Shown piece after piece: positions 1 to 52,139 of a stretch of 52,139 nt of DNA. The first letter of the stretch is position 1. Every line of letters starts with the position of its first letter. The position numbers and the translations under genes were made by a program. This stretch comes from Bacteroidales bacterium. Its GTDB lineage: Bacteria > Bacteroidota > Bacteroidia > Bacteroidales > JAADGE01. Location: NCBI GenBank assembly GCA_021108035.1, contig JAIORQ010000046.1, forward strand, positions 1 to 52,139, in the 5' to 3' direction. The notes under the pieces are model-generated. The model had not been told where the DNA came from and made no database searches. It saw nothing but the letters and a program-made list of their open reading frames with translations.

Positions 1-31
1 GTAAAAAAGATATACTTCCAAATAATTTGTA

Positions 32-112
32 AGCAATTGTTGAGAGAATGCAGTTGGACTATGCCTACACTTACACCTTTATTATATGGGTATTGTATTA
101 AAATTTTTATAT
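32..112. repeat. Direct repeat, left copy, flanking restriction-modification module
   Basis: This 81-bp stretch is repeated in the same orientation at 2329-2406, where it is 3 bp shorter and has a handful of substitutions. The shared core includes gagaatgcagttggactatg. The two copies enclose exactly the endonuclease and methyltransferase genes plus their upstream region. No open gene is convincing in it, although both copies stay open in the same frame and the length difference is 3 bp. It could be an integration footprint, a recombination site or a short interspersed repeat. Confidence 0.8.
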
Positions 113-118
113 ACATTG

Positions 119-841
119 TTACAAGTCGGCGATTCTTGTCAATCTCTCAATTTCACTCTTTATTTCTTCAATAATTTCTTTGTTTTTAATGACTTTTTTA
201 TCTCCTGTTCGAGTTGAGAAAATAACAAAAACTTTTCCGCCATACTTTTCTTCAAAATCTTGAAAACTTGCACTCATTCTTTCTGTTATTTTGTAATTGC
301 CGAAGTTCGCATTTGCTGTAATTGGTTTTATTTGGATACCAAAAGCTTTTTCTCCGACTTTACCAAGATAATCAATATCTCCGGCGTGGTCTAATTCCGG
401 GTCACTCTCTTCGAATTCGATTTCCGGAAATAATTTAGTAAGACCATCATTAATAACAGATTTTTCAAGTAAAAAACCATCATAAGTTCGGACAATGGTA
501 ACTTCATAAATGTAATCTTTACAATTTTGCAGTGTTAAAGCTTCAAATGCTTCTGTCCATTCAGGGATTACAACTTCGGTTATCTTTGCATACAATCTTT
601 CACCAAGTTCGTTTAATGTTTCTTTGGTTATTTTAACACTTTCTTTTTTCTTGGTATATGCTTTTTTAAAGTAGAATTTTTCCCATTCAGATAGTGCTTT
701 TGGTTGACATTCTCTTATTAATGCCATAACTGCATCAACTTTATTTGGTCTTGTAAGTTGATAAGTGTTGCTTGTATAGTTTAATACTTTTTCCTTTTTT
801 CCAAAAGGTTTTGCATGTTTTTTGAATTCTTTCTTTGACAT
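119..841 (-). CDS. MjaI-like type II restriction endonuclease
   Basis: A 240-residue protein that I assign to the MjaI restriction endonuclease family (the founding member cuts CTAG) from its N-terminal signature YQLTRPNKVDAVMALIREC (residues about 27-45) and its place behind a DNA methyltransferase. The centre has an acidic segment followed by a strand ending in GIQIKP (about 170-175), which fits a PD-(D/E)XK nuclease core. The start ATG shares bases with the methyltransferase stop (TAATG on the minus strand), so translation is probably coupled and the nuclease is made after the protecting enzyme. No controller (C) protein is seen. The family call rests on remembered motifs; the nuclease role is supported independently by context. 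Confidence 0.68.
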   Translation of the reverse strand: MSKKEFKKHAKPFGKKEKVLNYTSNTYQLTRPNKVDAVMALIRECQPKALSEWEKFYFKKAYTKKKESVKITKETLNELGERLYAKITEVVIPEWTEAFEALTLQNCKDYIYEVTIVRTYDGFLLEKSVINDGLTKLFPEIEFEESDPELDHAGDIDYLGKVGEKAFGIQIKPITANANFGNYKITERMSASFQDFEEKYGGKVFVIFSTRTGDKKVIKNKEIIEEIKSEIERLTRIADL

Positions 842-2142
842 TATACAATTTCTTTGTTTAAATAATTAATAAACCTTTCTTTATTCTTGTAATTAAATGT
901 CAAATCAACATCTGCAAATCCATTTTTTATCAGGTGAGCGTTTAGGAACGTTTTATTTTTTAAATACAGGTAAACCATTAAATGATTATTATCATCGTGT
1001 TTAATTTCATCATATTTCATAAAAACTTTCTGTCCTTTTGTTTTAAGTTGTAAAAATTCTATTGCTTTCCCGTTAGCATCTTTTTTTTCTTTAACTCCGA
1101 TAAGTTTAATTATTAAGTCGTTGTTTAGCTTAATTAATTCAGGGCTGATGATTTCTTTAACTGAATAATATTCTTCTCTTTGCGTTGAGCCGTTTTGGTC
1201 AATTTTAGAACCAAATTGTAGTTTTTTAGGGTCAATTTTTTTGTCGAATTTTTGAAAGTCTTTAAATATATACGGCAATTTCTCAATTTCATTTTTGTAA
1301 TCTGTAATTACGTTGTTTTGAGAAATAAATTCATAATTTGAATTAAAAATATCGCTTTGATTTATTTCCAGTTTTCTTTTGATAAAAGGAATAAATTCAG
1401 GATTCATTTCATAACCGACAGAATTCCTGTTTAGTTTTTTTGCTGAAAGTGAAGTTGTTCCGCTTCCAAGAAAAGGGTCAAGAACAATATCTCCAACAAA
1501 AGAAAACATTTTAATAAGCCTTTTTGGTAACTCTTCCGGGAACATCGCAATATGTCCGTCTTGTTTTGCTCCTCCAAAATTCCAATGACCCGCAAAATAA
1601 GTTTTCCATTCTTCTTTGGTCATTTTTGATTGCTCTTTAATTTCTTTATTTGGTTTTATCGGTGTTCCTAACTTTTTGAATAATAAGATAAATTCATAGT
1701 CAATAGATAAAATACCGTTTCTCGGAGTTGGGTAGCTTCCCATTAATGAAGCTCCGCCGGTAGTGTTTGATGTTGTCTTTTTTTGCCAAATTATTGCTCC
1801 CATATAATCAAATCCGACAGCTTCACAAAATTTTATTATTTCAGTTCGTATCGGAATAACTTTATATCTGCCATAATAAACTGCTCTTGCAAATTGGTCT
1901 CCTATATTAACACACAAACGGCATCCGTTATTAAGAACTCTGTAACTTTCTTTCCAAACAAGATTTAAGTTGTTAATATATTCTTCATAACTGTCATTAT
2001 ATCCAATTTGGTTTTTCGTTCCGTAATCTTTTAATTGCCAATATGGCGGTGAAGTTATTACTAAATCAACTGATTTATCTTCAAGTTCAATCATTTGCCG
2101 ACTGTCACCATTTATAATTTTATGTTGCGTTTTAAAGCTCAT
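841..2142 (-). CDS. Beta-class DNA methyltransferase with SNase-like C-terminal domain
   Basis: A 433-residue site-specific DNA methyltransferase. Motif IV is TSPPYW (residues 30-35), the form typical of N4-cytosine enzymes, and the AdoMet motif DPFLGSGTT lies about 190 residues later, so the order is that of the beta class. The catalytic part ends near residue 260. A tail at about 340-425 reads like a staphylococcal-nuclease (OB-fold) domain: a beta-rich segment, then HLMVYLYLKNKTFLNAHLI and KNGFADV, which correspond to the family's LAYVYL...VN..LV..GLA pattern. The arginine normally found before that strand is absent, so this domain is probably not a nuclease and may bind DNA. An upstream in-frame TTG at 2166 is rejected because it lies inside the -7 promoter element; ATG at 2142 is preferred. 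It is the first gene of the operon with the endonuclease. Confidence 0.9.
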   Translation of the reverse strand: MSFKTQHKIINGDSRQMIELEDKSVDLVITSPPYWQLKDYGTKNQIGYNDSYEEYINNLNLVWKESYRVLNNGCRLCVNIGDQFARAVYYGRYKVIPIRTEIIKFCEAVGFDYMGAIIWQKKTTSNTTGGASLMGSYPTPRNGILSIDYEFILLFKKLGTPIKPNKEIKEQSKMTKEEWKTYFAGHWNFGGAKQDGHIAMFPEELPKRLIKMFSFVGDIVLDPFLGSGTTSLSAKKLNRNSVGYEMNPEFIPFIKRKLEINQSDIFNSNYEFISQNNVITDYKNEIEKLPYIFKDFQKFDKKIDPKKLQFGSKIDQNGSTQREEYYSVKEIISPELIKLNNDLIIKLIGVKEKKDANGKAIEFLQLKTKGQKVFMKYDEIKHDDNNHLMVYLYLKNKTFLNAHLIKNGFADVDLTFNYKNKERFINYLNKEIV

Positions 2143-2163
2143 TTTATTTTCTTTAAATAAAAG

Positions 2164-2171
2164 CAAAGATA
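2164..2171 (-). promoter_or_regulatory. Promoter -7 element of methyltransferase operon
   Basis: On the minus strand this reads TATCTTTG, matching the Bacteroidota -7 consensus TAnnTTTG, 21 bases before the ATG at 2142. It implies transcription starting near 2157 and rules out the upstream TTG as start. Confidence 0.6.
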
Positions 2172-2222
2172 ACCATTAAATATTTTGCTGTGAAATTTGT
2201 TTTTGGATACTTCTTTCAGCTT

Positions 2223-2270
2223 GCTTATAACATATAAGCATTCTATTGACAGTTGCGACATGCAGAATGC
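2223..2270. repeat. Overlapping inverted repeats upstream of methyltransferase promoter
   Basis: Two perfect 7-bp inverted repeats share bases: GCTTATA at 2223-2229 with TATAAGC at 2233-2239 (3-base loop), and GCATTCT at 2238-2244 with AGAATGC at 2264-2270. They lie 50-110 bases upstream of the promoter in a 325-bp gap that otherwise contains only the right-hand direct repeat and a terminator. They could be operator sites, alternative hairpins, or part of the insertion boundary. Confidence 0.5.
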
Positions 2271-2328
2271 GAGCATCCAAAATTAACAAAAAATATTATA
2301 AAAAGAGATGCTTTGTAAATAACTCTCA

Positions 2329-2406
2329 AGCAATTGTTTAGAGAATGCAGTTGGACTATGTCTACACTTATCTTATTATATGGGTATTGTATTAAAGTTT
2401 TTATAT
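2329..2406. repeat. Direct repeat, right copy, flanking restriction-modification module
   Basis: Second copy of the 32-112 repeat, same orientation, about 90% identical and 3 bp shorter near 2371. It ends just before the terminator of the neighbouring thioredoxin gene, so the boundary between module and host sequence probably lies here. Confidence 0.8.
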
Positions 2407-2411
2407 ATTTA

Positions 2412-2440
2412 TAAAAAAAAGTTGCCTTAAAAAGACAACT
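2412..2440 (-). terminator. Rho-independent terminator of exported thioredoxin
   Basis: On the minus strand the RNA forms AGUUGUCUU / AAGGCAACU with a 3-base loop (one G-U pair), followed by a run of eight U. It lies just after the stop at 2468. Confidence 0.8.
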
Positions 2441-2467
2441 CCTATAATAATTAAGATTTAATACATT

Positions 2468-2890
2468 TTATTTTTCAACTTTCAATATACTTTTTACTAA
2501 TTCTTCAAGTTGTTGCTTGTTCCTGTAACTTGCAATTTTTTTATAATTACCGTCTGCAGGTATAAATAACAAAGTCGGAATACTTCTTATCTTAAATAAA
2601 TTTGCTAAAGTCGGATTTTCATCTCTGTTTATTCTATAGATTTGAAGTTTATTCCCGTATTCACTTTGAATAGCTTTTAAATGAGGTGCAATCATTTTAC
2701 AAGGTTGACACCAATCTGCATAAAAGTCAATAATCATAGGTTTATTACCTTTAAATTTCCATTGCGAATTCGTATCATAGTTCCAAACATTTGCTTTAAA
2801 ACTTGCTTCATTCAAAAATGTAACTTTCTGTGAAAAACAGTATAAAGACCCGAATATGAATAATCCCGTAATAATGAATATCCTTTTCAT
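2468..2890 (-). CDS. Exported thioredoxin-like protein
   Basis: A 140-residue thioredoxin with an N-terminal signal peptide (residues about 1-20, ending near CFSQK), so it acts in the periplasm or at the envelope. The redox site is WCQPCK, with the FYADWC strand before it and the cis-proline loop RSIPTLLF about 40 residues later. It probably reduces or exchanges disulfides of exported proteins. It is followed at a distance of about 200 bp by a cytoplasmic paralogue with the same WCQPCK site and the same unusual N-terminal extension (FLNE...WKF), so the pair looks like an old tandem duplication in which one copy gained a signal peptide. It has its own terminator. No upstream promoter of the standard form was found. 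Confidence 0.88.
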   Translation of the reverse strand: MKRIFIITGLFIFGSLYCFSQKVTFLNEASFKANVWNYDTNSQWKFKGNKPMIIDFYADWCQPCKMIAPHLKAIQSEYGNKLQIYRINRDENPTLANLFKIRSIPTLLFIPADGNYKKIASYRNKQQLEELVKSILKVEK

Positions 2891-2989
2891 TTGTCTGATT
2901 TTAAGGTTGTTATTAATTAATTTAAGCTGTTCAATTTGATACTGTATTAATAGTATAACGATAATTATACCAAAATGTTTCTTTTAAAT

Positions 2990-3017
2990 AAAAGCCGGCA
3001 AATAACATCGGCTTTTT
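2990..3017 (-). terminator. Terminator of cytoplasmic thioredoxin
   Basis: AAAAGCCG and CGGCTTTT flank an 11-base loop; read on the minus strand the stem is followed by UUUUAUUU. It lies 70-100 bases after the thioredoxin stop at 3089. Confidence 0.7.
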
Positions 3018-3088
3018 ATTAACAAGTAATGTTAGCTTGTCTTAAAGAACGATTCAGAAATAAGTTATAAGTCCTTACTTGTTCGTTC

Positions 3089-3460
3089 CTAATCAGGTTT
3101 TTCAACACCAAGTACATCAGTAATAGCTTTTTCAAAAGATTCTTTCGGCAATGCACCGACAGACATTTGCGGTTGCCCTTCTTTGGGTACGAATAACAAA
3201 GAAGGAATACTTTGAATACCGAACATTCCGGCGAGATTTCTTTCAATTTCTGTATCTATTTTATAGATGTTTATTGAATCACCATATTCTTCTTTAAGTT
3301 CATCTAAAATAGGAGCAACCATTTTACAAGGTTGACACCAGTCAGCATAGAAATCAATCATACAAGGAACATCTCCTTCAAATTTCCAATCTTTATTTTT
3401 CTCATAATTAAAAACTTTTTCTTTAAAAGTTTTTTCGTTTAAAAATTCTACTTTTGTCAT
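3089..3460 (-). CDS. Cytoplasmic thioredoxin
   Basis: A 123-residue thioredoxin with no signal peptide. The active site WCQPCK follows the strand MIDFYAD, and the cis-proline loop is QSIPSLLF. It keeps the N-terminal extension FLNEKTF...WKFEGDVP seen in its exported paralogue downstream. It acts as a general cytoplasmic disulfide reductase, recycled by thioredoxin reductase, which is not in this window. It has its own hairpin terminator, so it is transcribed separately from the exported copy. The name trxA is plausible but not certain, since the genome may hold other thioredoxins. Confidence 0.9.
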   Translation of the reverse strand: MTKVEFLNEKTFKEKVFNYEKNKDWKFEGDVPCMIDFYADWCQPCKMVAPILDELKEEYGDSINIYKIDTEIERNLAGMFGIQSIPSLLFVPKEGQPQMSVGALPKESFEKAITDVLGVEKPD

Positions 3461-3601
3461 TTTATTATATTAAATTATGTAAATATATAGTTTTGATTTT
3501 TGCATACATATCAAATTATATGCCTTTTGAATATTTTGTACAAAATACAATAAAATATATGACAATATTACCACTTAGTATTTATTTTTCAGAAAAAAAG
3601 A

Positions 3602-3609
3602 TACTTTTG
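3602..3609 (+). promoter_or_regulatory. Promoter -7 element of metG
   Basis: TACTTTTG matches TAnnTTTG, 88 bases before the metG start. It would give a leader of about 80 nt that includes the hairpin at 3638-3675. Confidence 0.5.
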
Positions 3610-3626
3610 TCAGTCGGAAATAATGG

Positions 3627-3675
3627 TTGAATGAGTGAATGATAAAATGCTTGAATGAGTGAATGTTTTATCATT
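3627..3675 (+). repeat. Word repeat and hairpin in metG leader
   Basis: The word GAATGAGTGAATG occurs twice (3629-3641 and 3653-3665). A perfect 10-bp inverted repeat, AATGATAAAA (3638-3647) and TTTTATCATT (3666-3675), brackets the second word. The hairpin ends 21 bases before the metG ATG, so it could affect translation. It is not followed by a U run, so it is not a simple terminator. The words resemble ATG-containing repeats before other genes in this window. Confidence 0.6.
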
Positions 3676-3696
3676 TAAATATTAAATAATAAAACT

Positions 3697-5727
3697 ATGC
3701 AAGAATTTAAGAGATACATGGTAACTTCTGCTTTACCATATGCAAACGGACCTGTACATATAGGACATTTAGCCGGTGTTTATATTCCCTCCGACATATA
3801 TGTAAGATATTTAAGATTAAAAGGAAAAGATGTAAAGTGGGTTTGCGGTTCTGATGAGCATGGTGTGCCGATAACTTTAAAGGCAAGAAAAGAAGGAATA
3901 AGCCCGCAGGAAGTCGTTGACAGGTATCATACGATTATTAAAGATTCTTTTGAAGAATTCGGTATATCTGTTGATATTTATTCCAGAACAAGCAAAGAAA
4001 TACATCACAAAACAGCATCAGACTTTTTTAAGAAGTTATACGAGGAAGGCAAGTTCATTGAAAAAACAAGTGAGCAATATTATGATACAGAAGAAAATCA
4101 ATTTCTGGCAGACAGATATATAAAAGGAACATGCCCGAAATGCGGAAACGATGAAGCATACGGTGATCAATGTGAGAAGTGCGGAAGTGCATTAAGCCCT
4201 ACAGAACTTATTAATCCGAAATCAACTATCAGTGGTTCTGCTTTAAGCTTGAAAGAAACAAAACATTGGTATTTGCCTTTAGATAAACATGAATCTTTTT
4301 TAAGAAAATGGATTTTGGAAGATCATAAAGAGTGGAAACCTAATGTTTACGGGCAATGCAAATCATGGCTTGATTCAGGATTACAAGCAAGAGCTGTAAG
4401 CAGAGACTTGAATTGGGGTGTTCCTTTACCTATTGATAATACAGAAGGAAAAGTATTGTATGTTTGGTTTGATGCACCTATCGGATATATTTCCGCTACA
4501 AAAGAAATTACCGAAGATTGGGAGAAATACTGGAAAGACCCGGAAACCAAATTAGTTCATTTTATCGGAAAAGATAATATCGTTTTTCATTGTATTATTT
4601 TTCCTGCCATGTTAAAAGCTGACGGTTCATATATTCTTCCTGAAAATGTACCCGCAAATGCTTTTTTAAATCTTGAGAACGATAAAATATCAACTTCCAA
4701 AAATTGGGCTGTTTGGTTGCATGAGTATTTGAGAGAATTTGAAGGAAAACAAGACGTTTTAAGATATGTATTAACTGCAAATGCTCCGGAAACGAAAGAC
4801 AGTGATTTCACTTGGAAAAATTTTCAGGAAAGAAATAACAGTGAGTTAGTTAATATTCTCGGCAACTTCATTAACAGAACTTTAGTTCTGACCAAAAAAT
4901 ACTATGAGAAGATTGTGCCGCAACATACCGGTTTAACTGAAGAAGACAAATCTGCTTTAAAAGAAATAAGTATAATAAAGATGAAAATTGAAAGCAATAT
5001 TGAGTCTTATAAGTTCAGAGAAGCATTGCGAGAATTTATGAATTTGGCTCGTGTCGGCAACAAATATTTAGCCGATAGTGAGCCATGGAAAATTATTAAA
5101 ACCAATCCTGAAAGAGTTAAATCAATAATATATGTTTCGCTTCAAATATCTGCCGGATTAGCAGTTCTCGCTGAACCCTTTTTACCGTTTATGTCGGAAA
5201 AATTGATCAATTTGCTGAATATTGGAAAAGTAAATTGGGAAGATGCAGATAAAGACAATATAAAACCGGGGCACATTATTAATGAGCCTGAATTATTATT
5301 TCAAAAAATTGATGATAATGAGATTGAATATCAAATAAATAAACTTTTAAAAACCAAAGAAGAAAATATAAAAGAAAATATTGAGTTAAAACCTGTTAAA
5401 GACACAATAAGTTTCGATGATTTTCAAAAACTTGATATAAGAACAGCAACAATTATTGAAGCTGAAAAAGTTCCGAAAACAAAAAAATTATTGAAAATTA
5501 AGCTTGATACCGGAATTGACCAAAGAACAGTAGTTTCCGGTATTGCCGAATTTTACAAACCGGAAGATATTATTGGAAAGCAAGTTCAAGTATTAATTAA
5601 TCTTGCACCCAGAAAATTAAAAGGCATTGAATCTCAAGGTATGATTCTTATGGCTGAAGACTTGACCGGAAAATTATGTTTTGTTTCGCCTGAAGATAAT
5701 TTTGAAAACGGTTCTTTGGTTAGTTAG
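3697..5727 (+). CDS. metG: Methionyl-tRNA synthetase
   Basis: A 676-residue class I aminoacyl-tRNA synthetase that charges tRNA-Met. HIGH is at residues 21-24, the KMSKS-type signature is KISTSK near 331, and the zinc knuckles [18 protein letters not shown] lie at about 145-162, which marks the type with paired Cys-X2-Cys. The anticodon-binding helical domain follows, and residues about 565-676 form the C-terminal Trbp111/EMAP-like tRNA-binding domain ([20 protein letters not shown]) used for dimerisation and tRNA capture. Length is normal for the Bacteroidota enzyme. A promoter and structured leader precede it. It stands alone, with the next gene 120 bp away. Confidence 0.98.
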
Positions 5728-5850
5728 GATAAATTGGACGCTGATTTTTATGATTATTATGAAAAAGAAATAAATTATATTTTTCATTAGAACCTGAATT
5801 TCAATATTATGTCAATAATACATTAGGTGTAAATATTAAATTATAAAATT

Positions 5851-6099
5851 ATGAATTGGTTACTTTATATTATTCTCGGAGGATTTGCAGGTTGGCTTGC
5901 AGGTCGCATTTTTAAAGGCGAAGGTTTTGGTTTTTTCATGAATCTTATTGTTGGTATTATCGGCGGAATAATCGGTGGTTGGCTTTTTAATTTTTTAGGA
6001 GTAAATATTGGTGACGGTATTATAGGCTCATTAATAACTGCAGTTATCGGCGGTGGTATCCTTGTTTTTATTGTGGGTTTGGTTAAAAAGAAAAAATAA
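5851..6099 (+). CDS. GlsB/YeaQ/YmgE-type small membrane protein
   Basis: An 82-residue integral membrane protein of the transglycosylase-associated/YeaQ family. Three glycine-zipper membrane segments are visible (about 3-20, 28-48 and 55-77), with the family signature GGFAGWLAGRIFKGEGFG near the start and a KKKK tail. Members are induced by stress in enterobacteria, but the molecular role is not known. The gene is not obviously part of an operon. Confidence 0.9.
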   Translation: MNWLLYIILGGFAGWLAGRIFKGEGFGFFMNLIVGIIGGIIGGWLFNFLGVNIGDGIIGSLITAVIGGGILVFIVGLVKKKK

Positions 6100-6148
6100 A
6101 TGTATTATTAAATATTTACAAAGATTTCAAAAACAATGTAAAAAATAA

Positions 6149-6156
6149 TATATTTG
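6149..6156 (+). promoter_or_regulatory. Promoter -7 element of MNT/HEPN operon
   Basis: TATATTTG fits TAnnTTTG exactly, 15 bases before the ATG at 6171, giving a very short leader. Confidence 0.65.
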
Positions 6157-6170
6157 TAAAAAGTACTATT

Positions 6171-6467
6171 ATGAACCAAAATATTATAAATAAAATTTCA
6201 AATTATTTCAATACAAAACCAATTGAAAAAGCATGGATTTTTGGTTCGTATTCAAGAAATGAAGAATCTGACAAAAGCGATATTGATATACTTGTTAAGT
6301 TTTCTCCTAACAACAAAATTACATTATTTTATTATTTGCAATTAAAATATGAATTAGAAAAACTAACAGGAAAATCTATTGATTTTGTAGAAGAAGGACA
6401 ACTTGAAAAATTTGCACTTGAAAGTTTTAACAAGGACAAAGTACTGATTTATGAGAGAACAAATTAG
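6171..6467 (+). CDS. mntA: MntA-like nucleotidyltransferase antitoxin
   Basis: A 98-residue minimal nucleotidyltransferase. The catalytic signature GSX10DXD is perfect (G25-S26 ... D37-I38-D39), with a third acidic residue expected in the strand SIDFVEEG. In type VII toxin-antitoxin systems this protein adds AMP groups to the partner HEPN RNase near its active site and so silences it. It overlaps the HEPN gene by 17 bases, in the usual antitoxin-first order for this arrangement, and both share one promoter. A free-standing regulatory nucleotidyltransferase is the alternative, but the neighbour makes that unlikely. Confidence 0.88.
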   Translation: MNQNIINKISNYFNTKPIEKAWIFGSYSRNEESDKSDIDILVKFSPNNKITLFYYLQLKYELEKLTGKSIDFVEEGQLEKFALESFNKDKVLIYERTN

Positions 6468-6795
6468 AGATAAAGAGCGTTTAAATCATATTATTGAATC
6501 TATTGATAATATCTTTGAATTTACTGAAAATCTTAAATTTACGGATTTTGAAAACAATAAAATGTTAAAATTTGCAGTAATCAAAAATCTTGAGATTATC
6601 GGTGAAGCATCAAATTTATTAACAAAAGAGTTAAAAGAAAAGCACAATAAAATTCAGTGGCATTTAATTATAGGATTAAGGAATGTTTTAGTTCATGGTT
6701 ATTACCAAATAAGCAATTCAATTATTTGGAATACAATAACAGATGATTTATTATCTTTTAAAACAAAAATTGAAAATATAAAAAATAATATTTAA
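6451..6795 (+). CDS. hepT: HepT-like HEPN RNase toxin (DUF86)
   Basis: A 114-residue, mostly helical HEPN protein. The RNase motif RX4HXY is intact at R77-H82-Y84 (RNVLVHGYY). Family members cut RNA, including tRNA, and are blocked by AMPylation of the tyrosine in this motif by the partner nucleotidyltransferase encoded just upstream with a 17-base overlap. Both active sites are complete, so the pair looks functional. Role by family: stress-induced growth arrest or phage defence. Confidence 0.88.
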   Translation: MREQIRDKERLNHIIESIDNIFEFTENLKFTDFENNKMLKFAVIKNLEIIGEASNLLTKELKEKHNKIQWHLIIGLRNVLVHGYYQISNSIIWNTITDDLLSFKTKIENIKNNI

Positions 6796-6825
6796 TTTTG
6801 TTTTTTACCAAATACTGATAAAACT

Positions 6826-7053
6826 ATGTTTCTTACAATTTTTATACTGTCGCTTGCTTTGATCGGTATTGCATTAATTGGTCTGGGCATTCAAACCTTT
6901 TTTTCTAAAAAGAAAACATTTCCCGAAACACGTGTAGGCCACAATAAAGTATTAAGAAAGAAAAAAATTTATTGCTTTAAAACTCAACAAGCTGTTATAG
7001 ATAAAGATTATAAGCAAAAATCAACTATAAATACAACTTGTTCGGGTTGTTAG
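6826..7053 (+). CDS. Small membrane protein with C-terminal cysteines
   Basis: A 75-residue protein with one N-terminal membrane segment (residues about 2-25), then a basic soluble tail with one cysteine in KIYCFKT and a final CSGC. The arrangement recalls short Bacteroidota membrane proteins that end in a Cys-X2-Cys cluster (related to NqrM/DUF539-type small proteins), which may bind a metal, but I cannot place it firmly. It lies 30 bp after hepT and could be read from the same transcript. Function unknown. Confidence 0.65.
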   Translation: MFLTIFILSLALIGIALIGLGIQTFFSKKKTFPETRVGHNKVLRKKKIYCFKTQQAVIDKDYKQKSTINTTCSGC

Positions 7054-7086
7054 TGTAATGTCAAATCTGATTTGTCGCACCCAAAC

Positions 7087-7115
7087 CCGTCTGACCGCTT
7101 GGAACGGTCTGACGG
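7087..7115. repeat. Palindromic intergenic hairpin
   Basis: CCGTC-T-GACC (7087-7096) pairs with GGTC-T-GACGG (7106-7115) around a 9-base loop, leaving one internal mismatch. It is much more GC-rich than the surrounding DNA and looks like a REP-type interspersed palindrome. Confidence 0.5.
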
Positions 7116-7182
7116 ATTACGATACTTTACGTCAGAATACACTTGACTTAACATTAGTATATTCTGCAGGAAAATTTAAATT

Positions 7183-7218
7183 AAAAGGATACGTTCATTA
7201 AGAAAGTGTCCTTTTTTT
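7183..7218 (+). terminator. Terminator before outer-membrane protein gene
   Basis: AAAAGGATAC (7183-7192) pairs with GTGTCCTTTT (7206-7215) with one G-U, followed by more T. It would end transcripts from the MNT/HEPN side just before the next promoter. Confidence 0.65.
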
Positions 7219-7219
7219 A

Positions 7220-7227
7220 TATATTTG
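7220..7227 (+). promoter_or_regulatory. Promoter -7 element of 7243 gene
   Basis: TATATTTG, 15 bases before ATG 7243. It includes the in-frame TTG at 7225, so that TTG cannot be the translation start. Confidence 0.6.
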
Positions 7228-7242
7228 TTAAAGCAAAAAAAT

Positions 7243-7839
7243 ATGAAAACATCTTTTATTATACTTTTTTTTATTACTGTTACAGGAACAGTTTTTTCAC
7301 AAAGCAGCTTATCCGCAAGATTAATAACATTAAGCGGTCATCCTTTTGCAGATGAAAATTTAAGTTTGCATCAAAACCCTTTGGATAATACAGGTTATTT
7401 AACTTTTGAACCGGGATTGATCTTTTCTTACGACAGATATTTAATAAAGAAGTTTTCATTCAGATTTTCAACCGCTGTTTTTAATGACAGGTTTAATTTG
7501 CTTTCGGGATACAGCCAAGCAATGATAAAATACAAAATAATGAAGTATTATAAACATTCAATATATTTGGGATTAGGGCCTGCTGTTCATTACACTACCG
7601 AGAAATCATCTGTTGAAGGATATGTTAATGAAGAAAATTATAAAACAGCAAATAATACTATGTATAAAATTTCTTGGGTTAGCGGACTTGTTGAATACAA
7701 TTACTGTATTAATAAAAAAACTGATTTTGCACTTGCATTGAATCACATACATCCTCGATCGATTGCAATTTCATTCGGTGTCCGTTTTGATCTGCCCAAT
7801 CCGACCGGTAAAGGCTGCAATTGTCCGGGTTACAGATAA
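7243..7839 (+). CDS. Predicted outer-membrane protein, unknown function
   Basis: About 198 residues from the ATG at 7243. A signal peptide (MKTSFIILFFITVTGTVFSQ) is followed by short amphipathic strands with alternating hydrophobic and aromatic residues (for example YLTFEPGLIFSYDRYL and MYKISWVSGLVEYNY), which suggests a small 8-strand-type outer-membrane barrel of the OmpW/OmpX class. It ends in a cysteine-containing tail GCNCPGYR. I do not recognise the family. The preceding terminator and its own promoter make it a separate unit. Confidence 0.7.
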   Translation: MKTSFIILFFITVTGTVFSQSSLSARLITLSGHPFADENLSLHQNPLDNTGYLTFEPGLIFSYDRYLIKKFSFRFSTAVFNDRFNLLSGYSQAMIKYKIMKYYKHSIYLGLGPAVHYTTEKSSVEGYVNEENYKTANNTMYKISWVSGLVEYNYCINKKTDFALALNHIHPRSIAISFGVRFDLPNPTGKGCNCPGYR

Positions 7840-7878
7840 TTTTGAAATTAGAATTTTGAAATTAGATTTTAGAAATCG
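7840..7878. repeat. Short tandem repeat TTTTGAAATTAGA
   Basis: TTTTGAAATTAGAA, TTTTGAAATTAGA and a degenerate TTTTAGAAATCGG follow each other directly after the stop codon. It is low-complexity microsatellite-like DNA. Confidence 0.6.
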
Positions 7879-7930
7879 GAAATTTGATATTCATTATATA
7901 TACAGCTAAACAATGAAATAATGTAATAAA

Positions 7931-9871
7931 ATGAATAAAATCTTAATCATATTACTTCTTACATTATCCGGACAAGTTTATTCACAAACATTATCTACTA
8001 AATCAAAAAAAGCAATACAATATTTCAACAAAGCATTTGAATATTACAATTTATATAAATATGAAGAATCAATTTATTGGTGTGAAGCAGCAATAAATAA
8101 AGACAAAAAATTTATTGAAGTATATTACTTATTATCTGATATTTATGATGAGACCAAACGACCACTGAAAAAGATCAATATCTTAAAGCAAGCAGTTGAC
8201 ATTAATCCTCAAAAAAGCGCTTTAGCTTTTCTTACATTGGCAAAAACTGAATTATCAATCGGAAGATACGAAGATGCTAAATATCATTTTGATGAATTGA
8301 AAAAGTATGATGTATTAAACACTTATTCAGAAATGACAAAACCCTATATTAAGAAATGTATATTCGGAATTAATGCTTTAAAGAATCCTGTAGATTTTAA
8401 ACCCGAAAATTTAGGAGTAAATATTAATTCTGAATTTGACGAATATCTCCCGACAATAACCGCAGATGAACAAACTTTGATATTTACGAGACTAATACCA
8501 ACCGGTAAAAGGGCTTATAACGGAACGCTTGAAATGCAAGAAGATTTTTTTATTTCTGAAAAAGAAAATAACACTTATGAGGAAGCTAAAGAATTCGGTT
8601 CGCCTTTAAACACATACAGTAATGAAGGAGCACAATCAATTTCTGCCGACGGTAAATTTTTATTCTTCACTTCTTGTGAATATAATAAAGGAGAAAGTCC
8701 TCACGGAAAATCTTACGGAAGTTGCGATATTTTTGTCTCTGAAAAAGTAGGAGATAAATGGTCAAAACCGGAAAATATTGGTGAGCGAGTAAATACAAAA
8801 TATTGGGAATCTCAACCGGCGTTTTCTTCCGACGGAAAAACCTTATACTTTGTTTCAAGCAGGCCGGGAGGCAAAGGCGGTATGGATATTTGGATGACGC
8901 AAATTCAAGCTGACAACACTTGGGCAGTTCCCGTAAACCTCGGTAACAATATTAATACTGAAAAACATGAACAATCTCCTTTTATTCATTATGATAATCA
9001 AACTTTATATTTCTCATCAAACGGTCATCTCGGTATGGGCAAACAAGATATTTTCATATCACGAAAAGACACATCGGGTAATTGGCAAAAACCTGTTAAT
9101 CTCGGGTATCCTATCAATACACACGATGAAGAAGTGAGTTTGATTATTAATACTAAAGGAAACAAAGCATTCTTTGCCTCATCTAAAAAGTCAAAATACG
9201 GCGGACTGGATCTTTATACATTTGAACTTAATGAAGAAAACAGACCAAATCAGGTTACATATGTTCACGGAACTGTGTATGATATCGAAACAAGCGAAAA
9301 ATTATCAAGCAAGATCAAATTAATAAACATAAATAAAAATTGTGAAGTTGCCACAGCAAGTTCAGATGAAGAAACAGGTGAATTTCTTATATGCTTGCCG
9401 AGCGGAAACGATTATGCTTTTAATGTATCAAAACCCGGTTATTTGTTTTATTCAGAGAACTTTACATTATCACATACAAGCGATTCATTAAAGACATATT
9501 ATTTTAGAATTCCTCTTTCTCCCATAAAAAAAGGCAGGAAAACGATCCTAAAAAACATCTTTTTTGAAATTGATTCTTATAAACTTCAAAAAATTTCTTA
9601 TGCCGAACTTGATAAATTGTATGACTTTTTAATAAACAATAAATCTGTGAAAATTGAGATTAGCGGGCATACCGATAATACAGGCAGCGAACAACATAAC
9701 AATCAATTATCTTTGCAAAGAGCAAAATCTGTTTATGATTATTTAATTAACGAAGGCATTCAATCTTTAAGAATGACATACAAAGGATACGGAAGCAAGC
9801 ATCCGGTTGATACTAACGCTACTAAAGAAGGCAGACAAAATAACAGACGGACGGAGTTTAAGGTTTTGTAA
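7931..9871 (+). CDS. PorE-like TPR/PD40/OmpA outer-membrane-linked protein
   Basis: A 646-residue protein with a signal peptide (about 1-19), N-terminal TPR helices (25-130), a beta-propeller of PD40/WD40-like repeats (about 150-425, with recurrent 'SADGKFLFFTS' and 'SSDGKTLYFVSSRPGGKGGMD' type blades), a carboxypeptidase-regulatory-like beta domain (435-520) and a C-terminal OmpA peptidoglycan-binding domain (535-646, core ISGHTDNTGS). This order is that of PorE, a peptidoglycan-anchored part of the type IX secretion machinery, but several paralogues exist in each genome, so the role is not fixed. A second protein of the same build is at 22158-24332. ATG-containing words run into the start codon. 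Confidence 0.85.
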   Translation: MNKILIILLLTLSGQVYSQTLSTKSKKAIQYFNKAFEYYNLYKYEESIYWCEAAINKDKKFIEVYYLLSDIYDETKRPLKKINILKQAVDINPQKSALAFLTLAKTELSIGRYEDAKYHFDELKKYDVLNTYSEMTKPYIKKCIFGINALKNPVDFKPENLGVNINSEFDEYLPTITADEQTLIFTRLIPTGKRAYNGTLEMQEDFFISEKENNTYEEAKEFGSPLNTYSNEGAQSISADGKFLFFTSCEYNKGESPHGKSYGSCDIFVSEKVGDKWSKPENIGERVNTKYWESQPAFSSDGKTLYFVSSRPGGKGGMDIWMTQIQADNTWAVPVNLGNNINTEKHEQSPFIHYDNQTLYFSSNGHLGMGKQDIFISRKDTSGNWQKPVNLGYPINTHDEEVSLIINTKGNKAFFASSKKSKYGGLDLYTFELNEENRPNQVTYVHGTVYDIETSEKLSSKIKLININKNCEVATASSDEETGEFLICLPSGNDYAFNVSKPGYLFYSENFTLSHTSDSLKTYYFRIPLSPIKKGRKTILKNIFFEIDSYKLQKISYAELDKLYDFLINNKSVKIEISGHTDNTGSEQHNNQLSLQRAKSVYDYLINEGIQSLRMTYKGYGSKHPVDTNATKEGRQNNRRTEFKVL

Positions 9872-9875
9872 CTGT

Positions 9876-10081
9876 TTTTATAATAAGAAATTAGAAATGT
9901 CAGAACAGGCACTTGCAAACAGCGAAGTTGTTGAACATAATGAATTAAAAAAAGAAGTTGATCTCCGGAAAAACCAAAGAAATTAATTTGGACAGAACCG
10001 GCAAGACAAGATTTAAAAGATATTTTTGTTTTCCAATCTGAATTTTCTCACAAAAGTGCTGACAAAATAATTAATAAAATA
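9876..10081 (+). pseudogene. Relic: partial copy of the 10250-10773 toxin-antitoxin pair
   Basis: About 205 bp nearly identical to 10379-10583, covering the last third of the antitoxin and the first third of the toxin. The antitoxin's 5' half is missing, the toxin start codon has been replaced (gatctccgg where the parent has gagcaatgg), and the copy ends abruptly inside the toxin. It starts five bases after the PorE-like gene stop. The rest of the gap, 10082-10217, shows nothing I can name. Confidence 0.9.
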
Positions 10082-10217
10082 GTTATCATTATTAACTTGT
10101 TGTTTTCAGAAAATAATTGTTTACGGCAAATTCATATTGCTTTATTTATATCAGGGAAATATATACATTACATTGTTAAATGCATATTTAAAGAGTATGA
10201 ACTACGATAAAAAGTTG

Positions 10218-10225
10218 TATATTTG
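10218..10225 (+). promoter_or_regulatory. Promoter -7 element of toxin-antitoxin operon
   Basis: TATATTTG, 25 bases before the antitoxin ATG at 10250. Confidence 0.6.
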
Positions 10226-10249
10226 TAAAAATACTGTAAAAAAGAATCT

Positions 10250-10489
10250 ATGCAACGATATATTATTGAAATTCCGGAAAATAATCCTGAATCAAAAGTC
10301 CTGTTAAATTACTTAATGAGTACAAAATTAATTGAAATATCTCAACCCATTAAGACAGAACAAGATTTGTTAAAAGAATTTTATAATAAGAAATTAGAAA
10401 TGTCAGAACAGGCACTTGCAAACGGCGAAGTTGTTGAACATAATGAATTAAAAAAAGAAGTTGAGCAATGGAAAAGCCAAAGAAATTAA
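10250..10489 (+). CDS. Antitoxin of RelE/ParE-type pair
   Basis: A 79-residue acidic protein with a short N-terminal beta region and a long C-terminal helix (NKKLEMSEQALANGEVVEHNELKKEVEQW), the usual shape of an antitoxin whose tail wraps the toxin. It overlaps the toxin gene by 22 bases and has its own promoter. There is no recognisable DNA-binding domain at the N-terminus, so autoregulation is uncertain. Its last 110 bases are duplicated upstream in the 9876-10081 relic. Confidence 0.78.
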   Translation: MQRYIIEIPENNPESKVLLNYLMSTKLIEISQPIKTEQDLLKEFYNKKLEMSEQALANGEVVEHNELKKEVEQWKSQRN

Positions 10490-10773
10490 TTTGGACAGAA
10501 CCGGCAAGACAAGATTTAAAAGATATTTTTGTTTTCCAATCTGAATTTTCTCACAAAAGTGCTGACAAAATAATTAATAAAATATTTGAAAAAGTAGAAA
10601 TACTTTTAATATTGGGGTTTGAGTTATCCGGACAAATCGACAATATTAATCCAAAATACAGGCGGCTGATTGAGGGGAATTATAAAATATTATACAAAGT
10701 TTATCCTGATAAAATTGTTATACACGGCATTTTTGATGCACGACAACAGCCCGCTAAATTAAAATTAAAATAG
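10468..10773 (+). CDS. RelE/ParE-superfamily toxin
   Basis: A 101-residue protein with the typical core: WTEPARQDLKDIFVFQSEFS at the start, a central RRLIEGNYKILYKVYPDKIVIHGIFDARQ strand region, and a C-terminal Q-P-A-K tail. ParE members poison gyrase while RelE members cut mRNA on the ribosome; the sequence (hydrophobic, with FDARQQP) is nearer ParE/YoeB-like plasmid-stabilisation proteins, but I cannot decide the target. The antitoxin overlaps it, so translation is coupled. It looks intact, unlike the partial copy upstream. Confidence 0.82.
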   Translation: MEKPKKLIWTEPARQDLKDIFVFQSEFSHKSADKIINKIFEKVEILLILGFELSGQIDNINPKYRRLIEGNYKILYKVYPDKIVIHGIFDARQQPAKLKLK

Positions 10774-10900
10774 CTGCCTGTTTTATTTTTTCATTTAACA
10801 CATTAAAAAGATTGAATTATAAATATCAAAATAACTTCTTTTTCTATTTCTGCTTCTTTTTCTATAAATTTCTCAATATACATAAATTATTGATGAAAAT

Positions 10901-11033
10901 TTAGTTTTTATTAACAACCACTTCTCTTAAAAATATAATTTTCTCCTCAAGATTAGAAATACGCTTATCATACAAATTTATTAATTTATCAGATAAATAA
11001 TTATTAAAAATCTCAAACTTTCCGGATTGAGAA
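10901..11033 (-). pseudogene. Relic: 3' end of a coiled-coil gene
   Basis: The minus strand encodes an open run of about 43 codons ending at TAA (10901-10903) with DKRISNLEEKIIFLREVV near its end. This heptad-like tail is what many Bacteroidota XRE-type regulators end with. No start or DNA-binding domain remains; the frame breaks near 11046, inside the oppositely directed DUF6624 gene. The remainder of the gap 10774-10900 shows nothing I can support. Confidence 0.5.
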
Positions 11034-11923
11034 CAATTATTTCAAACTTATTTTTTGCCCAAACATTTAAAGAATATTGGTCAAAAGCAGATTCTCTGTA
11101 TAGAGTTAAAAAATATAAACAAGCAGGTGTTGAATTTGACAATGCCCTTAAATTAAAAACCGGTAATGCAGATAACTATTTTTATGCTGCAACTGCGTGG
11201 GCTTCTGCCGGTGATACTTCTAAGGCTTTTTATTATTTGAATTTAACAGCAGATAAAGGTTGGTATCGAAAAAAGATAATGGAAAGTATTCCTGATTTTG
11301 TTTTGTTATATAATTTAAAAGCTTGGGATGAAGTATTAAAAAAAGTTCAAATGAATTTAGATGAATATGAAAAAGGTTATAATATTCCGTTAAAAAGAGA
11401 ACTTGAAAATATTAAAATGAAAGACCAATTATTAAGAAATTTAATTTGTGAAGTTGAAAAAAAATATGCTTTTGATTCAGATGAATATAAATATTTTTGG
11501 GAACTAATTTTACATCAAGACAGTTTAAATCTAATAAAAATTAGTGAAATTATTAAAGAACATAATTGGCCGGGTATCAGTTTAGTGGGTGAAGAATCAA
11601 ATATAACTGTATGGCTGGTTATTCAACATGCACCTCTCGAAACACAAGAACATTATTTGCCTTATCTTCAAGAATCTGTAAAAAAAGGTGAATCAAGAGG
11701 GCGAGATTTAGCCTACTTAGAAGACAGAATTTTAATGTTAAACGGAAAACCTCAAAAATACGGAAGTCAATTTATGAATGACCCTAAAACAGGAGAGTTT
11801 ATTTTCTACGAAATTGAAGACCCGGAAAATATAAATAAAAGAAGAGCAGAGGTAGGGCTTGATCCAATAGAAGAATACATGAAACGGAATAATATAAAAT
11901 GGAGAAATAATAAAACACAATAA
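11027..11923 (+). CDS. DUF6624-type exported protein, 5' end damaged
   Basis: About 298 residues with a TPR-like N-terminal half (KADSLYRVKKYKQAGVEFDNAL) and a C-terminal DUF6624-like domain (PGISLVGEESNITVWLVIQH, QEHYLPYLQESVKKGE, DRILMLNGKPQKYGSQF). The function of this domain is unknown. The reading frame begins with the last part of a signal peptide (SNLFFAQ) and only a TTG is available; the usual lysine-rich start and hydrophobic core are missing, and the frame closes upstream at 10994. The missing end coincides with the antisense relic, so a rearrangement probably removed the true start. It may be a pseudogene or be made without export. Confidence 0.65.
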   Translation: MRTIISNLFFAQTFKEYWSKADSLYRVKKYKQAGVEFDNALKLKTGNADNYFYAATAWASAGDTSKAFYYLNLTADKGWYRKKIMESIPDFVLLYNLKAWDEVLKKVQMNLDEYEKGYNIPLKRELENIKMKDQLLRNLICEVEKKYAFDSDEYKYFWELILHQDSLNLIKISEIIKEHNWPGISLVGEESNITVWLVIQHAPLETQEHYLPYLQESVKKGESRGRDLAYLEDRILMLNGKPQKYGSQFMNDPKTGEFIFYEIEDPENINKRRAEVGLDPIEEYMKRNNIKWRNNKTQ

Positions 11924-11971
11924 AATCAACAATATTTAAAGAATTATACAAATAAACAGTACAAACTAACC

Positions 11972-12052
11972 GTAATAAAATTTGTTGTTGTTTACAGAAC
12001 AGGCAACTCAAAATACGACCGAAAAGCAAAAATTAATCAACTTGCAAGATAA
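11972..12052 (+). pseudogene. Relic: C-terminal tail of a TonB-type receptor
   Basis: This stretch encodes VVVYRTGNSKYDRKAKINQL and a stop. The last ~50 bases are almost identical to the end of the receptor gene at 14511-14564, while the codons before are changed mostly to similar residues (FVVVYRTG against FVAIFRIG). It therefore looks like the end of a lost paralogue rather than a very recent copy. Confidence 0.85.
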
Positions 12053-12134
12053 TCGGAAATTTACAAGTTTTGATTTTACCCTGCCTTTTTATTTAAAAAA
12101 CATTACGTACTTCCGGTTAGATTTTTGCTTCTAA

Positions 12135-14564
12135 ATGCAAAAAACAAAACATAGACCCTTGAAAAAAATAATCTGTATTCTGTTAACCCAATTTATATTT
12201 TCTTTTCAATTATTTTCTCAAAACGATACAATAATTGATTATTATTCAATATCGGGTAAAATTACAGATTCTATTGAAAACAATGCTCTTGCTTATGTAA
12301 ACTTAACACTTCTTTCAGCAAAGGACAGCAGTTATATTAAATCAGGTATTTCAAATGAGACCGGTAATTTTTCAATTAAGGAAATTGAAAAAGGTGAATA
12401 TATATTGCGTATTATTGATTTGTCTTATAAACAATTATACAAACCAATTACGTTAAATAAGGATATTACATTAGATTTATTTCTGCATAAACCGGATGCA
12501 GAATTAGATGAAGTTATAATTTCGGCAGATAAAGAAATCTATCGCCTTGAAACAGACAAACGAATTTATCTTACAAAAAATGACGAAAGCATACAAAATG
12601 CTTTTGCGGAAGATGCCTTGGAAAATGCTCCGGGAGTTTATATTGATGTTGACGGAAATGTAATAATAAGAGGTAAGCCTGCATCAGTATGGATAAACGG
12701 TAAACCTTCCAAAAGGAAAAATGAAAATCTAAAAAGTTATTTAAAATTATTACCGGCATCACGAATAGAAAAAATAGAAGTCATAACAAATCCTTCAGCA
12801 CGTTACACGGCAACTAATACAAACAGTATTGTTAATATAGTTTTGAAAAAGAAAGTATATGAAAACAGTTTGTTGGCTTTTGGTACAGTTATTAATACCG
12901 CCAATATTTTTGGTGCTTGGACAACTGCATATATTACAAGAAAAAAATTTGATTTCAATATATATGTAATCGGTTCACAAGCTTCATTAAAGTATTTGTA
13001 TTATGATAAAAGTTTTTCATTAATAAACAAAGATACTGCGTTTTATTCCGAGTTCAGAAAAAATGAATTTTACAGCAATAAAGGAGCTAAAGTTTTCAGT
13101 GAATTAACTTATCATATTAATGATAAAACAGATATTGACTTTAACATTGAGTATCTTAATTATTCATTTACAGATTCATTTGAAAATCAAATTATCAGAA
13201 AATATGAAAATCCCGAACAAATAACATCAAATCTTATCGAAAAAGATAAATCTCAATATATTTTTTTTAACCTGAATTTTAATCATGATTTTAATGATAA
13301 AGGGAATAATATTAATTTTGAATTTAATGCATTTAAAGATAATACTGACATAAATTTTTATAAAAGTGAAAATTATCTTTTTGAAAATAAAAATCTTTTC
13401 CGGAAATCATATCCCAATCAAAAAATTTTAGAAACAGATTTTTCTGCAAATTACTCTTATCCATTTAAAAATAAATCTGTTTTAGCAACCGGCTTTATAT
13501 TAAATCCCATTAACAGCAAAACATATATCAATATTGTTAAGACCTCATCAAATACAGATGATAATTGGATTGAAGATACTGTTTTAAGTAACGATTATAT
13601 TAAGGAAACACCCTCTTACGAAGTTTATTCAACTTACAAAGGAAAGATTTCTAAAATAAAGTATAAAATCGGTTTAAGATATGAACACAACATTTATGTT
13701 TTAAAACAAACTATTCCGATTATTGATTTGCAAAAAGTTTATTCTAACTTGTATCCGTCAGTTCATTTTTCTTATTTAACAAAATCAAAGCACAATTTTT
13801 CATTAAGTTACAGCCGGAGAGTAAATACTCCGATTTATCATCTAAATCCGTATATTGACCGAACAAATAATGATTATATAAGCTCCGGCAATCAAAATTT
13901 AAATTTTGCTGCAACTAACTCATATGAATTCACTTATTTTAAAAGCTTTGATAAAATTAATGTTACAACATCACTTTATCAACGAAACACTAAGAATGAT
14001 ATTATTCGAGTTTCAGAGCCGGTTTATGATATTTATTTTGAGCAAACAGTTGTTTTACAAACATACGCTAATTGTGGCAACAGCAAATACACCGGTGCTG
14101 AAATAAGTCTTTCGTCATCTCCGGTAAAGAATTTAAGACTTCAACTTTATTCAAACACATATTATCAAAATCTAAACGGAACTTATAATAATTTACCACT
14201 GACAAATAAAGACTTTGTCTATAATGCAAAATTGAATGTATCCTATAAGTTTTTCAACAAATTTTCAGTTAAGATTTCTCCGTATTTCAAGTCGAATAAA
14301 GCAGACATCTTTCAAAACACCAAAAGTAATTTTTATACAAACGCGTCCTTAAAATTTGATTTATGGAATAAACGATTAAGTTTCGACATTAGAGCAAGAG
14401 ATATTTTCGGAACACGAAATAAGATTTCAGAATATTATCTTGATAATTTTTATCACTATTCCGAAAAAGATTATATTTTTCAAAAAGTACAATTTGTCGC
14501 AATCTTCAGAATAGGCAACTCAAAATACGACCGAAAAGCAAAAATTAATCAACTTGCAAGATGA
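12135..14564 (+). CDS. Outer-membrane beta-barrel receptor, TonB-dependent type
   Basis: An 809-residue outer-membrane protein: signal peptide (about 1-29), carboxypeptidase-regulatory-like domain (35-120, YSISGKITDSIENNALAYVN), plug-like region (125-240, including LENAPGVYIDVDGNVIIRGK and the IEKIEVITNPSARY motif), then a long barrel of alternating aromatic strands to the C-terminus. It belongs to the 'outer membrane beta-barrel family' that resembles TonB-dependent receptors. No SusD partner, DUF4249 protein or regulator is adjacent, so the substrate is unknown. The tail is shared with the relic at 11972-12052, evidence of a former tandem relative. Confidence 0.88.
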   Translation: MQKTKHRPLKKIICILLTQFIFSFQLFSQNDTIIDYYSISGKITDSIENNALAYVNLTLLSAKDSSYIKSGISNETGNFSIKEIEKGEYILRIIDLSYKQLYKPITLNKDITLDLFLHKPDAELDEVIISADKEIYRLETDKRIYLTKNDESIQNAFAEDALENAPGVYIDVDGNVIIRGKPASVWINGKPSKRKNENLKSYLKLLPASRIEKIEVITNPSARYTATNTNSIVNIVLKKKVYENSLLAFGTVINTANIFGAWTTAYITRKKFDFNIYVIGSQASLKYLYYDKSFSLINKDTAFYSEFRKNEFYSNKGAKVFSELTYHINDKTDIDFNIEYLNYSFTDSFENQIIRKYENPEQITSNLIEKDKSQYIFFNLNFNHDFNDKGNNINFEFNAFKDNTDINFYKSENYLFENKNLFRKSYPNQKILETDFSANYSYPFKNKSVLATGFILNPINSKTYINIVKTSSNTDDNWIEDTVLSNDYIKETPSYEVYSTYKGKISKIKYKIGLRYEHNIYVLKQTIPIIDLQKVYSNLYPSVHFSYLTKSKHNFSLSYSRRVNTPIYHLNPYIDRTNNDYISSGNQNLNFAATNSYEFTYFKSFDKINVTTSLYQRNTKNDIIRVSEPVYDIYFEQTVVLQTYANCGNSKYTGAEISLSSSPVKNLRLQLYSNTYYQNLNGTYNNLPLTNKDFVYNAKLNVSYKFFNKFSVKISPYFKSNKADIFQNTKSNFYTNASLKFDLWNKRLSFDIRARDIFGTRNKISEYYLDNFYHYSEKDYIFQKVQFVAIFRIGNSKYDRKAKINQLAR

Positions 14565-14602
14565 TTTGAATAATATTGTTTTAAGATTTTTATGATTGAG
14601 TT

Positions 14603-14896
14603 CACTCCGAAAAACGAAGTTTTTGGAGGAATAGAGTTAATTGAAAAAGCATAATTGTCTGATTTACAGAGTTCTTTAATTTAATTAGAGTCTGTCCATA
14701 AAGTCTGTGTTTGTTTCAGAATGTTCGAGTTCGAGGCTTGTGAAATGTTTAGAATCAGGAGTTTACTTTTGTAAATGACTGATTGTAAACATGAGCATAA
14801 CAGCTTGTGCCGAACTTGTTTCGGTAAAGAAATCGGACATTATGGACAAACACTAATTAAATTCGTGAATTCGTGGCTTTTATACTTTTCGGAGTG
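14603..14896. repeat. Outer inverted repeat around fold-back element
   Basis: CACTCCGAAAA (14603-14613) and TTTTCGGAGTG (14886-14896) are perfect 11-bp inverted copies enclosing the fold-back element at 14680-14861. The left arm also forms a local hairpin with TTTTTGGAG (to 14628), which may serve as a terminator for the receptor gene although no U run follows. Confidence 0.55.
14680..14861. mobile_element. MITE-like fold-back element, 182 bp
   Basis: The terminal inverted repeats are 26 bp each (14680-14705 and 14836-14861) and match at 23 positions; both contain TGTCCATAA followed by GTC. The interior has further small stems: GTTTAC/GTAAAC (14761-14766, 14785-14790) and CCGAA/TTCGG (14810-14824). 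There is no reading frame. If the repeats are taken to begin at TTAG, both flanks read TTAA, a possible target duplication, though palindromic and AT-rich. It probably derives from an insertion sequence with ends of this type elsewhere in the genome. Confidence 0.7.
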
Positions 14897-14984
14897 GGCT
14901 TAATGACTACAATTCGCATATTATTATCTTTCCGCCGAAAAACAATGATTTTCTTTTTCACAGTAAATAATAATTACATTTTTA

Positions 14985-14992
14985 TACTTTTG
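14985..14992 (+). promoter_or_regulatory. Promoter -7 element of MBOAT gene
   Basis: TACTTTTG, 47 bases before the GTG start at 15039. Confidence 0.55.
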
Positions 14993-15038
14993 TATATCAA
15001 ATAATCAATAGTCAATAATAAATATTCAATTATATTAA

Positions 15039-16451
15039 GTGTTATTTAATTCAGGACATTTTTTAATTTTCTTCCCTGTTGTTGTGATTATCTTCTTCAT
15101 GATGAAGAAAGTTAAGCACCGTAGAATATTGTTGCTGTTGGCAAGTTGGTATTTTTATACTGTTTGGAAACCGGAATATATTATCCTTTTGCTGACATCA
15201 ACGGCTGTTGATTATTTTGTGGCATTAAAAATTGAAAAGACATCTGAAATAAAATTAAGAAAACGTCTTGTTTGGTTGAGTATAATTGTAAACATCGGTA
15301 TTCTGTTCAGCTTTAAATATTTTCATTTTTTTGATAAAAACTTTCACAGATTCTTGTTTCATTATGATATTTTTCAGGGAAATGCTTTTGAACAACTTTT
15401 GTTACCTGTAGGAATTTCATTTTATACCTTTCAAACAATAAGTTATACCATTGATGTTTATAAAAAGAAAGTTAAAGCAGAACGCAATTTTGTAAAGTTT
15501 GCACTCTTTGTATCCTTTTTTCCTCAATTAGTTGCAGGTCCTATTGAAAGAGCAGGTAGTTTGATGCCTCAATTTGAGAAATTAACTAAATTTGATTATA
15601 AAAGAGTTTCTGACGGCTTAAAACTGATAGTTTGGGGATTTTTTCAGAAAATAGTAATTGCAGACAGTATGGCTCTTTTGGTTGATGCTGTCTATAAACA
15701 TCCTGCGACATATCACGGATTTGATATTTGGCTTATTACTTTCTTTTTTGCCGTACAAATTTATTGTGATTTCTCAGGTTATACTGATATTGCACGAGGA
15801 ACAGCAAAAATTTTAGGATATGAATTACGAATTAACTTTCGTCTTCCGTATTTTGCAAAATCATTTTCGGAATTTTGGCATCGTTGGCACATTTCTTTAA
15901 GCACATGGTTCAGAGATTATGTGTATATACAATTAGGAGGAAACAAAGTTAATTCGGGTATAAGATTTATCTTTAATATTATGTTCGTATTTATATTAAG
16001 CGGATTTTGGCATGGTGCAGGTTGGACTTTTATTATTTGGGGTACACTACACGGATTTTATTATTTGGCAGAAAAATATTTTCCTTATAAAATTCTTAAG
16101 AAGAAAAATAATTTTAATAGATTTCTGAAAATGATTTTTGTTTTTACTTTGGTGAATTTTGCTTGGATATTCTTTAGGTCTGAATCCGTAAGAATTGCGT
16201 TAACATTAGTTCAAAACAGTTTTGATTTTATGCAATCATCATTGAATTTTGACAGACAACTGTTGTTAAAGAATTCCATTTTTATCGGTATTTTATTTAT
16301 AGTAAATCTTATTGAACGTAAAAAAGATATTGTTACATATATTTCAGAAAAACCTGTTTTAATTCGTTGGGGAGTATATTATTTAACAGTGATTATTATT
16401 GTTACTTTCGGTAACTTCGGTATTCAGGAGTTTATTTATTTCAGATTTTAA
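15039..16451 (+). CDS. MBOAT-family O-acyltransferase (AlgI/DltB-like)
   Basis: A 470-residue polytopic membrane enzyme that moves acyl groups, usually acetyl, onto extracytoplasmic polysaccharide. Family landmarks are the start LFNSGHFLIFFPVVVIIFF, LPVGISFYTFQTISYTID, FFPQLVAGPIERA, DFSGYTDIARG, FWHRWHISLSTWFRDYVYI and the segment GFWHGAGWTFIIWGTLHG carrying the presumed catalytic histidine. The start codon is GTG; no ATG upstream is in frame. MBOAT genes of this kind are often followed by an SGNH-fold acetyltransferase or hydrolase, which is absent here, so the substrate polymer cannot be read from context. Confidence 0.94.
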   Translation: MLFNSGHFLIFFPVVVIIFFMMKKVKHRRILLLLASWYFYTVWKPEYIILLLTSTAVDYFVALKIEKTSEIKLRKRLVWLSIIVNIGILFSFKYFHFFDKNFHRFLFHYDIFQGNAFEQLLLPVGISFYTFQTISYTIDVYKKKVKAERNFVKFALFVSFFPQLVAGPIERAGSLMPQFEKLTKFDYKRVSDGLKLIVWGFFQKIVIADSMALLVDAVYKHPATYHGFDIWLITFFFAVQIYCDFSGYTDIARGTAKILGYELRINFRLPYFAKSFSEFWHRWHISLSTWFRDYVYIQLGGNKVNSGIRFIFNIMFVFILSGFWHGAGWTFIIWGTLHGFYYLAEKYFPYKILKKKNNFNRFLKMIFVFTLVNFAWIFFRSESVRIALTLVQNSFDFMQSSLNFDRQLLLKNSIFIGILFIVNLIERKKDIVTYISEKPVLIRWGVYYLTVIIIVTFGNFGIQEFIYFRF

Positions 16452-16498
16452 ATTGTGAAACAATTTCGAAAGCCTGTTTTTTCTGTCAGACTTGACAG
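16450..16498. repeat. Two hairpins after MBOAT gene
   Basis: AAATTGT-GAA-ACAATTT (16450-16466) begins at the stop codon, and CTGTCA-GACT-TGACAG lies at 16483-16498. The first may end the transcript. The second belongs to the style of short interspersed palindromes; ACTGAC-TT-GTCAGT at 19758-19771 is similar. Confidence 0.5.
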
Positions 16499-16533
16499 GT
16501 GTTTATTACAAAATTATATTTTTAATCTGAAAT

Positions 16534-16612
16534 TTACACTTTTCCACACATAAATCTACTACAACTCTACACTTTTTAACACATAAATTTAATGCAACTT
16601 TACACTTTTTAG
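16534..16612 (+). repeat. 33-bp tandem repeat before AAA+ ATPase gene
   Basis: Two copies of a 33-bp unit (16547-16579 and 16580-16612) with the shared ends CACATAAAT and TACACTTTTTA, plus a partial copy at 16534-16549. They sit directly upstream of the promoter at 16625 and could hold a regulator's binding sites. Confidence 0.7.
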
Positions 16613-16624
16613 TAGATAATTTTA

Positions 16625-16632
16625 TATATTTG
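16625..16632 (+). promoter_or_regulatory. Promoter -7 element of 16660 gene
   Basis: TATATTTG, 28 bases before the ATG at 16660, immediately after the tandem repeats. Confidence 0.65.
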
Positions 16633-16659
16633 TAACATTATTTACTACATAAAATATAA

Positions 16660-17961
16660 ATGAAACGGACATTATATCATAAATTATTGAAGTGGAAACA
16701 AAGTAAAAACCGCAAACCTTTACTTTTGCAAGGGGCAAGACAAGTTGGAAAAACATATTTGATTAATCAATTCGGAAAGAGTGAATATAAAAACCTTGTT
16801 TATTTGAATTTTGAACAAACCCCTAATTTAGAAACCCTTTTTCATAAAGAATTATTACCTGAAAAAATCATATATAATATCAGTTTGTATTTAGGTAAAA
16901 AAATAAGTTTTGAAGATACACTTTTGTTTTTCGATGAAATTCAGATTGCCCCGAAAGTTTTAACAAGTTTAAAATATTTTCTAGAGCAAGCACCTCAATA
17001 TCATATTATTGCAGCAGGTTCTTTGTTAGGTGTCAGTGTCGGGAAAAAGAACAGTTTTCCTGTAGGAAAAGTAAATTTTATGACTCTTTATCCGATGACT
17101 TTTTCAGAATATCTCATTGCAATCGGGGAAAACCTGTCAGATGAAACATTAAAAAATAAGATACAAGCACAAGCCGAAGCATTGCCCGAACTAATTCATG
17201 AGAAATTACTTTCACATTTGAAAACTTATCTTTTTTTAGGAGGAATGCCGGAAGTTTTGCAAGAATATATTAATAATAAAGATATAGTTGCCGTAAGAGA
17301 AATTCAAAATGACATTTTAAAAGCTTATAAAAGAGATTTTTCAAAATATACCGAAAAATCGCAGGCAATAAAAACATCAGAGCTATGGAATTCAATACCT
17401 TACCAATTAGCCAAAGAAAACAAAAAATTTAAATATTCCGATGTTCGTAAAAAATCAAGAGCAAGCACTTTTGAAAATACAATTGAATGGCTTAATAATG
17501 CCGGATTAATAAATATTGCATACAACATAAGTGTTCCCAAATTACCGCTTTCGGGTTATGCTGATTATTCTAAATTCAAAATATACTTGCTTGATACAGG
17601 TTTATTGGGAGCGATGCTAAACGTTCCTTCAAAAATTATAATTGAACCCAATAAACTGTTTTCTGAATATAAGGGTGCATTTATTGAAAATTATGTTGCA
17701 AATGAACTTGTTTCAAACAGCGAAAAAGAACTGTTTTATTGGACATCAAGAAGCGAAGCAGAAGTTGATTTTATTATTCAGAAAGAAGATGAAATATATC
17801 CGACAGAAGTAAAAAGCGGATTAAACAGAAACATGAAAAGTTTAAGAAGTTATGCCGATAAATACAATCCGAAATTATTATATCGCATATCGCCGAGAAA
17901 CTTTGTTCAATCCGATAATTTTATAAACTTACCCTTGTATGCATGTGGTTATTTGCTATAA
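16660..17961 (+). CDS. AAA+ ATPase with DUF4143 nuclease-like domain
   Basis: A 433-residue protein with an AAA_14 ATPase at the front (Walker A GARQVGKT at residues 25-32, Walker B LLFFDEIQ near 88-95) and a C-terminal DUF4143 domain. Near residue 367 the motif AEVDFIIQ...PTEVKSG has the acidic residue and E-X-K of a PD-(D/E)XK nuclease fold. The family is widespread in Bacteroidota and archaea and its role is not known; proposals include defence and regulation. A paralogue lies on the other side of citrate synthase at 19983, and a looser relative at 50369. Confidence 0.88.
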   Translation: MKRTLYHKLLKWKQSKNRKPLLLQGARQVGKTYLINQFGKSEYKNLVYLNFEQTPNLETLFHKELLPEKIIYNISLYLGKKISFEDTLLFFDEIQIAPKVLTSLKYFLEQAPQYHIIAAGSLLGVSVGKKNSFPVGKVNFMTLYPMTFSEYLIAIGENLSDETLKNKIQAQAEALPELIHEKLLSHLKTYLFLGGMPEVLQEYINNKDIVAVREIQNDILKAYKRDFSKYTEKSQAIKTSELWNSIPYQLAKENKKFKYSDVRKKSRASTFENTIEWLNNAGLINIAYNISVPKLPLSGYADYSKFKIYLLDTGLLGAMLNVPSKIIIEPNKLFSEYKGAFIENYVANELVSNSEKELFYWTSRSEAEVDFIIQKEDEIYPTEVKSGLNRNMKSLRSYADKYNPKLLYRISPRNFVQSDNFINLPLYACGYLL

Positions 17962-18107
17962 CGGAATTAATGCAAATCTCAACAAACACTACAAAATCCA
18001 ATCCTTTAAGAATTGGGTTGGTAGGAATGTTAGGCTTGGGATTGTGTTTTGAAAATTAAAGATTTTATTTCAATAAAAAAACAAAGGGGCTTATTTGATT
18101 TGAAGAA

Positions 18108-18140
18108 TTAAAAAAACCGTGCTGCAAAGACAACACGGTT
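18108..18140 (-). terminator. Terminator of citrate synthase gene
   Basis: On the minus strand AACCGTG and CACGGTT flank a 12-base loop and are followed by a T run. It begins 24 bases after the stop at 18164. Another weak stem, CCAATCC/GGGTTGG, lies at 17998-18021. Confidence 0.8.
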
Positions 18141-18163
18141 CAGCAAAATGAAAAAAAAAATAA

Positions 18164-19471
18164 TTACTTTATACCTGCAATTTCTTCCAACATATCAGTA
18201 GTCAAAGATTTTGGTCTTTCAATTGCATAACCCAATGCTCTGTCCCATGTAATATTTGCAAGTATTCCGATTGCACGTCCTACTCCGAATAAAACTGTGT
18301 AGAAATCATATTCTCTTAATCCGTAATACCATTGGATAACACCTGATTGTGCATCTACATTCGGCCATGGATTTTTAGCTTTTCCGTGTTCTTTCAATAT
18401 ACCGGGAACAACTTTATAAAGGACATCTACATACTTAAAGAGAAGATCATCCGGAAGATGTTTTTCGCAAAATTCTCTTTGTGATTGATAACGAGGATCA
18501 GTTTTTCTTAATACGGCATGTCCGTATCCCGGAATTACATTACCGGAATTTAAGGTATCCCAAACAAATTCAGACATTTGTTCTTCTGTCGGAATAACAT
18601 TGTCCATTTTTTTCATTACTCCTTGCAACCAAGTAAGCACTTCTTGATTTGCCAATCCGTGCAGCGGCCCGGCGAGACCGTTAAGACCTGCAGACAGTGC
18701 ATAATAAGCACCTGATAATGCCGAGGCAACTAAGTGAGCTGTATGTGCCGATACATTTCCTGATTCATGATCTGAGTGAAGAATAAAATACATACGAGCA
18801 ACATCATCGTAAGGTTCCGGAATTCCCATTTGATGTGCAAAGTTTGCACCCATATCTAAAGTATAATCAGGTTCAATAATCAAATCACTTTTGAACTTCA
18901 TTCTGTAAATATAAGCAGCAACCGACGGAATACGAGAAAGAATATTTGTAGCATCTTCATACATATATTCCCAAGCATCAAATTTATTGTAATTACCGGA
19001 GTTATAATACCCGCCAAATTCAGATTCTTGCTGCATTGATACAATAGCAGCCGAGAACATTGCCATAGGATGAGTTCCGGGAGGCATATATCTCAAAAGG
19101 TCAATAACATATTGAGGTAATTGTCTTCTGCTTTGAAATTCTTTTACAACTTCTTCTGCTTCTTCTTTAGTAGGAACATCTCCGGTTAATAAGAAAAACC
19201 AGAATCCCTCAACATAAGGATAATCTTTTCCCGAAGGTTTTGGCAATGCAGCCATAGTTTCGGGAATTGTTAACCCCCTGAAACGAATTCCTTCATAAGG
19301 ATCTAAATAAGAAATATCAGTTGTTAAAGCTTTGACACCTCTCATTCCGTTAATAGCCTGTGCAATTGTTACTTCACCTACTTTTACATCTCCGAATTCT
19401 TTTAACAATCTAACTGTTCTGGGCCTGTGAGCCTCAATTTTTTCTTTTAATCTTTGTTTTAATGTGGACAT
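18164..19471 (-). CDS. gltA: Citrate synthase, eukaryotic-like type
   Basis: About 435 residues from the preferred start MSTLKQRLKEKIEAHRPRTV. It condenses acetyl-CoA with oxaloacetate to citrate at the entry of the TCA cycle. The catalytic histidines are in GPLHGLANQE and PGYGHAVLRKTDPRY, and the catalytic aspartate in NVDAQSGVI. Overall sequence and length resemble the mitochondrial-type enzyme found in Bacteroidota rather than the allosteric hexameric type. An in-frame ATG 12 codons upstream (19507) is probably not used, because it is part of a run of ATG-containing words. A fold-back element lies in the upstream region. Confidence 0.96.
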   Translation of the reverse strand: MSTLKQRLKEKIEAHRPRTVRLLKEFGDVKVGEVTIAQAINGMRGVKALTTDISYLDPYEGIRFRGLTIPETMAALPKPSGKDYPYVEGFWFFLLTGDVPTKEEAEEVVKEFQSRRQLPQYVIDLLRYMPPGTHPMAMFSAAIVSMQQESEFGGYYNSGNYNKFDAWEYMYEDATNILSRIPSVAAYIYRMKFKSDLIIEPDYTLDMGANFAHQMGIPEPYDDVARMYFILHSDHESGNVSAHTAHLVASALSGAYYALSAGLNGLAGPLHGLANQEVLTWLQGVMKKMDNVIPTEEQMSEFVWDTLNSGNVIPGYGHAVLRKTDPRYQSQREFCEKHLPDDLLFKYVDVLYKVVPGILKEHGKAKNPWPNVDAQSGVIQWYYGLREYDFYTVLFGVGRAIGILANITWDRALGYAIERPKSLTTDMLEEIAGIK

Positions 19472-19508
19472 GATTATATGTTTATTATTTATTAATATTA
19501 TTTTCATT

Positions 19509-19535
19509 GATACATTGTTTTATTGTTACATTGTT
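19509..19535 (-). repeat. ATG-containing word repeat upstream of gltA
   Basis: Read toward gltA, the words are ACAATGTA, ACAATAAA, ACAATGTATCAATG: a degenerate 8-9-bp period. Comparable runs precede the genes at 7931 and 42008. Confidence 0.6.
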
Positions 19536-19668
19536 GAGTGTAGTTTAAAAAAGGTGCAAAGCAACTAATTCTGCAAAATGTACAAAATCTATACTGCTTA
19601 TTTCTACCTAATTATAGAAAGTTGCTATGCACCTTTTGGATGAATTTTCATCTTTTTAAACTGCACTC
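19536..19668. mobile_element. Fold-back element, 133 bp, in gltA upstream region
   Basis: The outer arms GAGTGTAGTTTAAAAA (from 19536) and TTTTTAAACTGCACTC (19653-19668) pair over 16 bp with one G-T. Inside, GGTGCAAAGCAACT (19553-19566) pairs with AGTTGCTATGCACC (19620-19633), and GATGAA-TT-TTCATC (19639-19652) makes a third stem, giving a three-way junction. ATTGTT directly abuts both ends (19530-19535 and 19669-19674), which looks like a 6-bp target duplication, although the flank is repetitive. It is either a MITE or a structured RNA in the gltA leader. The rest of the gap to 19982 contains only the small palindrome at 19758-19771. Confidence 0.72.
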
Positions 19669-19982
19669 ATTGTTGTTTTTTAGCAATTTAAAAATTTAGC
19701 AATGAAACAAGAATAATCTTAAATATATACAACAAAAACTTGTGCTGAACTATTCTCACTGACTTGTCAGTAATTTATTTCAGTATTATTGAAAACATAT
19801 TTGTTTATAATTTTAAGTTATGATATAAATTAAACTATAAAGTTAAGGAATCTTTGCTCAATATCATAATTATTAAAGATATTTAATAATACATATACGT
19901 ATATTTAACAACATACTTCTTTGAATTTAGCTTGAAGAACGGAAAAAATATTTGTTTAATTACAGAATTGACAATTTGAAAA

Positions 19983-21338
19983 TTATATAAATCTGTGCAT
20001 CTCCGCAGCAAGATACAATGGAAGCGAAACAAGCTTAAATTCAACATCTTTAATACCTTTTGCAATTTTAATTGATGTTTTTATTTCTGTTACTGAAGGA
20101 ATATCTGTATTAAAACGGATTGCTTTTTTAACACCTTTTTCAGTAACAAAAACATGTAAGGATTTCAAAGTTCCTGTTTTCCCGGCTTTTACTTCAACAG
20201 GAATAATTTTGTTTCCGGATTGAATAATATAATCAATTTCTGCTTCAGAATTTCGTTTTTCCCGAGTCCAATAATATACATTATTTTCTTTGAAATAGGG
20301 TGGAATACATAATAATTCTTGTCCGATAAATTGTTCAGCAAGACTGCCTTCATTATTCATTCTTACGGTTTCAATATCTATAAGTCGCAATTTCAAAATA
20401 TGGTTTGAAAGTCCGATATCAAGAAAAACAAGTTTAAATATCGTTTCTTTAATATCATTTTCAAGCGGAATACCTGTTGCTTTTGTATGGTAAATAAGAT
20501 GTATTATCCTACTCATATTCAATAAATTCAATGCATTTTTAATTGTATTTGAGCGTATTGAATTATCAAAATTTACATATTTGAATTTTTGCCCTGTTGC
20601 TTTTGGTATATATTTCAGCAACTTAATCATAATATTTTGTTGTAAACCGGTACCGTATTTTGAAAAATCAAATTCAAAAGATTTGATAATACTTTCGTGA
20701 ACGCGTTCAATATTTATAAAATTTTTTGTTTCGGCATAAATTTTAACAGCTTCCGGCATTCCGCCTATAAAAAAATATAAACGAATTAATTTCATTAATT
20801 TGTTATGTATCGGTAAAGGTATTTTTTGCTTAATTTTGTAATTTTGGAGAAAATCAACAAGAGATTTTTTGTTAAGTCCCAATAAAAATTCATAAAAATT
20901 CAAAGGATACATATAAGCAAATTCAACTCTTCCGACCGGCATAGAGTATTTTATATCGTTAAGTGTATGGTCTAACAAAGAGCCTGCAGCAATGACATGC
21001 AAATCAGGTTTTTTTTCGTAAAAATATCGTAAACTTACAATTGCTTCCGGACAGCTTTGAATCTCATCAAGAAAAAGCAGAGTATTACTCGGACGAATCT
21101 CCTTGCCGAAGAAAATTTCTAAATTTTGGATTATTTCTTCAGCTTTATTTGTTTGAAAAAACTTCTTTAAATCAGGCGTTTCTTCAAAATTAATACTTAT
21201 TGTTTCAGTAAAATAATCTTGTCCGAACTTTTCAACAGTAAATGTTTTACCCACTTGACGAGCACCTCTTACTATTAGAGGTTTGCGATATTTCCTTTTT
21301 TTCCAATCTATTAAATATTGTGTAAAGAAACGTTTCAT
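19983..21338 (-). CDS. AAA+ ATPase with DUF4143 nuclease-like domain
   Basis: A 451-residue paralogue of the 16660 protein: Walker A GARQVGKT near residue 28-35, Walker B LLFLDEIQ near 90, then a winged-helix region and the C-terminal DUF4143 domain with EAEIDYIIQ and PVEVKAG. The start is ATG 21338; the GTG 15 bases upstream at 21353 lies in the promoter element and is rejected. It is separated from the first paralogue by citrate synthase and points the opposite way, so this is not a simple tandem copy. A strong palindrome lies further upstream of its promoter. Molecular role unknown. Confidence 0.88.
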   Translation of the reverse strand: MKRFFTQYLIDWKKRKYRKPLIVRGARQVGKTFTVEKFGQDYFTETISINFEETPDLKKFFQTNKAEEIIQNLEIFFGKEIRPSNTLLFLDEIQSCPEAIVSLRYFYEKKPDLHVIAAGSLLDHTLNDIKYSMPVGRVEFAYMYPLNFYEFLLGLNKKSLVDFLQNYKIKQKIPLPIHNKLMKLIRLYFFIGGMPEAVKIYAETKNFINIERVHESIIKSFEFDFSKYGTGLQQNIMIKLLKYIPKATGQKFKYVNFDNSIRSNTIKNALNLLNMSRIIHLIYHTKATGIPLENDIKETIFKLVFLDIGLSNHILKLRLIDIETVRMNNEGSLAEQFIGQELLCIPPYFKENNVYYWTREKRNSEAEIDYIIQSGNKIIPVEVKAGKTGTLKSLHVFVTEKGVKKAIRFNTDIPSVTEIKTSIKIAKGIKDVEFKLVSLPLYLAAEMHRFI

Positions 21339-21352
21339 ATTTTTACTTTTCA

Positions 21353-21360
21353 CAAAAGTA
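21353..21360 (-). promoter_or_regulatory. Promoter -7 element of 19983 gene
   Basis: The minus strand reads TACTTTTG, 14 bases before ATG 21338. Confidence 0.6.
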
Positions 21361-21402
21361 TTAAAAAAATTTAATTTTAAAAGGATTTTGCAAATTTACG
21401 TT

Positions 21403-21483
21403 TGGATTATAACATATATATTGTTAAAATACGTTTGTATATTTACAATATATATGTAAAAACAGGGTTGGATTATTACATAT
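21403..21483. repeat. 13-bp palindrome bracketed by direct repeats
   Basis: ACATATATATTGT (21412-21424) and ACAATATATATGT (21445-21457) are perfect inverted copies around a 20-base loop. A 16-bp direct repeat, TTGGATTAT followed by one variable base and ACATAT, occurs at 21403-21418 and 21468-21483, one on each side. It lies 50-120 bases upstream of the AAA+ promoter. Confidence 0.65.
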
Positions 21484-21487
21484 TTAA

Positions 21488-22090
21488 CTAATTAAAAATT
21501 CTCCAAGCCAACAAAGTAATCAGAAATAACCCGCCATAAATCAGAACAGCAACAACTGAAATTATTTTTGAGTTTTGAATTTTTGGTTACTAATTATCAT
21601 TACCGATAAAATTATTCCGCCGATTGATAATAATATTGCAATTGCACTAATATATGGCAAAAGGATTGTTATAATACCATTATCTGACAATTCCGGATTG
21701 TTGATAATTAATTGAGTTGTTTTTACACCTTTTGGATCTGAAAAAGTAAAGTTCCAATACGGAATACGGGAAGTAGTTTTCAAAATAGTTTTTAACAAGT
21801 GCATACTTGCAGTTATAGGTAAAATTGTAAGAACAAGTTGTGTAAAGGATTGTTTCCAACTTTCTTTTGCTGTTATTTTTTTGGTAACTGACCATTCTAC
21901 AAATAATTCATAAATAACAAAACCGCCAAACTATCAAATTTGAAAGCTTTGTATTTCTTAATATTAGTACAAAATTTTTATCATCGGTTGTTGTTCCGAT
22001 TGCTCCGTAAATTAAAAATACAAAAGCAAATAATGTAATAAATTGCATTGATATTAGAAAATACCGATTTTTGAAAGCTTTGTTAATCAT
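21488..22090 (-). pseudogene. Decayed membrane Fe-S protein gene (polyferredoxin-like)
   Basis: Three frames on the minus strand hold consecutive pieces of one protein: an N-terminal piece (22090 to about 21935) with a membrane segment and TKLSNLIVW; a middle and C-terminal piece (about 21937-21562) with GGFVIYELFVEWSVTKK, LPITASMHLLKTILKTTSRI and a membrane segment; and a final piece after a frameshift, IISVVAVLIYGGLFLITLLA, ending in TAG at 21488-21490. These match, as I remember the family, the two ends of Bacteroidota 4Fe-4S membrane proteins with NapH/CcoG-like domains. The cysteine clusters that would bind the Fe-S centres are missing, so the middle was deleted. The gene cannot work. 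Confidence 0.75.
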
Positions 22091-22157
22091 TGTTAAGCTA
22101 ATATAAAAGTAGCATCTTTAAAAAAAGCAGCTCGCACATTTCAATTTTGAATGTCTT

Positions 22158-24332
22158 TTATAGTCTGATAATCTTAAATTCCGTCCTCCTGTTTTGTTGA
22201 TGTTCTTCTTCTGTGCAATCAGATTTATTACTTCCTTCACAAGCACAATCATTTATTAATTTTGTTTCTCCGTAACCGTCACCATATATTCTGGTTGGAT
22301 TAGTTATTCTTGTTTTAATATAATGTGCTGAAGCTTTTGCCCTGCGGTCAGATAATTTTAAGTTATAAATAGAAGTCCCTCTGCAATCAGTATGTGATGA
22401 AAGTTCAATAACCATATTTGGATATTCATTCATAATAGTAACAATTTTATCTAATTCAACAGCTGCATCGGGTCTTATTGCAGATTTATCATAATCGAAA
22501 TATATCGGATTAACATCCAGAATTTTTCCGAGATCTCCTCCAATTTCAATTTTTTGCATCTTAATTTTCAGTTTTATATTACCGTAACTGTTCAAAAATT
22601 TAACAATATCTATTGTTTTAGATGCATATCCTTCTTTTCTGAATTTTAAAGAAAAATCAATACTGTCATTTAATTTATATTCCGTTAATTTATATAACAA
22701 ATCACCGGTATCATGTGTCCTCGCATCTGTTTCTTTTCCGGAATTATTATCTTTAATAAAGACATTAACATCAGATAAAGGAAAATTCTTTTGTTTATCA
22801 GTTACATAGCAAAATATAACAAATTTCGGCAATTCAGAAAGTGTCAAATTTTGCTCATAAATACGTTTATCCGGTTCAGGCTTTACCGTCTTAATATCAG
22901 TAATATACTTGGGTTTAACTCCTTTTAATTTCCATTCGGTACTTGGGGATACAATGAATTCAAAATTACCGAAACCGTCTGAATTTATAACTTCAATGAT
23001 ATTTCCTTCTCCGTCATATAAACTAACATATGCATTTGACAGTAATTGACCGTTCTCATCAATTGTTTTACCTTTGACAATAACATCAAATTCAAATTCT
23101 TTTAACAATTTAAACGAGTAGATGTCATCATTACCTTTTCCTTCATCTCTGTCAGAGGAAAAAAATCCTCTTTTCATTTTTTTATCAAGTATAAAAGCAA
23201 AGTCATCTCTGTTGCTGTTTACCGGCACACCGATATTTTTAGGCTCTAAATAATTTCCTTGCTCTTTTTTTGTATAAAAAATATCCAAACCGCCGAGAGT
23301 TAACAAACCGTCAGAAGCAAAGAACAATAAACCTTTATTATGAATAAAAGGAAAAACTTCATTCCCTTCAGTATTTATTATCTTACCGAGATTTTTAGGT
23401 TCACTCCAAATCCCTTGCTCATTTCTTTCTGTTTTAAAAATGTCAAAACCTCCGTATCCTCCGGGCATGTCTGATGCAAAAAACATAGTTTTCCCGTTGG
23501 CTGTTAATGTAGGGTGCATCACAGAATAATCATCATTATCAAAATCAAGTTTATTAGGAATTTGCCATTTGCCTTCTTCTTTTTCAGATGTATATATCTG
23601 TAATTTAACAAGTTCATCATAGCTTTTTCCTTCATAGTTATTTCTTGTATATGCAATAAAATTACCGTCGTCGGAAAAAGATGCCGGACCGTCATGATAT
23701 TTCTTATTGAATAGTTTATCAAACGGTTTAATGTTTTGTAATTTTCCTCTAATATTATCGGTAACATATAAATCTAAATACAGAAGTTTGTTATTCGTCC
23801 GAATTCTTTTAATAAAACTCAATTTTGTTTTTGAAGAAGCAAATACAACTTTATCATTATAATATGAAGTTCCGAAATCTTGTGCTTCAGAATTCATATC
23901 AATATTTTTTATTTTAAATTGTTCTTTATCTTGAAGTAAAATATTGTAGAAGCCCTTATTTTCGACATGTAATTTTGCCCTGCTGTCGTTTCTGTTTAAT
24001 TTATAAAAAACCTCCATCCGGTTTTCCGATTCGGAATATTGTTCATTTACAGCTAAAATGTAAGCATAATTATAAATATCTTCACTGTTGCTCTCATTAG
24101 ATTCTGCAATTTCTGCATAATAATCTTCAGCTTTGAAATAGTCGCCTGTTTTATAATAACTTTCGGCAAGTTTTCTTTTAACTTCTATGGTTTTATCATC
24201 TTTTTTTTCAAATTTCTTTATAATTTCATAATAAGACATTTGATCATTTTTCCTTTCTTTTCTTGTTTGGGCATCTGCTGCCAAATACGTAAAAATAAAA
24301 GTAAAGAGAATGACGTATTTTAATTTTTTCAT
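22158..24332 (-). CDS. PorE-like TPR/PD40/OmpA protein
   Basis: A 724-residue protein built like the 7931 gene: signal peptide (about 1-21, ending ADAQ), TPR helices (30-130), PD40 propeller (150-415; blades such as SDMPGGYGGFDIF and SSDRDEGKGNDDIYSF), carboxypeptidase-regulatory-like domain (420-500), a second beta domain (510-600) and C-terminal OmpA domain (605-724, core IELSSHTDCRG). The OmpA loop has a cysteine-rich insert (NDCACEGSNKSDC) common in Bacteroidota. It is expected to be anchored to peptidoglycan near the outer membrane, possibly with the type IX secretion system. It is divergent from ridA. Confidence 0.87.
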   Translation of the reverse strand: MKKLKYVILFTFIFTYLAADAQTRKERKNDQMSYYEIIKKFEKKDDKTIEVKRKLAESYYKTGDYFKAEDYYAEIAESNESNSEDIYNYAYILAVNEQYSESENRMEVFYKLNRNDSRAKLHVENKGFYNILLQDKEQFKIKNIDMNSEAQDFGTSYYNDKVVFASSKTKLSFIKRIRTNNKLLYLDLYVTDNIRGKLQNIKPFDKLFNKKYHDGPASFSDDGNFIAYTRNNYEGKSYDELVKLQIYTSEKEEGKWQIPNKLDFDNDDYSVMHPTLTANGKTMFFASDMPGGYGGFDIFKTERNEQGIWSEPKNLGKIINTEGNEVFPFIHNKGLLFFASDGLLTLGGLDIFYTKKEQGNYLEPKNIGVPVNSNRDDFAFILDKKMKRGFFSSDRDEGKGNDDIYSFKLLKEFEFDVIVKGKTIDENGQLLSNAYVSLYDGEGNIIEVINSDGFGNFEFIVSPSTEWKLKGVKPKYITDIKTVKPEPDKRIYEQNLTLSELPKFVIFCYVTDKQKNFPLSDVNVFIKDNNSGKETDARTHDTGDLLYKLTEYKLNDSIDFSLKFRKEGYASKTIDIVKFLNSYGNIKLKIKMQKIEIGGDLGKILDVNPIYFDYDKSAIRPDAAVELDKIVTIMNEYPNMVIELSSHTDCRGTSIYNLKLSDRRAKASAHYIKTRITNPTRIYGDGYGETKLINDCACEGSNKSDCTEEEHQQNRRTEFKIIRL

Positions 24333-24397
24333 ACTTTGTAAATTATAATATTATCAAGAAAGTTCAAATTGTATGCCGGCAATAATTATATTTTTTA

Positions 24398-24405
24398 TAT
24401 TTTTG
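24398..24405 (+). promoter_or_regulatory. Promoter -7 element of ridA
   Basis: TATTTTTG, 27 bases before ATG 24432. It excludes the further-upstream start of the open frame at 24369. Confidence 0.55.
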
Positions 24406-24431
24406 AACTTATTAATTTATACATAAAACAT

Positions 24432-24812
24432 ATGAAAACAGTAATATCTACAGAAAAAGCTCCAAAAGCTATCGGACCTTACAGTCAGGCAATAAGAGCA
24501 GGTAATACATTATACATTTCAGGACAAGTTCCGATAAATCCCGAAACAGGTAAAATTGTTGACGGAGGCATAAGTGAACAAACAGAGCAAGTGATGCAAA
24601 ATATTGCTGCCATTCTAAAAGAAGCAGCTTATACTTTTGATGATGTTGTTAAATCAACATGCTTGTTAAGCGATATGGTAAACTTCGCAGCAATGAATGA
24701 AGTTTACGGGAAATATTATCCTGAAAACCCGCCGGCAAGAGCAGCTTTTGCTGTTAAAGAATTACCTTTGGGAGTAATGATTGAGATAGAGACAATTGCG
24801 GTTAAACTTTGA
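24432..24812 (+). CDS. ridA: RidA family reactive-intermediate deaminase
   Basis: A 126-residue enzyme that hydrolyses reactive enamines and imines (such as 2-aminoacrylate made by PLP enzymes) to ketoacids. Family marks are [27 protein letters not shown] and the C-terminal [22 protein letters not shown], in which the arginine binds the substrate carboxylate. The open frame extends 21 codons upstream, but those codons lie in the promoter; ATG 24432 gives the family's normal N-terminus. It stands alone and is read divergently from the PorE-like gene. Confidence 0.95.
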
Positions 24813-24920
24813 TTCATTGCTGTTTTAAAGTTTTGTTGCAATTGGGCTTTTAAATAAGAAATCAGCAACTTAATATATTTTAATATTTTGCAGTTGAGTT
24901 TAAATTATTAACATTTAACT

Positions 24921-27047
24921 ATGAAAAACAAATACTTATTTTTATTAATTGCAGCTTTGTTTTTTTTCTTTCAAGAAACACAAGCTCAAATGTCCGGAAC
25001 TTATTCTATAGGTTACGGCGGAGGAGATGATTATCAAACTTTATATCAAGCATTGCAAGCATTACAAACAAACGGAGTTGATGATGCGGTAATATTTGAA
25101 CTCTCAACAGATTATAATCCGACTCCGGAAGCATACCCGATATACATTCAGCCTTATACGGGAGCAAATGAAATAAATACTCTTACTATTAGACCTGCAT
25201 CCGGAACAACACATATAATTGAAAGGGATTTAATGACAACGGGTTCAGCAATTTTTGCCGTGATTGACGGAAGTCATTTTATTCTTGACGGCTCAAATAA
25301 CGGAACTGACAGCAGAGATTTAACTGTTTCGAGTATAGGAGCAGATGCTGAAACAGGTGCAATTGCATTACTTGAAAGTGTTACTGCCGGAACAAATATT
25401 ACAATTAAGAATTGTATTCTTAAAGCAGGATCGAAAGAATATGAAACCACGGGAATTTATTCAGAAAATTTTACTGATGTTCATTTTGAAAATAATAAAA
25501 TTTATAATGCAAGAATTGGTGTTATTACTTTTGGTAATGATGTTTCTGTTATAAATAACGAAATTGGTTCAGATAATTCAGGTGAATATTTGCATTACGG
25601 AATTAGTGCACAATTTGGTTCCGATATAACAATTTCAGGAAATACTATTTATAATTTAATTGATGATCAGGATTTTGATGCAGTCAGAGCAATTGCTGCA
25701 AATGATTTAACGGGAGATGTTCTTATTTCAAATAATTTTATTGACAATTTAATTCATACAGGAAATAATGTTGTGCAAGCAATGGGATTTTCCGATTGTA
25801 CTCCGACAAATATGCAAATAATTAATAACAGAATTTCAAATATTGCTTCAAATTCATTTACGGATAATTTTCCTGCCGGTATTGCAATTAATTGTCCTGC
25901 TATGACAACAGGAATGAAAATAATGTATAATTCTGTTAATATACCTCAAAATACTACACACGGTACAGGAACCGGCGACAATAATACAATGGCAGGAGGA
26001 ATTAATATTAACGGCGGAACCGGGATTACACTAAAAAACAACATTATTTCAAATACACTCGGCGAAAGAGACGGAGCAGTTTATATAACTTTGGCTGCTG
26101 CAATATTGGTAAACATGGATAATTCTCCTTTTGCAGAAAATGATTATAATTTATTCTATGCAGACGGGAATAATGATGTGGTTTCTATGGCAATGAATAC
26201 ATCAGGAGCAATGGATTTGTCGCAATGGCAAACATGGACCGGGGGAGGAGCAAACTCTTTTGAAGGAGAACCGCTTTTTACATCTGATGATGATCTGAAT
26301 TTGCAAGCATGTTCACCCGCTGTGGCACACGCAACTGATATTCCGGAAGTAACAACTGATATTGAAGCTAATACACGTGATACACAATATCCGACAATGG
26401 GTGCTTATGAGTATGAGAAGATTCAGGCTGAAAATATTAATTTCTTTGGACTAGATAAAGGTGCAATAGGTGTTGCTTGGGAAGTAGGTACCGGATGTAA
26501 ATCTGCTGTTTTTATGAAACAAAGACATGTTTTGCCCGAAAAACCTGCTCCCGTAAACGGTACAACTTATGCTGCTGATACAAATTTCGGTGCTGGTGAT
26601 GAAATCGGTTCAAGCGGTTGGTATTGTGTATTTAATGATAACTCAGAAAATTTTGTTTTAATATCCGGTAATGTAGGTGAATATACATTTATGGTATGTG
26701 AATACTTTGGTGGTGAGGGTAATGAGATTTATTTAACAGAATCTGCAATGAATAATCCTATTGAAGGTTATTTAGTTAATATTGATGAGATAAAGTTTAA
26801 AATTATTAATATACACCCTAATCCGACAAACGGAAAATTTATCGTAGAGATTGACGGTCAGTTAATTTCAAATAATCAAATTACGGGAATAAATATTATA
26901 GATATTACAGGAAAAGAAATTCTGCAAGTTCAAAACATTTCACAAGAACGATTTGAAATTGATTTATCAGGTTTTGGTAAAGGACTTTATTTTATAAAAA
27001 TAAATAGTAAAGACGGTGTTTATACGGAGAAATTAATTTTGAAGTAA
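24921..27047 (+). CDS. Type IX-secreted beta-helix protein
   Basis: A 708-residue exported protein: signal peptide (1-22, ending TQAQ), a right-handed beta-helix with repeated turns of the form 'VSVINNEIG', 'ITISGNTIYN', 'VLISNNFIDN', 'MQIINNRISN' (about 110-420), a linker beta domain (480-610), and a C-terminal type-A sorting domain of the type IX secretion system (HPNPTNGKFIVEI ... GLYFIKINSKDGVYTEKLIL). The sorting domain is cleaved when the protein is attached to the cell surface or released. Beta-helix proteins often bind or cut polysaccharides, but no catalytic motif is visible, so it may be a surface adhesin. It ends in a strong terminator. Confidence 0.9.
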   Translation: MKNKYLFLLIAALFFFFQETQAQMSGTYSIGYGGGDDYQTLYQALQALQTNGVDDAVIFELSTDYNPTPEAYPIYIQPYTGANEINTLTIRPASGTTHIIERDLMTTGSAIFAVIDGSHFILDGSNNGTDSRDLTVSSIGADAETGAIALLESVTAGTNITIKNCILKAGSKEYETTGIYSENFTDVHFENNKIYNARIGVITFGNDVSVINNEIGSDNSGEYLHYGISAQFGSDITISGNTIYNLIDDQDFDAVRAIAANDLTGDVLISNNFIDNLIHTGNNVVQAMGFSDCTPTNMQIINNRISNIASNSFTDNFPAGIAINCPAMTTGMKIMYNSVNIPQNTTHGTGTGDNNTMAGGININGGTGITLKNNIISNTLGERDGAVYITLAAAILVNMDNSPFAENDYNLFYADGNNDVVSMAMNTSGAMDLSQWQTWTGGGANSFEGEPLFTSDDDLNLQACSPAVAHATDIPEVTTDIEANTRDTQYPTMGAYEYEKIQAENINFFGLDKGAIGVAWEVGTGCKSAVFMKQRHVLPEKPAPVNGTTYAADTNFGAGDEIGSSGWYCVFNDNSENFVLISGNVGEYTFMVCEYFGGEGNEIYLTESAMNNPIEGYLVNIDEIKFKIINIHPNPTNGKFIVEIDGQLISNNQITGINIIDITGKEILQVQNISQERFEIDLSGFGKGLYFIKINSKDGVYTEKLILK

Positions 27048-27104
27048 GATAACTCAAATACTTTTCAAATTCAATGTGAAGATGATTACAAAATTTTCAA
27101 TAAG

Positions 27105-27140
27105 TTCCGGAAATAACAGGTTTCCGGAATTTATTTTTTT
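27105..27140 (+). terminator. Strong rho-independent terminator
   Basis: TTCCGGAAA and TTTCCGGAA (27105-27113, 27121-27129) form a perfect 9-bp stem with a 7-base loop followed by a T-rich run. It ends the 24921 gene and overlaps the last codons of the convergent 27131 gene. Confidence 0.88.
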
Positions 27141-28819
27141 ACTTCAAAACTTGTTTGTCCAAAGAATAATTTTCCTGATGATGAGATGCCTCTGATAATT
27201 ACATCATACTCTGAAGAATGATCAGATGTATAGAAATGTAAAGTTTTATTGTCTTTTAAAGTAACATCAGGGTTCCAATAAAGTAAAGTTCTGAAATCAG
27301 GCAAATGATCATCTTTAATTTTTGTTTCGTCATATTCAGGAGATTCCAATAAATATGATTCATAAGTTGTTTGATATTTTGTGATTATTGAATTTTTCGG
27401 AATGTTAATTCCGGGCAGCTTTCCTGTTTTTGATTTTATAAAAATTATACCGTTAAATATGTAATTACCAATGATATATTTTCGATTTATCACATTAATT
27501 TGATCAATGAATTTAGGTTTAATTTTCAGTAGTTCATTAATATTGAAAATTGGAATTTGATCGTAAAAAACAAGAGGGTCTTTGAAAGTAGTTTTATTTT
27601 TAACGTCATAAATTAAGAAAGAATAATTTTCTTTTTTCTTTTTAACATAAACAAAGGGTATAATTTCATCAAATACTTCATGTAAGGTAGGAAGTTTTAT
27701 AAAATCATCAATATTTATTTCGATTTCTGATTTACCGAAGAAATTTACAGTAGTATCTTTATTTATTTTAATAATTTCTGATTTGTCAGGAAAATATTCT
27801 GTGGTTTGATAATTAAGATACATTTCTTTAATCAGTTCAATTTTTGTTGAATCAATAATGTAGCTTATCGGTCTAAAATAGTCTAATTCATATAGAAAAG
27901 AATTATTTACTAACATTTCTGAATTTATTGATTCATCTTCAGTACAAATATAAATATCTTGGTTATTATATAATGAGTTTAATGTAAAGATAAATCTTCC
28001 GTTATTATCTGTTTGAGAAATATTTACTTGATTATTTTTACCTAATACTGATAAATATATTTTTGTATTTGATATCGGATCATTTGTTTCTTTTTCATTA
28101 AGTGTTCCTGATAAAGTTAAATCTCTTATTTCGGGATAATATTTGATTTTATCAAAATCACCTGATTTAATGTCATTATCAGGATCAATGTTTGAACAGA
28201 AGTAATTATTCAGGCTTCCCTTTTTTATTACGGAAATGACTAAATATTTAGGTTTATTAATAAAGTTTTTTTCCGATAAGCTTAATGCTACTTTTTCTTT
28301 TGTATTATATACTTTTTTATCTGTCTTTATCTCAAGTATATTTAATTCGTCTTTTTGATAAGAACTGTCTCGATTATGTATTATTGAGTTTGTTAATTTT
28401 ACATTTCCTTTTTTGCCGGGATTAATTATAATTAAGCTTATACGATTTGATTTAAATCCTTTAAAATTTTTTATGTATTGGGTGTAAGCAATTAGATTGT
28501 AAACCCCGGTTTCAATATTTTCAGGTATTTCAATAAAACTTGACGATTCTCCTTTGATTATTCTTACTTTCTTTTGTATTACAGATTTTTTTTCTTCATT
28601 AAAAAGTTCAAAATAAGTGATTTTACTTATTGTTTCTTCTTTGAATTCTCCTTTAGATAAACATAAAGCATTGAACCAAATTTTTTCACCTGATAAATAT
28701 AAATCTCTGTCAGTAAATACTATTATATTTTCAGATGTATTATTAATCTTGTCAGAATTATTTTGAGCAGATACAACAGTGTTTATAAATATAAAGCTTA
28801 TCAGAAAATATTTTTTCAT
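27131..28819 (-). CDS. Exported MG2-like protein of TonB operon
   Basis: A 562-residue protein with a signal peptide (1-18, ending VSAQ). It opens with FTDRDLYLSGEKIWFNALCL, the signature of the MG2 (alpha-2-macroglobulin N-terminal) beta domain common in Bacteroidota proteins that also carry receptor plug-like parts. A carboxypeptidase-regulatory-like segment (LTLSGTLNEKETNDPISNTKIYLSV) lies near residue 225-250. It lacks a thioester and a barrel. It is the last gene of a four-gene leftward operon, 30 bp after the DUF4249 gene, which ties it to the STN-TonB receptor. The role is unknown; it may stabilise or gate the receptor from the periplasm. Confidence 0.75.
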   Translation of the reverse strand: MKKYFLISFIFINTVVSAQNNSDKINNTSENIIVFTDRDLYLSGEKIWFNALCLSKGEFKEETISKITYFELFNEEKKSVIQKKVRIIKGESSSFIEIPENIETGVYNLIAYTQYIKNFKGFKSNRISLIIINPGKKGNVKLTNSIIHNRDSSYQKDELNILEIKTDKKVYNTKEKVALSLSEKNFINKPKYLVISVIKKGSLNNYFCSNIDPDNDIKSGDFDKIKYYPEIRDLTLSGTLNEKETNDPISNTKIYLSVLGKNNQVNISQTDNNGRFIFTLNSLYNNQDIYICTEDESINSEMLVNNSFLYELDYFRPISYIIDSTKIELIKEMYLNYQTTEYFPDKSEIIKINKDTTVNFFGKSEIEINIDDFIKLPTLHEVFDEIIPFVYVKKKKENYSFLIYDVKNKTTFKDPLVFYDQIPIFNINELLKIKPKFIDQINVINRKYIIGNYIFNGIIFIKSKTGKLPGINIPKNSIITKYQTTYESYLLESPEYDETKIKDDHLPDFRTLLYWNPDVTLKDNKTLHFYTSDHSSEYDVIIRGISSSGKLFFGQTSFEVKK

Positions 28820-28849
28820 TTTTTAAGATTTTAATTTTTAGAGGTTCTC

Positions 28850-29986
28850 TTATTTATTAACCCAAAAGTCCGGTCTTATAAGTGTTCCCCCATTTTGTCT
28901 GCAATCAATACAAGAACCTCCTATAGCACCAACAACTCCGTCTTCATTTGTAACACCATAAATTCCCCCTTTCTGATTGTATGCAACGGCATTTTGCCAT
29001 CTCATAACATTTGGTACACAAGAAGAATAATAGTATGTAGGTTGGATAAGTTCTTCAGTAAATATTCTTTTTTCAGATAATCCGGCAGCGGTAAAATAAC
29101 CAAGTACGGGTTCATCAGGATCATTAATATTTTTGACATTACCAATTATTTGAAATGGTTGAATATTATACAAAGATTCACCTTGCAACATAAGTTTTGC
29201 TATATTGCTCCAATATTGATAAGATTCATAATCTGTTGTATATTGCTTAACAAGTAAACTATATCCTGCATAGAGTTTTTTTGTATCGGCTGAGGTAAAG
29301 TGTAAAGGGAACAGGATTTTATTATTACCGGTAGTTTCAATGGTAAAAACGTTTTGTATTCTGTCTGTTCGCCAACAAGTATAGAGTGAATCTTGATTAT
29401 GAATAATATAAACTGAATCATATTCGTGGTAGTATTCAAGTTTATATTCTGCGTAGTATTTATAGGTTTCAATTGCTTCCCACAAGAAATATTGTGTTTC
29501 ATTTCCCTCCGGTTGAGTTTCTATAAAGAATTGATAACCTTCATGCAACAAATTTGTACCATCAGTGCTTTGAAAATCAATATTTCCGTATAAAGAGTCT
29601 ATCTTGGTTGAAGGATGTAATTTTTGAAATTCAGATTCATATTCATTTCCGTCAAGTGTTTTTATATAAATTTTATAATAATTATTTGTAATACCTTGAA
29701 TGCCGTTTTCTGAAGTTGAATATACACCGGCTTCAATTTCGGAAAGTATTTCCGAATTACCGTCATTATCTGAAATGATAACTGTGGCGCCGGAAACATA
29801 GATATACTGAATGTTATCTGTTGATGTTGACCTTGATATTTTAACTGTATAAGGCCCGGGGTCATCAGTGATTATTCCGTCAATTACTAATATATTTTCA
29901 TATTTATCAATAGAGGCATCAAATGGTTCAATACAGCCGGAAAATGAAAATATTATAAAAAAAGAGATATTGATAAATTTACGCAT
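28850..29986 (-). CDS. DUF4249 lipoprotein
   Basis: A 378-residue lipoprotein: lipobox FSGC at the end of a short signal peptide (cysteine about residue 18), then EPFDASIDKYENILVIDGIITDDPGPYTV, the typical DUF4249 opening, and a C-terminal pair GGSCIDCRQNGGTLIRPDFW with CxxC. Family members are encoded next to TonB-dependent receptors and are thought to be outer-membrane partner lipoproteins, comparable in position to SusD but unrelated. It lies 55 bp after the receptor gene and 30 bp before the MG2-like gene. Confidence 0.9.
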   Translation of the reverse strand: MRKFINISFFIIFSFSGCIEPFDASIDKYENILVIDGIITDDPGPYTVKISRSTSTDNIQYIYVSGATVIISDNDGNSEILSEIEAGVYSTSENGIQGITNNYYKIYIKTLDGNEYESEFQKLHPSTKIDSLYGNIDFQSTDGTNLLHEGYQFFIETQPEGNETQYFLWEAIETYKYYAEYKLEYYHEYDSVYIIHNQDSLYTCWRTDRIQNVFTIETTGNNKILFPLHFTSADTKKLYAGYSLLVKQYTTDYESYQYWSNIAKLMLQGESLYNIQPFQIIGNVKNINDPDEPVLGYFTAAGLSEKRIFTEELIQPTYYYSSCVPNVMRWQNAVAYNQKGGIYGVTNEDGVVGAIGGSCIDCRQNGGTLIRPDFWVNK

Positions 29987-30041
29987 GATTTTATTTATTT
30001 AATTAATTCTAAACAGATTTCAAACATAATTAGAAATGATA

Positions 30042-32837
30042 TTAATTTGTATAATTACCTAATTTAAAATTATAAGTTACAGATACTATCGGACTGCCGA
30101 AAATTGATAATTTATAGGCTTGTATATTTTTTTTACCTTGTCTGAAAAATACAGAATAAGCATTATTCCTGCCTGTTAAATTATATACTGAAACAGCCCA
30201 TGAACTGTGAGCTAATTTATTAAACAACAAATTACCTTCAATTAATAAAGAAAGATCAATTCTGAAATAATCGGGTAACCTTTGTTCGTTTCTTGAAGAA
30301 TAATACAACAACTGTAAATCATTTACATAAAACACTGCTGAAGGATAAGTAATCGGTCTGCCTGTTGAATAAACAGTATTTACTGAAACACTGAATCTTC
30401 TGGAAAATTTATAATTTAAGACAAAATTGAATGCATGAGGGATATCATAATTTGACGGATATGCTTTGCCAAAGTTAATTTGCAGCTCTTTTATTGGATC
30501 ATCTACTGTAACAGATGTTCGAGAATAGGTATAATTTAACCATCCGTTAAGTCTTCCTTGAGGTTTTTTGATCATAAACTCAACACCGTAAGCATTCAAA
30601 TCTCCTTGTAATATTTTTGTCTCAGGAAGGTCAGGCGGTAATAATTCGGCACCATCTTTAAATTCTACCAGATCTTTAACATCTTTGTAATAGAATTCTA
30701 TTGATGTTTTAAATTTATTTTTAAAGATATTTGAAAAGAACCCCATTGAGTATTGATTAATCGACATAGGATTTATGTTATAATCAGCCAATTTCCAACT
30801 GTCAGACGGTGATATTGCAATTGTATTATTCAGCATAAAGATATATTGATGTGATCTGTTATATCCTAATTTTACAGAATGATTGGGGGTGTATATATAG
30901 CTGAAAGCAAATCTGAAATCCGGATTATGGTTAGGCTTAATAAATTTACCTGTTTGAAAAGAAAGTGTTTCAATGATATTATTTTCTTCCCGAATAATAT
31001 TATCACCATATGAATTGACTTCAGTTGGTCCGAGTAATGAGTAAAAATTATATCTGAAACTTCCCGACAAATTTAAAATACTTGTAATATCCCATTGTTC
31101 ACTGATATATACACCTGTTTCTGATGCATATTCAGTATTCATATTAGTCGGTGTAATTACAGAAGAGTCATTTGCCGGTAAAAAATTTCCCCTGTTTAAT
31201 TTATACAAAACTGAATTTATACCGTATGATAATTTATGATTATAAGCCGGGTTTATAAAAAAATCTGCTTTGATTTCATTATGATGTATTTGATAATCAT
31301 AAATATATGAGGTTGAAGCTTGTTCGTTATTTGTTTCTTCGTATCCGTAATTACTTGTTATGATGCTTAAGTTCATATAATTATTTTTATCAAAAAAATG
31401 ATTCCATAATAATTCACCACCTGTATTATTGTAATTATATTTAATGTCCGGATACATGTTTATATTATCGTAACTTAAGTAAGACAATAGTTTTAATCTG
31501 TTTTTTTTATTCAAAAAAAATGAAAAATTAAATATTCCGTCGGCAAACCGGACTTTTGATTTACTGATATTTTGATAATTAATAAAATTTAATATCCAAT
31601 TAGAATAAGTTGATCGTAATGCGATTAAATAACTGCTGTTTTCATTAATCGGACCTTCAAGCAAAATTTTTCCCGTAATCGGGCTAATGCCGCCCCGAGA
31701 TGAAAATTTCTTTCGGTTTCCGGTTTTAGGATTTATTTCAAATACTGATGCTAATTTACCACCGTATTTTCCGGGTAAAACGCTTTTATATATTTTAAAA
31801 TTTTTTATGGCATCAGAATTAAATGCTGAAAAGAATCCGAAAAAATGAGATGTATTATAAATTGGGATATTACTTAAATAGAACATATTTTGATCTGACG
31901 GGCTCCCTCTAACGTTGAAGCCTGAAGTTCCTTCGCCTACGTTCTGTATCCCGGGCAATAGTAATGCAGCTTTAATAATATCTTTTTCTCCCAATAATGA
32001 AGGGATTTCTTTTATTTTATCAATTGATAATTTTTCAAAACCTATTTTATTATTAGTAACATTATTATCTTCATCCGTATAAATTATTACTTCATCAAGA
32101 GAGTATAGTTTTTTCTCAATACTTAATTCAATATTTCCGTCGGATAAGACATTTAATTTATATTCTTGATCTTCAAATCCTATACTGCTGACAATAATAT
32201 TATATGAACCTCTTTTTAGTTTGAGCTTGAAATACCCTACGCTGTTTGTAGTAGTTATAGTTTCGGGATTTTTAATTAGAATAATTGCTCCGATTAATGG
32301 TAATCCTTTGTCGGCATCAGATATGTATCCTTTAATTTCACACAATTTATTCGGTTTATACTTACTGTTACTTCCTATTGTAACTTTCTTAATAAAATAT
32401 TCGTTGTTTTCCTCAATAAAATATTCATTATTTTTCTTTAAATCATTTGTGTTTGCTGTTTTAATGTTTTGACGATTAATAAAAAATTCTGTAGGATCAA
32501 AGTTTAGTATTTTATCTTTTGAAATAAATACATTATTGTACATATCTATTTTAATGTTATAACCGTATTTTGCTAAGTTCCTTTTTAAAACATCATTTAA
32601 AGACATATTATTTTCGTAAACAGATATGTTTATATTAGGTAAACTGTCTTTTAAATAAAAGAATTTTGCATTGCTTTTTTTTTCTGTTCTGTTAAAAAAA
32701 TCAAATATGTTTGAGTTATTGTAGCTTTTATCAATTAGTATCTCATTATTTTGGCTGTACAGTTCGAGAGGAACTAATATTATAATTACTGCCAAAGTTG
32801 ATAACTTATTGAAATATTTTAATATAATTTTCTTCAT
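30042..32837 (-). CDS. TonB-dependent receptor with STN domain
   Basis: A 931-residue outer-membrane receptor: signal peptide (1-28), secretin/TonB short N-terminal (STN) domain (about 38-110), carboxypeptidase-regulatory-like domain (168-250, GYISDADKGLPLIGAIILIK), plug (265-375, with ALLLPGIQNVGEGTSGFNVRG and SVLPGKYGGKLASVFEI), and a 22-strand-type barrel to the C-terminus. An STN domain usually talks to a FecR anti-sigma factor, but no FecR or ECF sigma gene is in this operon. The DUF4249 partner follows. Substrate unknown. Confidence 0.93.
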   Translation of the reverse strand: MKKIILKYFNKLSTLAVIIILVPLELYSQNNEILIDKSYNNSNIFDFFNRTEKKSNAKFFYLKDSLPNINISVYENNMSLNDVLKRNLAKYGYNIKIDMYNNVFISKDKILNFDPTEFFINRQNIKTANTNDLKKNNEYFIEENNEYFIKKVTIGSNSKYKPNKLCEIKGYISDADKGLPLIGAIILIKNPETITTTNSVGYFKLKLKRGSYNIIVSSIGFEDQEYKLNVLSDGNIELSIEKKLYSLDEVIIYTDEDNNVTNNKIGFEKLSIDKIKEIPSLLGEKDIIKAALLLPGIQNVGEGTSGFNVRGSPSDQNMFYLSNIPIYNTSHFFGFFSAFNSDAIKNFKIYKSVLPGKYGGKLASVFEINPKTGNRKKFSSRGGISPITGKILLEGPINENSSYLIALRSTYSNWILNFINYQNISKSKVRFADGIFNFSFFLNKKNRLKLLSYLSYDNINMYPDIKYNYNNTGGELLWNHFFDKNNYMNLSIITSNYGYEETNNEQASTSYIYDYQIHHNEIKADFFINPAYNHKLSYGINSVLYKLNRGNFLPANDSSVITPTNMNTEYASETGVYISEQWDITSILNLSGSFRYNFYSLLGPTEVNSYGDNIIREENNIIETLSFQTGKFIKPNHNPDFRFAFSYIYTPNHSVKLGYNRSHQYIFMLNNTIAISPSDSWKLADYNINPMSINQYSMGFFSNIFKNKFKTSIEFYYKDVKDLVEFKDGAELLPPDLPETKILQGDLNAYGVEFMIKKPQGRLNGWLNYTYSRTSVTVDDPIKELQINFGKAYPSNYDIPHAFNFVLNYKFSRRFSVSVNTVYSTGRPITYPSAVFYVNDLQLLYYSSRNEQRLPDYFRIDLSLLIEGNLLFNKLAHSSWAVSVYNLTGRNNAYSVFFRQGKKNIQAYKLSIFGSPIVSVTYNFKLGNYTN

Positions 32838-32902
32838 TATGATTTAGTAACTATTTGAAAATATTATAACTTGAATATGCTTTGATAAAAAAGAACTTTT
32901 TT

Positions 32903-33688
32903 TCAAGAAAATTTTTCACAAAAGGTCATAAGTTTAATTAATTCAATGTTATTTGCGTCTTTGTATTTAATTTTATTTTCTTTCAGAAATTTCTTAATCT
33001 CTTTTTTATACTTTCTGAATGTATTAATATATTTTTTTTTATTACTGACATCAATAAGTTGACCGTTTCGGTAAATATATAGTATAGTTTTTTGATCTGT
33101 ATATATTCCGTGAGAGTGCTCCTGTGAAACTTTATCAGAGAAACTTTTTAAATATTTTCTTAACAGTTGATAATTTCCCTCATAAATATTTTCAAAATAA
33201 CCAAGATTTTTAATCGTTATGAATTTTTTTGTAAACAATAATTCTTTTGTAGAGGTGAATGTATTGGCGATATTTGAAGAATAATATCCGGTATTTTGAT
33301 TTGTAATTTTTATGAAAATATAATGCGAAATGTAAAATGAATCAATTAAATTATTATTTAACTCTACACTTATGTTATTGTTATTGATTTGAGTTACTAC
33401 AATCAGTTTATCCTCAACAATATTATAATTAACAGATAAATTTGAAAATTTTCTGTTATTAATATATATGTCACATAATTTCAAATCTTTTCCGAAAAAG
33501 AAAGGATTCCCTTTAGCCCTATAATTAGGGTACATAAAAATTCTTCCGTTTATTAACAAATTATCTGCTCCGTAGATACTGTCAAAATATTGAATAATTT
33601 CTTTATTATGTTTTGAATTTTGACCGAATGCATTTAAGAAATAAAAAGTTATTAATATAAATAAAATTGATTTGTAAGTATATTTCAT
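32903..33688 (-). CDS. Exported protein of unknown function, first in TonB operon
   Basis: About 261 residues from ATG 33688, with a signal peptide MKYTYKSILFILITFYFLNA ending FGQ. The body alternates beta strands (INGRIFMYPNYRAKGNPFFF, NLSVNYNIVEDKLIVVTQI) and ends in a lysine-rich helical tail (RKYKKEIKKFLKENKIKYKD). I do not recognise the family. The TTG at 33706 lies in the promoter element, so ATG 33688 is chosen, leaving a leader of only about 9 nt. It is 65 bp before the receptor gene and is probably part of the same transport system. Confidence 0.75.
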   Translation of the reverse strand: MKYTYKSILFILITFYFLNAFGQNSKHNKEIIQYFDSIYGADNLLINGRIFMYPNYRAKGNPFFFGKDLKLCDIYINNRKFSNLSVNYNIVEDKLIVVTQINNNNISVELNNNLIDSFYISHYIFIKITNQNTGYYSSNIANTFTSTKELLFTKKFITIKNLGYFENIYEGNYQLLRKYLKSFSDKVSQEHSHGIYTDQKTILYIYRNGQLIDVSNKKKYINTFRKYKKEIKKFLKENKIKYKDANNIELIKLMTFCEKFS

Positions 33689-33703
33689 AATAGCAGAAAA
33701 TGA

Positions 33704-33711
33704 CAAATATA
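33704..33711 (-). promoter_or_regulatory. Promoter -7 element of four-gene TonB operon
   Basis: The minus strand reads TATATTTG, 15 bases before ATG 33688. It is the only consensus element I found ahead of these four genes. Confidence 0.6.
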
Positions 33712-33793
33712 ATTGTTTTTAAGGTAACAGCTCAATAAATTGATATATTAATTAAGTCTGTTCAGTTTGCATTTAAAACAGCTTATCTATTAA

Positions 33794-34330
33794 TTAAAAA
33801 TACTCATAATCAACATTTTGGTATTCGATTTTAAGAAGAAACATTAGAGGTGATTTACCGCCCATAACAATAAATTCAAGTCTGATTTTCATTTTATCGG
33901 TTTTCCAAACTGCTGAAATAACATCATAGCCTAACCAATCATCTTTAAATTTCATATTCTTCTCTTCATATTTTATCGGCTCACCGTATATTGACTTATA
34001 TTGTGATATTATTTCTTTTGAAGACTTTAAATATTTATTGAAATTTGTTTCATTTACATTTTCGTCATATTTATCATATAATACCCAATTAAGCTTTGAA
34101 TCTTTAAAATGCCATCCCCATTCACCTTTTATATTTGATAATGTTTCTTCTTTTGAGCAAACTTGATTCTGTCCGGGATTTGTAACTTTTGCATTAGGTA
34201 TAATTTTATTAAATTGGTCAATTGTCATTCCGATGTATATATCTTCCATGCTTGATTTTTGGTTTTGAGAATTGCAAGAATATATTGTTGAAAATATTAT
34301 TGCAAATATTAATATGTTGTGTAGTTTCAT
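33794..34330 (-). CDS. Lipoprotein of unknown function
   Basis: A 178-residue predicted lipoprotein with lipobox TIYSC (cysteine about residue 19). It is followed by a linker and a small alpha/beta domain with the opening DIYIGMTIDQFNKIIPNAKV, a pattern seen in envelope proteins with a BamE-like 'G-M-T-x-x-x-v' start, although I cannot confirm that relation. No catalytic motif. It lies between the TonB operon promoter and the LysE gene and may be its own unit. Confidence 0.7.
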   Translation of the reverse strand: MKLHNILIFAIIFSTIYSCNSQNQKSSMEDIYIGMTIDQFNKIIPNAKVTNPGQNQVCSKEETLSNIKGEWGWHFKDSKLNWVLYDKYDENVNETNFNKYLKSSKEIISQYKSIYGEPIKYEEKNMKFKDDWLGYDVISAVWKTDKMKIRLEFIVMGGKSPLMFLLKIEYQNVDYEYF

Positions 34331-34438
34331 CTTGTAGTTATTTCGTGAGTTAGTAATTTAGTGTTATAGTATAATAGTTATTTGGGTTTTTTGATTTGTG
34401 TACACTCTGAAAATTATGTGTGCAGCAAATTAACGAAT

Positions 34439-35101
34439 TTAGAAAGATGAAAGATTTGTGCCTATTTCAGATGCTTCCGGAATAAATACACTTATTATTA
34501 CTAACAGTGCAAAAATAATAATAAGTACACCTGTAACTCTGTTAATCCACAGCAGGTTTCTGAGTCGTATTTTGCTTTTAAAAATAGTAACAACGCTGAT
34601 TAAACTTAGCCACCATAAAATTGCACCACTGAAAACAGTAACTACCAGAATAATTACGGGAAAAGTTTCGCTGCCTTTTTCAATCATATTAAAACTTGCG
34701 AAAATTGCTCCGAATGCTAATATAGTTATAGGATTTGAAACGGTTACAAAAAAACTTGTAATAAAATCTTTATAATAATTATTTCCTTTTGTTCTGAGTC
34801 TTCTGATTTGCTTAGCCGGATTTGAAGTGAATATTTTGGCTCCAATAAAGATTAAAAACATACCGCCGATTATTCTGATATAATTTTGATTTTCAATTAA
34901 AAAATCAGAAATAAAAGTGATACTGAATCCGGCAATAACTGCATAAATAATATCTGCAGAAGCTGCACCTACACCGGAAACAAAACCGGATTTAAATCCT
35001 TTGTTCAATGTTCTTTGGATACATAATACACCAATCGGCCCGAGGGGGGCTGATACAGATATACCAATTAAGATTCCTTTTATAATGAAAAAAATATCCA
35101 A
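34439..35101 (-). CDS. LysE/RhtB family exporter
   Basis: A 220-residue inner-membrane protein with six hydrophobic segments and the family signature ISVSAPLGPIGVLCIQRTLNKGFKSGFVSG at the first segment. Relatives export amino acids or related small molecules. The start is a TTG at 35101; the next ATG would remove the signature. It is 44 bp after the aminolipid acyltransferase gene and may be co-transcribed with it. Confidence 0.9.
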   Translation of the reverse strand: MDIFFIIKGILIGISVSAPLGPIGVLCIQRTLNKGFKSGFVSGVGAASADIIYAVIAGFSITFISDFLIENQNYIRIIGGMFLIFIGAKIFTSNPAKQIRRLRTKGNNYYKDFITSFFVTVSNPITILAFGAIFASFNMIEKGSETFPVIILVVTVFSGAILWWLSLISVVTIFKSKIRLRNLLWINRVTGVLIIIFALLVIISVFIPEASEIGTNLSSF

Positions 35102-35145
35102 AGCTTATATAATATAACTTACAAAAAAATTAAAAATTTGTGGTT

Positions 35146-36930
35146 TTAAAAATTAAATCTTTCAAGAATGGATTCATCTTCCAACTCTTTAGAGAGCGAT
35201 TGTAACGTATTTAGCGGAACATCAAAGATGTCAAGTATCATTAATCCGTCAACACAATTATTGAATTTGGGGTCAACATTAAAGCCGAGAAGTTTTGCAT
35301 TTAATTGAATGTATTTTTTAAACAATACAGGTGTATTATAATCAGGTTCAATATCTTGAATAAATTTATCTAATTTCTTAACATCACTGCTTGTGTTTTT
35401 AATAAAAACTTCATTGTCAAAATTCGGATTATGTTTTATTTTAAAACGTTTACGAGGAACAATGTATTTTGCGAGATCATTATTAAAGAAGTTTTCTTTA
35501 AAAAAATCGATTATTAAACTTTGAGAAAATTTTGAAAAATCATTGCTGATACTTGCAGGACCAATCAGATAGCGGTATTCTCTGTTTTTAAGCAAAAAAT
35601 ATAAAATACCTTTCCATAATAAAAACAATGAAAGTGGTTTTTTTTGATATTCTTTAATAATAAACGACCTGCCAAGTTCTATAGATTCTTCAAGTATTTT
35701 GTTAAATTCTTTTTTGATATTGAACAATGACTGAATATAGAATCCTTTGACACCGAATTGTTGCATAATTTGGTCGCCTCTGCCCACTCTGTATGCGCCT
35801 GCAATTTTTTGGTTGTCATTGTCCCAAATGATTAACTGTGAAAAGTAAAGGTCAAATTCATCAATATCCAGACTTCTGTTTGATCCTTCACCTACTTCAC
35901 GGAAAGTAATTTCTCTTAAGCGACCTATTTCTGTTAAAATATTAGGCGTTTCAATAGAGGGGCCGCACATTATGCTATATTCTTTACTGTTAAACAGAAA
36001 ATATTTTTCTTTAAGAAAATTAATTTCCTTTAATATTTTATCTGCCGGAACCGGGTCAATTATTTTTTCAACTTTTTTTGTTCTCGCTATAAATTTTGGC
36101 CTGAAGAATTTTTTTATTTCAAGGGGAGAACCTAATGCGTAAGTTTTAGCTCTTAAAAACCTTGATATTGTTTCAATATCTTTAAATTCCTTTTGTTCTT
36201 TAACGCTGATAGGTTTTCCAATTCTTATCTTTATTGTTTTTCGTTTTTTATTAAAAAATTCTCTTGATAATCTGGCAGTTTGCAAAAACGGATTAATATT
36301 TCCGAGAAGATGATATATCCAACTGTTATTGCCTTGAAAATAAACCGGAACAACAGGAACTTCTGCATTTTTTATTAATTTAATCAATGTGTTTTGCCAT
36401 TTTCTGTCGCTTATATTATTCAGAGAATGTACTTTTGAGATTTCAGCAGCCGGAAATATTCCAAGAGGTTTACCGTTTTCAATATGGTTTAGTGTTTTTT
36501 TTAAATAAGTAAAACTGAATTTTATGTTGCTGTTATCACTAAGTTCGTTAATGGGGATGGAAAATTGTGTAAGAGGCTCAATATTATGCAGCAAGAAATT
36601 TGCTAAGAGTTTAAAATCAGGTCTTTTTCCAATAATTATTTTTAGTAACAGAAGTCCGTCAATACCCCCGAAAGGTTGATTTGAAACAGTAATAAAGGCA
36701 CCTGTCAAAGGAATTCTGCTTATATCAGCTTCATCAATTTCAAAATTAATTCCTAATGAATCAATAACCGAATCAATAAATTCAATGCCGTCTTTATCAA
36801 AGTTTTTCGAATATATTTTATTGAACTTGTTATAACTCTTAAGTTGCATTAAGAATTTTGCAATAACATCGTTATTAAATTTATCCGATAATCTCTGACT
36901 TATAAAATCTTTTCCTTTAATTTTTTCCAT
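35146..36930 (-). CDS. Bifunctional OlsF/GlsF-like aminolipid acyltransferase
   Basis: A 594-residue fusion of an N-terminal lysophospholipid acyltransferase-like (PlsC) domain (about 60-270) and a C-terminal GNAT domain of the OlsB type (about 320-480, with REITFREVGEGSNRSLDIDEFD and AGAYRVGRG). Fused proteins of this plan (OlsF in Serratia, GlsF in Flavobacterium) N- and then O-acylate an amino acid to make ornithine or glycine lipids. The PlsC motif normally begins Asn-His-Pro; here it is VSNQPFGGIDG, with glutamine in place of the catalytic histidine, and the later FPAAEIS lacks the usual glycine. So the O-acylation step may be lost or altered. The GNAT half looks intact. Confidence 0.85.
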   Translation of the reverse strand: MEKIKGKDFISQRLSDKFNNDVIAKFLMQLKSYNKFNKIYSKNFDKDGIEFIDSVIDSLGINFEIDEADISRIPLTGAFITVSNQPFGGIDGLLLLKIIIGKRPDFKLLANFLLHNIEPLTQFSIPINELSDNSNIKFSFTYLKKTLNHIENGKPLGIFPAAEISKVHSLNNISDRKWQNTLIKLIKNAEVPVVPVYFQGNNSWIYHLLGNINPFLQTARLSREFFNKKRKTIKIRIGKPISVKEQKEFKDIETISRFLRAKTYALGSPLEIKKFFRPKFIARTKKVEKIIDPVPADKILKEINFLKEKYFLFNSKEYSIMCGPSIETPNILTEIGRLREITFREVGEGSNRSLDIDEFDLYFSQLIIWDNDNQKIAGAYRVGRGDQIMQQFGVKGFYIQSLFNIKKEFNKILEESIELGRSFIIKEYQKKPLSLFLLWKGILYFLLKNREYRYLIGPASISNDFSKFSQSLIIDFFKENFFNNDLAKYIVPRKRFKIKHNPNFDNEVFIKNTSSDVKKLDKFIQDIEPDYNTPVLFKKYIQLNAKLLGFNVDPKFNNCVDGLMILDIFDVPLNTLQSLSKELEDESILERFNF

Positions 36931-36973
36931 TTTGTTATCAACTATATTATCAAGTCGAAAAAATAAGTTTTTA

Positions 36974-36981
36974 CAAATTTA
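36974..36981 (-). promoter_or_regulatory. Promoter -7 element of acyltransferase gene
   Basis: The minus strand reads TAAATTTG, 44 bases before ATG 36930. Confidence 0.5.
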
Positions 36982-37047
36982 ATAAAATATAAATATTTGA
37001 CAGTTATAACAGGAAAGAATTACCGAATACAGTTCGATAATTTTGTT

Positions 37048-37055
37048 TATTTTTG
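37048..37055 (+). promoter_or_regulatory. Possible promoter of sensor gene, within 346-bp gap
   Basis: TATTTTTG fits the -7 consensus and would leave a leader of about 215 nt before 37277. In that leader an imperfect stem pairs AAGGGGTTATAAAA (from 37182) with TTTTATATCCCTT (to 37222). I see no gene in 36931-37276. Confidence 0.4.
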
Positions 37056-37276
37056 CAACAAAGGATTATTTAGTGTTATAAGAAAACTCTGAATTGCAAA
37101 TAATACGCGTGTTTTAAGTTTAATACAGCTTTGAATGTAAAAGTTATTTAATAGTCATTTGTAATCATTTTGCTATTTTGTAAGGGGTTATAAAAAACAC
37201 AATATATTATTTTATATCCCTTAATATTTGTTATTTAAACTGTTTTTAAATATATTTATCACAAATTGAGAAGTTA

Positions 37277-40200
37277 ATGCGGAAGTTAATACATGTCATA
37301 TTATTATTACTGTTAAATTTGTCTCTCATTGCTCAAATCGGAAAGCCTTTTATAAGAAATTATTCTCCAAATGAATACCTTGGAGATGATCAAATTTGGA
37401 CAATATTACAAGACCAAAGAGGTGTAATGTATTTTGGAGGAATTGACGGATTATTTGAATATAACGGAGTTAATTGGAATAAATATATAATTACTGATGC
37501 AAAAAACAGCGTGCTTTCCTCTGCTATTGATGAAAACGGAACTATATTTATCGGATCGGAAGGAGAATTCGGTTGTATGATGCCGGATCATTCAGGCCGT
37601 TTAAAGTATATCTCTTTTATTAATGAATTAGATTCTGCTGATCGCTTGTTTACAAATGTTTGGTCGGTTGCTGAAACTGACGGGAATGTTTATTTCTCTG
37701 CTGATGAAGCAGTTTTCAGATATAATCGGGATTCTTTACCGAAAGTTAAAAAGATATATTCAGAAGCAGAACCTTTTTTAGTATATAAACCTAATGATGA
37801 GGTTTTTTTCACAACTCGAAAAGGCGGATTTATGAAGATAGAAGGAGATAATTTAATCTCAATGCCCGGTATTGAAGGACTGAGTGTCTGGTTTATGCTG
37901 CCTTACGAAACAGATAAGTATTTAATAGGCAGTTCAGAAAACGGCTTGGAGATATATCATCCTAATGCCGGAGATTCAACACAGGTGTTAAGCAAATATA
38001 ATTCTTTTAATAAAACTGATATTGATCAAACAAATAAATTTTTACAAGAGAATCAAATGTATATGGGAGCATGTCAATTGGATAAGAACAGATATGCAAT
38101 AGGAACAATACTTAACGGCATTATTATAATAAATAAAAAAGGTAAAATTGTAGAGCATATCAATAAAAAATCTGATTTGCAAAACTCTACAATTCATTTT
38201 TTGTTATCAGATAAACAAAATGAACTTTGGGTAGGAACATCATATGGTATTTCTCGTGTTGAGTTTAATTCTCCTTTTCGAATTTTAGATGAGAAAAGCG
38301 GAGTTTTGGGAACAATTTATGATATTATACGCTTTAAGAATAGAGTATATGCAACTTCTAATATAGGTATGTATTATTTTGACGGTAAGAAGTTTAAAGG
38401 AATAAAGGCATTAACCGGAGAAAATTCCGTACAAGTTTTTTTGCCTCTTGTTTGCAAAAATCCCTATAAAAATGATTCTGTTTTGCTTGTTTATACAATA
38501 TACGGGATATATTATATTTCAGGAAATGAAGCAATAAGGATAACAGAGATATCACCTTCAGGCGTTTTTCAATCTGAATTTGATAAAACAAAATTTTATT
38601 GTTCTGTTAATTTTGATTTATTAACTTTCTCTTATGACGGGAAAAATTTTACCAAACCAAAAGTAATTCAAAGATTTAATGAAATTGTCTATACGGGAAT
38701 TGAGAAGGATGCAAATAATATATGGCTGATTATTGTTGATAAACCTGCTGTTTTTAATGTAGAGAAGTCTGAATTAGTAACTTTTAATTCCCAAGATGAA
38801 CTCAAAGGTATAAGTTTTAATAATATTATAAAAATAGCCGGAGAAACTATCTTCCTGACAGATAAAGGCATCTATAAATTTAGTAATGAGAAAGAGGTGT
38901 TTTATAAAGACAGTATTTTGCTTGATAAAAAATTAGATTCAAAAACAGTTATGCAAGTAACAGAGGTTTCAAGACAATTATACTGGACTCTGTTGTCTGA
39001 TGACTCTCACAGAATAATCAATCAAAGTGAAATGACGGAATCCGGAGTTCAATTTGACAGCATCCCTTTTAAAAGACTTTTTGGTGTACATACTATTTAT
39101 GCAGACGGGGACAGTTTGTTATGGGCAATATCTTCAGAGGCAATTTACAGATATAATTTAAGAGTTGATAAAGATTATTCAGAGAAATCAACCACTGTTA
39201 TCAGTAAAATAACAATTAGTGGTGATTCTGTTGTTTTTTACGGAGCATTTAGTTCAGATGTAAGTAACAAAAAGCAAAGAAATAATATATTCAGTTATTC
39301 TGATAATGACATAAGCTTTGAATTTACTTTACCGAGTTTTGACAATGAAAGTGCCAATGAATATTGTTATTTATTGGAAGGAGGGAAAAGTCAACAATGG
39401 TCAAATTGGACAAATGAAACATATAAAGAATATACAAATTTATATGAAGGGAAATACGTCTTCAAAGTAAAAGCTCGTAATATATATGATTTAGAAAGTT
39501 CATCGGCAGAATATGAATTTGAAATATTACCGCCATGGTACAGGACATGGTGGGCATATGCAATATATCTTTTGTTATTGTTTTCTTTAATATCAATTAT
39601 AATTAAATTAAATGAAAAACGACTAAAAAAGGAAAATGTCAGATTAGATAATATTGTTAAGGAAAGAACTGCTGAAATTTATTTGCAAAAAGAAGAAATT
39701 CAAACGCAAGCTGATCATTTGGAAGAAATAAACACAGAACTCAGCCAAAAGAACGAGGAGATAAGTTCAATTGCCGAGAATCTTAAAGATGCTAATAAAA
39801 AAATCAGAGATAAAAATATCTACATCACTGATAGTATTAATTATGCAAAGAAGATACAAACTGCTGTTTTACCCGATGAAAATGAGATTAAAAGTGTCTT
39901 AAAAGATTATTTTATTATATACAGACCTAAAGATATCGTAGGCGGCGATTTTTATTTTGTTAAAAAAATTAATAATTATATTGTGATTGCCGTTGCTGAT
40001 TGTACCGGGCATGGTGTACCGGGAGGTTTTTTAAGTATGATGGGGATTTCAATATTAAATGAGATCGTTCAAAAAGATGATATGAAAAAATCTTCTGATG
40101 TATTGGAAGTAATGAGAGACAGAATAAAAAATTCATTAAGGCAAAGAAATTATCTTTTAAGCAGAACTGAAGGCATTGATATTGCCTTATGTGCAATTAA

Positions 40201-40585
40201 TACCGATAATAATGTTCTTCAGTATTCAGGTGCAAATATACCTGCCTTCATTATTAGAAATAATGAAGAAAAGACCATTGATGAACTTAAACCTGATTTG
40301 CAACCGGTAGGAATTCATTATAATGAAAAACCATTTTCATATTTTGAAACAAAAATTGAGGCAGGGGATATGTTGTACCTTTTTTCCGACGGTATTTATG
40401 ATCAATTCGGCGGAAATAAAAACAGAAAGTTTCTTATCAGTAATTTAAAGATTTTATTGAAAAGTGTATCCGAAGAGTCAGTAAAAATTCAAAGACGCAA
40501 AGTATTGAATAAACATCTTAAATGGAAAGGTAATAACAAACAAGTTGATGATATTTTAGTTTTAGGTTTGAAGTATTCAGGCTAA
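37277..40585 (+). CDS. Propeller sensor with SpoIIE/PP2C phosphatase output
   Basis: A 1102-residue signalling protein: signal peptide (1-20), two seven-blade-type propellers of 'two-component regulator' repeats (about 25-640, for example ELWVGTSYGISRVEF), Y_Y_Y domain (680-755, ending FEILPPWYRTWW), one membrane segment (760-780), coiled coil (790-865) and a SpoIIE-type serine phosphatase domain (870-1102) with GGDFYFV and ADCTGHGVPGGFLSMMG. The periplasmic part probably senses a ligand; the phosphatase would dephosphorylate an anti-sigma antagonist or similar partner. There is no histidine kinase domain, and no partner gene is adjacent. Confidence 0.92.
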   Translation: MRKLIHVILLLLLNLSLIAQIGKPFIRNYSPNEYLGDDQIWTILQDQRGVMYFGGIDGLFEYNGVNWNKYIITDAKNSVLSSAIDENGTIFIGSEGEFGCMMPDHSGRLKYISFINELDSADRLFTNVWSVAETDGNVYFSADEAVFRYNRDSLPKVKKIYSEAEPFLVYKPNDEVFFTTRKGGFMKIEGDNLISMPGIEGLSVWFMLPYETDKYLIGSSENGLEIYHPNAGDSTQVLSKYNSFNKTDIDQTNKFLQENQMYMGACQLDKNRYAIGTILNGIIIINKKGKIVEHINKKSDLQNSTIHFLLSDKQNELWVGTSYGISRVEFNSPFRILDEKSGVLGTIYDIIRFKNRVYATSNIGMYYFDGKKFKGIKALTGENSVQVFLPLVCKNPYKNDSVLLVYTIYGIYYISGNEAIRITEISPSGVFQSEFDKTKFYCSVNFDLLTFSYDGKNFTKPKVIQRFNEIVYTGIEKDANNIWLIIVDKPAVFNVEKSELVTFNSQDELKGISFNNIIKIAGETIFLTDKGIYKFSNEKEVFYKDSILLDKKLDSKTVMQVTEVSRQLYWTLLSDDSHRIINQSEMTESGVQFDSIPFKRLFGVHTIYADGDSLLWAISSEAIYRYNLRVDKDYSEKSTTVISKITISGDSVVFYGAFSSDVSNKKQRNNIFSYSDNDISFEFTLPSFDNESANEYCYLLEGGKSQQWSNWTNETYKEYTNLYEGKYVFKVKARNIYDLESSSAEYEFEILPPWYRTWWAYAIYLLLLFSLISIIIKLNEKRLKKENVRLDNIVKERTAEIYLQKEEIQTQADHLEEINTELSQKNEEISSIAENLKDANKKIRDKNIYITDSINYAKKIQTAVLPDENEIKSVLKDYFIIYRPKDIVGGDFYFVKKINNYIVIAVADCTGHGVPGGFLSMMGISILNEIVQKDDMKKSSDVLEVMRDRIKNSLRQRNYLLSRTEGIDIALCAINTDNNVLQYSGANIPAFIIRNNEEKTIDELKPDLQPVGIHYNEKPFSYFETKIEAGDMLYLFSDGIYDQFGGNKNRKFLISNLKILLKSVSEESVKIQRRKVLNKHLKWKGNNKQVDDILVLGLKYSG

Positions 40586-40599
40586 TAAGTTAATTTTTA

Positions 40600-40625
40600 A
40601 AATCCCAGAAGGGATTTAATAATAA
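40600..40625 (+). terminator. Terminator after sensor gene
   Basis: AAATCCC-AGAA-GGGATTT is a perfect 7-bp stem with a 4-base loop, 15 bases after the stop, followed by AATAATAATAA rather than a pure T run. Confidence 0.55.
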
Positions 40626-40664
40626 TAACCTTATGTGTAACAATGGAAAAATAATATTCAGCTT

Positions 40665-42008
40665 TTATTCAGCATAAAACAACAACATTTCTAAAACTGT
40701 TTTACAGCAAACCGGACAGAATTCATCAGTAATGTTCGATCGCATTTTACAATCGTAAGTGGGTCTGAAAATCTTTTTTTCAACATAACCGGCACCTTCA
40801 AAAGCACCAATTTTATTATAGTTTTCAGGTGTAGCATCTGTTGGTATCGGTGTGCCGGCATCAACCATATTTTTCCATTTTGAGGCAAAATCAACTAAAT
40901 TTGTAATGTTTGCTTGCCAAGGTTCAACAGTCATATCATAAATGTCTTCAGCCTCCCTGTATCCGTAAGCATATTCATCAGCTAATGCAGCAAAAGCATG
41001 ACCAAACTCATGTGTGAAAACTTTTCCGGATAAGGCATTATCTACAGAGCATAAACTATAATAATTATAAATTCCACCACCTCCGTATTTTGATGTATTA
41101 ACCAATATATAGATTTGATCATAAGGAACATATGCAGCTATGTCTTTTAAAGATTCTACATCTTGCGTAGTTAAATATCTTTCATATCCGAAGGTATAGA
41201 AGTGCGTATTTATGACAGTATTTTTCCAAATATTTTTTCCGGGAATATCTGTTCCGCTTTCTTCCGAAAAAGCATCAACAGCCCAAAAGTTTATTTTATC
41301 TTTATGAGTTTTAAAGGGTTCTACATTGAAAAAGTAAGCCATAAATCTTTCACAATCAGAATGAAATTTTTTCATCTCTTTTTCTGTATATCCGTCGGGT
41401 ATTATTACAATATCTAATTTTTTATGATGATTACCGGAATATTGTAATCGCTTTATTTCATATTTGTCTTGCTTATCTTTTATTATTGAATAATTATTAG
41501 GATCAATAAAAATTTCAAACAGTGTAAAGAATTCTGTGTTTTTTTTCCTCATTTGGATTTTGAGAGATACTGTATTTTTCGGATACGGTATTGTTACCGA
41601 TTCATAAAAACTTCGAGATGTTTTTTTTGCTTCGTCAGTATCAAGCCATTCATAATAAAGTGTGGAATAACCTCTTGAATAAATTAATTCATTACTTGCC
41701 GAATCATTCACTAAAATTCTGAAATCACCGAAGTTGAATTTATCAATTAAATTGGTTTTTGAACCGCCCCAAAAAGGTTCTTCTTTTAATTTATTATAGA
41801 AAACATAAGAGTTGTTATGATTGCCGCCAATAGTATAATCAAATCTTAATGTTTTATCTGTAAAGTATTTGTCAAATTCAATTTGAGCCTGTAAATTAAA
41901 AGAAAATAATACAACTGACAGTAATAGTAATATTTTTTGGGGGAGTTTCAGAAAAAATAGTGATTTTGTCAAGAATATGCTGAACGTTAAATTGTTACAT
42001 TGCTTCAT
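40665..42008 (-). CDS. M64 family (IgA peptidase-like) metallopeptidase
   Basis: A protein of up to 447 residues with the zinc motif HEFGHAFAALADEY near residue 331, the M64 hallmark (HEXXH followed by ADEY), an N-terminal beta domain (about 45-190), and the strand KLDIVIIPDGYTEKEM typical of the family. A signal peptide ends at NLQAQ (residue about 42), unusually far from the ATG at 42008. The preceding DNA is a run of ATG words (ACAATGGA ACAATGAA GCAATGTA), so the true start may be downstream, for example at a TTG. It acts outside the cell or in the periplasm. Confidence 0.9.
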   Translation of the reverse strand: MKQCNNLTFSIFLTKSLFFLKLPQKILLLLSVVLFSFNLQAQIEFDKYFTDKTLRFDYTIGGNHNNSYVFYNKLKEEPFWGGSKTNLIDKFNFGDFRILVNDSASNELIYSRGYSTLYYEWLDTDEAKKTSRSFYESVTIPYPKNTVSLKIQMRKKNTEFFTLFEIFIDPNNYSIIKDKQDKYEIKRLQYSGNHHKKLDIVIIPDGYTEKEMKKFHSDCERFMAYFFNVEPFKTHKDKINFWAVDAFSEESGTDIPGKNIWKNTVINTHFYTFGYERYLTTQDVESLKDIAAYVPYDQIYILVNTSKYGGGGIYNYYSLCSVDNALSGKVFTHEFGHAFAALADEYAYGYREAEDIYDMTVEPWQANITNLVDFASKWKNMVDAGTPIPTDATPENYNKIGAFEGAGYVEKKIFRPTYDCKMRSNITDEFCPVCCKTVLEMLLFYAE

Positions 42009-42056
42009 TGTTCCATTGTAAAATACTGAATATCTAATTTATTTTAAGGAGTGCCC

Positions 42057-42506
42057 TTAAATAATACTAATTAATTCCAGATCAAATATTAAAGTAGAAT
42101 AACCGGGTATATTGTCTGAGCCTTTTGTACCATAAGCTAATTTACTCGGAATGATTAAAGTTGCTTTTCCTCCTATTTTCATATATGTCAGCCCTTCATT
42201 CCAACCTTGTATTAATTGTCCTACAATAAATTCTGAAGGCTTTCCTCTGTCAAATGAAGAATCAAATACTTCTCCGTCAATTAAACGACCTTCATAGTGA
42301 ACTTTAACTTTATTACCTGTAGCAGCATAATCACCTGTTCCTTCAAGTGTTTCAATATAATAAAGCCCTGAAGCTGTCGGTTCTGTTGTGATATTATGCT
42401 CTGTGATATATGCTTGCAACAATTCCATTTCTTTTTCAGATTTACTTTTGCAAGACGAAAAGAAAATTAGTGGGATGATTACTGATAATAGGATTAGGTT
42501 TTTCAT
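42057..42506 (-). CDS. FKBP-type peptidyl-prolyl isomerase lipoprotein
   Basis: A 149-residue lipoprotein (lipobox FFSSC, cysteine about residue 19) with one FKBP domain: VKVHYEGRLIDGEVFDSSF, FIVGQLIQGWNEGL, LIIPSKLAYG and FDLELISI, covering the usual substrate pocket residues. It helps fold envelope proteins by prolyl isomerisation. It is 15 bp after the YD-repeat lipoprotein gene and is probably co-transcribed with it. Confidence 0.95.
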   Translation of the reverse strand: MKNLILLSVIIPLIFFSSCKSKSEKEMELLQAYITEHNITTEPTASGLYYIETLEGTGDYAATGNKVKVHYEGRLIDGEVFDSSFDRGKPSEFIVGQLIQGWNEGLTYMKIGGKATLIIPSKLAYGTKGSDNIPGYSTLIFDLELISII

Positions 42507-42521
42507 AATTGCTAATATTGT

Positions 42522-43349
42522 TTATTTGTTTTCAATACTATTATATTCATATAGAGAATAATTACCGCTGTTATAAGTTTTTTTTATTGGATAATTATGG
42601 TCATTATATTCATATGTATATGAAAATGTTTGAGTAAATGTAATATTTCCATCTTCATCAAAATAATTATATTCCTTTTGAATAATATTATTATTTGAAA
42701 TATCAATGCCAATTTTGGGTGTGCTAATATTATTAGAAATAGAATTTTTATTATCATAAATGTAATTATCTTCTGTAACTTTAGAAATGTTGTTATCAAA
42801 TATTTTATACCCTACTATTTTAGTTATATTTTGCTTGTTGTCATACTCATAAATTTTATATGAATCATTAAATCCCATACCGGTAAATGAATTTATTCTT
42901 ATTAATCTCCCGGATTCATCATATTCAAAAGTTTGCCAAGATTCAATTTCAAAGTTATCATTATAATCTTTTTCATAAGATGTAACTTTTTTTATTCTTT
43001 TGTTTGAATTATATTCATACGTTAAGTAAAAACGAAAAAATTCATCTTCATAAGATTTAATCACGTTATTGTCCGAGTTGTATTCATATGTATATGAGGA
43101 TGATATAACAATGGGAGGGGAATTAGATTCATTCCTATAGGTTTTACGAACCAGTAAATTATTTTCATTATATGTATAGATTGTATAATCACCTTCAAGT
43201 AATTGATTTTCTGAATTATAATTAATTATTTTTTTTGGATAATGTTTTATATTTTCTACTAGAGTTTTTTGTTTTTTACAACTAGAAAAACTAATTGAAA
43301 TTGCAATTATTGAAAAAGTAAATAATCTCATTAAGTTGGTTGTGTTCAT
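42522..43349 (-). CDS. YD-repeat-like lipoprotein
   Basis: A 275-residue lipoprotein (lipobox SFSSC, cysteine about residue 24) made of repeated short strands of the form 'Y-x-Y-N/D-x-x-x-x-I/L': YTYNENNLLVRKTY, YEYNSDNNVIKSYE, YEYNSNKRIKKVTSYE, FEYDESGRLIRINSF, YEYDNKQNITKIVGY. These resemble RHS/YD repeats but no toxin tip or core domain is present. An alternative start is the Met at codon 7. Two of the only four CTAG sites I found in the window are here, which may mean recent arrival. Role unknown, perhaps surface binding. Confidence 0.82.
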   Translation of the reverse strand: MNTTNLMRLFTFSIIAISISFSSCKKQKTLVENIKHYPKKIINYNSENQLLEGDYTIYTYNENNLLVRKTYRNESNSPPIVISSSYTYEYNSDNNVIKSYEDEFFRFYLTYEYNSNKRIKKVTSYEKDYNDNFEIESWQTFEYDESGRLIRINSFTGMGFNDSYKIYEYDNKQNITKIVGYKIFDNNISKVTEDNYIYDNKNSISNNISTPKIGIDISNNNIIQKEYNYFDEDGNITFTQTFSYTYEYNDHNYPIKKTYNSGNYSLYEYNSIENK

Positions 43350-43403
43350 GATCTTTTAAATTTCTATTTATAAAAAAGGTGGGGAAATTGTATATAAATG
43401 AAC

Positions 43404-43721
43404 TTATTTTATGTTTTTTATTTTTACAGGATTTTGTCTTGTATTAAACACATTTGCAATTTCAATTCTATTTTTATTAAAATTAACCCAATAAATAATT
43501 TTATAATTTTTCTAAATCAAATACCTGAAATTTTGAGTGCGATCAGCTAATAGTTCTTCCTTTTGTCCGATATTAGTATGCTTGTTGAGCAATATGGTTT
43601 TATCAATAATACCGTTTATTAATTTTAAAGCAACAGAAATACCTGCTTTTGTTTTGTAGTAATCAAAAATATCATCCAATTTGTTCTCTGCGAATCTTGT
43701 CCAATATATTGTTAAATCCAT
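43404..43721 (-). pseudogene. RelE/ParE toxin interrupted by an amber codon
   Basis: The frame encodes 69 residues (MDLTIYWTRFAENKLDDIFD ... TQNFRYLI), then TAG (43512-43514), then 35 more in-frame codons beginning KNYKIIYWVNFNKNRIEIAN and ending with TRQNPVKIKNIK and TAA. The second part is exactly the missing C-terminal strand and helix of the family, so a single point change has cut the toxin. TAG ends other genes in this window, so read-through by code change is unlikely. The cut toxin lacks residues needed in most relatives and is probably inactive. Confidence 0.88.
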
Positions 43722-43954
43722 TATTGAAATTTGGATTTTAAATCAGTTGCTTTAATAAGTCTTTCATTTTCAGAGTCATCAAGTGCTTGGTCAATTTCAT
43801 TATTAAATTGATATAAGTCTTTTGGTTTAAGTTCTTTTTCAAATATCTCTGATTTCCATTTTTTTAACATTTTTTCTAATCCGCTGATTACATCTTCGTT
43901 TTGCAGTCGAAGGAACTCTTGGATAAATGATATTTTTCGTGTTTGGATATCCAT
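43721..43954 (-). CDS. Antitoxin of interrupted RelE/ParE pair
   Basis: A 77-residue, mostly helical protein (MDIQTRKISFIQEFLRLQNE ... FNNEIDQALDDSENERLIKA) of the antitoxin shape common beside ParE toxins in Bacteroidota. Its stop overlaps the toxin start as TAATG on the minus strand. It has its own promoter. It is intact although the toxin is cut, the order of decay expected when toxin loss comes first. Confidence 0.78.
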   Translation of the reverse strand: MDIQTRKISFIQEFLRLQNEDVISGLEKMLKKWKSEIFEKELKPKDLYQFNNEIDQALDDSENERLIKATDLKSKFQ

Positions 43955-43971
43955 AATTCAATTATTTTATT

Positions 43972-43979
43972 CAAAGATA
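43972..43979 (-). promoter_or_regulatory. Promoter -7 element of antitoxin gene
   Basis: The minus strand reads TATCTTTG, 17 bases before ATG 43954. Confidence 0.6.
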
Positions 43980-44001
43980 CAATTATTTTTATTGAACTTG
44001 T

Positions 44002-45273
44002 TTAATTAATAAGATCAAAATTAATAAATTTCTGTAAAACTTTCGGAATTTTTATCCCTTTCTCACTGTAATTGTTTTCTAATAAAGCTGCAAGAATTCT
44101 TGGCAGTGCCAAAGCACTTCCGTTTAAAGTATGTGCTAATTTGGTTTGTTTTTCTCCGTCTTCTTTAAATCTTAATTTTAATCTGTTTGCCTGAAAACTT
44201 TCAAAGTTAGAAACAGAACTTACTTCTAACCATTTATCTTGTCCGGCTGAATAAACTTCAAAATCATAGGTTAGGGCAGAAGTAAATCCGAGATCACCGC
44301 CGCAAAGTCTTACAATTCTATATGGAAGTTCCAATTTTTGAATCAGAGTTTCAACGTAATTTACCATGTTATCTAATGTCTCATATGATTTATCGGGATG
44401 TTGTATTTGAACAATTTCAACTTTATCAAACTGATGCAAACGATTTAAGCCTCTTACGTCTTTTCCGTATGATCCGGCTTCTCTTCTGAAACAAGAAGAA
44501 TAAGCAGTCATTTTAATCGGGAAATCATTCGCTTTAAGAATCACGTCTCGATAAATATTAGTAACAGGAACCTCAGCTGTTGGGATCATATACAATTTAT
44601 CTTCCTTCATTTCATACATTTGCCCTTCTTTATCAGGAAGTTGTCCGGTACCGAAACCGGATGCTTCATTGACCATAAGCGGCGGCATTATTTCAGTATA
44701 ACCTGCTTTATCAGCTTCTTCAAGAAAGAATGAAATTAATGCACGTTGTAATTTTGCACCTTTACCTTTATAAACAGGAAAGCCTGCTCCGGTGATTTTA
44801 TTTCCTAATTCAAAATCAATAATATCAAATTTTTCAGCCAAATCCCAGTGTGCTTTCTTTTGTGATAAATTTGGAGTATCACCGCCGGTTCTTATAAGTT
44901 CATTATCTTCTTCGGATTTTCCGGCAGGAACTGATTTATTCGGAATATTCGGAATATCGGACAATATTTTTTGAAGTTCTTCCTTTGTTAAATTTAATTT
45001 TTCATTCAGTATTTTAGCTTCTTCCTTTAGTTTTACAGCTTCTTGTTTTGCTTCATTTGCTTCTTCATGTTTTCCTTCTTTAAACAAAAGTCCAATGCTT
45101 TTTGCAATTTTATTTGATTTTGCCAGAGTTGTATCTAATTCATTTTGAACAGATTTTCTGTTTTCATCTTCTTTGATTGCTTTGTTAATTAAATCTTCAA
45201 AGTTTTTGTTTCTGACAGATAGTCTTTTTATAATTTCTTTCGGTTGTTCTTTTATTTGGTTTAAAGTAAGCAT
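44002..45273 (-). CDS. serS: Seryl-tRNA synthetase
   Basis: A 423-residue class II synthetase that charges tRNA-Ser. The N-terminal long coiled-coil arm (about 30-100) recognises the long variable arm of the tRNA; the catalytic domain has motif 2 CFRREAGSYGKDVRGLNRLH and motif 3 GSALALPRILAALLENN, which is complete. Length is standard. It follows the rplU-rpmA terminator and has no adjacent partner. Confidence 0.98.
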   Translation of the reverse strand: MLTLNQIKEQPKEIIKRLSVRNKNFEDLINKAIKEDENRKSVQNELDTTLAKSNKIAKSIGLLFKEGKHEEANEAKQEAVKLKEEAKILNEKLNLTKEELQKILSDIPNIPNKSVPAGKSEEDNELIRTGGDTPNLSQKKAHWDLAEKFDIIDFELGNKITGAGFPVYKGKGAKLQRALISFFLEEADKAGYTEIMPPLMVNEASGFGTGQLPDKEGQMYEMKEDKLYMIPTAEVPVTNIYRDVILKANDFPIKMTAYSSCFRREAGSYGKDVRGLNRLHQFDKVEIVQIQHPDKSYETLDNMVNYVETLIQKLELPYRIVRLCGGDLGFTSALTYDFEVYSAGQDKWLEVSSVSNFESFQANRLKLRFKEDGEKQTKLAHTLNGSALALPRILAALLENNYSEKGIKIPKVLQKFINFDLIN

Positions 45274-45288
45274 ATACTGTTATTTTAA

Positions 45289-45328
45289 ACAAAAAACCCG
45301 CTATTTCGTAAAAATACGAATTAACGGG
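45289..45328 (-). terminator. Terminator of rplU-rpmA operon
   Basis: CCCG and CGGG (45297-45300, 45325-45328) enclose a second stem TTCGTA/TACGAA (45305-45310, 45315-45320); on the minus strand it is followed by a T-rich run. It begins 29 bases after the rpmA stop. Confidence 0.8.
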
Positions 45329-45356
45329 AATTTATTAATTATTAATAGTTTTGTAT

Positions 45357-45617
45357 TTATGCTTCAACAGGTAAAATAGAAACATAAGATTTGTTATTTT
45401 TTTTCTTTTGAAATTTTATGGTTCCGTCAATCAAAGCAAATAAAGTATGATCTTTACCCATTCCAACATTATCGCCCGGAAAATGTTTTGTTCCTCTTTG
45501 TCTGACAATAATATTTCCTGCTGTAGCTTTTTGTCCGCCGTATAATTTAACTCCCAGTCTTTTACTTTCTGAATCTCTGCCGTTTCGGGAACTACCCATT
45601 CCTTTCTTATGTGCCAT
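45357..45617 (-). CDS. rpmA: Ribosomal protein L27
   Basis: An 86-residue protein with the L27 start [20 protein letters not shown] and the core [21 protein letters not shown]. Its N-terminus reaches the peptidyl-transferase centre. There is no Firmicutes-type leader peptide before MAHKK. It lies downstream of rplU in the usual order, with an 85-bp spacer. Confidence 0.98.
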
Positions 45618-45656
45618 GGTATTATATTTTAAGTGGTTCTACTATTTTTTTATAAT

Positions 45657-45684
45657 GCTAAAATGAATGAATATTTCATTTAGC
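45657..45684 (-). other. Weak hairpin between rplU and rpmA
   Basis: GCTAAAATGA and TTTCATTTAGC pair imperfectly. It may tune rpmA expression, but it is AT-rich and could be chance. Confidence 0.3.
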
Positions 45685-45702
45685 TGTACCTTTTTAATTT
45701 TA

Positions 45703-46446
45703 TTATTCTTTTCCGCCGCTAAGCTTTTCTTGCAAGTCTTTTAACTCATCCCATTTACCGTCAGAGGCTAATTCAGCTTGTTCCGGCCATGTTGTTGTGT
45801 CAAATCTTTTGTAAGCATTACCGCCTGCTTCAACTAAAATTTCAGATAATTTTTCCGATTTTATTTTTGATAATTTTTTAAATGAATCAATACCTGCATC
45901 TTTAAAGATACTTGCCAATTTTGGTCCGACTCCTTCAATTTTTGTTAAATTATCAGCTTTTGCATCAGATTTTTCAGTTGTAGGTTTTTTAGCATCAACT
46001 TTTTTAACTTCAGTTTTTTTAGCTGCAGGTTTTTTGGTTTCAACTTTTTTCTTTTCAGTTGCAGTTGTTTTTGTTACTTTTTTCTCTGCAGTTGTTTTAG
46101 TTTTGGTTTCCTTTTTCTCGCTTGTTTTTTTACCGTCTAATGAAATTTCATCTATTTGAATATGAGAAAAATATTGACGATGACCGTTAAGCTTTTGATA
46201 ACCTTTTCTTCTTTTTTTCTTAAACACTTTAACCTTGTCTCCTTTCATGTGTGCTAATACTTTTGCAGTAATTTCAGCCCCAAGAACATTTGGTGTTCCT
46301 ATATTTACTTTTTTACCGTCATCAGTCAGCAATATATTATTGAAAGAAACTTTATCTCCTTCTTTTGCTTCTAATCTGTGGACATACAATTTTTGGTCTT
46401 TTTCCACTTTAAATTGTTGCCCTGCTATTTCTACAATTGCAAACAT
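45703..46446 (-). CDS. rplU: Ribosomal protein L21 with helix-hairpin-helix extension
   Basis: A 247-residue protein. Residues 1-103 are normal L21 (MFAIVEIAGQQFKVEKDQKL ... KRRKGYQKLNGHRQYFSHIQI). A low-complexity linker of K, T, E and A follows (about 108-165), then a folded domain (about 166-247) with the helix-hairpin-helix motif LTKIEGVGPKLASIFKDAGI and FKKLSKIKSEKL. Ordinary L21 has about 103 residues. Comparable extensions occur in other Bacteroidota, and this one may bind nucleic acid or another factor. First gene of the rplU-rpmA operon with a structured leader. Confidence 0.96.
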   Translation of the reverse strand: MFAIVEIAGQQFKVEKDQKLYVHRLEAKEGDKVSFNNILLTDDGKKVNIGTPNVLGAEITAKVLAHMKGDKVKVFKKKRRKGYQKLNGHRQYFSHIQIDEISLDGKKTSEKKETKTKTTAEKKVTKTTATEKKKVETKKPAAKKTEVKKVDAKKPTTEKSDAKADNLTKIEGVGPKLASIFKDAGIDSFKKLSKIKSEKLSEILVEAGGNAYKRFDTTTWPEQAELASDGKWDELKDLQEKLSGGKE

Positions 46447-46470
46447 TTTTAATTATTTTTAATTTGTTAA

Positions 46471-46535
46471 TGAGGCGTCCGTATTAATAAGGAACTTACC
46501 AAGCCTCAGAAAATATTTTCAGGCGTGCAAAAATA
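46471..46535 (-). promoter_or_regulatory. Promoter and structured leader of rplU
   Basis: The -7 element TATTTTTG (minus strand, plus 46528-46535) puts the transcript start near 46521. The ~75-nt leader contains TGAGGC/GCCTCA (6-bp stem, 46471-46476 with 46503-46508), an inner UCC/GGA pairing, and the palindrome GAAAATATTTTC at 46509-46520. It could be an autoregulatory site bound by L21 or another ribosomal protein. Confidence 0.5.
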
Positions 46536-46580
46536 GTTATTTTTTATTAAATACAAACGTTATTGTAAATATTTTCATCA

Positions 46581-47147
46581 TTAACCACTTTTCATCCAAT
46601 TAAAATTGCCTTCACCCACCGTTTTAATTAACTTATTAATTATTTGTGCTGAATTATCATTGGGACCTTCAATAAAAAAAGGTTTCCCGTCTTTACCGAA
46701 TTCAATTTCATTAATTTCATCTGTAATCAAATCGGGGTCTAATAAATATTCTGTTATTTTGAATTCTTTATGCGGAAAGAATCCTATATCTTCTGCATAA
46801 TCAATAGCTCCGTAAATGAGATTGTGTACAAAAACGGTATCACATTCTATTGCATTACCACTATTTGAATATGCTGTTTTTATAAATTCCTTATAATCAT
46901 ATTTATCTGAGTTAAATTTATATAAAGTGTTTTTTAATCCGAGACAAAACACATCAATCAGATATAGTCCGATAATAAATTTTCCGCTTGGCATTTGTTT
47001 ACATACAGTAACTGTTGCTAAACCCGATTGTTCCCATTCTTCGTTTATCAGACACTCATAATAATCTAAATCTCTTACTTTTTGAATAATGTATTTTGCA
47101 GGAGACATTTTTTGATTTTTAATAATTTTTTTTCTTTTTTTTGCCAT
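46581..47147 (-). CDS. Conserved protein of unknown function
   Basis: A 188-residue soluble protein with a lysine-rich start (MAKKRKKIIKNQKMSPAKYI) and an alpha/beta body with strands LATVTVCKQMPSGKFIIGLY and LIDVFCLGLKNTLY. I do not recognise a named family. It is the third gene of an operon with the UPF0158 protein (22 bp upstream) and the YiiX-like hydrolase, so a shared role is possible. Confidence 0.65.
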   Translation of the reverse strand: MAKKRKKIIKNQKMSPAKYIIQKVRDLDYYECLINEEWEQSGLATVTVCKQMPSGKFIIGLYLIDVFCLGLKNTLYKFNSDKYDYKEFIKTAYSNSGNAIECDTVFVHNLIYGAIDYAEDIGFFPHKEFKITEYLLDPDLITDEINEIEFGKDGKPFFIEGPNDNSAQIINKLIKTVGEGNFNWMKSG

Positions 47148-47169
47148 GTTGAATGAAGTTATAAGATTA

Positions 47170-47730
47170 TTAATCAGTTATATATCCTTCTGATTCTAAT
47201 ATTTCAAACACTACTTTTTCAAGCCAATTTTGTTTGTAATCAAACCAATCTTGTCTGTATTCAGAGTTATCAATTATATTTTTAAAATTCGCAAATGGTC
47301 TGTTACGATTTAAAGCGTTTAACAGCTTGTCTTGCAGTTTTTGGTCAGATACATAATTGGCAAAGTTTTCCATTATTTTAAAAGATTCAAATGATTCTAA
47401 AGGTTCAATAATTATTTTATCTTCCCATGAATCAACGATATCAATATCTTTTTGGAATGGGTTTTCTTCATCATAAAAAATATTATCCTCAATATTAGCA
47501 AAAATCTCAATGTGTTCACCTGTTTTAAGATTTAAATAGAAAATATTACCGCAATCTGTCGTTTCTGCAATTTCTTTTACGAGTTTTTTGTATTTATCAG
47601 GTATAACTATTTCTTCTTCTTCATATATTTCTTCCGTCATAAATGAGTGTATTTGCTTAAGTTTTGATTTATCTTCTTTAACTGATTTTAAGATTATGAG
47701 GATTTCTTCTAATAATTGCTCTTTATTCAT
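47170..47730 (-). CDS. UPF0158 family protein
   Basis: A 186-residue acidic protein. The middle and end match UPF0158: IEPLESFESFKIMENFANYV, KLLNALNRNRPFANFKNII, then YRQDWFDYKQNWL. The function of the family is not known. It is 6 bp after the YiiX-like gene and 22 bp before the 46581 gene. Confidence 0.85.
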   Translation of the reverse strand: MNKEQLLEEILIILKSVKEDKSKLKQIHSFMTEEIYEEEEIVIPDKYKKLVKEIAETTDCGNIFYLNLKTGEHIEIFANIEDNIFYDEENPFQKDIDIVDSWEDKIIIEPLESFESFKIMENFANYVSDQKLQDKLLNALNRNRPFANFKNIIDNSEYRQDWFDYKQNWLEKVVFEILESEGYITD

Positions 47731-47736
47731 GATAAA

Positions 47737-48381
47737 TTATTTTGTTTGATGATTCAATATAATATCAAAGTATGCCGTATCCCAAAAGTTTTTAAATTGA
47801 TTAAAATCCGGTTCATCAAGAGAGGAAGAAAAAATATCGGTTTTAAATTCATCTAAGAATATATGCCAAATTATTTCGGAACAAAACATAACTGTAGTAT
47901 CATCAGGATTAAAACTGTAATCAAAAGGAATCTTCTTTTTTAAATAAATATTTGCTCTTTTTGTTATTCTTGAAAGCTCTTTAGATTTACATTTATTGTA
48001 TCTTACGATTATAACTGAATTTATATGTCCTGCATCCACAAAATCATCAAAGTCTTGACGTTGAATTCCTTCTTCTGATAAGAAAGAACTTGATTCCGAA
48101 TGAATAACACTCATATTATTATTTTCTTTAGAAATAATACCGCAATGGGAAATTGTGTATTTTTCATTGAATATGTTCACAATGTAATCAGATACTAATC
48201 CATGACCGTATCTTAATATAATATCACCATCCCGAATGATCATTTTTTCTTGATCGTTCAATTTATAAGTAACAGCTATTTCCTTTCGGAGTTCAATTTT
48301 ATTATATATGGTTCTGAATAACCATGCAGAAAATATCAATCCTATTACTGATGAAAGGAATATTATCAGTGTTTTTTTCAA
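47737..48381 (-). CDS. YiiX/YebB-like NlpC/P60-fold hydrolase
   Basis: About 214 residues with an N-terminal membrane anchor (LIIFLSSVIGLIFSAWLF). The body has the circularly permuted NlpC/P60 pattern: RDGDIILRYGHG, TISHCGII (His) and VMFCSEIIWH (Cys), the presumed catalytic pair. Relatives hydrolyse amide or thioester bonds of lipids or peptidoglycan. The only start that keeps the anchor is TTG 48381, but a perfect -7 element TATATTTG (48379-48386) overlaps it, so transcription may begin elsewhere or translation may start further in. Confidence 0.82.
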   Translation of the reverse strand: MKKTLIIFLSSVIGLIFSAWLFRTIYNKIELRKEIAVTYKLNDQEKMIIRDGDIILRYGHGLVSDYIVNIFNEKYTISHCGIISKENNNMSVIHSESSSFLSEEGIQRQDFDDFVDAGHINSVIIVRYNKCKSKELSRITKRANIYLKKKIPFDYSFNPDDTTVMFCSEIIWHIFLDEFKTDIFSSSLDEPDFNQFKNFWDTAYFDIILNHQTK

Positions 48382-48391
48382 ATATATATAT

Positions 48392-48425
48392 TAAAAAAAT
48401 GAGCCGAAAAATTATCTCCGGCTCA
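48392..48425 (-). terminator. Terminator of DUF4878 lipoprotein gene
   Basis: TGAGCCG and CGGCTCA (48400-48406, 48419-48425) form a perfect stem; on the minus strand a run of seven T follows. Confidence 0.88.
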
Positions 48426-48450
48426 CTTAATCTTATAGTAATATTATTTA

Positions 48451-48822
48451 TTACATTTCTTTTTTCATGTCAACTTTCCAATCTCCGTCAACTTTCAGTA
48501 AATCAACTTGTTGGTCAGCTTTATCGGGAGTAGAATAGAAACAGGTTGCCTTATCACCGTCAATTTCAGTTTCGCCCCAAGTAATTTCACCCATATCTTC
48601 GGCTTCTTCTCCTTCAGGAGCCATACTTGCCATGCTTTCAATCATACCTATCATCATAATAGTGTTTTCTGTTCCCAGATCTTTTGCTTTGTCATAATCT
48701 TGATCTGTTAATGCTTCCATAAAATTTTTCGCAACATCTTGTGGGTTGTCACTGCTTCCGCCACAAGAAACCATGAAGAATGAAAATAATAAAACAAACC
48801 CGATACTCATTAATTTTTTCAT
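48451..48822 (-). CDS. DUF4878 lipoprotein
   Basis: A 123-residue lipoprotein (lipobox MVSC, cysteine about residue 20) with a DUF4878/NTF2-like fold: DVAKNFMEALTDQDYDKAKD, then a methionine-rich helix and a beta sheet ending VDLLKVDGDWKVDMKKEM. Members are small envelope proteins of unknown role. It has its own promoter and terminator. Confidence 0.88.
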   Translation of the reverse strand: MKKLMSIGFVLLFSFFMVSCGGSSDNPQDVAKNFMEALTDQDYDKAKDLGTENTIMMIGMIESMASMAPEGEEAEDMGEITWGETEIDGDKATCFYSTPDKADQQVDLLKVDGDWKVDMKKEM

Positions 48823-48863
48823 AATTAGAATTTTTTAAAATTTATAAAAATTGAATCAGACAG

Positions 48864-48871
48864 CAAAAATA
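48864..48871 (-). promoter_or_regulatory. Promoter -7 element of DUF4878 lipoprotein gene
   Basis: The minus strand reads TATTTTTG, 41 bases before ATG 48822. Confidence 0.5.
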
Positions 48872-48895
48872 GAAATTTTTATTAAAAATAAACAA

Positions 48896-50308
48896 TTATT
48901 TTTTTGTTTTTGGTTTATAGCCGAGTTTTTTTGCTTCTTTTATCATTAATGAATAAGCTGCATCAAACTCGTTTGGGATTTCTCCTTCTAATATTGCTTC
49001 TCTTATTATGTCTTTAATAATCCCGATATCTTTTGAAGGACCGATATTAAATGTTTTCATAATAATTTCACCTGTAATGGGCGGTTGCCAGTTTCTTAAT
49101 TTGTCTTTTTCTTCAACTTCTTTTAGTTTTTGTTTTACTTTTTTAAGATTATTAAGAAAGAGCTTTACTTTTTTTTCATTTTTTGAAGTAATATCTGCAT
49201 CAGCTAATATCATAAGATCATCAATGTCATCACCGGTTTCGTATAAAAGTCGTCGAACGGCAGAATCGGTAACTTCTTTTTTTACTAATGCAATCGGTCT
49301 CATATGAAGGAGAACTATTTTCTGAACATATCTCATTTTTTCGTTTAAAGGCATTCGCATTCTTTTGAAAATATCGGGTATCATTTTTTTTCCGACAAAC
49401 TCGTGAGAATGAAATGTCCAAGCTGTTTCAGTAAATCTTTTAGTTTGAGGTTTGGCAATATCATGAAGCAAAGCTGCCCACCTTAACCAAAGGTCATTTG
49501 AATTTTCAGCAATATTATCTAATACTTGTAATGAATGCAGAAAATTATCTTTATGGCTTAATCCGTTAATTGTTTCAATTCCTTTTAGTGCATCAAATTC
49601 AGGAAAAATAATTTTTAATAATCCTGCTTTATCCAATAGTTTAAATCCTTTCGAAGGTCTTTTTGAAAGAATTATCTTATTAAGCTCATCTGTTATTCTT
49701 TCTTTAGAAATAATTTCAATTCTGTCTTTGTTTTCTTTAATTGCTTGAAGTGTTTTCGGGAATATCTCAAAATCCAATTGACAAGCAAAGCGAATTGCAC
49801 GCATCATTCTTAATGGATCATCGGAAAAAGTGATGCTTGGGTCTAAGGGTGTTCTGATTATTTTATTTTTAATATCATCAATACCGCCGAAAGGGTCGAG
49901 TAACTCACCGTAATTATCGGGACATAGGCTAATTGCCAACGCATTGATTGTTAGGTCTCTGCGATTTTGATCGTCTTGCAAAGTTCCTGTTTCTACTGAA
50001 GGTTTTCGAGAATCGGGTGAGTATGATTCTTTTCTTGCCCCTACAAATTCAAATTCGACCCCGTGATACTTAAACATAGCAGTTCCAAACCGTTTAAATA
50101 CATAAACTTTTGGAGGTTTTGTAAGTTTTTTTGAAACCTTTTCGGCTAATTTAATGCCGCTGCCGACTACCACAAAATCAATATCTTTCGATTCTCTGTG
50201 CATAAGAAGATCACGAACAAAACCACCTATAACAAAGACCTGTAAGTTATCTTCTTTTGCAGTTTCTTTAATTATATTGAATATCGGATGTTTAAGATGA
50301 TCTTTCAT
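48896..50308 (-). CDS. cca: CCA tRNA nucleotidyltransferase with HD domain
   Basis: A 470-residue class II nucleotidyltransferase. The head has GGFVRDLLMHRESKDIDFVVVG (catalytic DxD), the RRDLTINALAISL motif and the RMMRAIRFACQLDF motif; an HD phosphohydrolase domain follows with LLHDIAKPQTKRF. It adds or repairs the CCA end of tRNAs; the HD domain may remove 2',3'-cyclic phosphates. Length and order match the Bacteroidota enzyme. Confidence 0.94.
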   Translation of the reverse strand: MKDHLKHPIFNIIKETAKEDNLQVFVIGGFVRDLLMHRESKDIDFVVVGSGIKLAEKVSKKLTKPPKVYVFKRFGTAMFKYHGVEFEFVGARKESYSPDSRKPSVETGTLQDDQNRRDLTINALAISLCPDNYGELLDPFGGIDDIKNKIIRTPLDPSITFSDDPLRMMRAIRFACQLDFEIFPKTLQAIKENKDRIEIISKERITDELNKIILSKRPSKGFKLLDKAGLLKIIFPEFDALKGIETINGLSHKDNFLHSLQVLDNIAENSNDLWLRWAALLHDIAKPQTKRFTETAWTFHSHEFVGKKMIPDIFKRMRMPLNEKMRYVQKIVLLHMRPIALVKKEVTDSAVRRLLYETGDDIDDLMILADADITSKNEKKVKLFLNNLKKVKQKLKEVEEKDKLRNWQPPITGEIIMKTFNIGPSKDIGIIKDIIREAILEGEIPNEFDAAYSLMIKEAKKLGYKPKTKK

Positions 50309-50368
50309 AATACTTGCAAAGAAATAAAATAATCTTTACATCAAAGCAATACTTATCTCTTAAAATCA

Positions 50369-51922
50369 TTAAATCATCTTAAGCTCATAATCATTTTTGA
50401 GATTTCTTGTGTCTTTATCAAAACCTACTCCAATAAGCACTATTTGCTTTTTGTTAAGTAGATATTTTTCATAATATTTTTTATCTTCAATTTGTTTTAA
50501 GGCGCTTTTTGCAGTGTCAAACAGTTTAAATTCAAATATATAAGTGTGAGTATCTGTTTCAATTACAGCATCAATTCTGCCGTTAGCAGTTTTTACTTCT
50601 GTTGAAATTTTAAAACCGAGAAGTGTAAATACGAGATAAAATATTGTTTGATAGTATTTCTCATTATTAATGTGTAAATCATATTCAATATTTGCAAAAA
50701 ATACTTTCAATATCTTCATAAATTCTGTGATATCATCTCTTAATACAGCTCTTATCAATTCATTCTGATATTGCGGTGCCTCTTCTTTTCGTAAAGGGGT
50801 ATAATAACCGGTAAGATAGTTTAAGAATGCACTTTTAACTTCCAAATTGGGGTATGACAGCGTGTATTCTTCATATTCTTGGTTATAATCCTTTATAGTT
50901 AGATATCCTGTTTGAAATAAAAGAGGTTCCGGTATTAAATTTTCTATTTCATAAGTTGAAAACGAAGCGGCATTTAATTTAAGTGCTTCAAGTTTCATTA
51001 AATTATAGTTATTCTCTTTCATTATTTCTAATAAAAAAGTAGGTGTGCCGGTTTCAAACCAGTAATGTTTTATCCGCTCTTCCATAACAAATTTTGTTAA
51101 TGAAACAGGATTATATACTGTTGTTTTTTCTTCACAAAATCTGTATCCGTTATATGTTTCTCTTAGTTTATTATTTAACTCCTTGTAACCCACATTTTGT
51201 TTCTTTGCTATTCGTTTTATACTTTCTCCGAAATATTTATCAACTTCTTCTTGTGTAAAACCAAGGGCTGTACCATATTTAATGTTCATAGTTAAATCAT
51301 CAAGATTATTAAGTTCGGAAAAAACAGAAACTTTTGAAAATTTACTTACTCCGGTTAAAAAAACAAACCTTAAATATTCTTCATTTGCTTTAATTACAGA
51401 GTAAAAGCCTTTTAATGTGTCTTTTATTCCTTTTCTTTCAGCTTTATTATTCACATTATCAAGAAGAGGTTTATCATACTCGTCAATTAAAATTACTACT
51501 CGGCCGATTTTATATATTTCGTCAATAAGTTCCCCAAATTTCTGATATGATCGTTTAGTTTCAAGTTTTATTTTATAGCTTTTTGCTATTCTGTCAACTG
51601 CAATAATAAGGTTTTCTTCAAGTTCATCAGCAGTTTTTGCTTGCATTATGTTTAAACTTAAATGAATTATCGGATATTTTTTCCAATCAAAATCTTTATC
51701 GTAAATATAAAGTCCTTTAAATAGTTCTTTTTCGCCTAAAAAAATTGATTTAAAGGTTGAAAGGGTTAAGGATTTACCGAATCTTCGCGGACGGGATAAG
51801 AAATAAATACCTTTCGGGTTGCTGACCAATTCGTATAAGTAATTTGTTTTATCAATGTAAAGATAGTTTAATTCAATAATATCTTTGAATGTATAAACAC
51901 TTGTAGTTAAATTCTTTTTCAT
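50369..51922 (-). CDS. AAA-ATPase-like protein with PD-(D/E)XK nuclease domain
   Basis: About 517 residues from ATG 51922. The N-terminal AAA-ATPase-like domain begins FKDIIELNYLYIDKTNYLYE and has the Walker-like RPRRFGKSLTLSTF and Walker B VVILIDEYDKPLL; the C-terminal PDDEXK_9 (DUF1703) domain has GRIDAVIETDTHTYIFEFKL. The family is very common in Bacteroidota and its role is unproven. The 30 codons upstream of this ATG are excluded because the promoter element lies within them. Confidence 0.93.
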   Translation of the reverse strand: MKKNLTTSVYTFKDIIELNYLYIDKTNYLYELVSNPKGIYFLSRPRRFGKSLTLSTFKSIFLGEKELFKGLYIYDKDFDWKKYPIIHLSLNIMQAKTADELEENLIIAVDRIAKSYKIKLETKRSYQKFGELIDEIYKIGRVVILIDEYDKPLLDNVNNKAERKGIKDTLKGFYSVIKANEEYLRFVFLTGVSKFSKVSVFSELNNLDDLTMNIKYGTALGFTQEEVDKYFGESIKRIAKKQNVGYKELNNKLRETYNGYRFCEEKTTVYNPVSLTKFVMEERIKHYWFETGTPTFLLEIMKENNYNLMKLEALKLNAASFSTYEIENLIPEPLLFQTGYLTIKDYNQEYEEYTLSYPNLEVKSAFLNYLTGYYTPLRKEEAPQYQNELIRAVLRDDITEFMKILKVFFANIEYDLHINNEKYYQTIFYLVFTLLGFKISTEVKTANGRIDAVIETDTHTYIFEFKLFDTAKSALKQIEDKKYYEKYLLNKKQIVLIGVGFDKDTRNLKNDYELKMI

Positions 51923-51943
51923 ACCTGAATTAATTGTCTTTTG

Positions 51944-51951
51944 CAAATATA
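51944..51951 (-). promoter_or_regulatory. Promoter -7 element of 50369 gene
   Basis: The minus strand reads TATATTTG, 22 bases before ATG 51922. Confidence 0.6.
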
Positions 51952-52115
51952 CGATTTTATGACAAAAAATGATTAATGAAGATAAAATGTGAAAAAGCAA
52001 AACTGAAAACAAATATAACGATTATATAATATCCACAAGTCAGCGAATGAATCGACTGATTAACAGCAAGATAAAACTTGTTTTGGCTTTAGTTTAATAT
52101 GACGTTTATTTATTG

Positions 52116-52123
52116 TATCTTTG
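52116..52123 (+). promoter_or_regulatory. Promoter -7 element facing out of the window
   Basis: TATCTTTG fits the consensus; a gene probably starts just past the right end of the window. Confidence 0.45.
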
Positions 52124-52139
52124 TAGAAAATTTATAGTT

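Follow-up and report, generated by a model that had tools for sequence, protein, structure and literature searches.

A restriction-modification pair between two copies of a dispersed attC-like hairpin site in a Bacteroidales genome

The restriction-modification locus and its flanking repeats

The window analysed here is a stretch of 52,139 nucleotides from the genome of a Bacteroidales bacterium (G000; assembly GCA_021108035.1, contig JAIORQ010000046.1, positions 1 to 52,139), and its first base is also the first base of the contig (C46). Close to this end it carries two adjoining genes on the minus strand, coding for a DNA methyltransferase and a type II restriction endonuclease, with a truncated short cassette and a hairpin site, here called attC_A, on either side of them (Table 1). 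The endonuclease was matched by the RE_MjaI model with 89.2 bits (cut-off 22.7) and adjoins a PF01555 methylase, which places the pair among the type II restriction-modification (R-M) systems of MjaI type; MjaI itself is specific for CTAG. The R-M pair in itself is ordinary.

Table 1. Features at the start of the window, in window coordinates
Feature	Position	Strand	Basis
Hairpin site attC_A, copy 1, R''-L'' side only (remainder beyond the contig start); GTCCAAC at 59-53, L'' arm at 51-33	1..59	-	
Non-coding part of the ~265-base cassette without its 5' portion (minus-strand sense), joined to the R-M genes at their 3' end	60..113	-	
Type II restriction endonuclease, MjaI family, 240 aa	119-841	-	PF09568 RE_MjaI E 3.5e-25; PADLOC REase_II 4e-85
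DNA methyltransferase (N6/N4) with C-terminal SNase-like domain, 433 aa	841..2142	-	PF01555 E 1.3e-43; PF00565 E 7.6e-6; PADLOC MTase_II 7.9e-185
Leader of the R-M unit	2143..2231	-	Homology to the R-M pair of G013 begins at GTT (2231-2229)
Hairpin site attC_A, copy 2; GTCCAAC at 2356-2350, stem arms at 2348-2330 and 2256-2238, GTT at 2231-2229	2229..2356	-	
Non-coding part of the ~265-base cassette without its 5' portion; truncation point at the T-run of the terminator-like hairpin of thioredoxin (2421-2440)	2357..2420	-	

An earlier note on this DNA had described direct repeats placed around the two genes. These are indeed present, and align as 20-73 with 2317-2370 (89% identity) and as 79-113 with 2373-2407 (97% identity), but their extent had been misjudged, each being part of a longer unit. 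Copy 2 covers approximately 2229-2420, extending to the left as far as an AAC at 2229-2231 and to the right to about 2420, and copy 1 breaks off at base 1, the contig beginning inside the repeat. A 21-base core, AGAGAATGCAGTTGGACTATG, has two exact occurrences in the window in a search that allowed up to three mismatches, as against none in 100 shuffles. In the genome, an 86-base query from the repeat gave 15 matches and a 401-base query, comprising the whole unit and some flank, found 38 places by BLAST (E <= 0.01), many of these loci being without this R-M module, an outcome which the earlier note had itself named as evidence against its reading. By our count, thirteen contig ends of the assembly fall within the repeat, and five more within a longer version of it. 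Copy 1 is identical to copies on three other contigs (C56, C89 and C29) at 111 of 113 positions and to copy 2 at 97 of 114, and thus the pair did not arise from one insertion event. The repeats around the R-M genes are two of many dispersed sites and not the signature of R-M insertion.

An Rfam scan of the window at gathering score gave no match, which rules out a known structured RNA family for the repeat, and motifs of attI and canonical attC were no more frequent in the window than in shuffles. No matches were returned by a viral contig search or by a plasmid search using the attI-plus-ORF end, and an exact-pattern scan of the genome contig collection gave one matching contig.

Among 60 related genomes the closest methylase, 92% identical, is that of G013, which is also the closest relative. 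An ungapped comparison of the leader with G013 showed 45 of 62 identical bases after the GTT and 21 of 62 before it, and at the 3' side the homology reaches a few bases past the endonuclease stop, where the window continues into the 5'-truncated short cassette and attC_A. In G013 an additional small gene lies between methylase and endonuclease, and the pair is followed by an ABC-transporter gene (msbA-like by eye); no attC_A was present in the locus examined and no attC was seen in the 450 bases after the stop. Including this one, the eight loci examined that carry R-M relatives were without the repeat. The msbA locus of G000 (C30, 95% identity) has no R-M genes and has other genes in front, so that the R-M pair stands at two different loci in two related genomes, with the same 5' boundary. 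A search with the flanks of the G013 pair found this msbA locus, and the exact empty R-M junction was not seen.

On the copy 2 side lies the terminator-like hairpin of a thioredoxin gene, and here the earlier note had proposed a comparison with related genomes for an empty site carrying a single repeat. Neither R-M genes nor repeat were found at 20 thioredoxin loci, comprising 12 loci from 11 genomes of the same genus with 1500 bases of 3' flank and eight others, one of which has only 4 bases of flank, but the genes that follow thioredoxin vary among the relatives and no true empty copy was among them. G013 gave no match for the thioredoxin gene of the window.

A short cassette and its hairpin site throughout the genome

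Each repeat is, in minus-strand sense, a hairpin that spans GTCCAAC to GTT. The type I unit is made up, in this direction, of GTTGAACTA, a non-coding stretch, TAGTCCAAC, a 19-base arm, a loop of approximately 65-70 bases, the second arm, 6 bases and GTT, and the sequence after its terminal GTT is foreign. Three full type I copies measured 264-268 bases up to the GTT, and a variant of the full copy on C42 measured 346 bases. The GTT/AAC boundary was visible in 21 of 22 copies compared and read AAC in 19.

Site statistics were collected from a set of 25 sites, 21 from this genome and four from G013, with one site common to both. GTT was found in the expected place at 21 sites, followed by a purine in 20 of these, and was missing at four. 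The next ORF was co-directional with the site in 24 of the 25, and where an ORF lies upstream (16 sites), the nearest one ran in the same direction at 13. The boxes were judged against the attC scheme, in which R''/R' read RYYYAAC/GTTRRRY, the L''/L' arms pair and the bottom strand folds better. Of 16 aligned sites, 12 have GTCCAAC or GTTCAAC as R''; R' followed the full RRRY pattern more loosely than GTT in the 25 sites, the window's own R', GTTATAA, lying outside the pattern. In the 16 aligned sites 276 of 304 stem pairs were kept on the window + strand compared with 246 of 304 on the other, which is the bottom-strand bias expected of attC. The spacers of the usual form of attC_A are lopsided, with 1 base on the R'' side and 6 on the R' side, and do not show the even spacing of a canonical attC. 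Between its first bases and its own R'', the type I cassette pairs at 8 of 9 positions.

Folded as DNA, a single copy was not stable beyond its shuffles (z -1.04), and the longer unit folded with RNA parameters fell below them (z -3.58); the evidence for the stem is conservation with G-T changes and no clean covariation. The longer copies are collapsed in the assembly and carry the start of an ORF, with 16 codons visible at five contig ends and the ORF body left unjoined. These collapsed copies may represent an insertion sequence.

Full cassettes open with GTTGAACTA, and 14 different left contexts were found for them. Nine of these contexts lie behind an attI-like end reading ACAAAT before the G of the unit, or a close variant of it (ACAGAT, ACAAGT), two behind a canonical attC end (C25 and C96) and two behind an attC-like hairpin judged by eye (C89 and C42), while the last (C56) is plain sequence with nothing recognisable in front. 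As the contexts were chosen by their shared first 16 bases, the finding is the position of the breakpoint and not its existence: the break falls on the same base in all 14, exactly at GTT. Unit ends read AAC...AAC on one strand, and the terminal inverted repeats with target duplication that mark a MITE or an insertion sequence were not found. At the four units with both ends known there was no target duplication, and a transposon with target duplication was rejected on this lack of a repeated flank together with the constant start base. The sites, their dispersal and their exact GTT junctions are all directly observed.

Recombinase, attI-like sites and other gene units

One contig of the genome (C90) encodes a 368-aa tyrosine recombinase with domains PF13495 and PF00589. 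It scored 199 bits against the integron-integrase model TIGR02249 (cut-off 265) and 210 bits against the XerA model NF040815 (cut-off 220), and four of its relatives scored 193-220 bits as integron integrases, all below the cut-off, and 200-225.5 bits as XerA, where one passes. The IntI-specific insertion around patch III is missing, the alignment to IntI4 (2a3v) falling into two pieces with chain residues 207-243 unmatched. On account of the missing insertion and the score under the cut-off, we call the system integron-like and not an integron.

Within approximately 130 bases of the recombinase stop lies an attI-like site ending in ACAAATGTT or ACAGATGTT; such a site follows the recombinase in G000, G003, G004, G012, G013 and G018. 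The recombinase is thus accompanied by an attI, as an integron integrase would be, with the attI recognised by likeness only. Downstream of the recombinase stop, G013 has attI, then a gene unit starting GTTGGGCATC and then an attC, which consists of R'' GATGCCCAAC, a 5-base spacer, GCTAAAAAATCATGC ... GCACGCTTTTTAGC, another 5-base spacer and GTTGGGT and whose layout is canonical. A scan took in 25 recombinase loci, 13 of them with 700 or more bases of downstream sequence, and four of these 13 (G013, G022, G044 and G046) have a GTTR/AAC pair in reverse-complement arrangement; matches at four further loci were discounted as low-complexity or without AAC, and the control gave six chance matches in four loci.

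A half-site pattern drawn from the canonical attC sites of G000 and G013 gave 18 matches on 12 contigs of this genome and none in the backward control. Across 21 family genomes it was matched in five of the 12 with the recombinase (E <= 1e-40) and in none of the nine without, the backward control having one match, in G019. The attI-like motifs among the G000 loci examined numbered ten, on ten contigs, and 12 in all when G012 and G013 are included, a count for which many G000 loci were chosen for the presence of the repeat. Among the loci examined, two contigs (C115 and C102) have no more of a recombinase gene than its 3' end.

Genes other than the R-M pair were also found at such sites. On C79 a stretch of 1295 bases, comprising attC_A and an AbiTii gene (PF18864), stands against 126 bases in G013; it is flanked by sequence with 96% and 94% identity to that genome, and the right junction is GTTATG in both. 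Here a second defence gene behind attC_A is directly observed as present in this genome and missing from G013 at a GTT junction. At 9 of 12 positions the first bases of the AbiTii unit agree with the complement of the unit's own R''. The start of the R-M unit (GTTATAAGC) matches the complement of the copy 1 R'' at 4 of 12 positions, without the complementarity of R' and R'' expected of a cassette. The AbiTii unit is a cleaner case than the R-M pair.

A further gene is flanked by attC_A on both sides on C49, with a poor R'/R'' box match (6 of 12), and the gene behind the site on C42 codes for a Mrr-type restriction enzyme. An attI-like site on C16 is common to this genome and G013, and the contents behind it differ. 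Five other neighbour genes were scanned, and since three of them had no Pfam match, defence cargo is not established as a rule. Some neighbours appear core-like by eye, being uvrA-like on C50 and leuC-like in G013, and thus some sites may be isolated insertions or fossils.

Interpretation and relation to known systems

We consider it probable that the repeats are attC-like sites of an integron-like system, and that the R-M genes form a two-gene, cassette-like unit between two of them. In minus-strand order the locus would then start with the thioredoxin gene and its terminator. Next would come a truncated short cassette that ends in hairpin copy 2 and the crossover between G and TT, followed by the leader, methylase and endonuclease and by a second truncated short cassette, which carries hairpin copy 1. 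The window + strand, folded as a single strand, would be cut at GTT/AAC by a tyrosine recombinase. This is most likely the C90 enzyme, whose orthologues immediately precede attI. With attC_A active as a site, the R-M unit would be excised as a circle, which could be inserted at other GTT sites. The suggestion of the earlier note that the repeats serve excision by recombination therefore survives in a changed form, through sites that look to be of attC type and an R-M homology to G013 that starts at the presumed crossover GTT.

This reading is favoured by the placement of GTT, the purine after it and the co-directional ORFs, by full cassettes standing behind attI-like or attC-like ends with starts that pair with their own R'', and by the bottom-strand pairing bias. 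It is favoured further by the order of recombinase, attI, gene and attC in G013, by half-sites matched in family genomes with the recombinase and in none without it, by the AbiTii junction on C79, by the R-M homology from GTT and by the C49 gene between two sites. Set against it are the weak box matches of the R-M unit and C49, the lopsided spacers of attC_A, the G013 R-M pair without a visible attC, a recombinase without the IntI-specific insertion and with a score below the cut-off, the loss of part of copy 1 at the contig end, the sites without GTT, the DNA fold and the core-like neighbour genes. In addition, both repeats around the R-M genes are without the first part of the cassette, and simple cassette insertion gives no explanation for this 5' truncation of both copies. 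On one reading the R-M unit would have gained its attC by fusion with a truncated cassette, and the thioredoxin gene seems likewise to have been fused to one at the T-run of its terminator. On the comparisons made here, cassette status of the R-M pair is probable.

A rather unlikely alternative, and the best placed of those weighed, is that the sites are real integron-type sites or remnants of them and that the R-M pair arrived otherwise, by homologous recombination between dispersed repeats or by illegitimate insertion, without itself being a mobile cassette. The lack of an R'/R'' match, the truncation of both flanking copies and the lack of attC_A beside the R-M genes in G013 and seven other relatives would all fit such an arrival, but homology between the two units sets in at the crossover GTT despite their different loci. 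It seems more improbable still that the ~265-base repeat is a MITE-like non-autonomous transposon of intergenic regions and that the R-M pair merely lies between two copies. Its many copies, short non-coding units and inverted-repeat hairpin would suit such an element, as would the collapsed longer copies with an ORF start; this is countered by the four units without target duplication, by a constant 5' base that in 13 of 14 contexts follows an attI-like or attC-like end, by unit starts that pair with their own R'' and by the co-directional next gene in 24 of 25 sites. Duplication by the R-M module's own insertion, which the earlier note had put forward and which would account for the shared orientation and close fit of the repeats around the two genes, is hardly credible, being ruled out by the copy identities given above (97/114 against 111/113) and opposed by the many copies at loci without R-M.

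Building on the attC-like reading, we tentatively propose that this lineage and its relatives in the order harbour an unrecognised integron-like class. Its insertion-less recombinase would point into the array, and in this genome its attI would have been copied to at least ten positions in the chromosome, where short cassettes, among them defence genes, accumulate. The amplified non-coding cassette of ~265 bases would spread an attC of its own, unusual kind, which may be passed on to resident genes and so make mobile units of them, and the R-M pair and thioredoxin gene, each joined to a 5'-truncated cassette, would represent snapshots of cassette birth. Integrons are recognised by an integrase domain that is missing from these recombinases; if the proposal is correct, searches keyed to IntI miss a working gene-capture family, some integrase-less attC clusters are explained, and the spread of R-M systems by cassette, beside transposon or plasmid, gains a case. 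The gene-attC junctions at 5'-truncated cassettes bear on how genes acquire attC. In the titles, abstract openings and passages of the open-access literature, nothing was found on a class of integrons in this group whose integrase lacks the insertion.

The system resembles sedentary chromosomal integrons in having a recombinase beside attI, co-directional units that run from the crossover within GTT to a hairpin attC, and defence cargo; restriction, methylation and toxin-antitoxin are listed among the commonly reported cassette functions in a passage of PMC8618304. In contrast to these integrons, the recombinase has no IntI-specific domain, an extra domain that a passage of PMC9668308 treats as defining for an integron integrase, the attI lies at the 3' end of the recombinase gene with units in the same direction, and the ten attI-like motifs are on ten contigs, with short and scattered arrays. 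With CALIN elements and attG insertions it shares attC-type sites and cassettes away from an integrase; off-target insertion is one origin proposed for CALINs, again in a passage of PMC8618304, and attG insertions are described at second hand in passages of PMC12901181 and PMC12444791. Unlike either, the full cassettes here are mostly behind attI-like sites (9 of 14) and not at arbitrary GTT.

The combination of PF13495 and PF00589 is shared with the integron-like simple tyrosine recombinases of PMC8138268 and with the XerA type (NF040815). The insertion is called essential for integron function in a passage of PMC8138268; here, insertion-less enzymes adjoin attI-like sites and gene units. The R-M pair resembles MjaI-family type II systems in its PF09568 endonuclease and adjacent N6_N4 methylase, and differs from them in the C-terminal SNase-like domain of the methylase. 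Compared with the canonical attC of G013, with spacers of 5 and 5 bases, attC_A stands apart with spacers of 1 and 6.

Possible sequence specificity and domain make-up of the R-M unit

MjaI is specific for CTAG, and this word was observed 4 times in the window (1-52139) against 22.6 occurrences expected from shorter words. The low count would fit a CTAG specificity of the MjaI-like endonuclease; as a sign of that specificity, however, it is weakened by the rarity of CTAG in many bacteria and by GTAC, which also fell below expectation in the window (43 observed, 85.3 expected). At its C-terminus the partner methylase bears an SNase-like domain (PF00565, E 7.6e-6), an unusual feature for a type II methylase.

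Other genes in the window

Two thioredoxin genes lie in tandem ahead of metG, and in many genomes of the family a second thioredoxin match was found no more than about 0.7 kb away from the first. By eye, two pairs of small genes resemble toxin-antitoxin modules; beside these pairs there was no match to the attI or canonical attC motifs tried.

Features in the window and of the longer short-cassette form
Feature	Position	Remark
Methylase with SNase-like domain	841-2142	
Tandem thioredoxin genes	2468-3460	
Two candidate toxin-antitoxin pairs	6171-6795 and 10250-10773	nucleotidyltransferase/HEPN-like and RelE-like, by eye
Longer short-cassette form	L041 1-140; contig ends of C115, C102, C59, C29, C96	ORF start visible

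Cassette forms and repeats in related genomes

The short non-coding cassette that carries attC_A, the attC-like hairpin of the repeat, has a longer form in which an ORF beginning MDTVTYLKRFERDMRI follows shortly after attI or attC; only the start of this ORF was recovered, the assembly leaving its body unjoined. One attC_A copy occupies the same place in the window's genome (L030, G000:C58) and in a related genome (L065, G013:C507). With GTGATAGCC or ATGATAGCC at the position where GTT is expected, this shared copy is old and perhaps inactive.

In a second related genome, inspection by eye of the R-M homologue (L088, G036:C564) revealed a repeat around GGTCTTCGACCTATTTATAGTTGCTTAC on either side, in inverted orientation. 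This flanking repeat differs from that of the R-M unit in the window.
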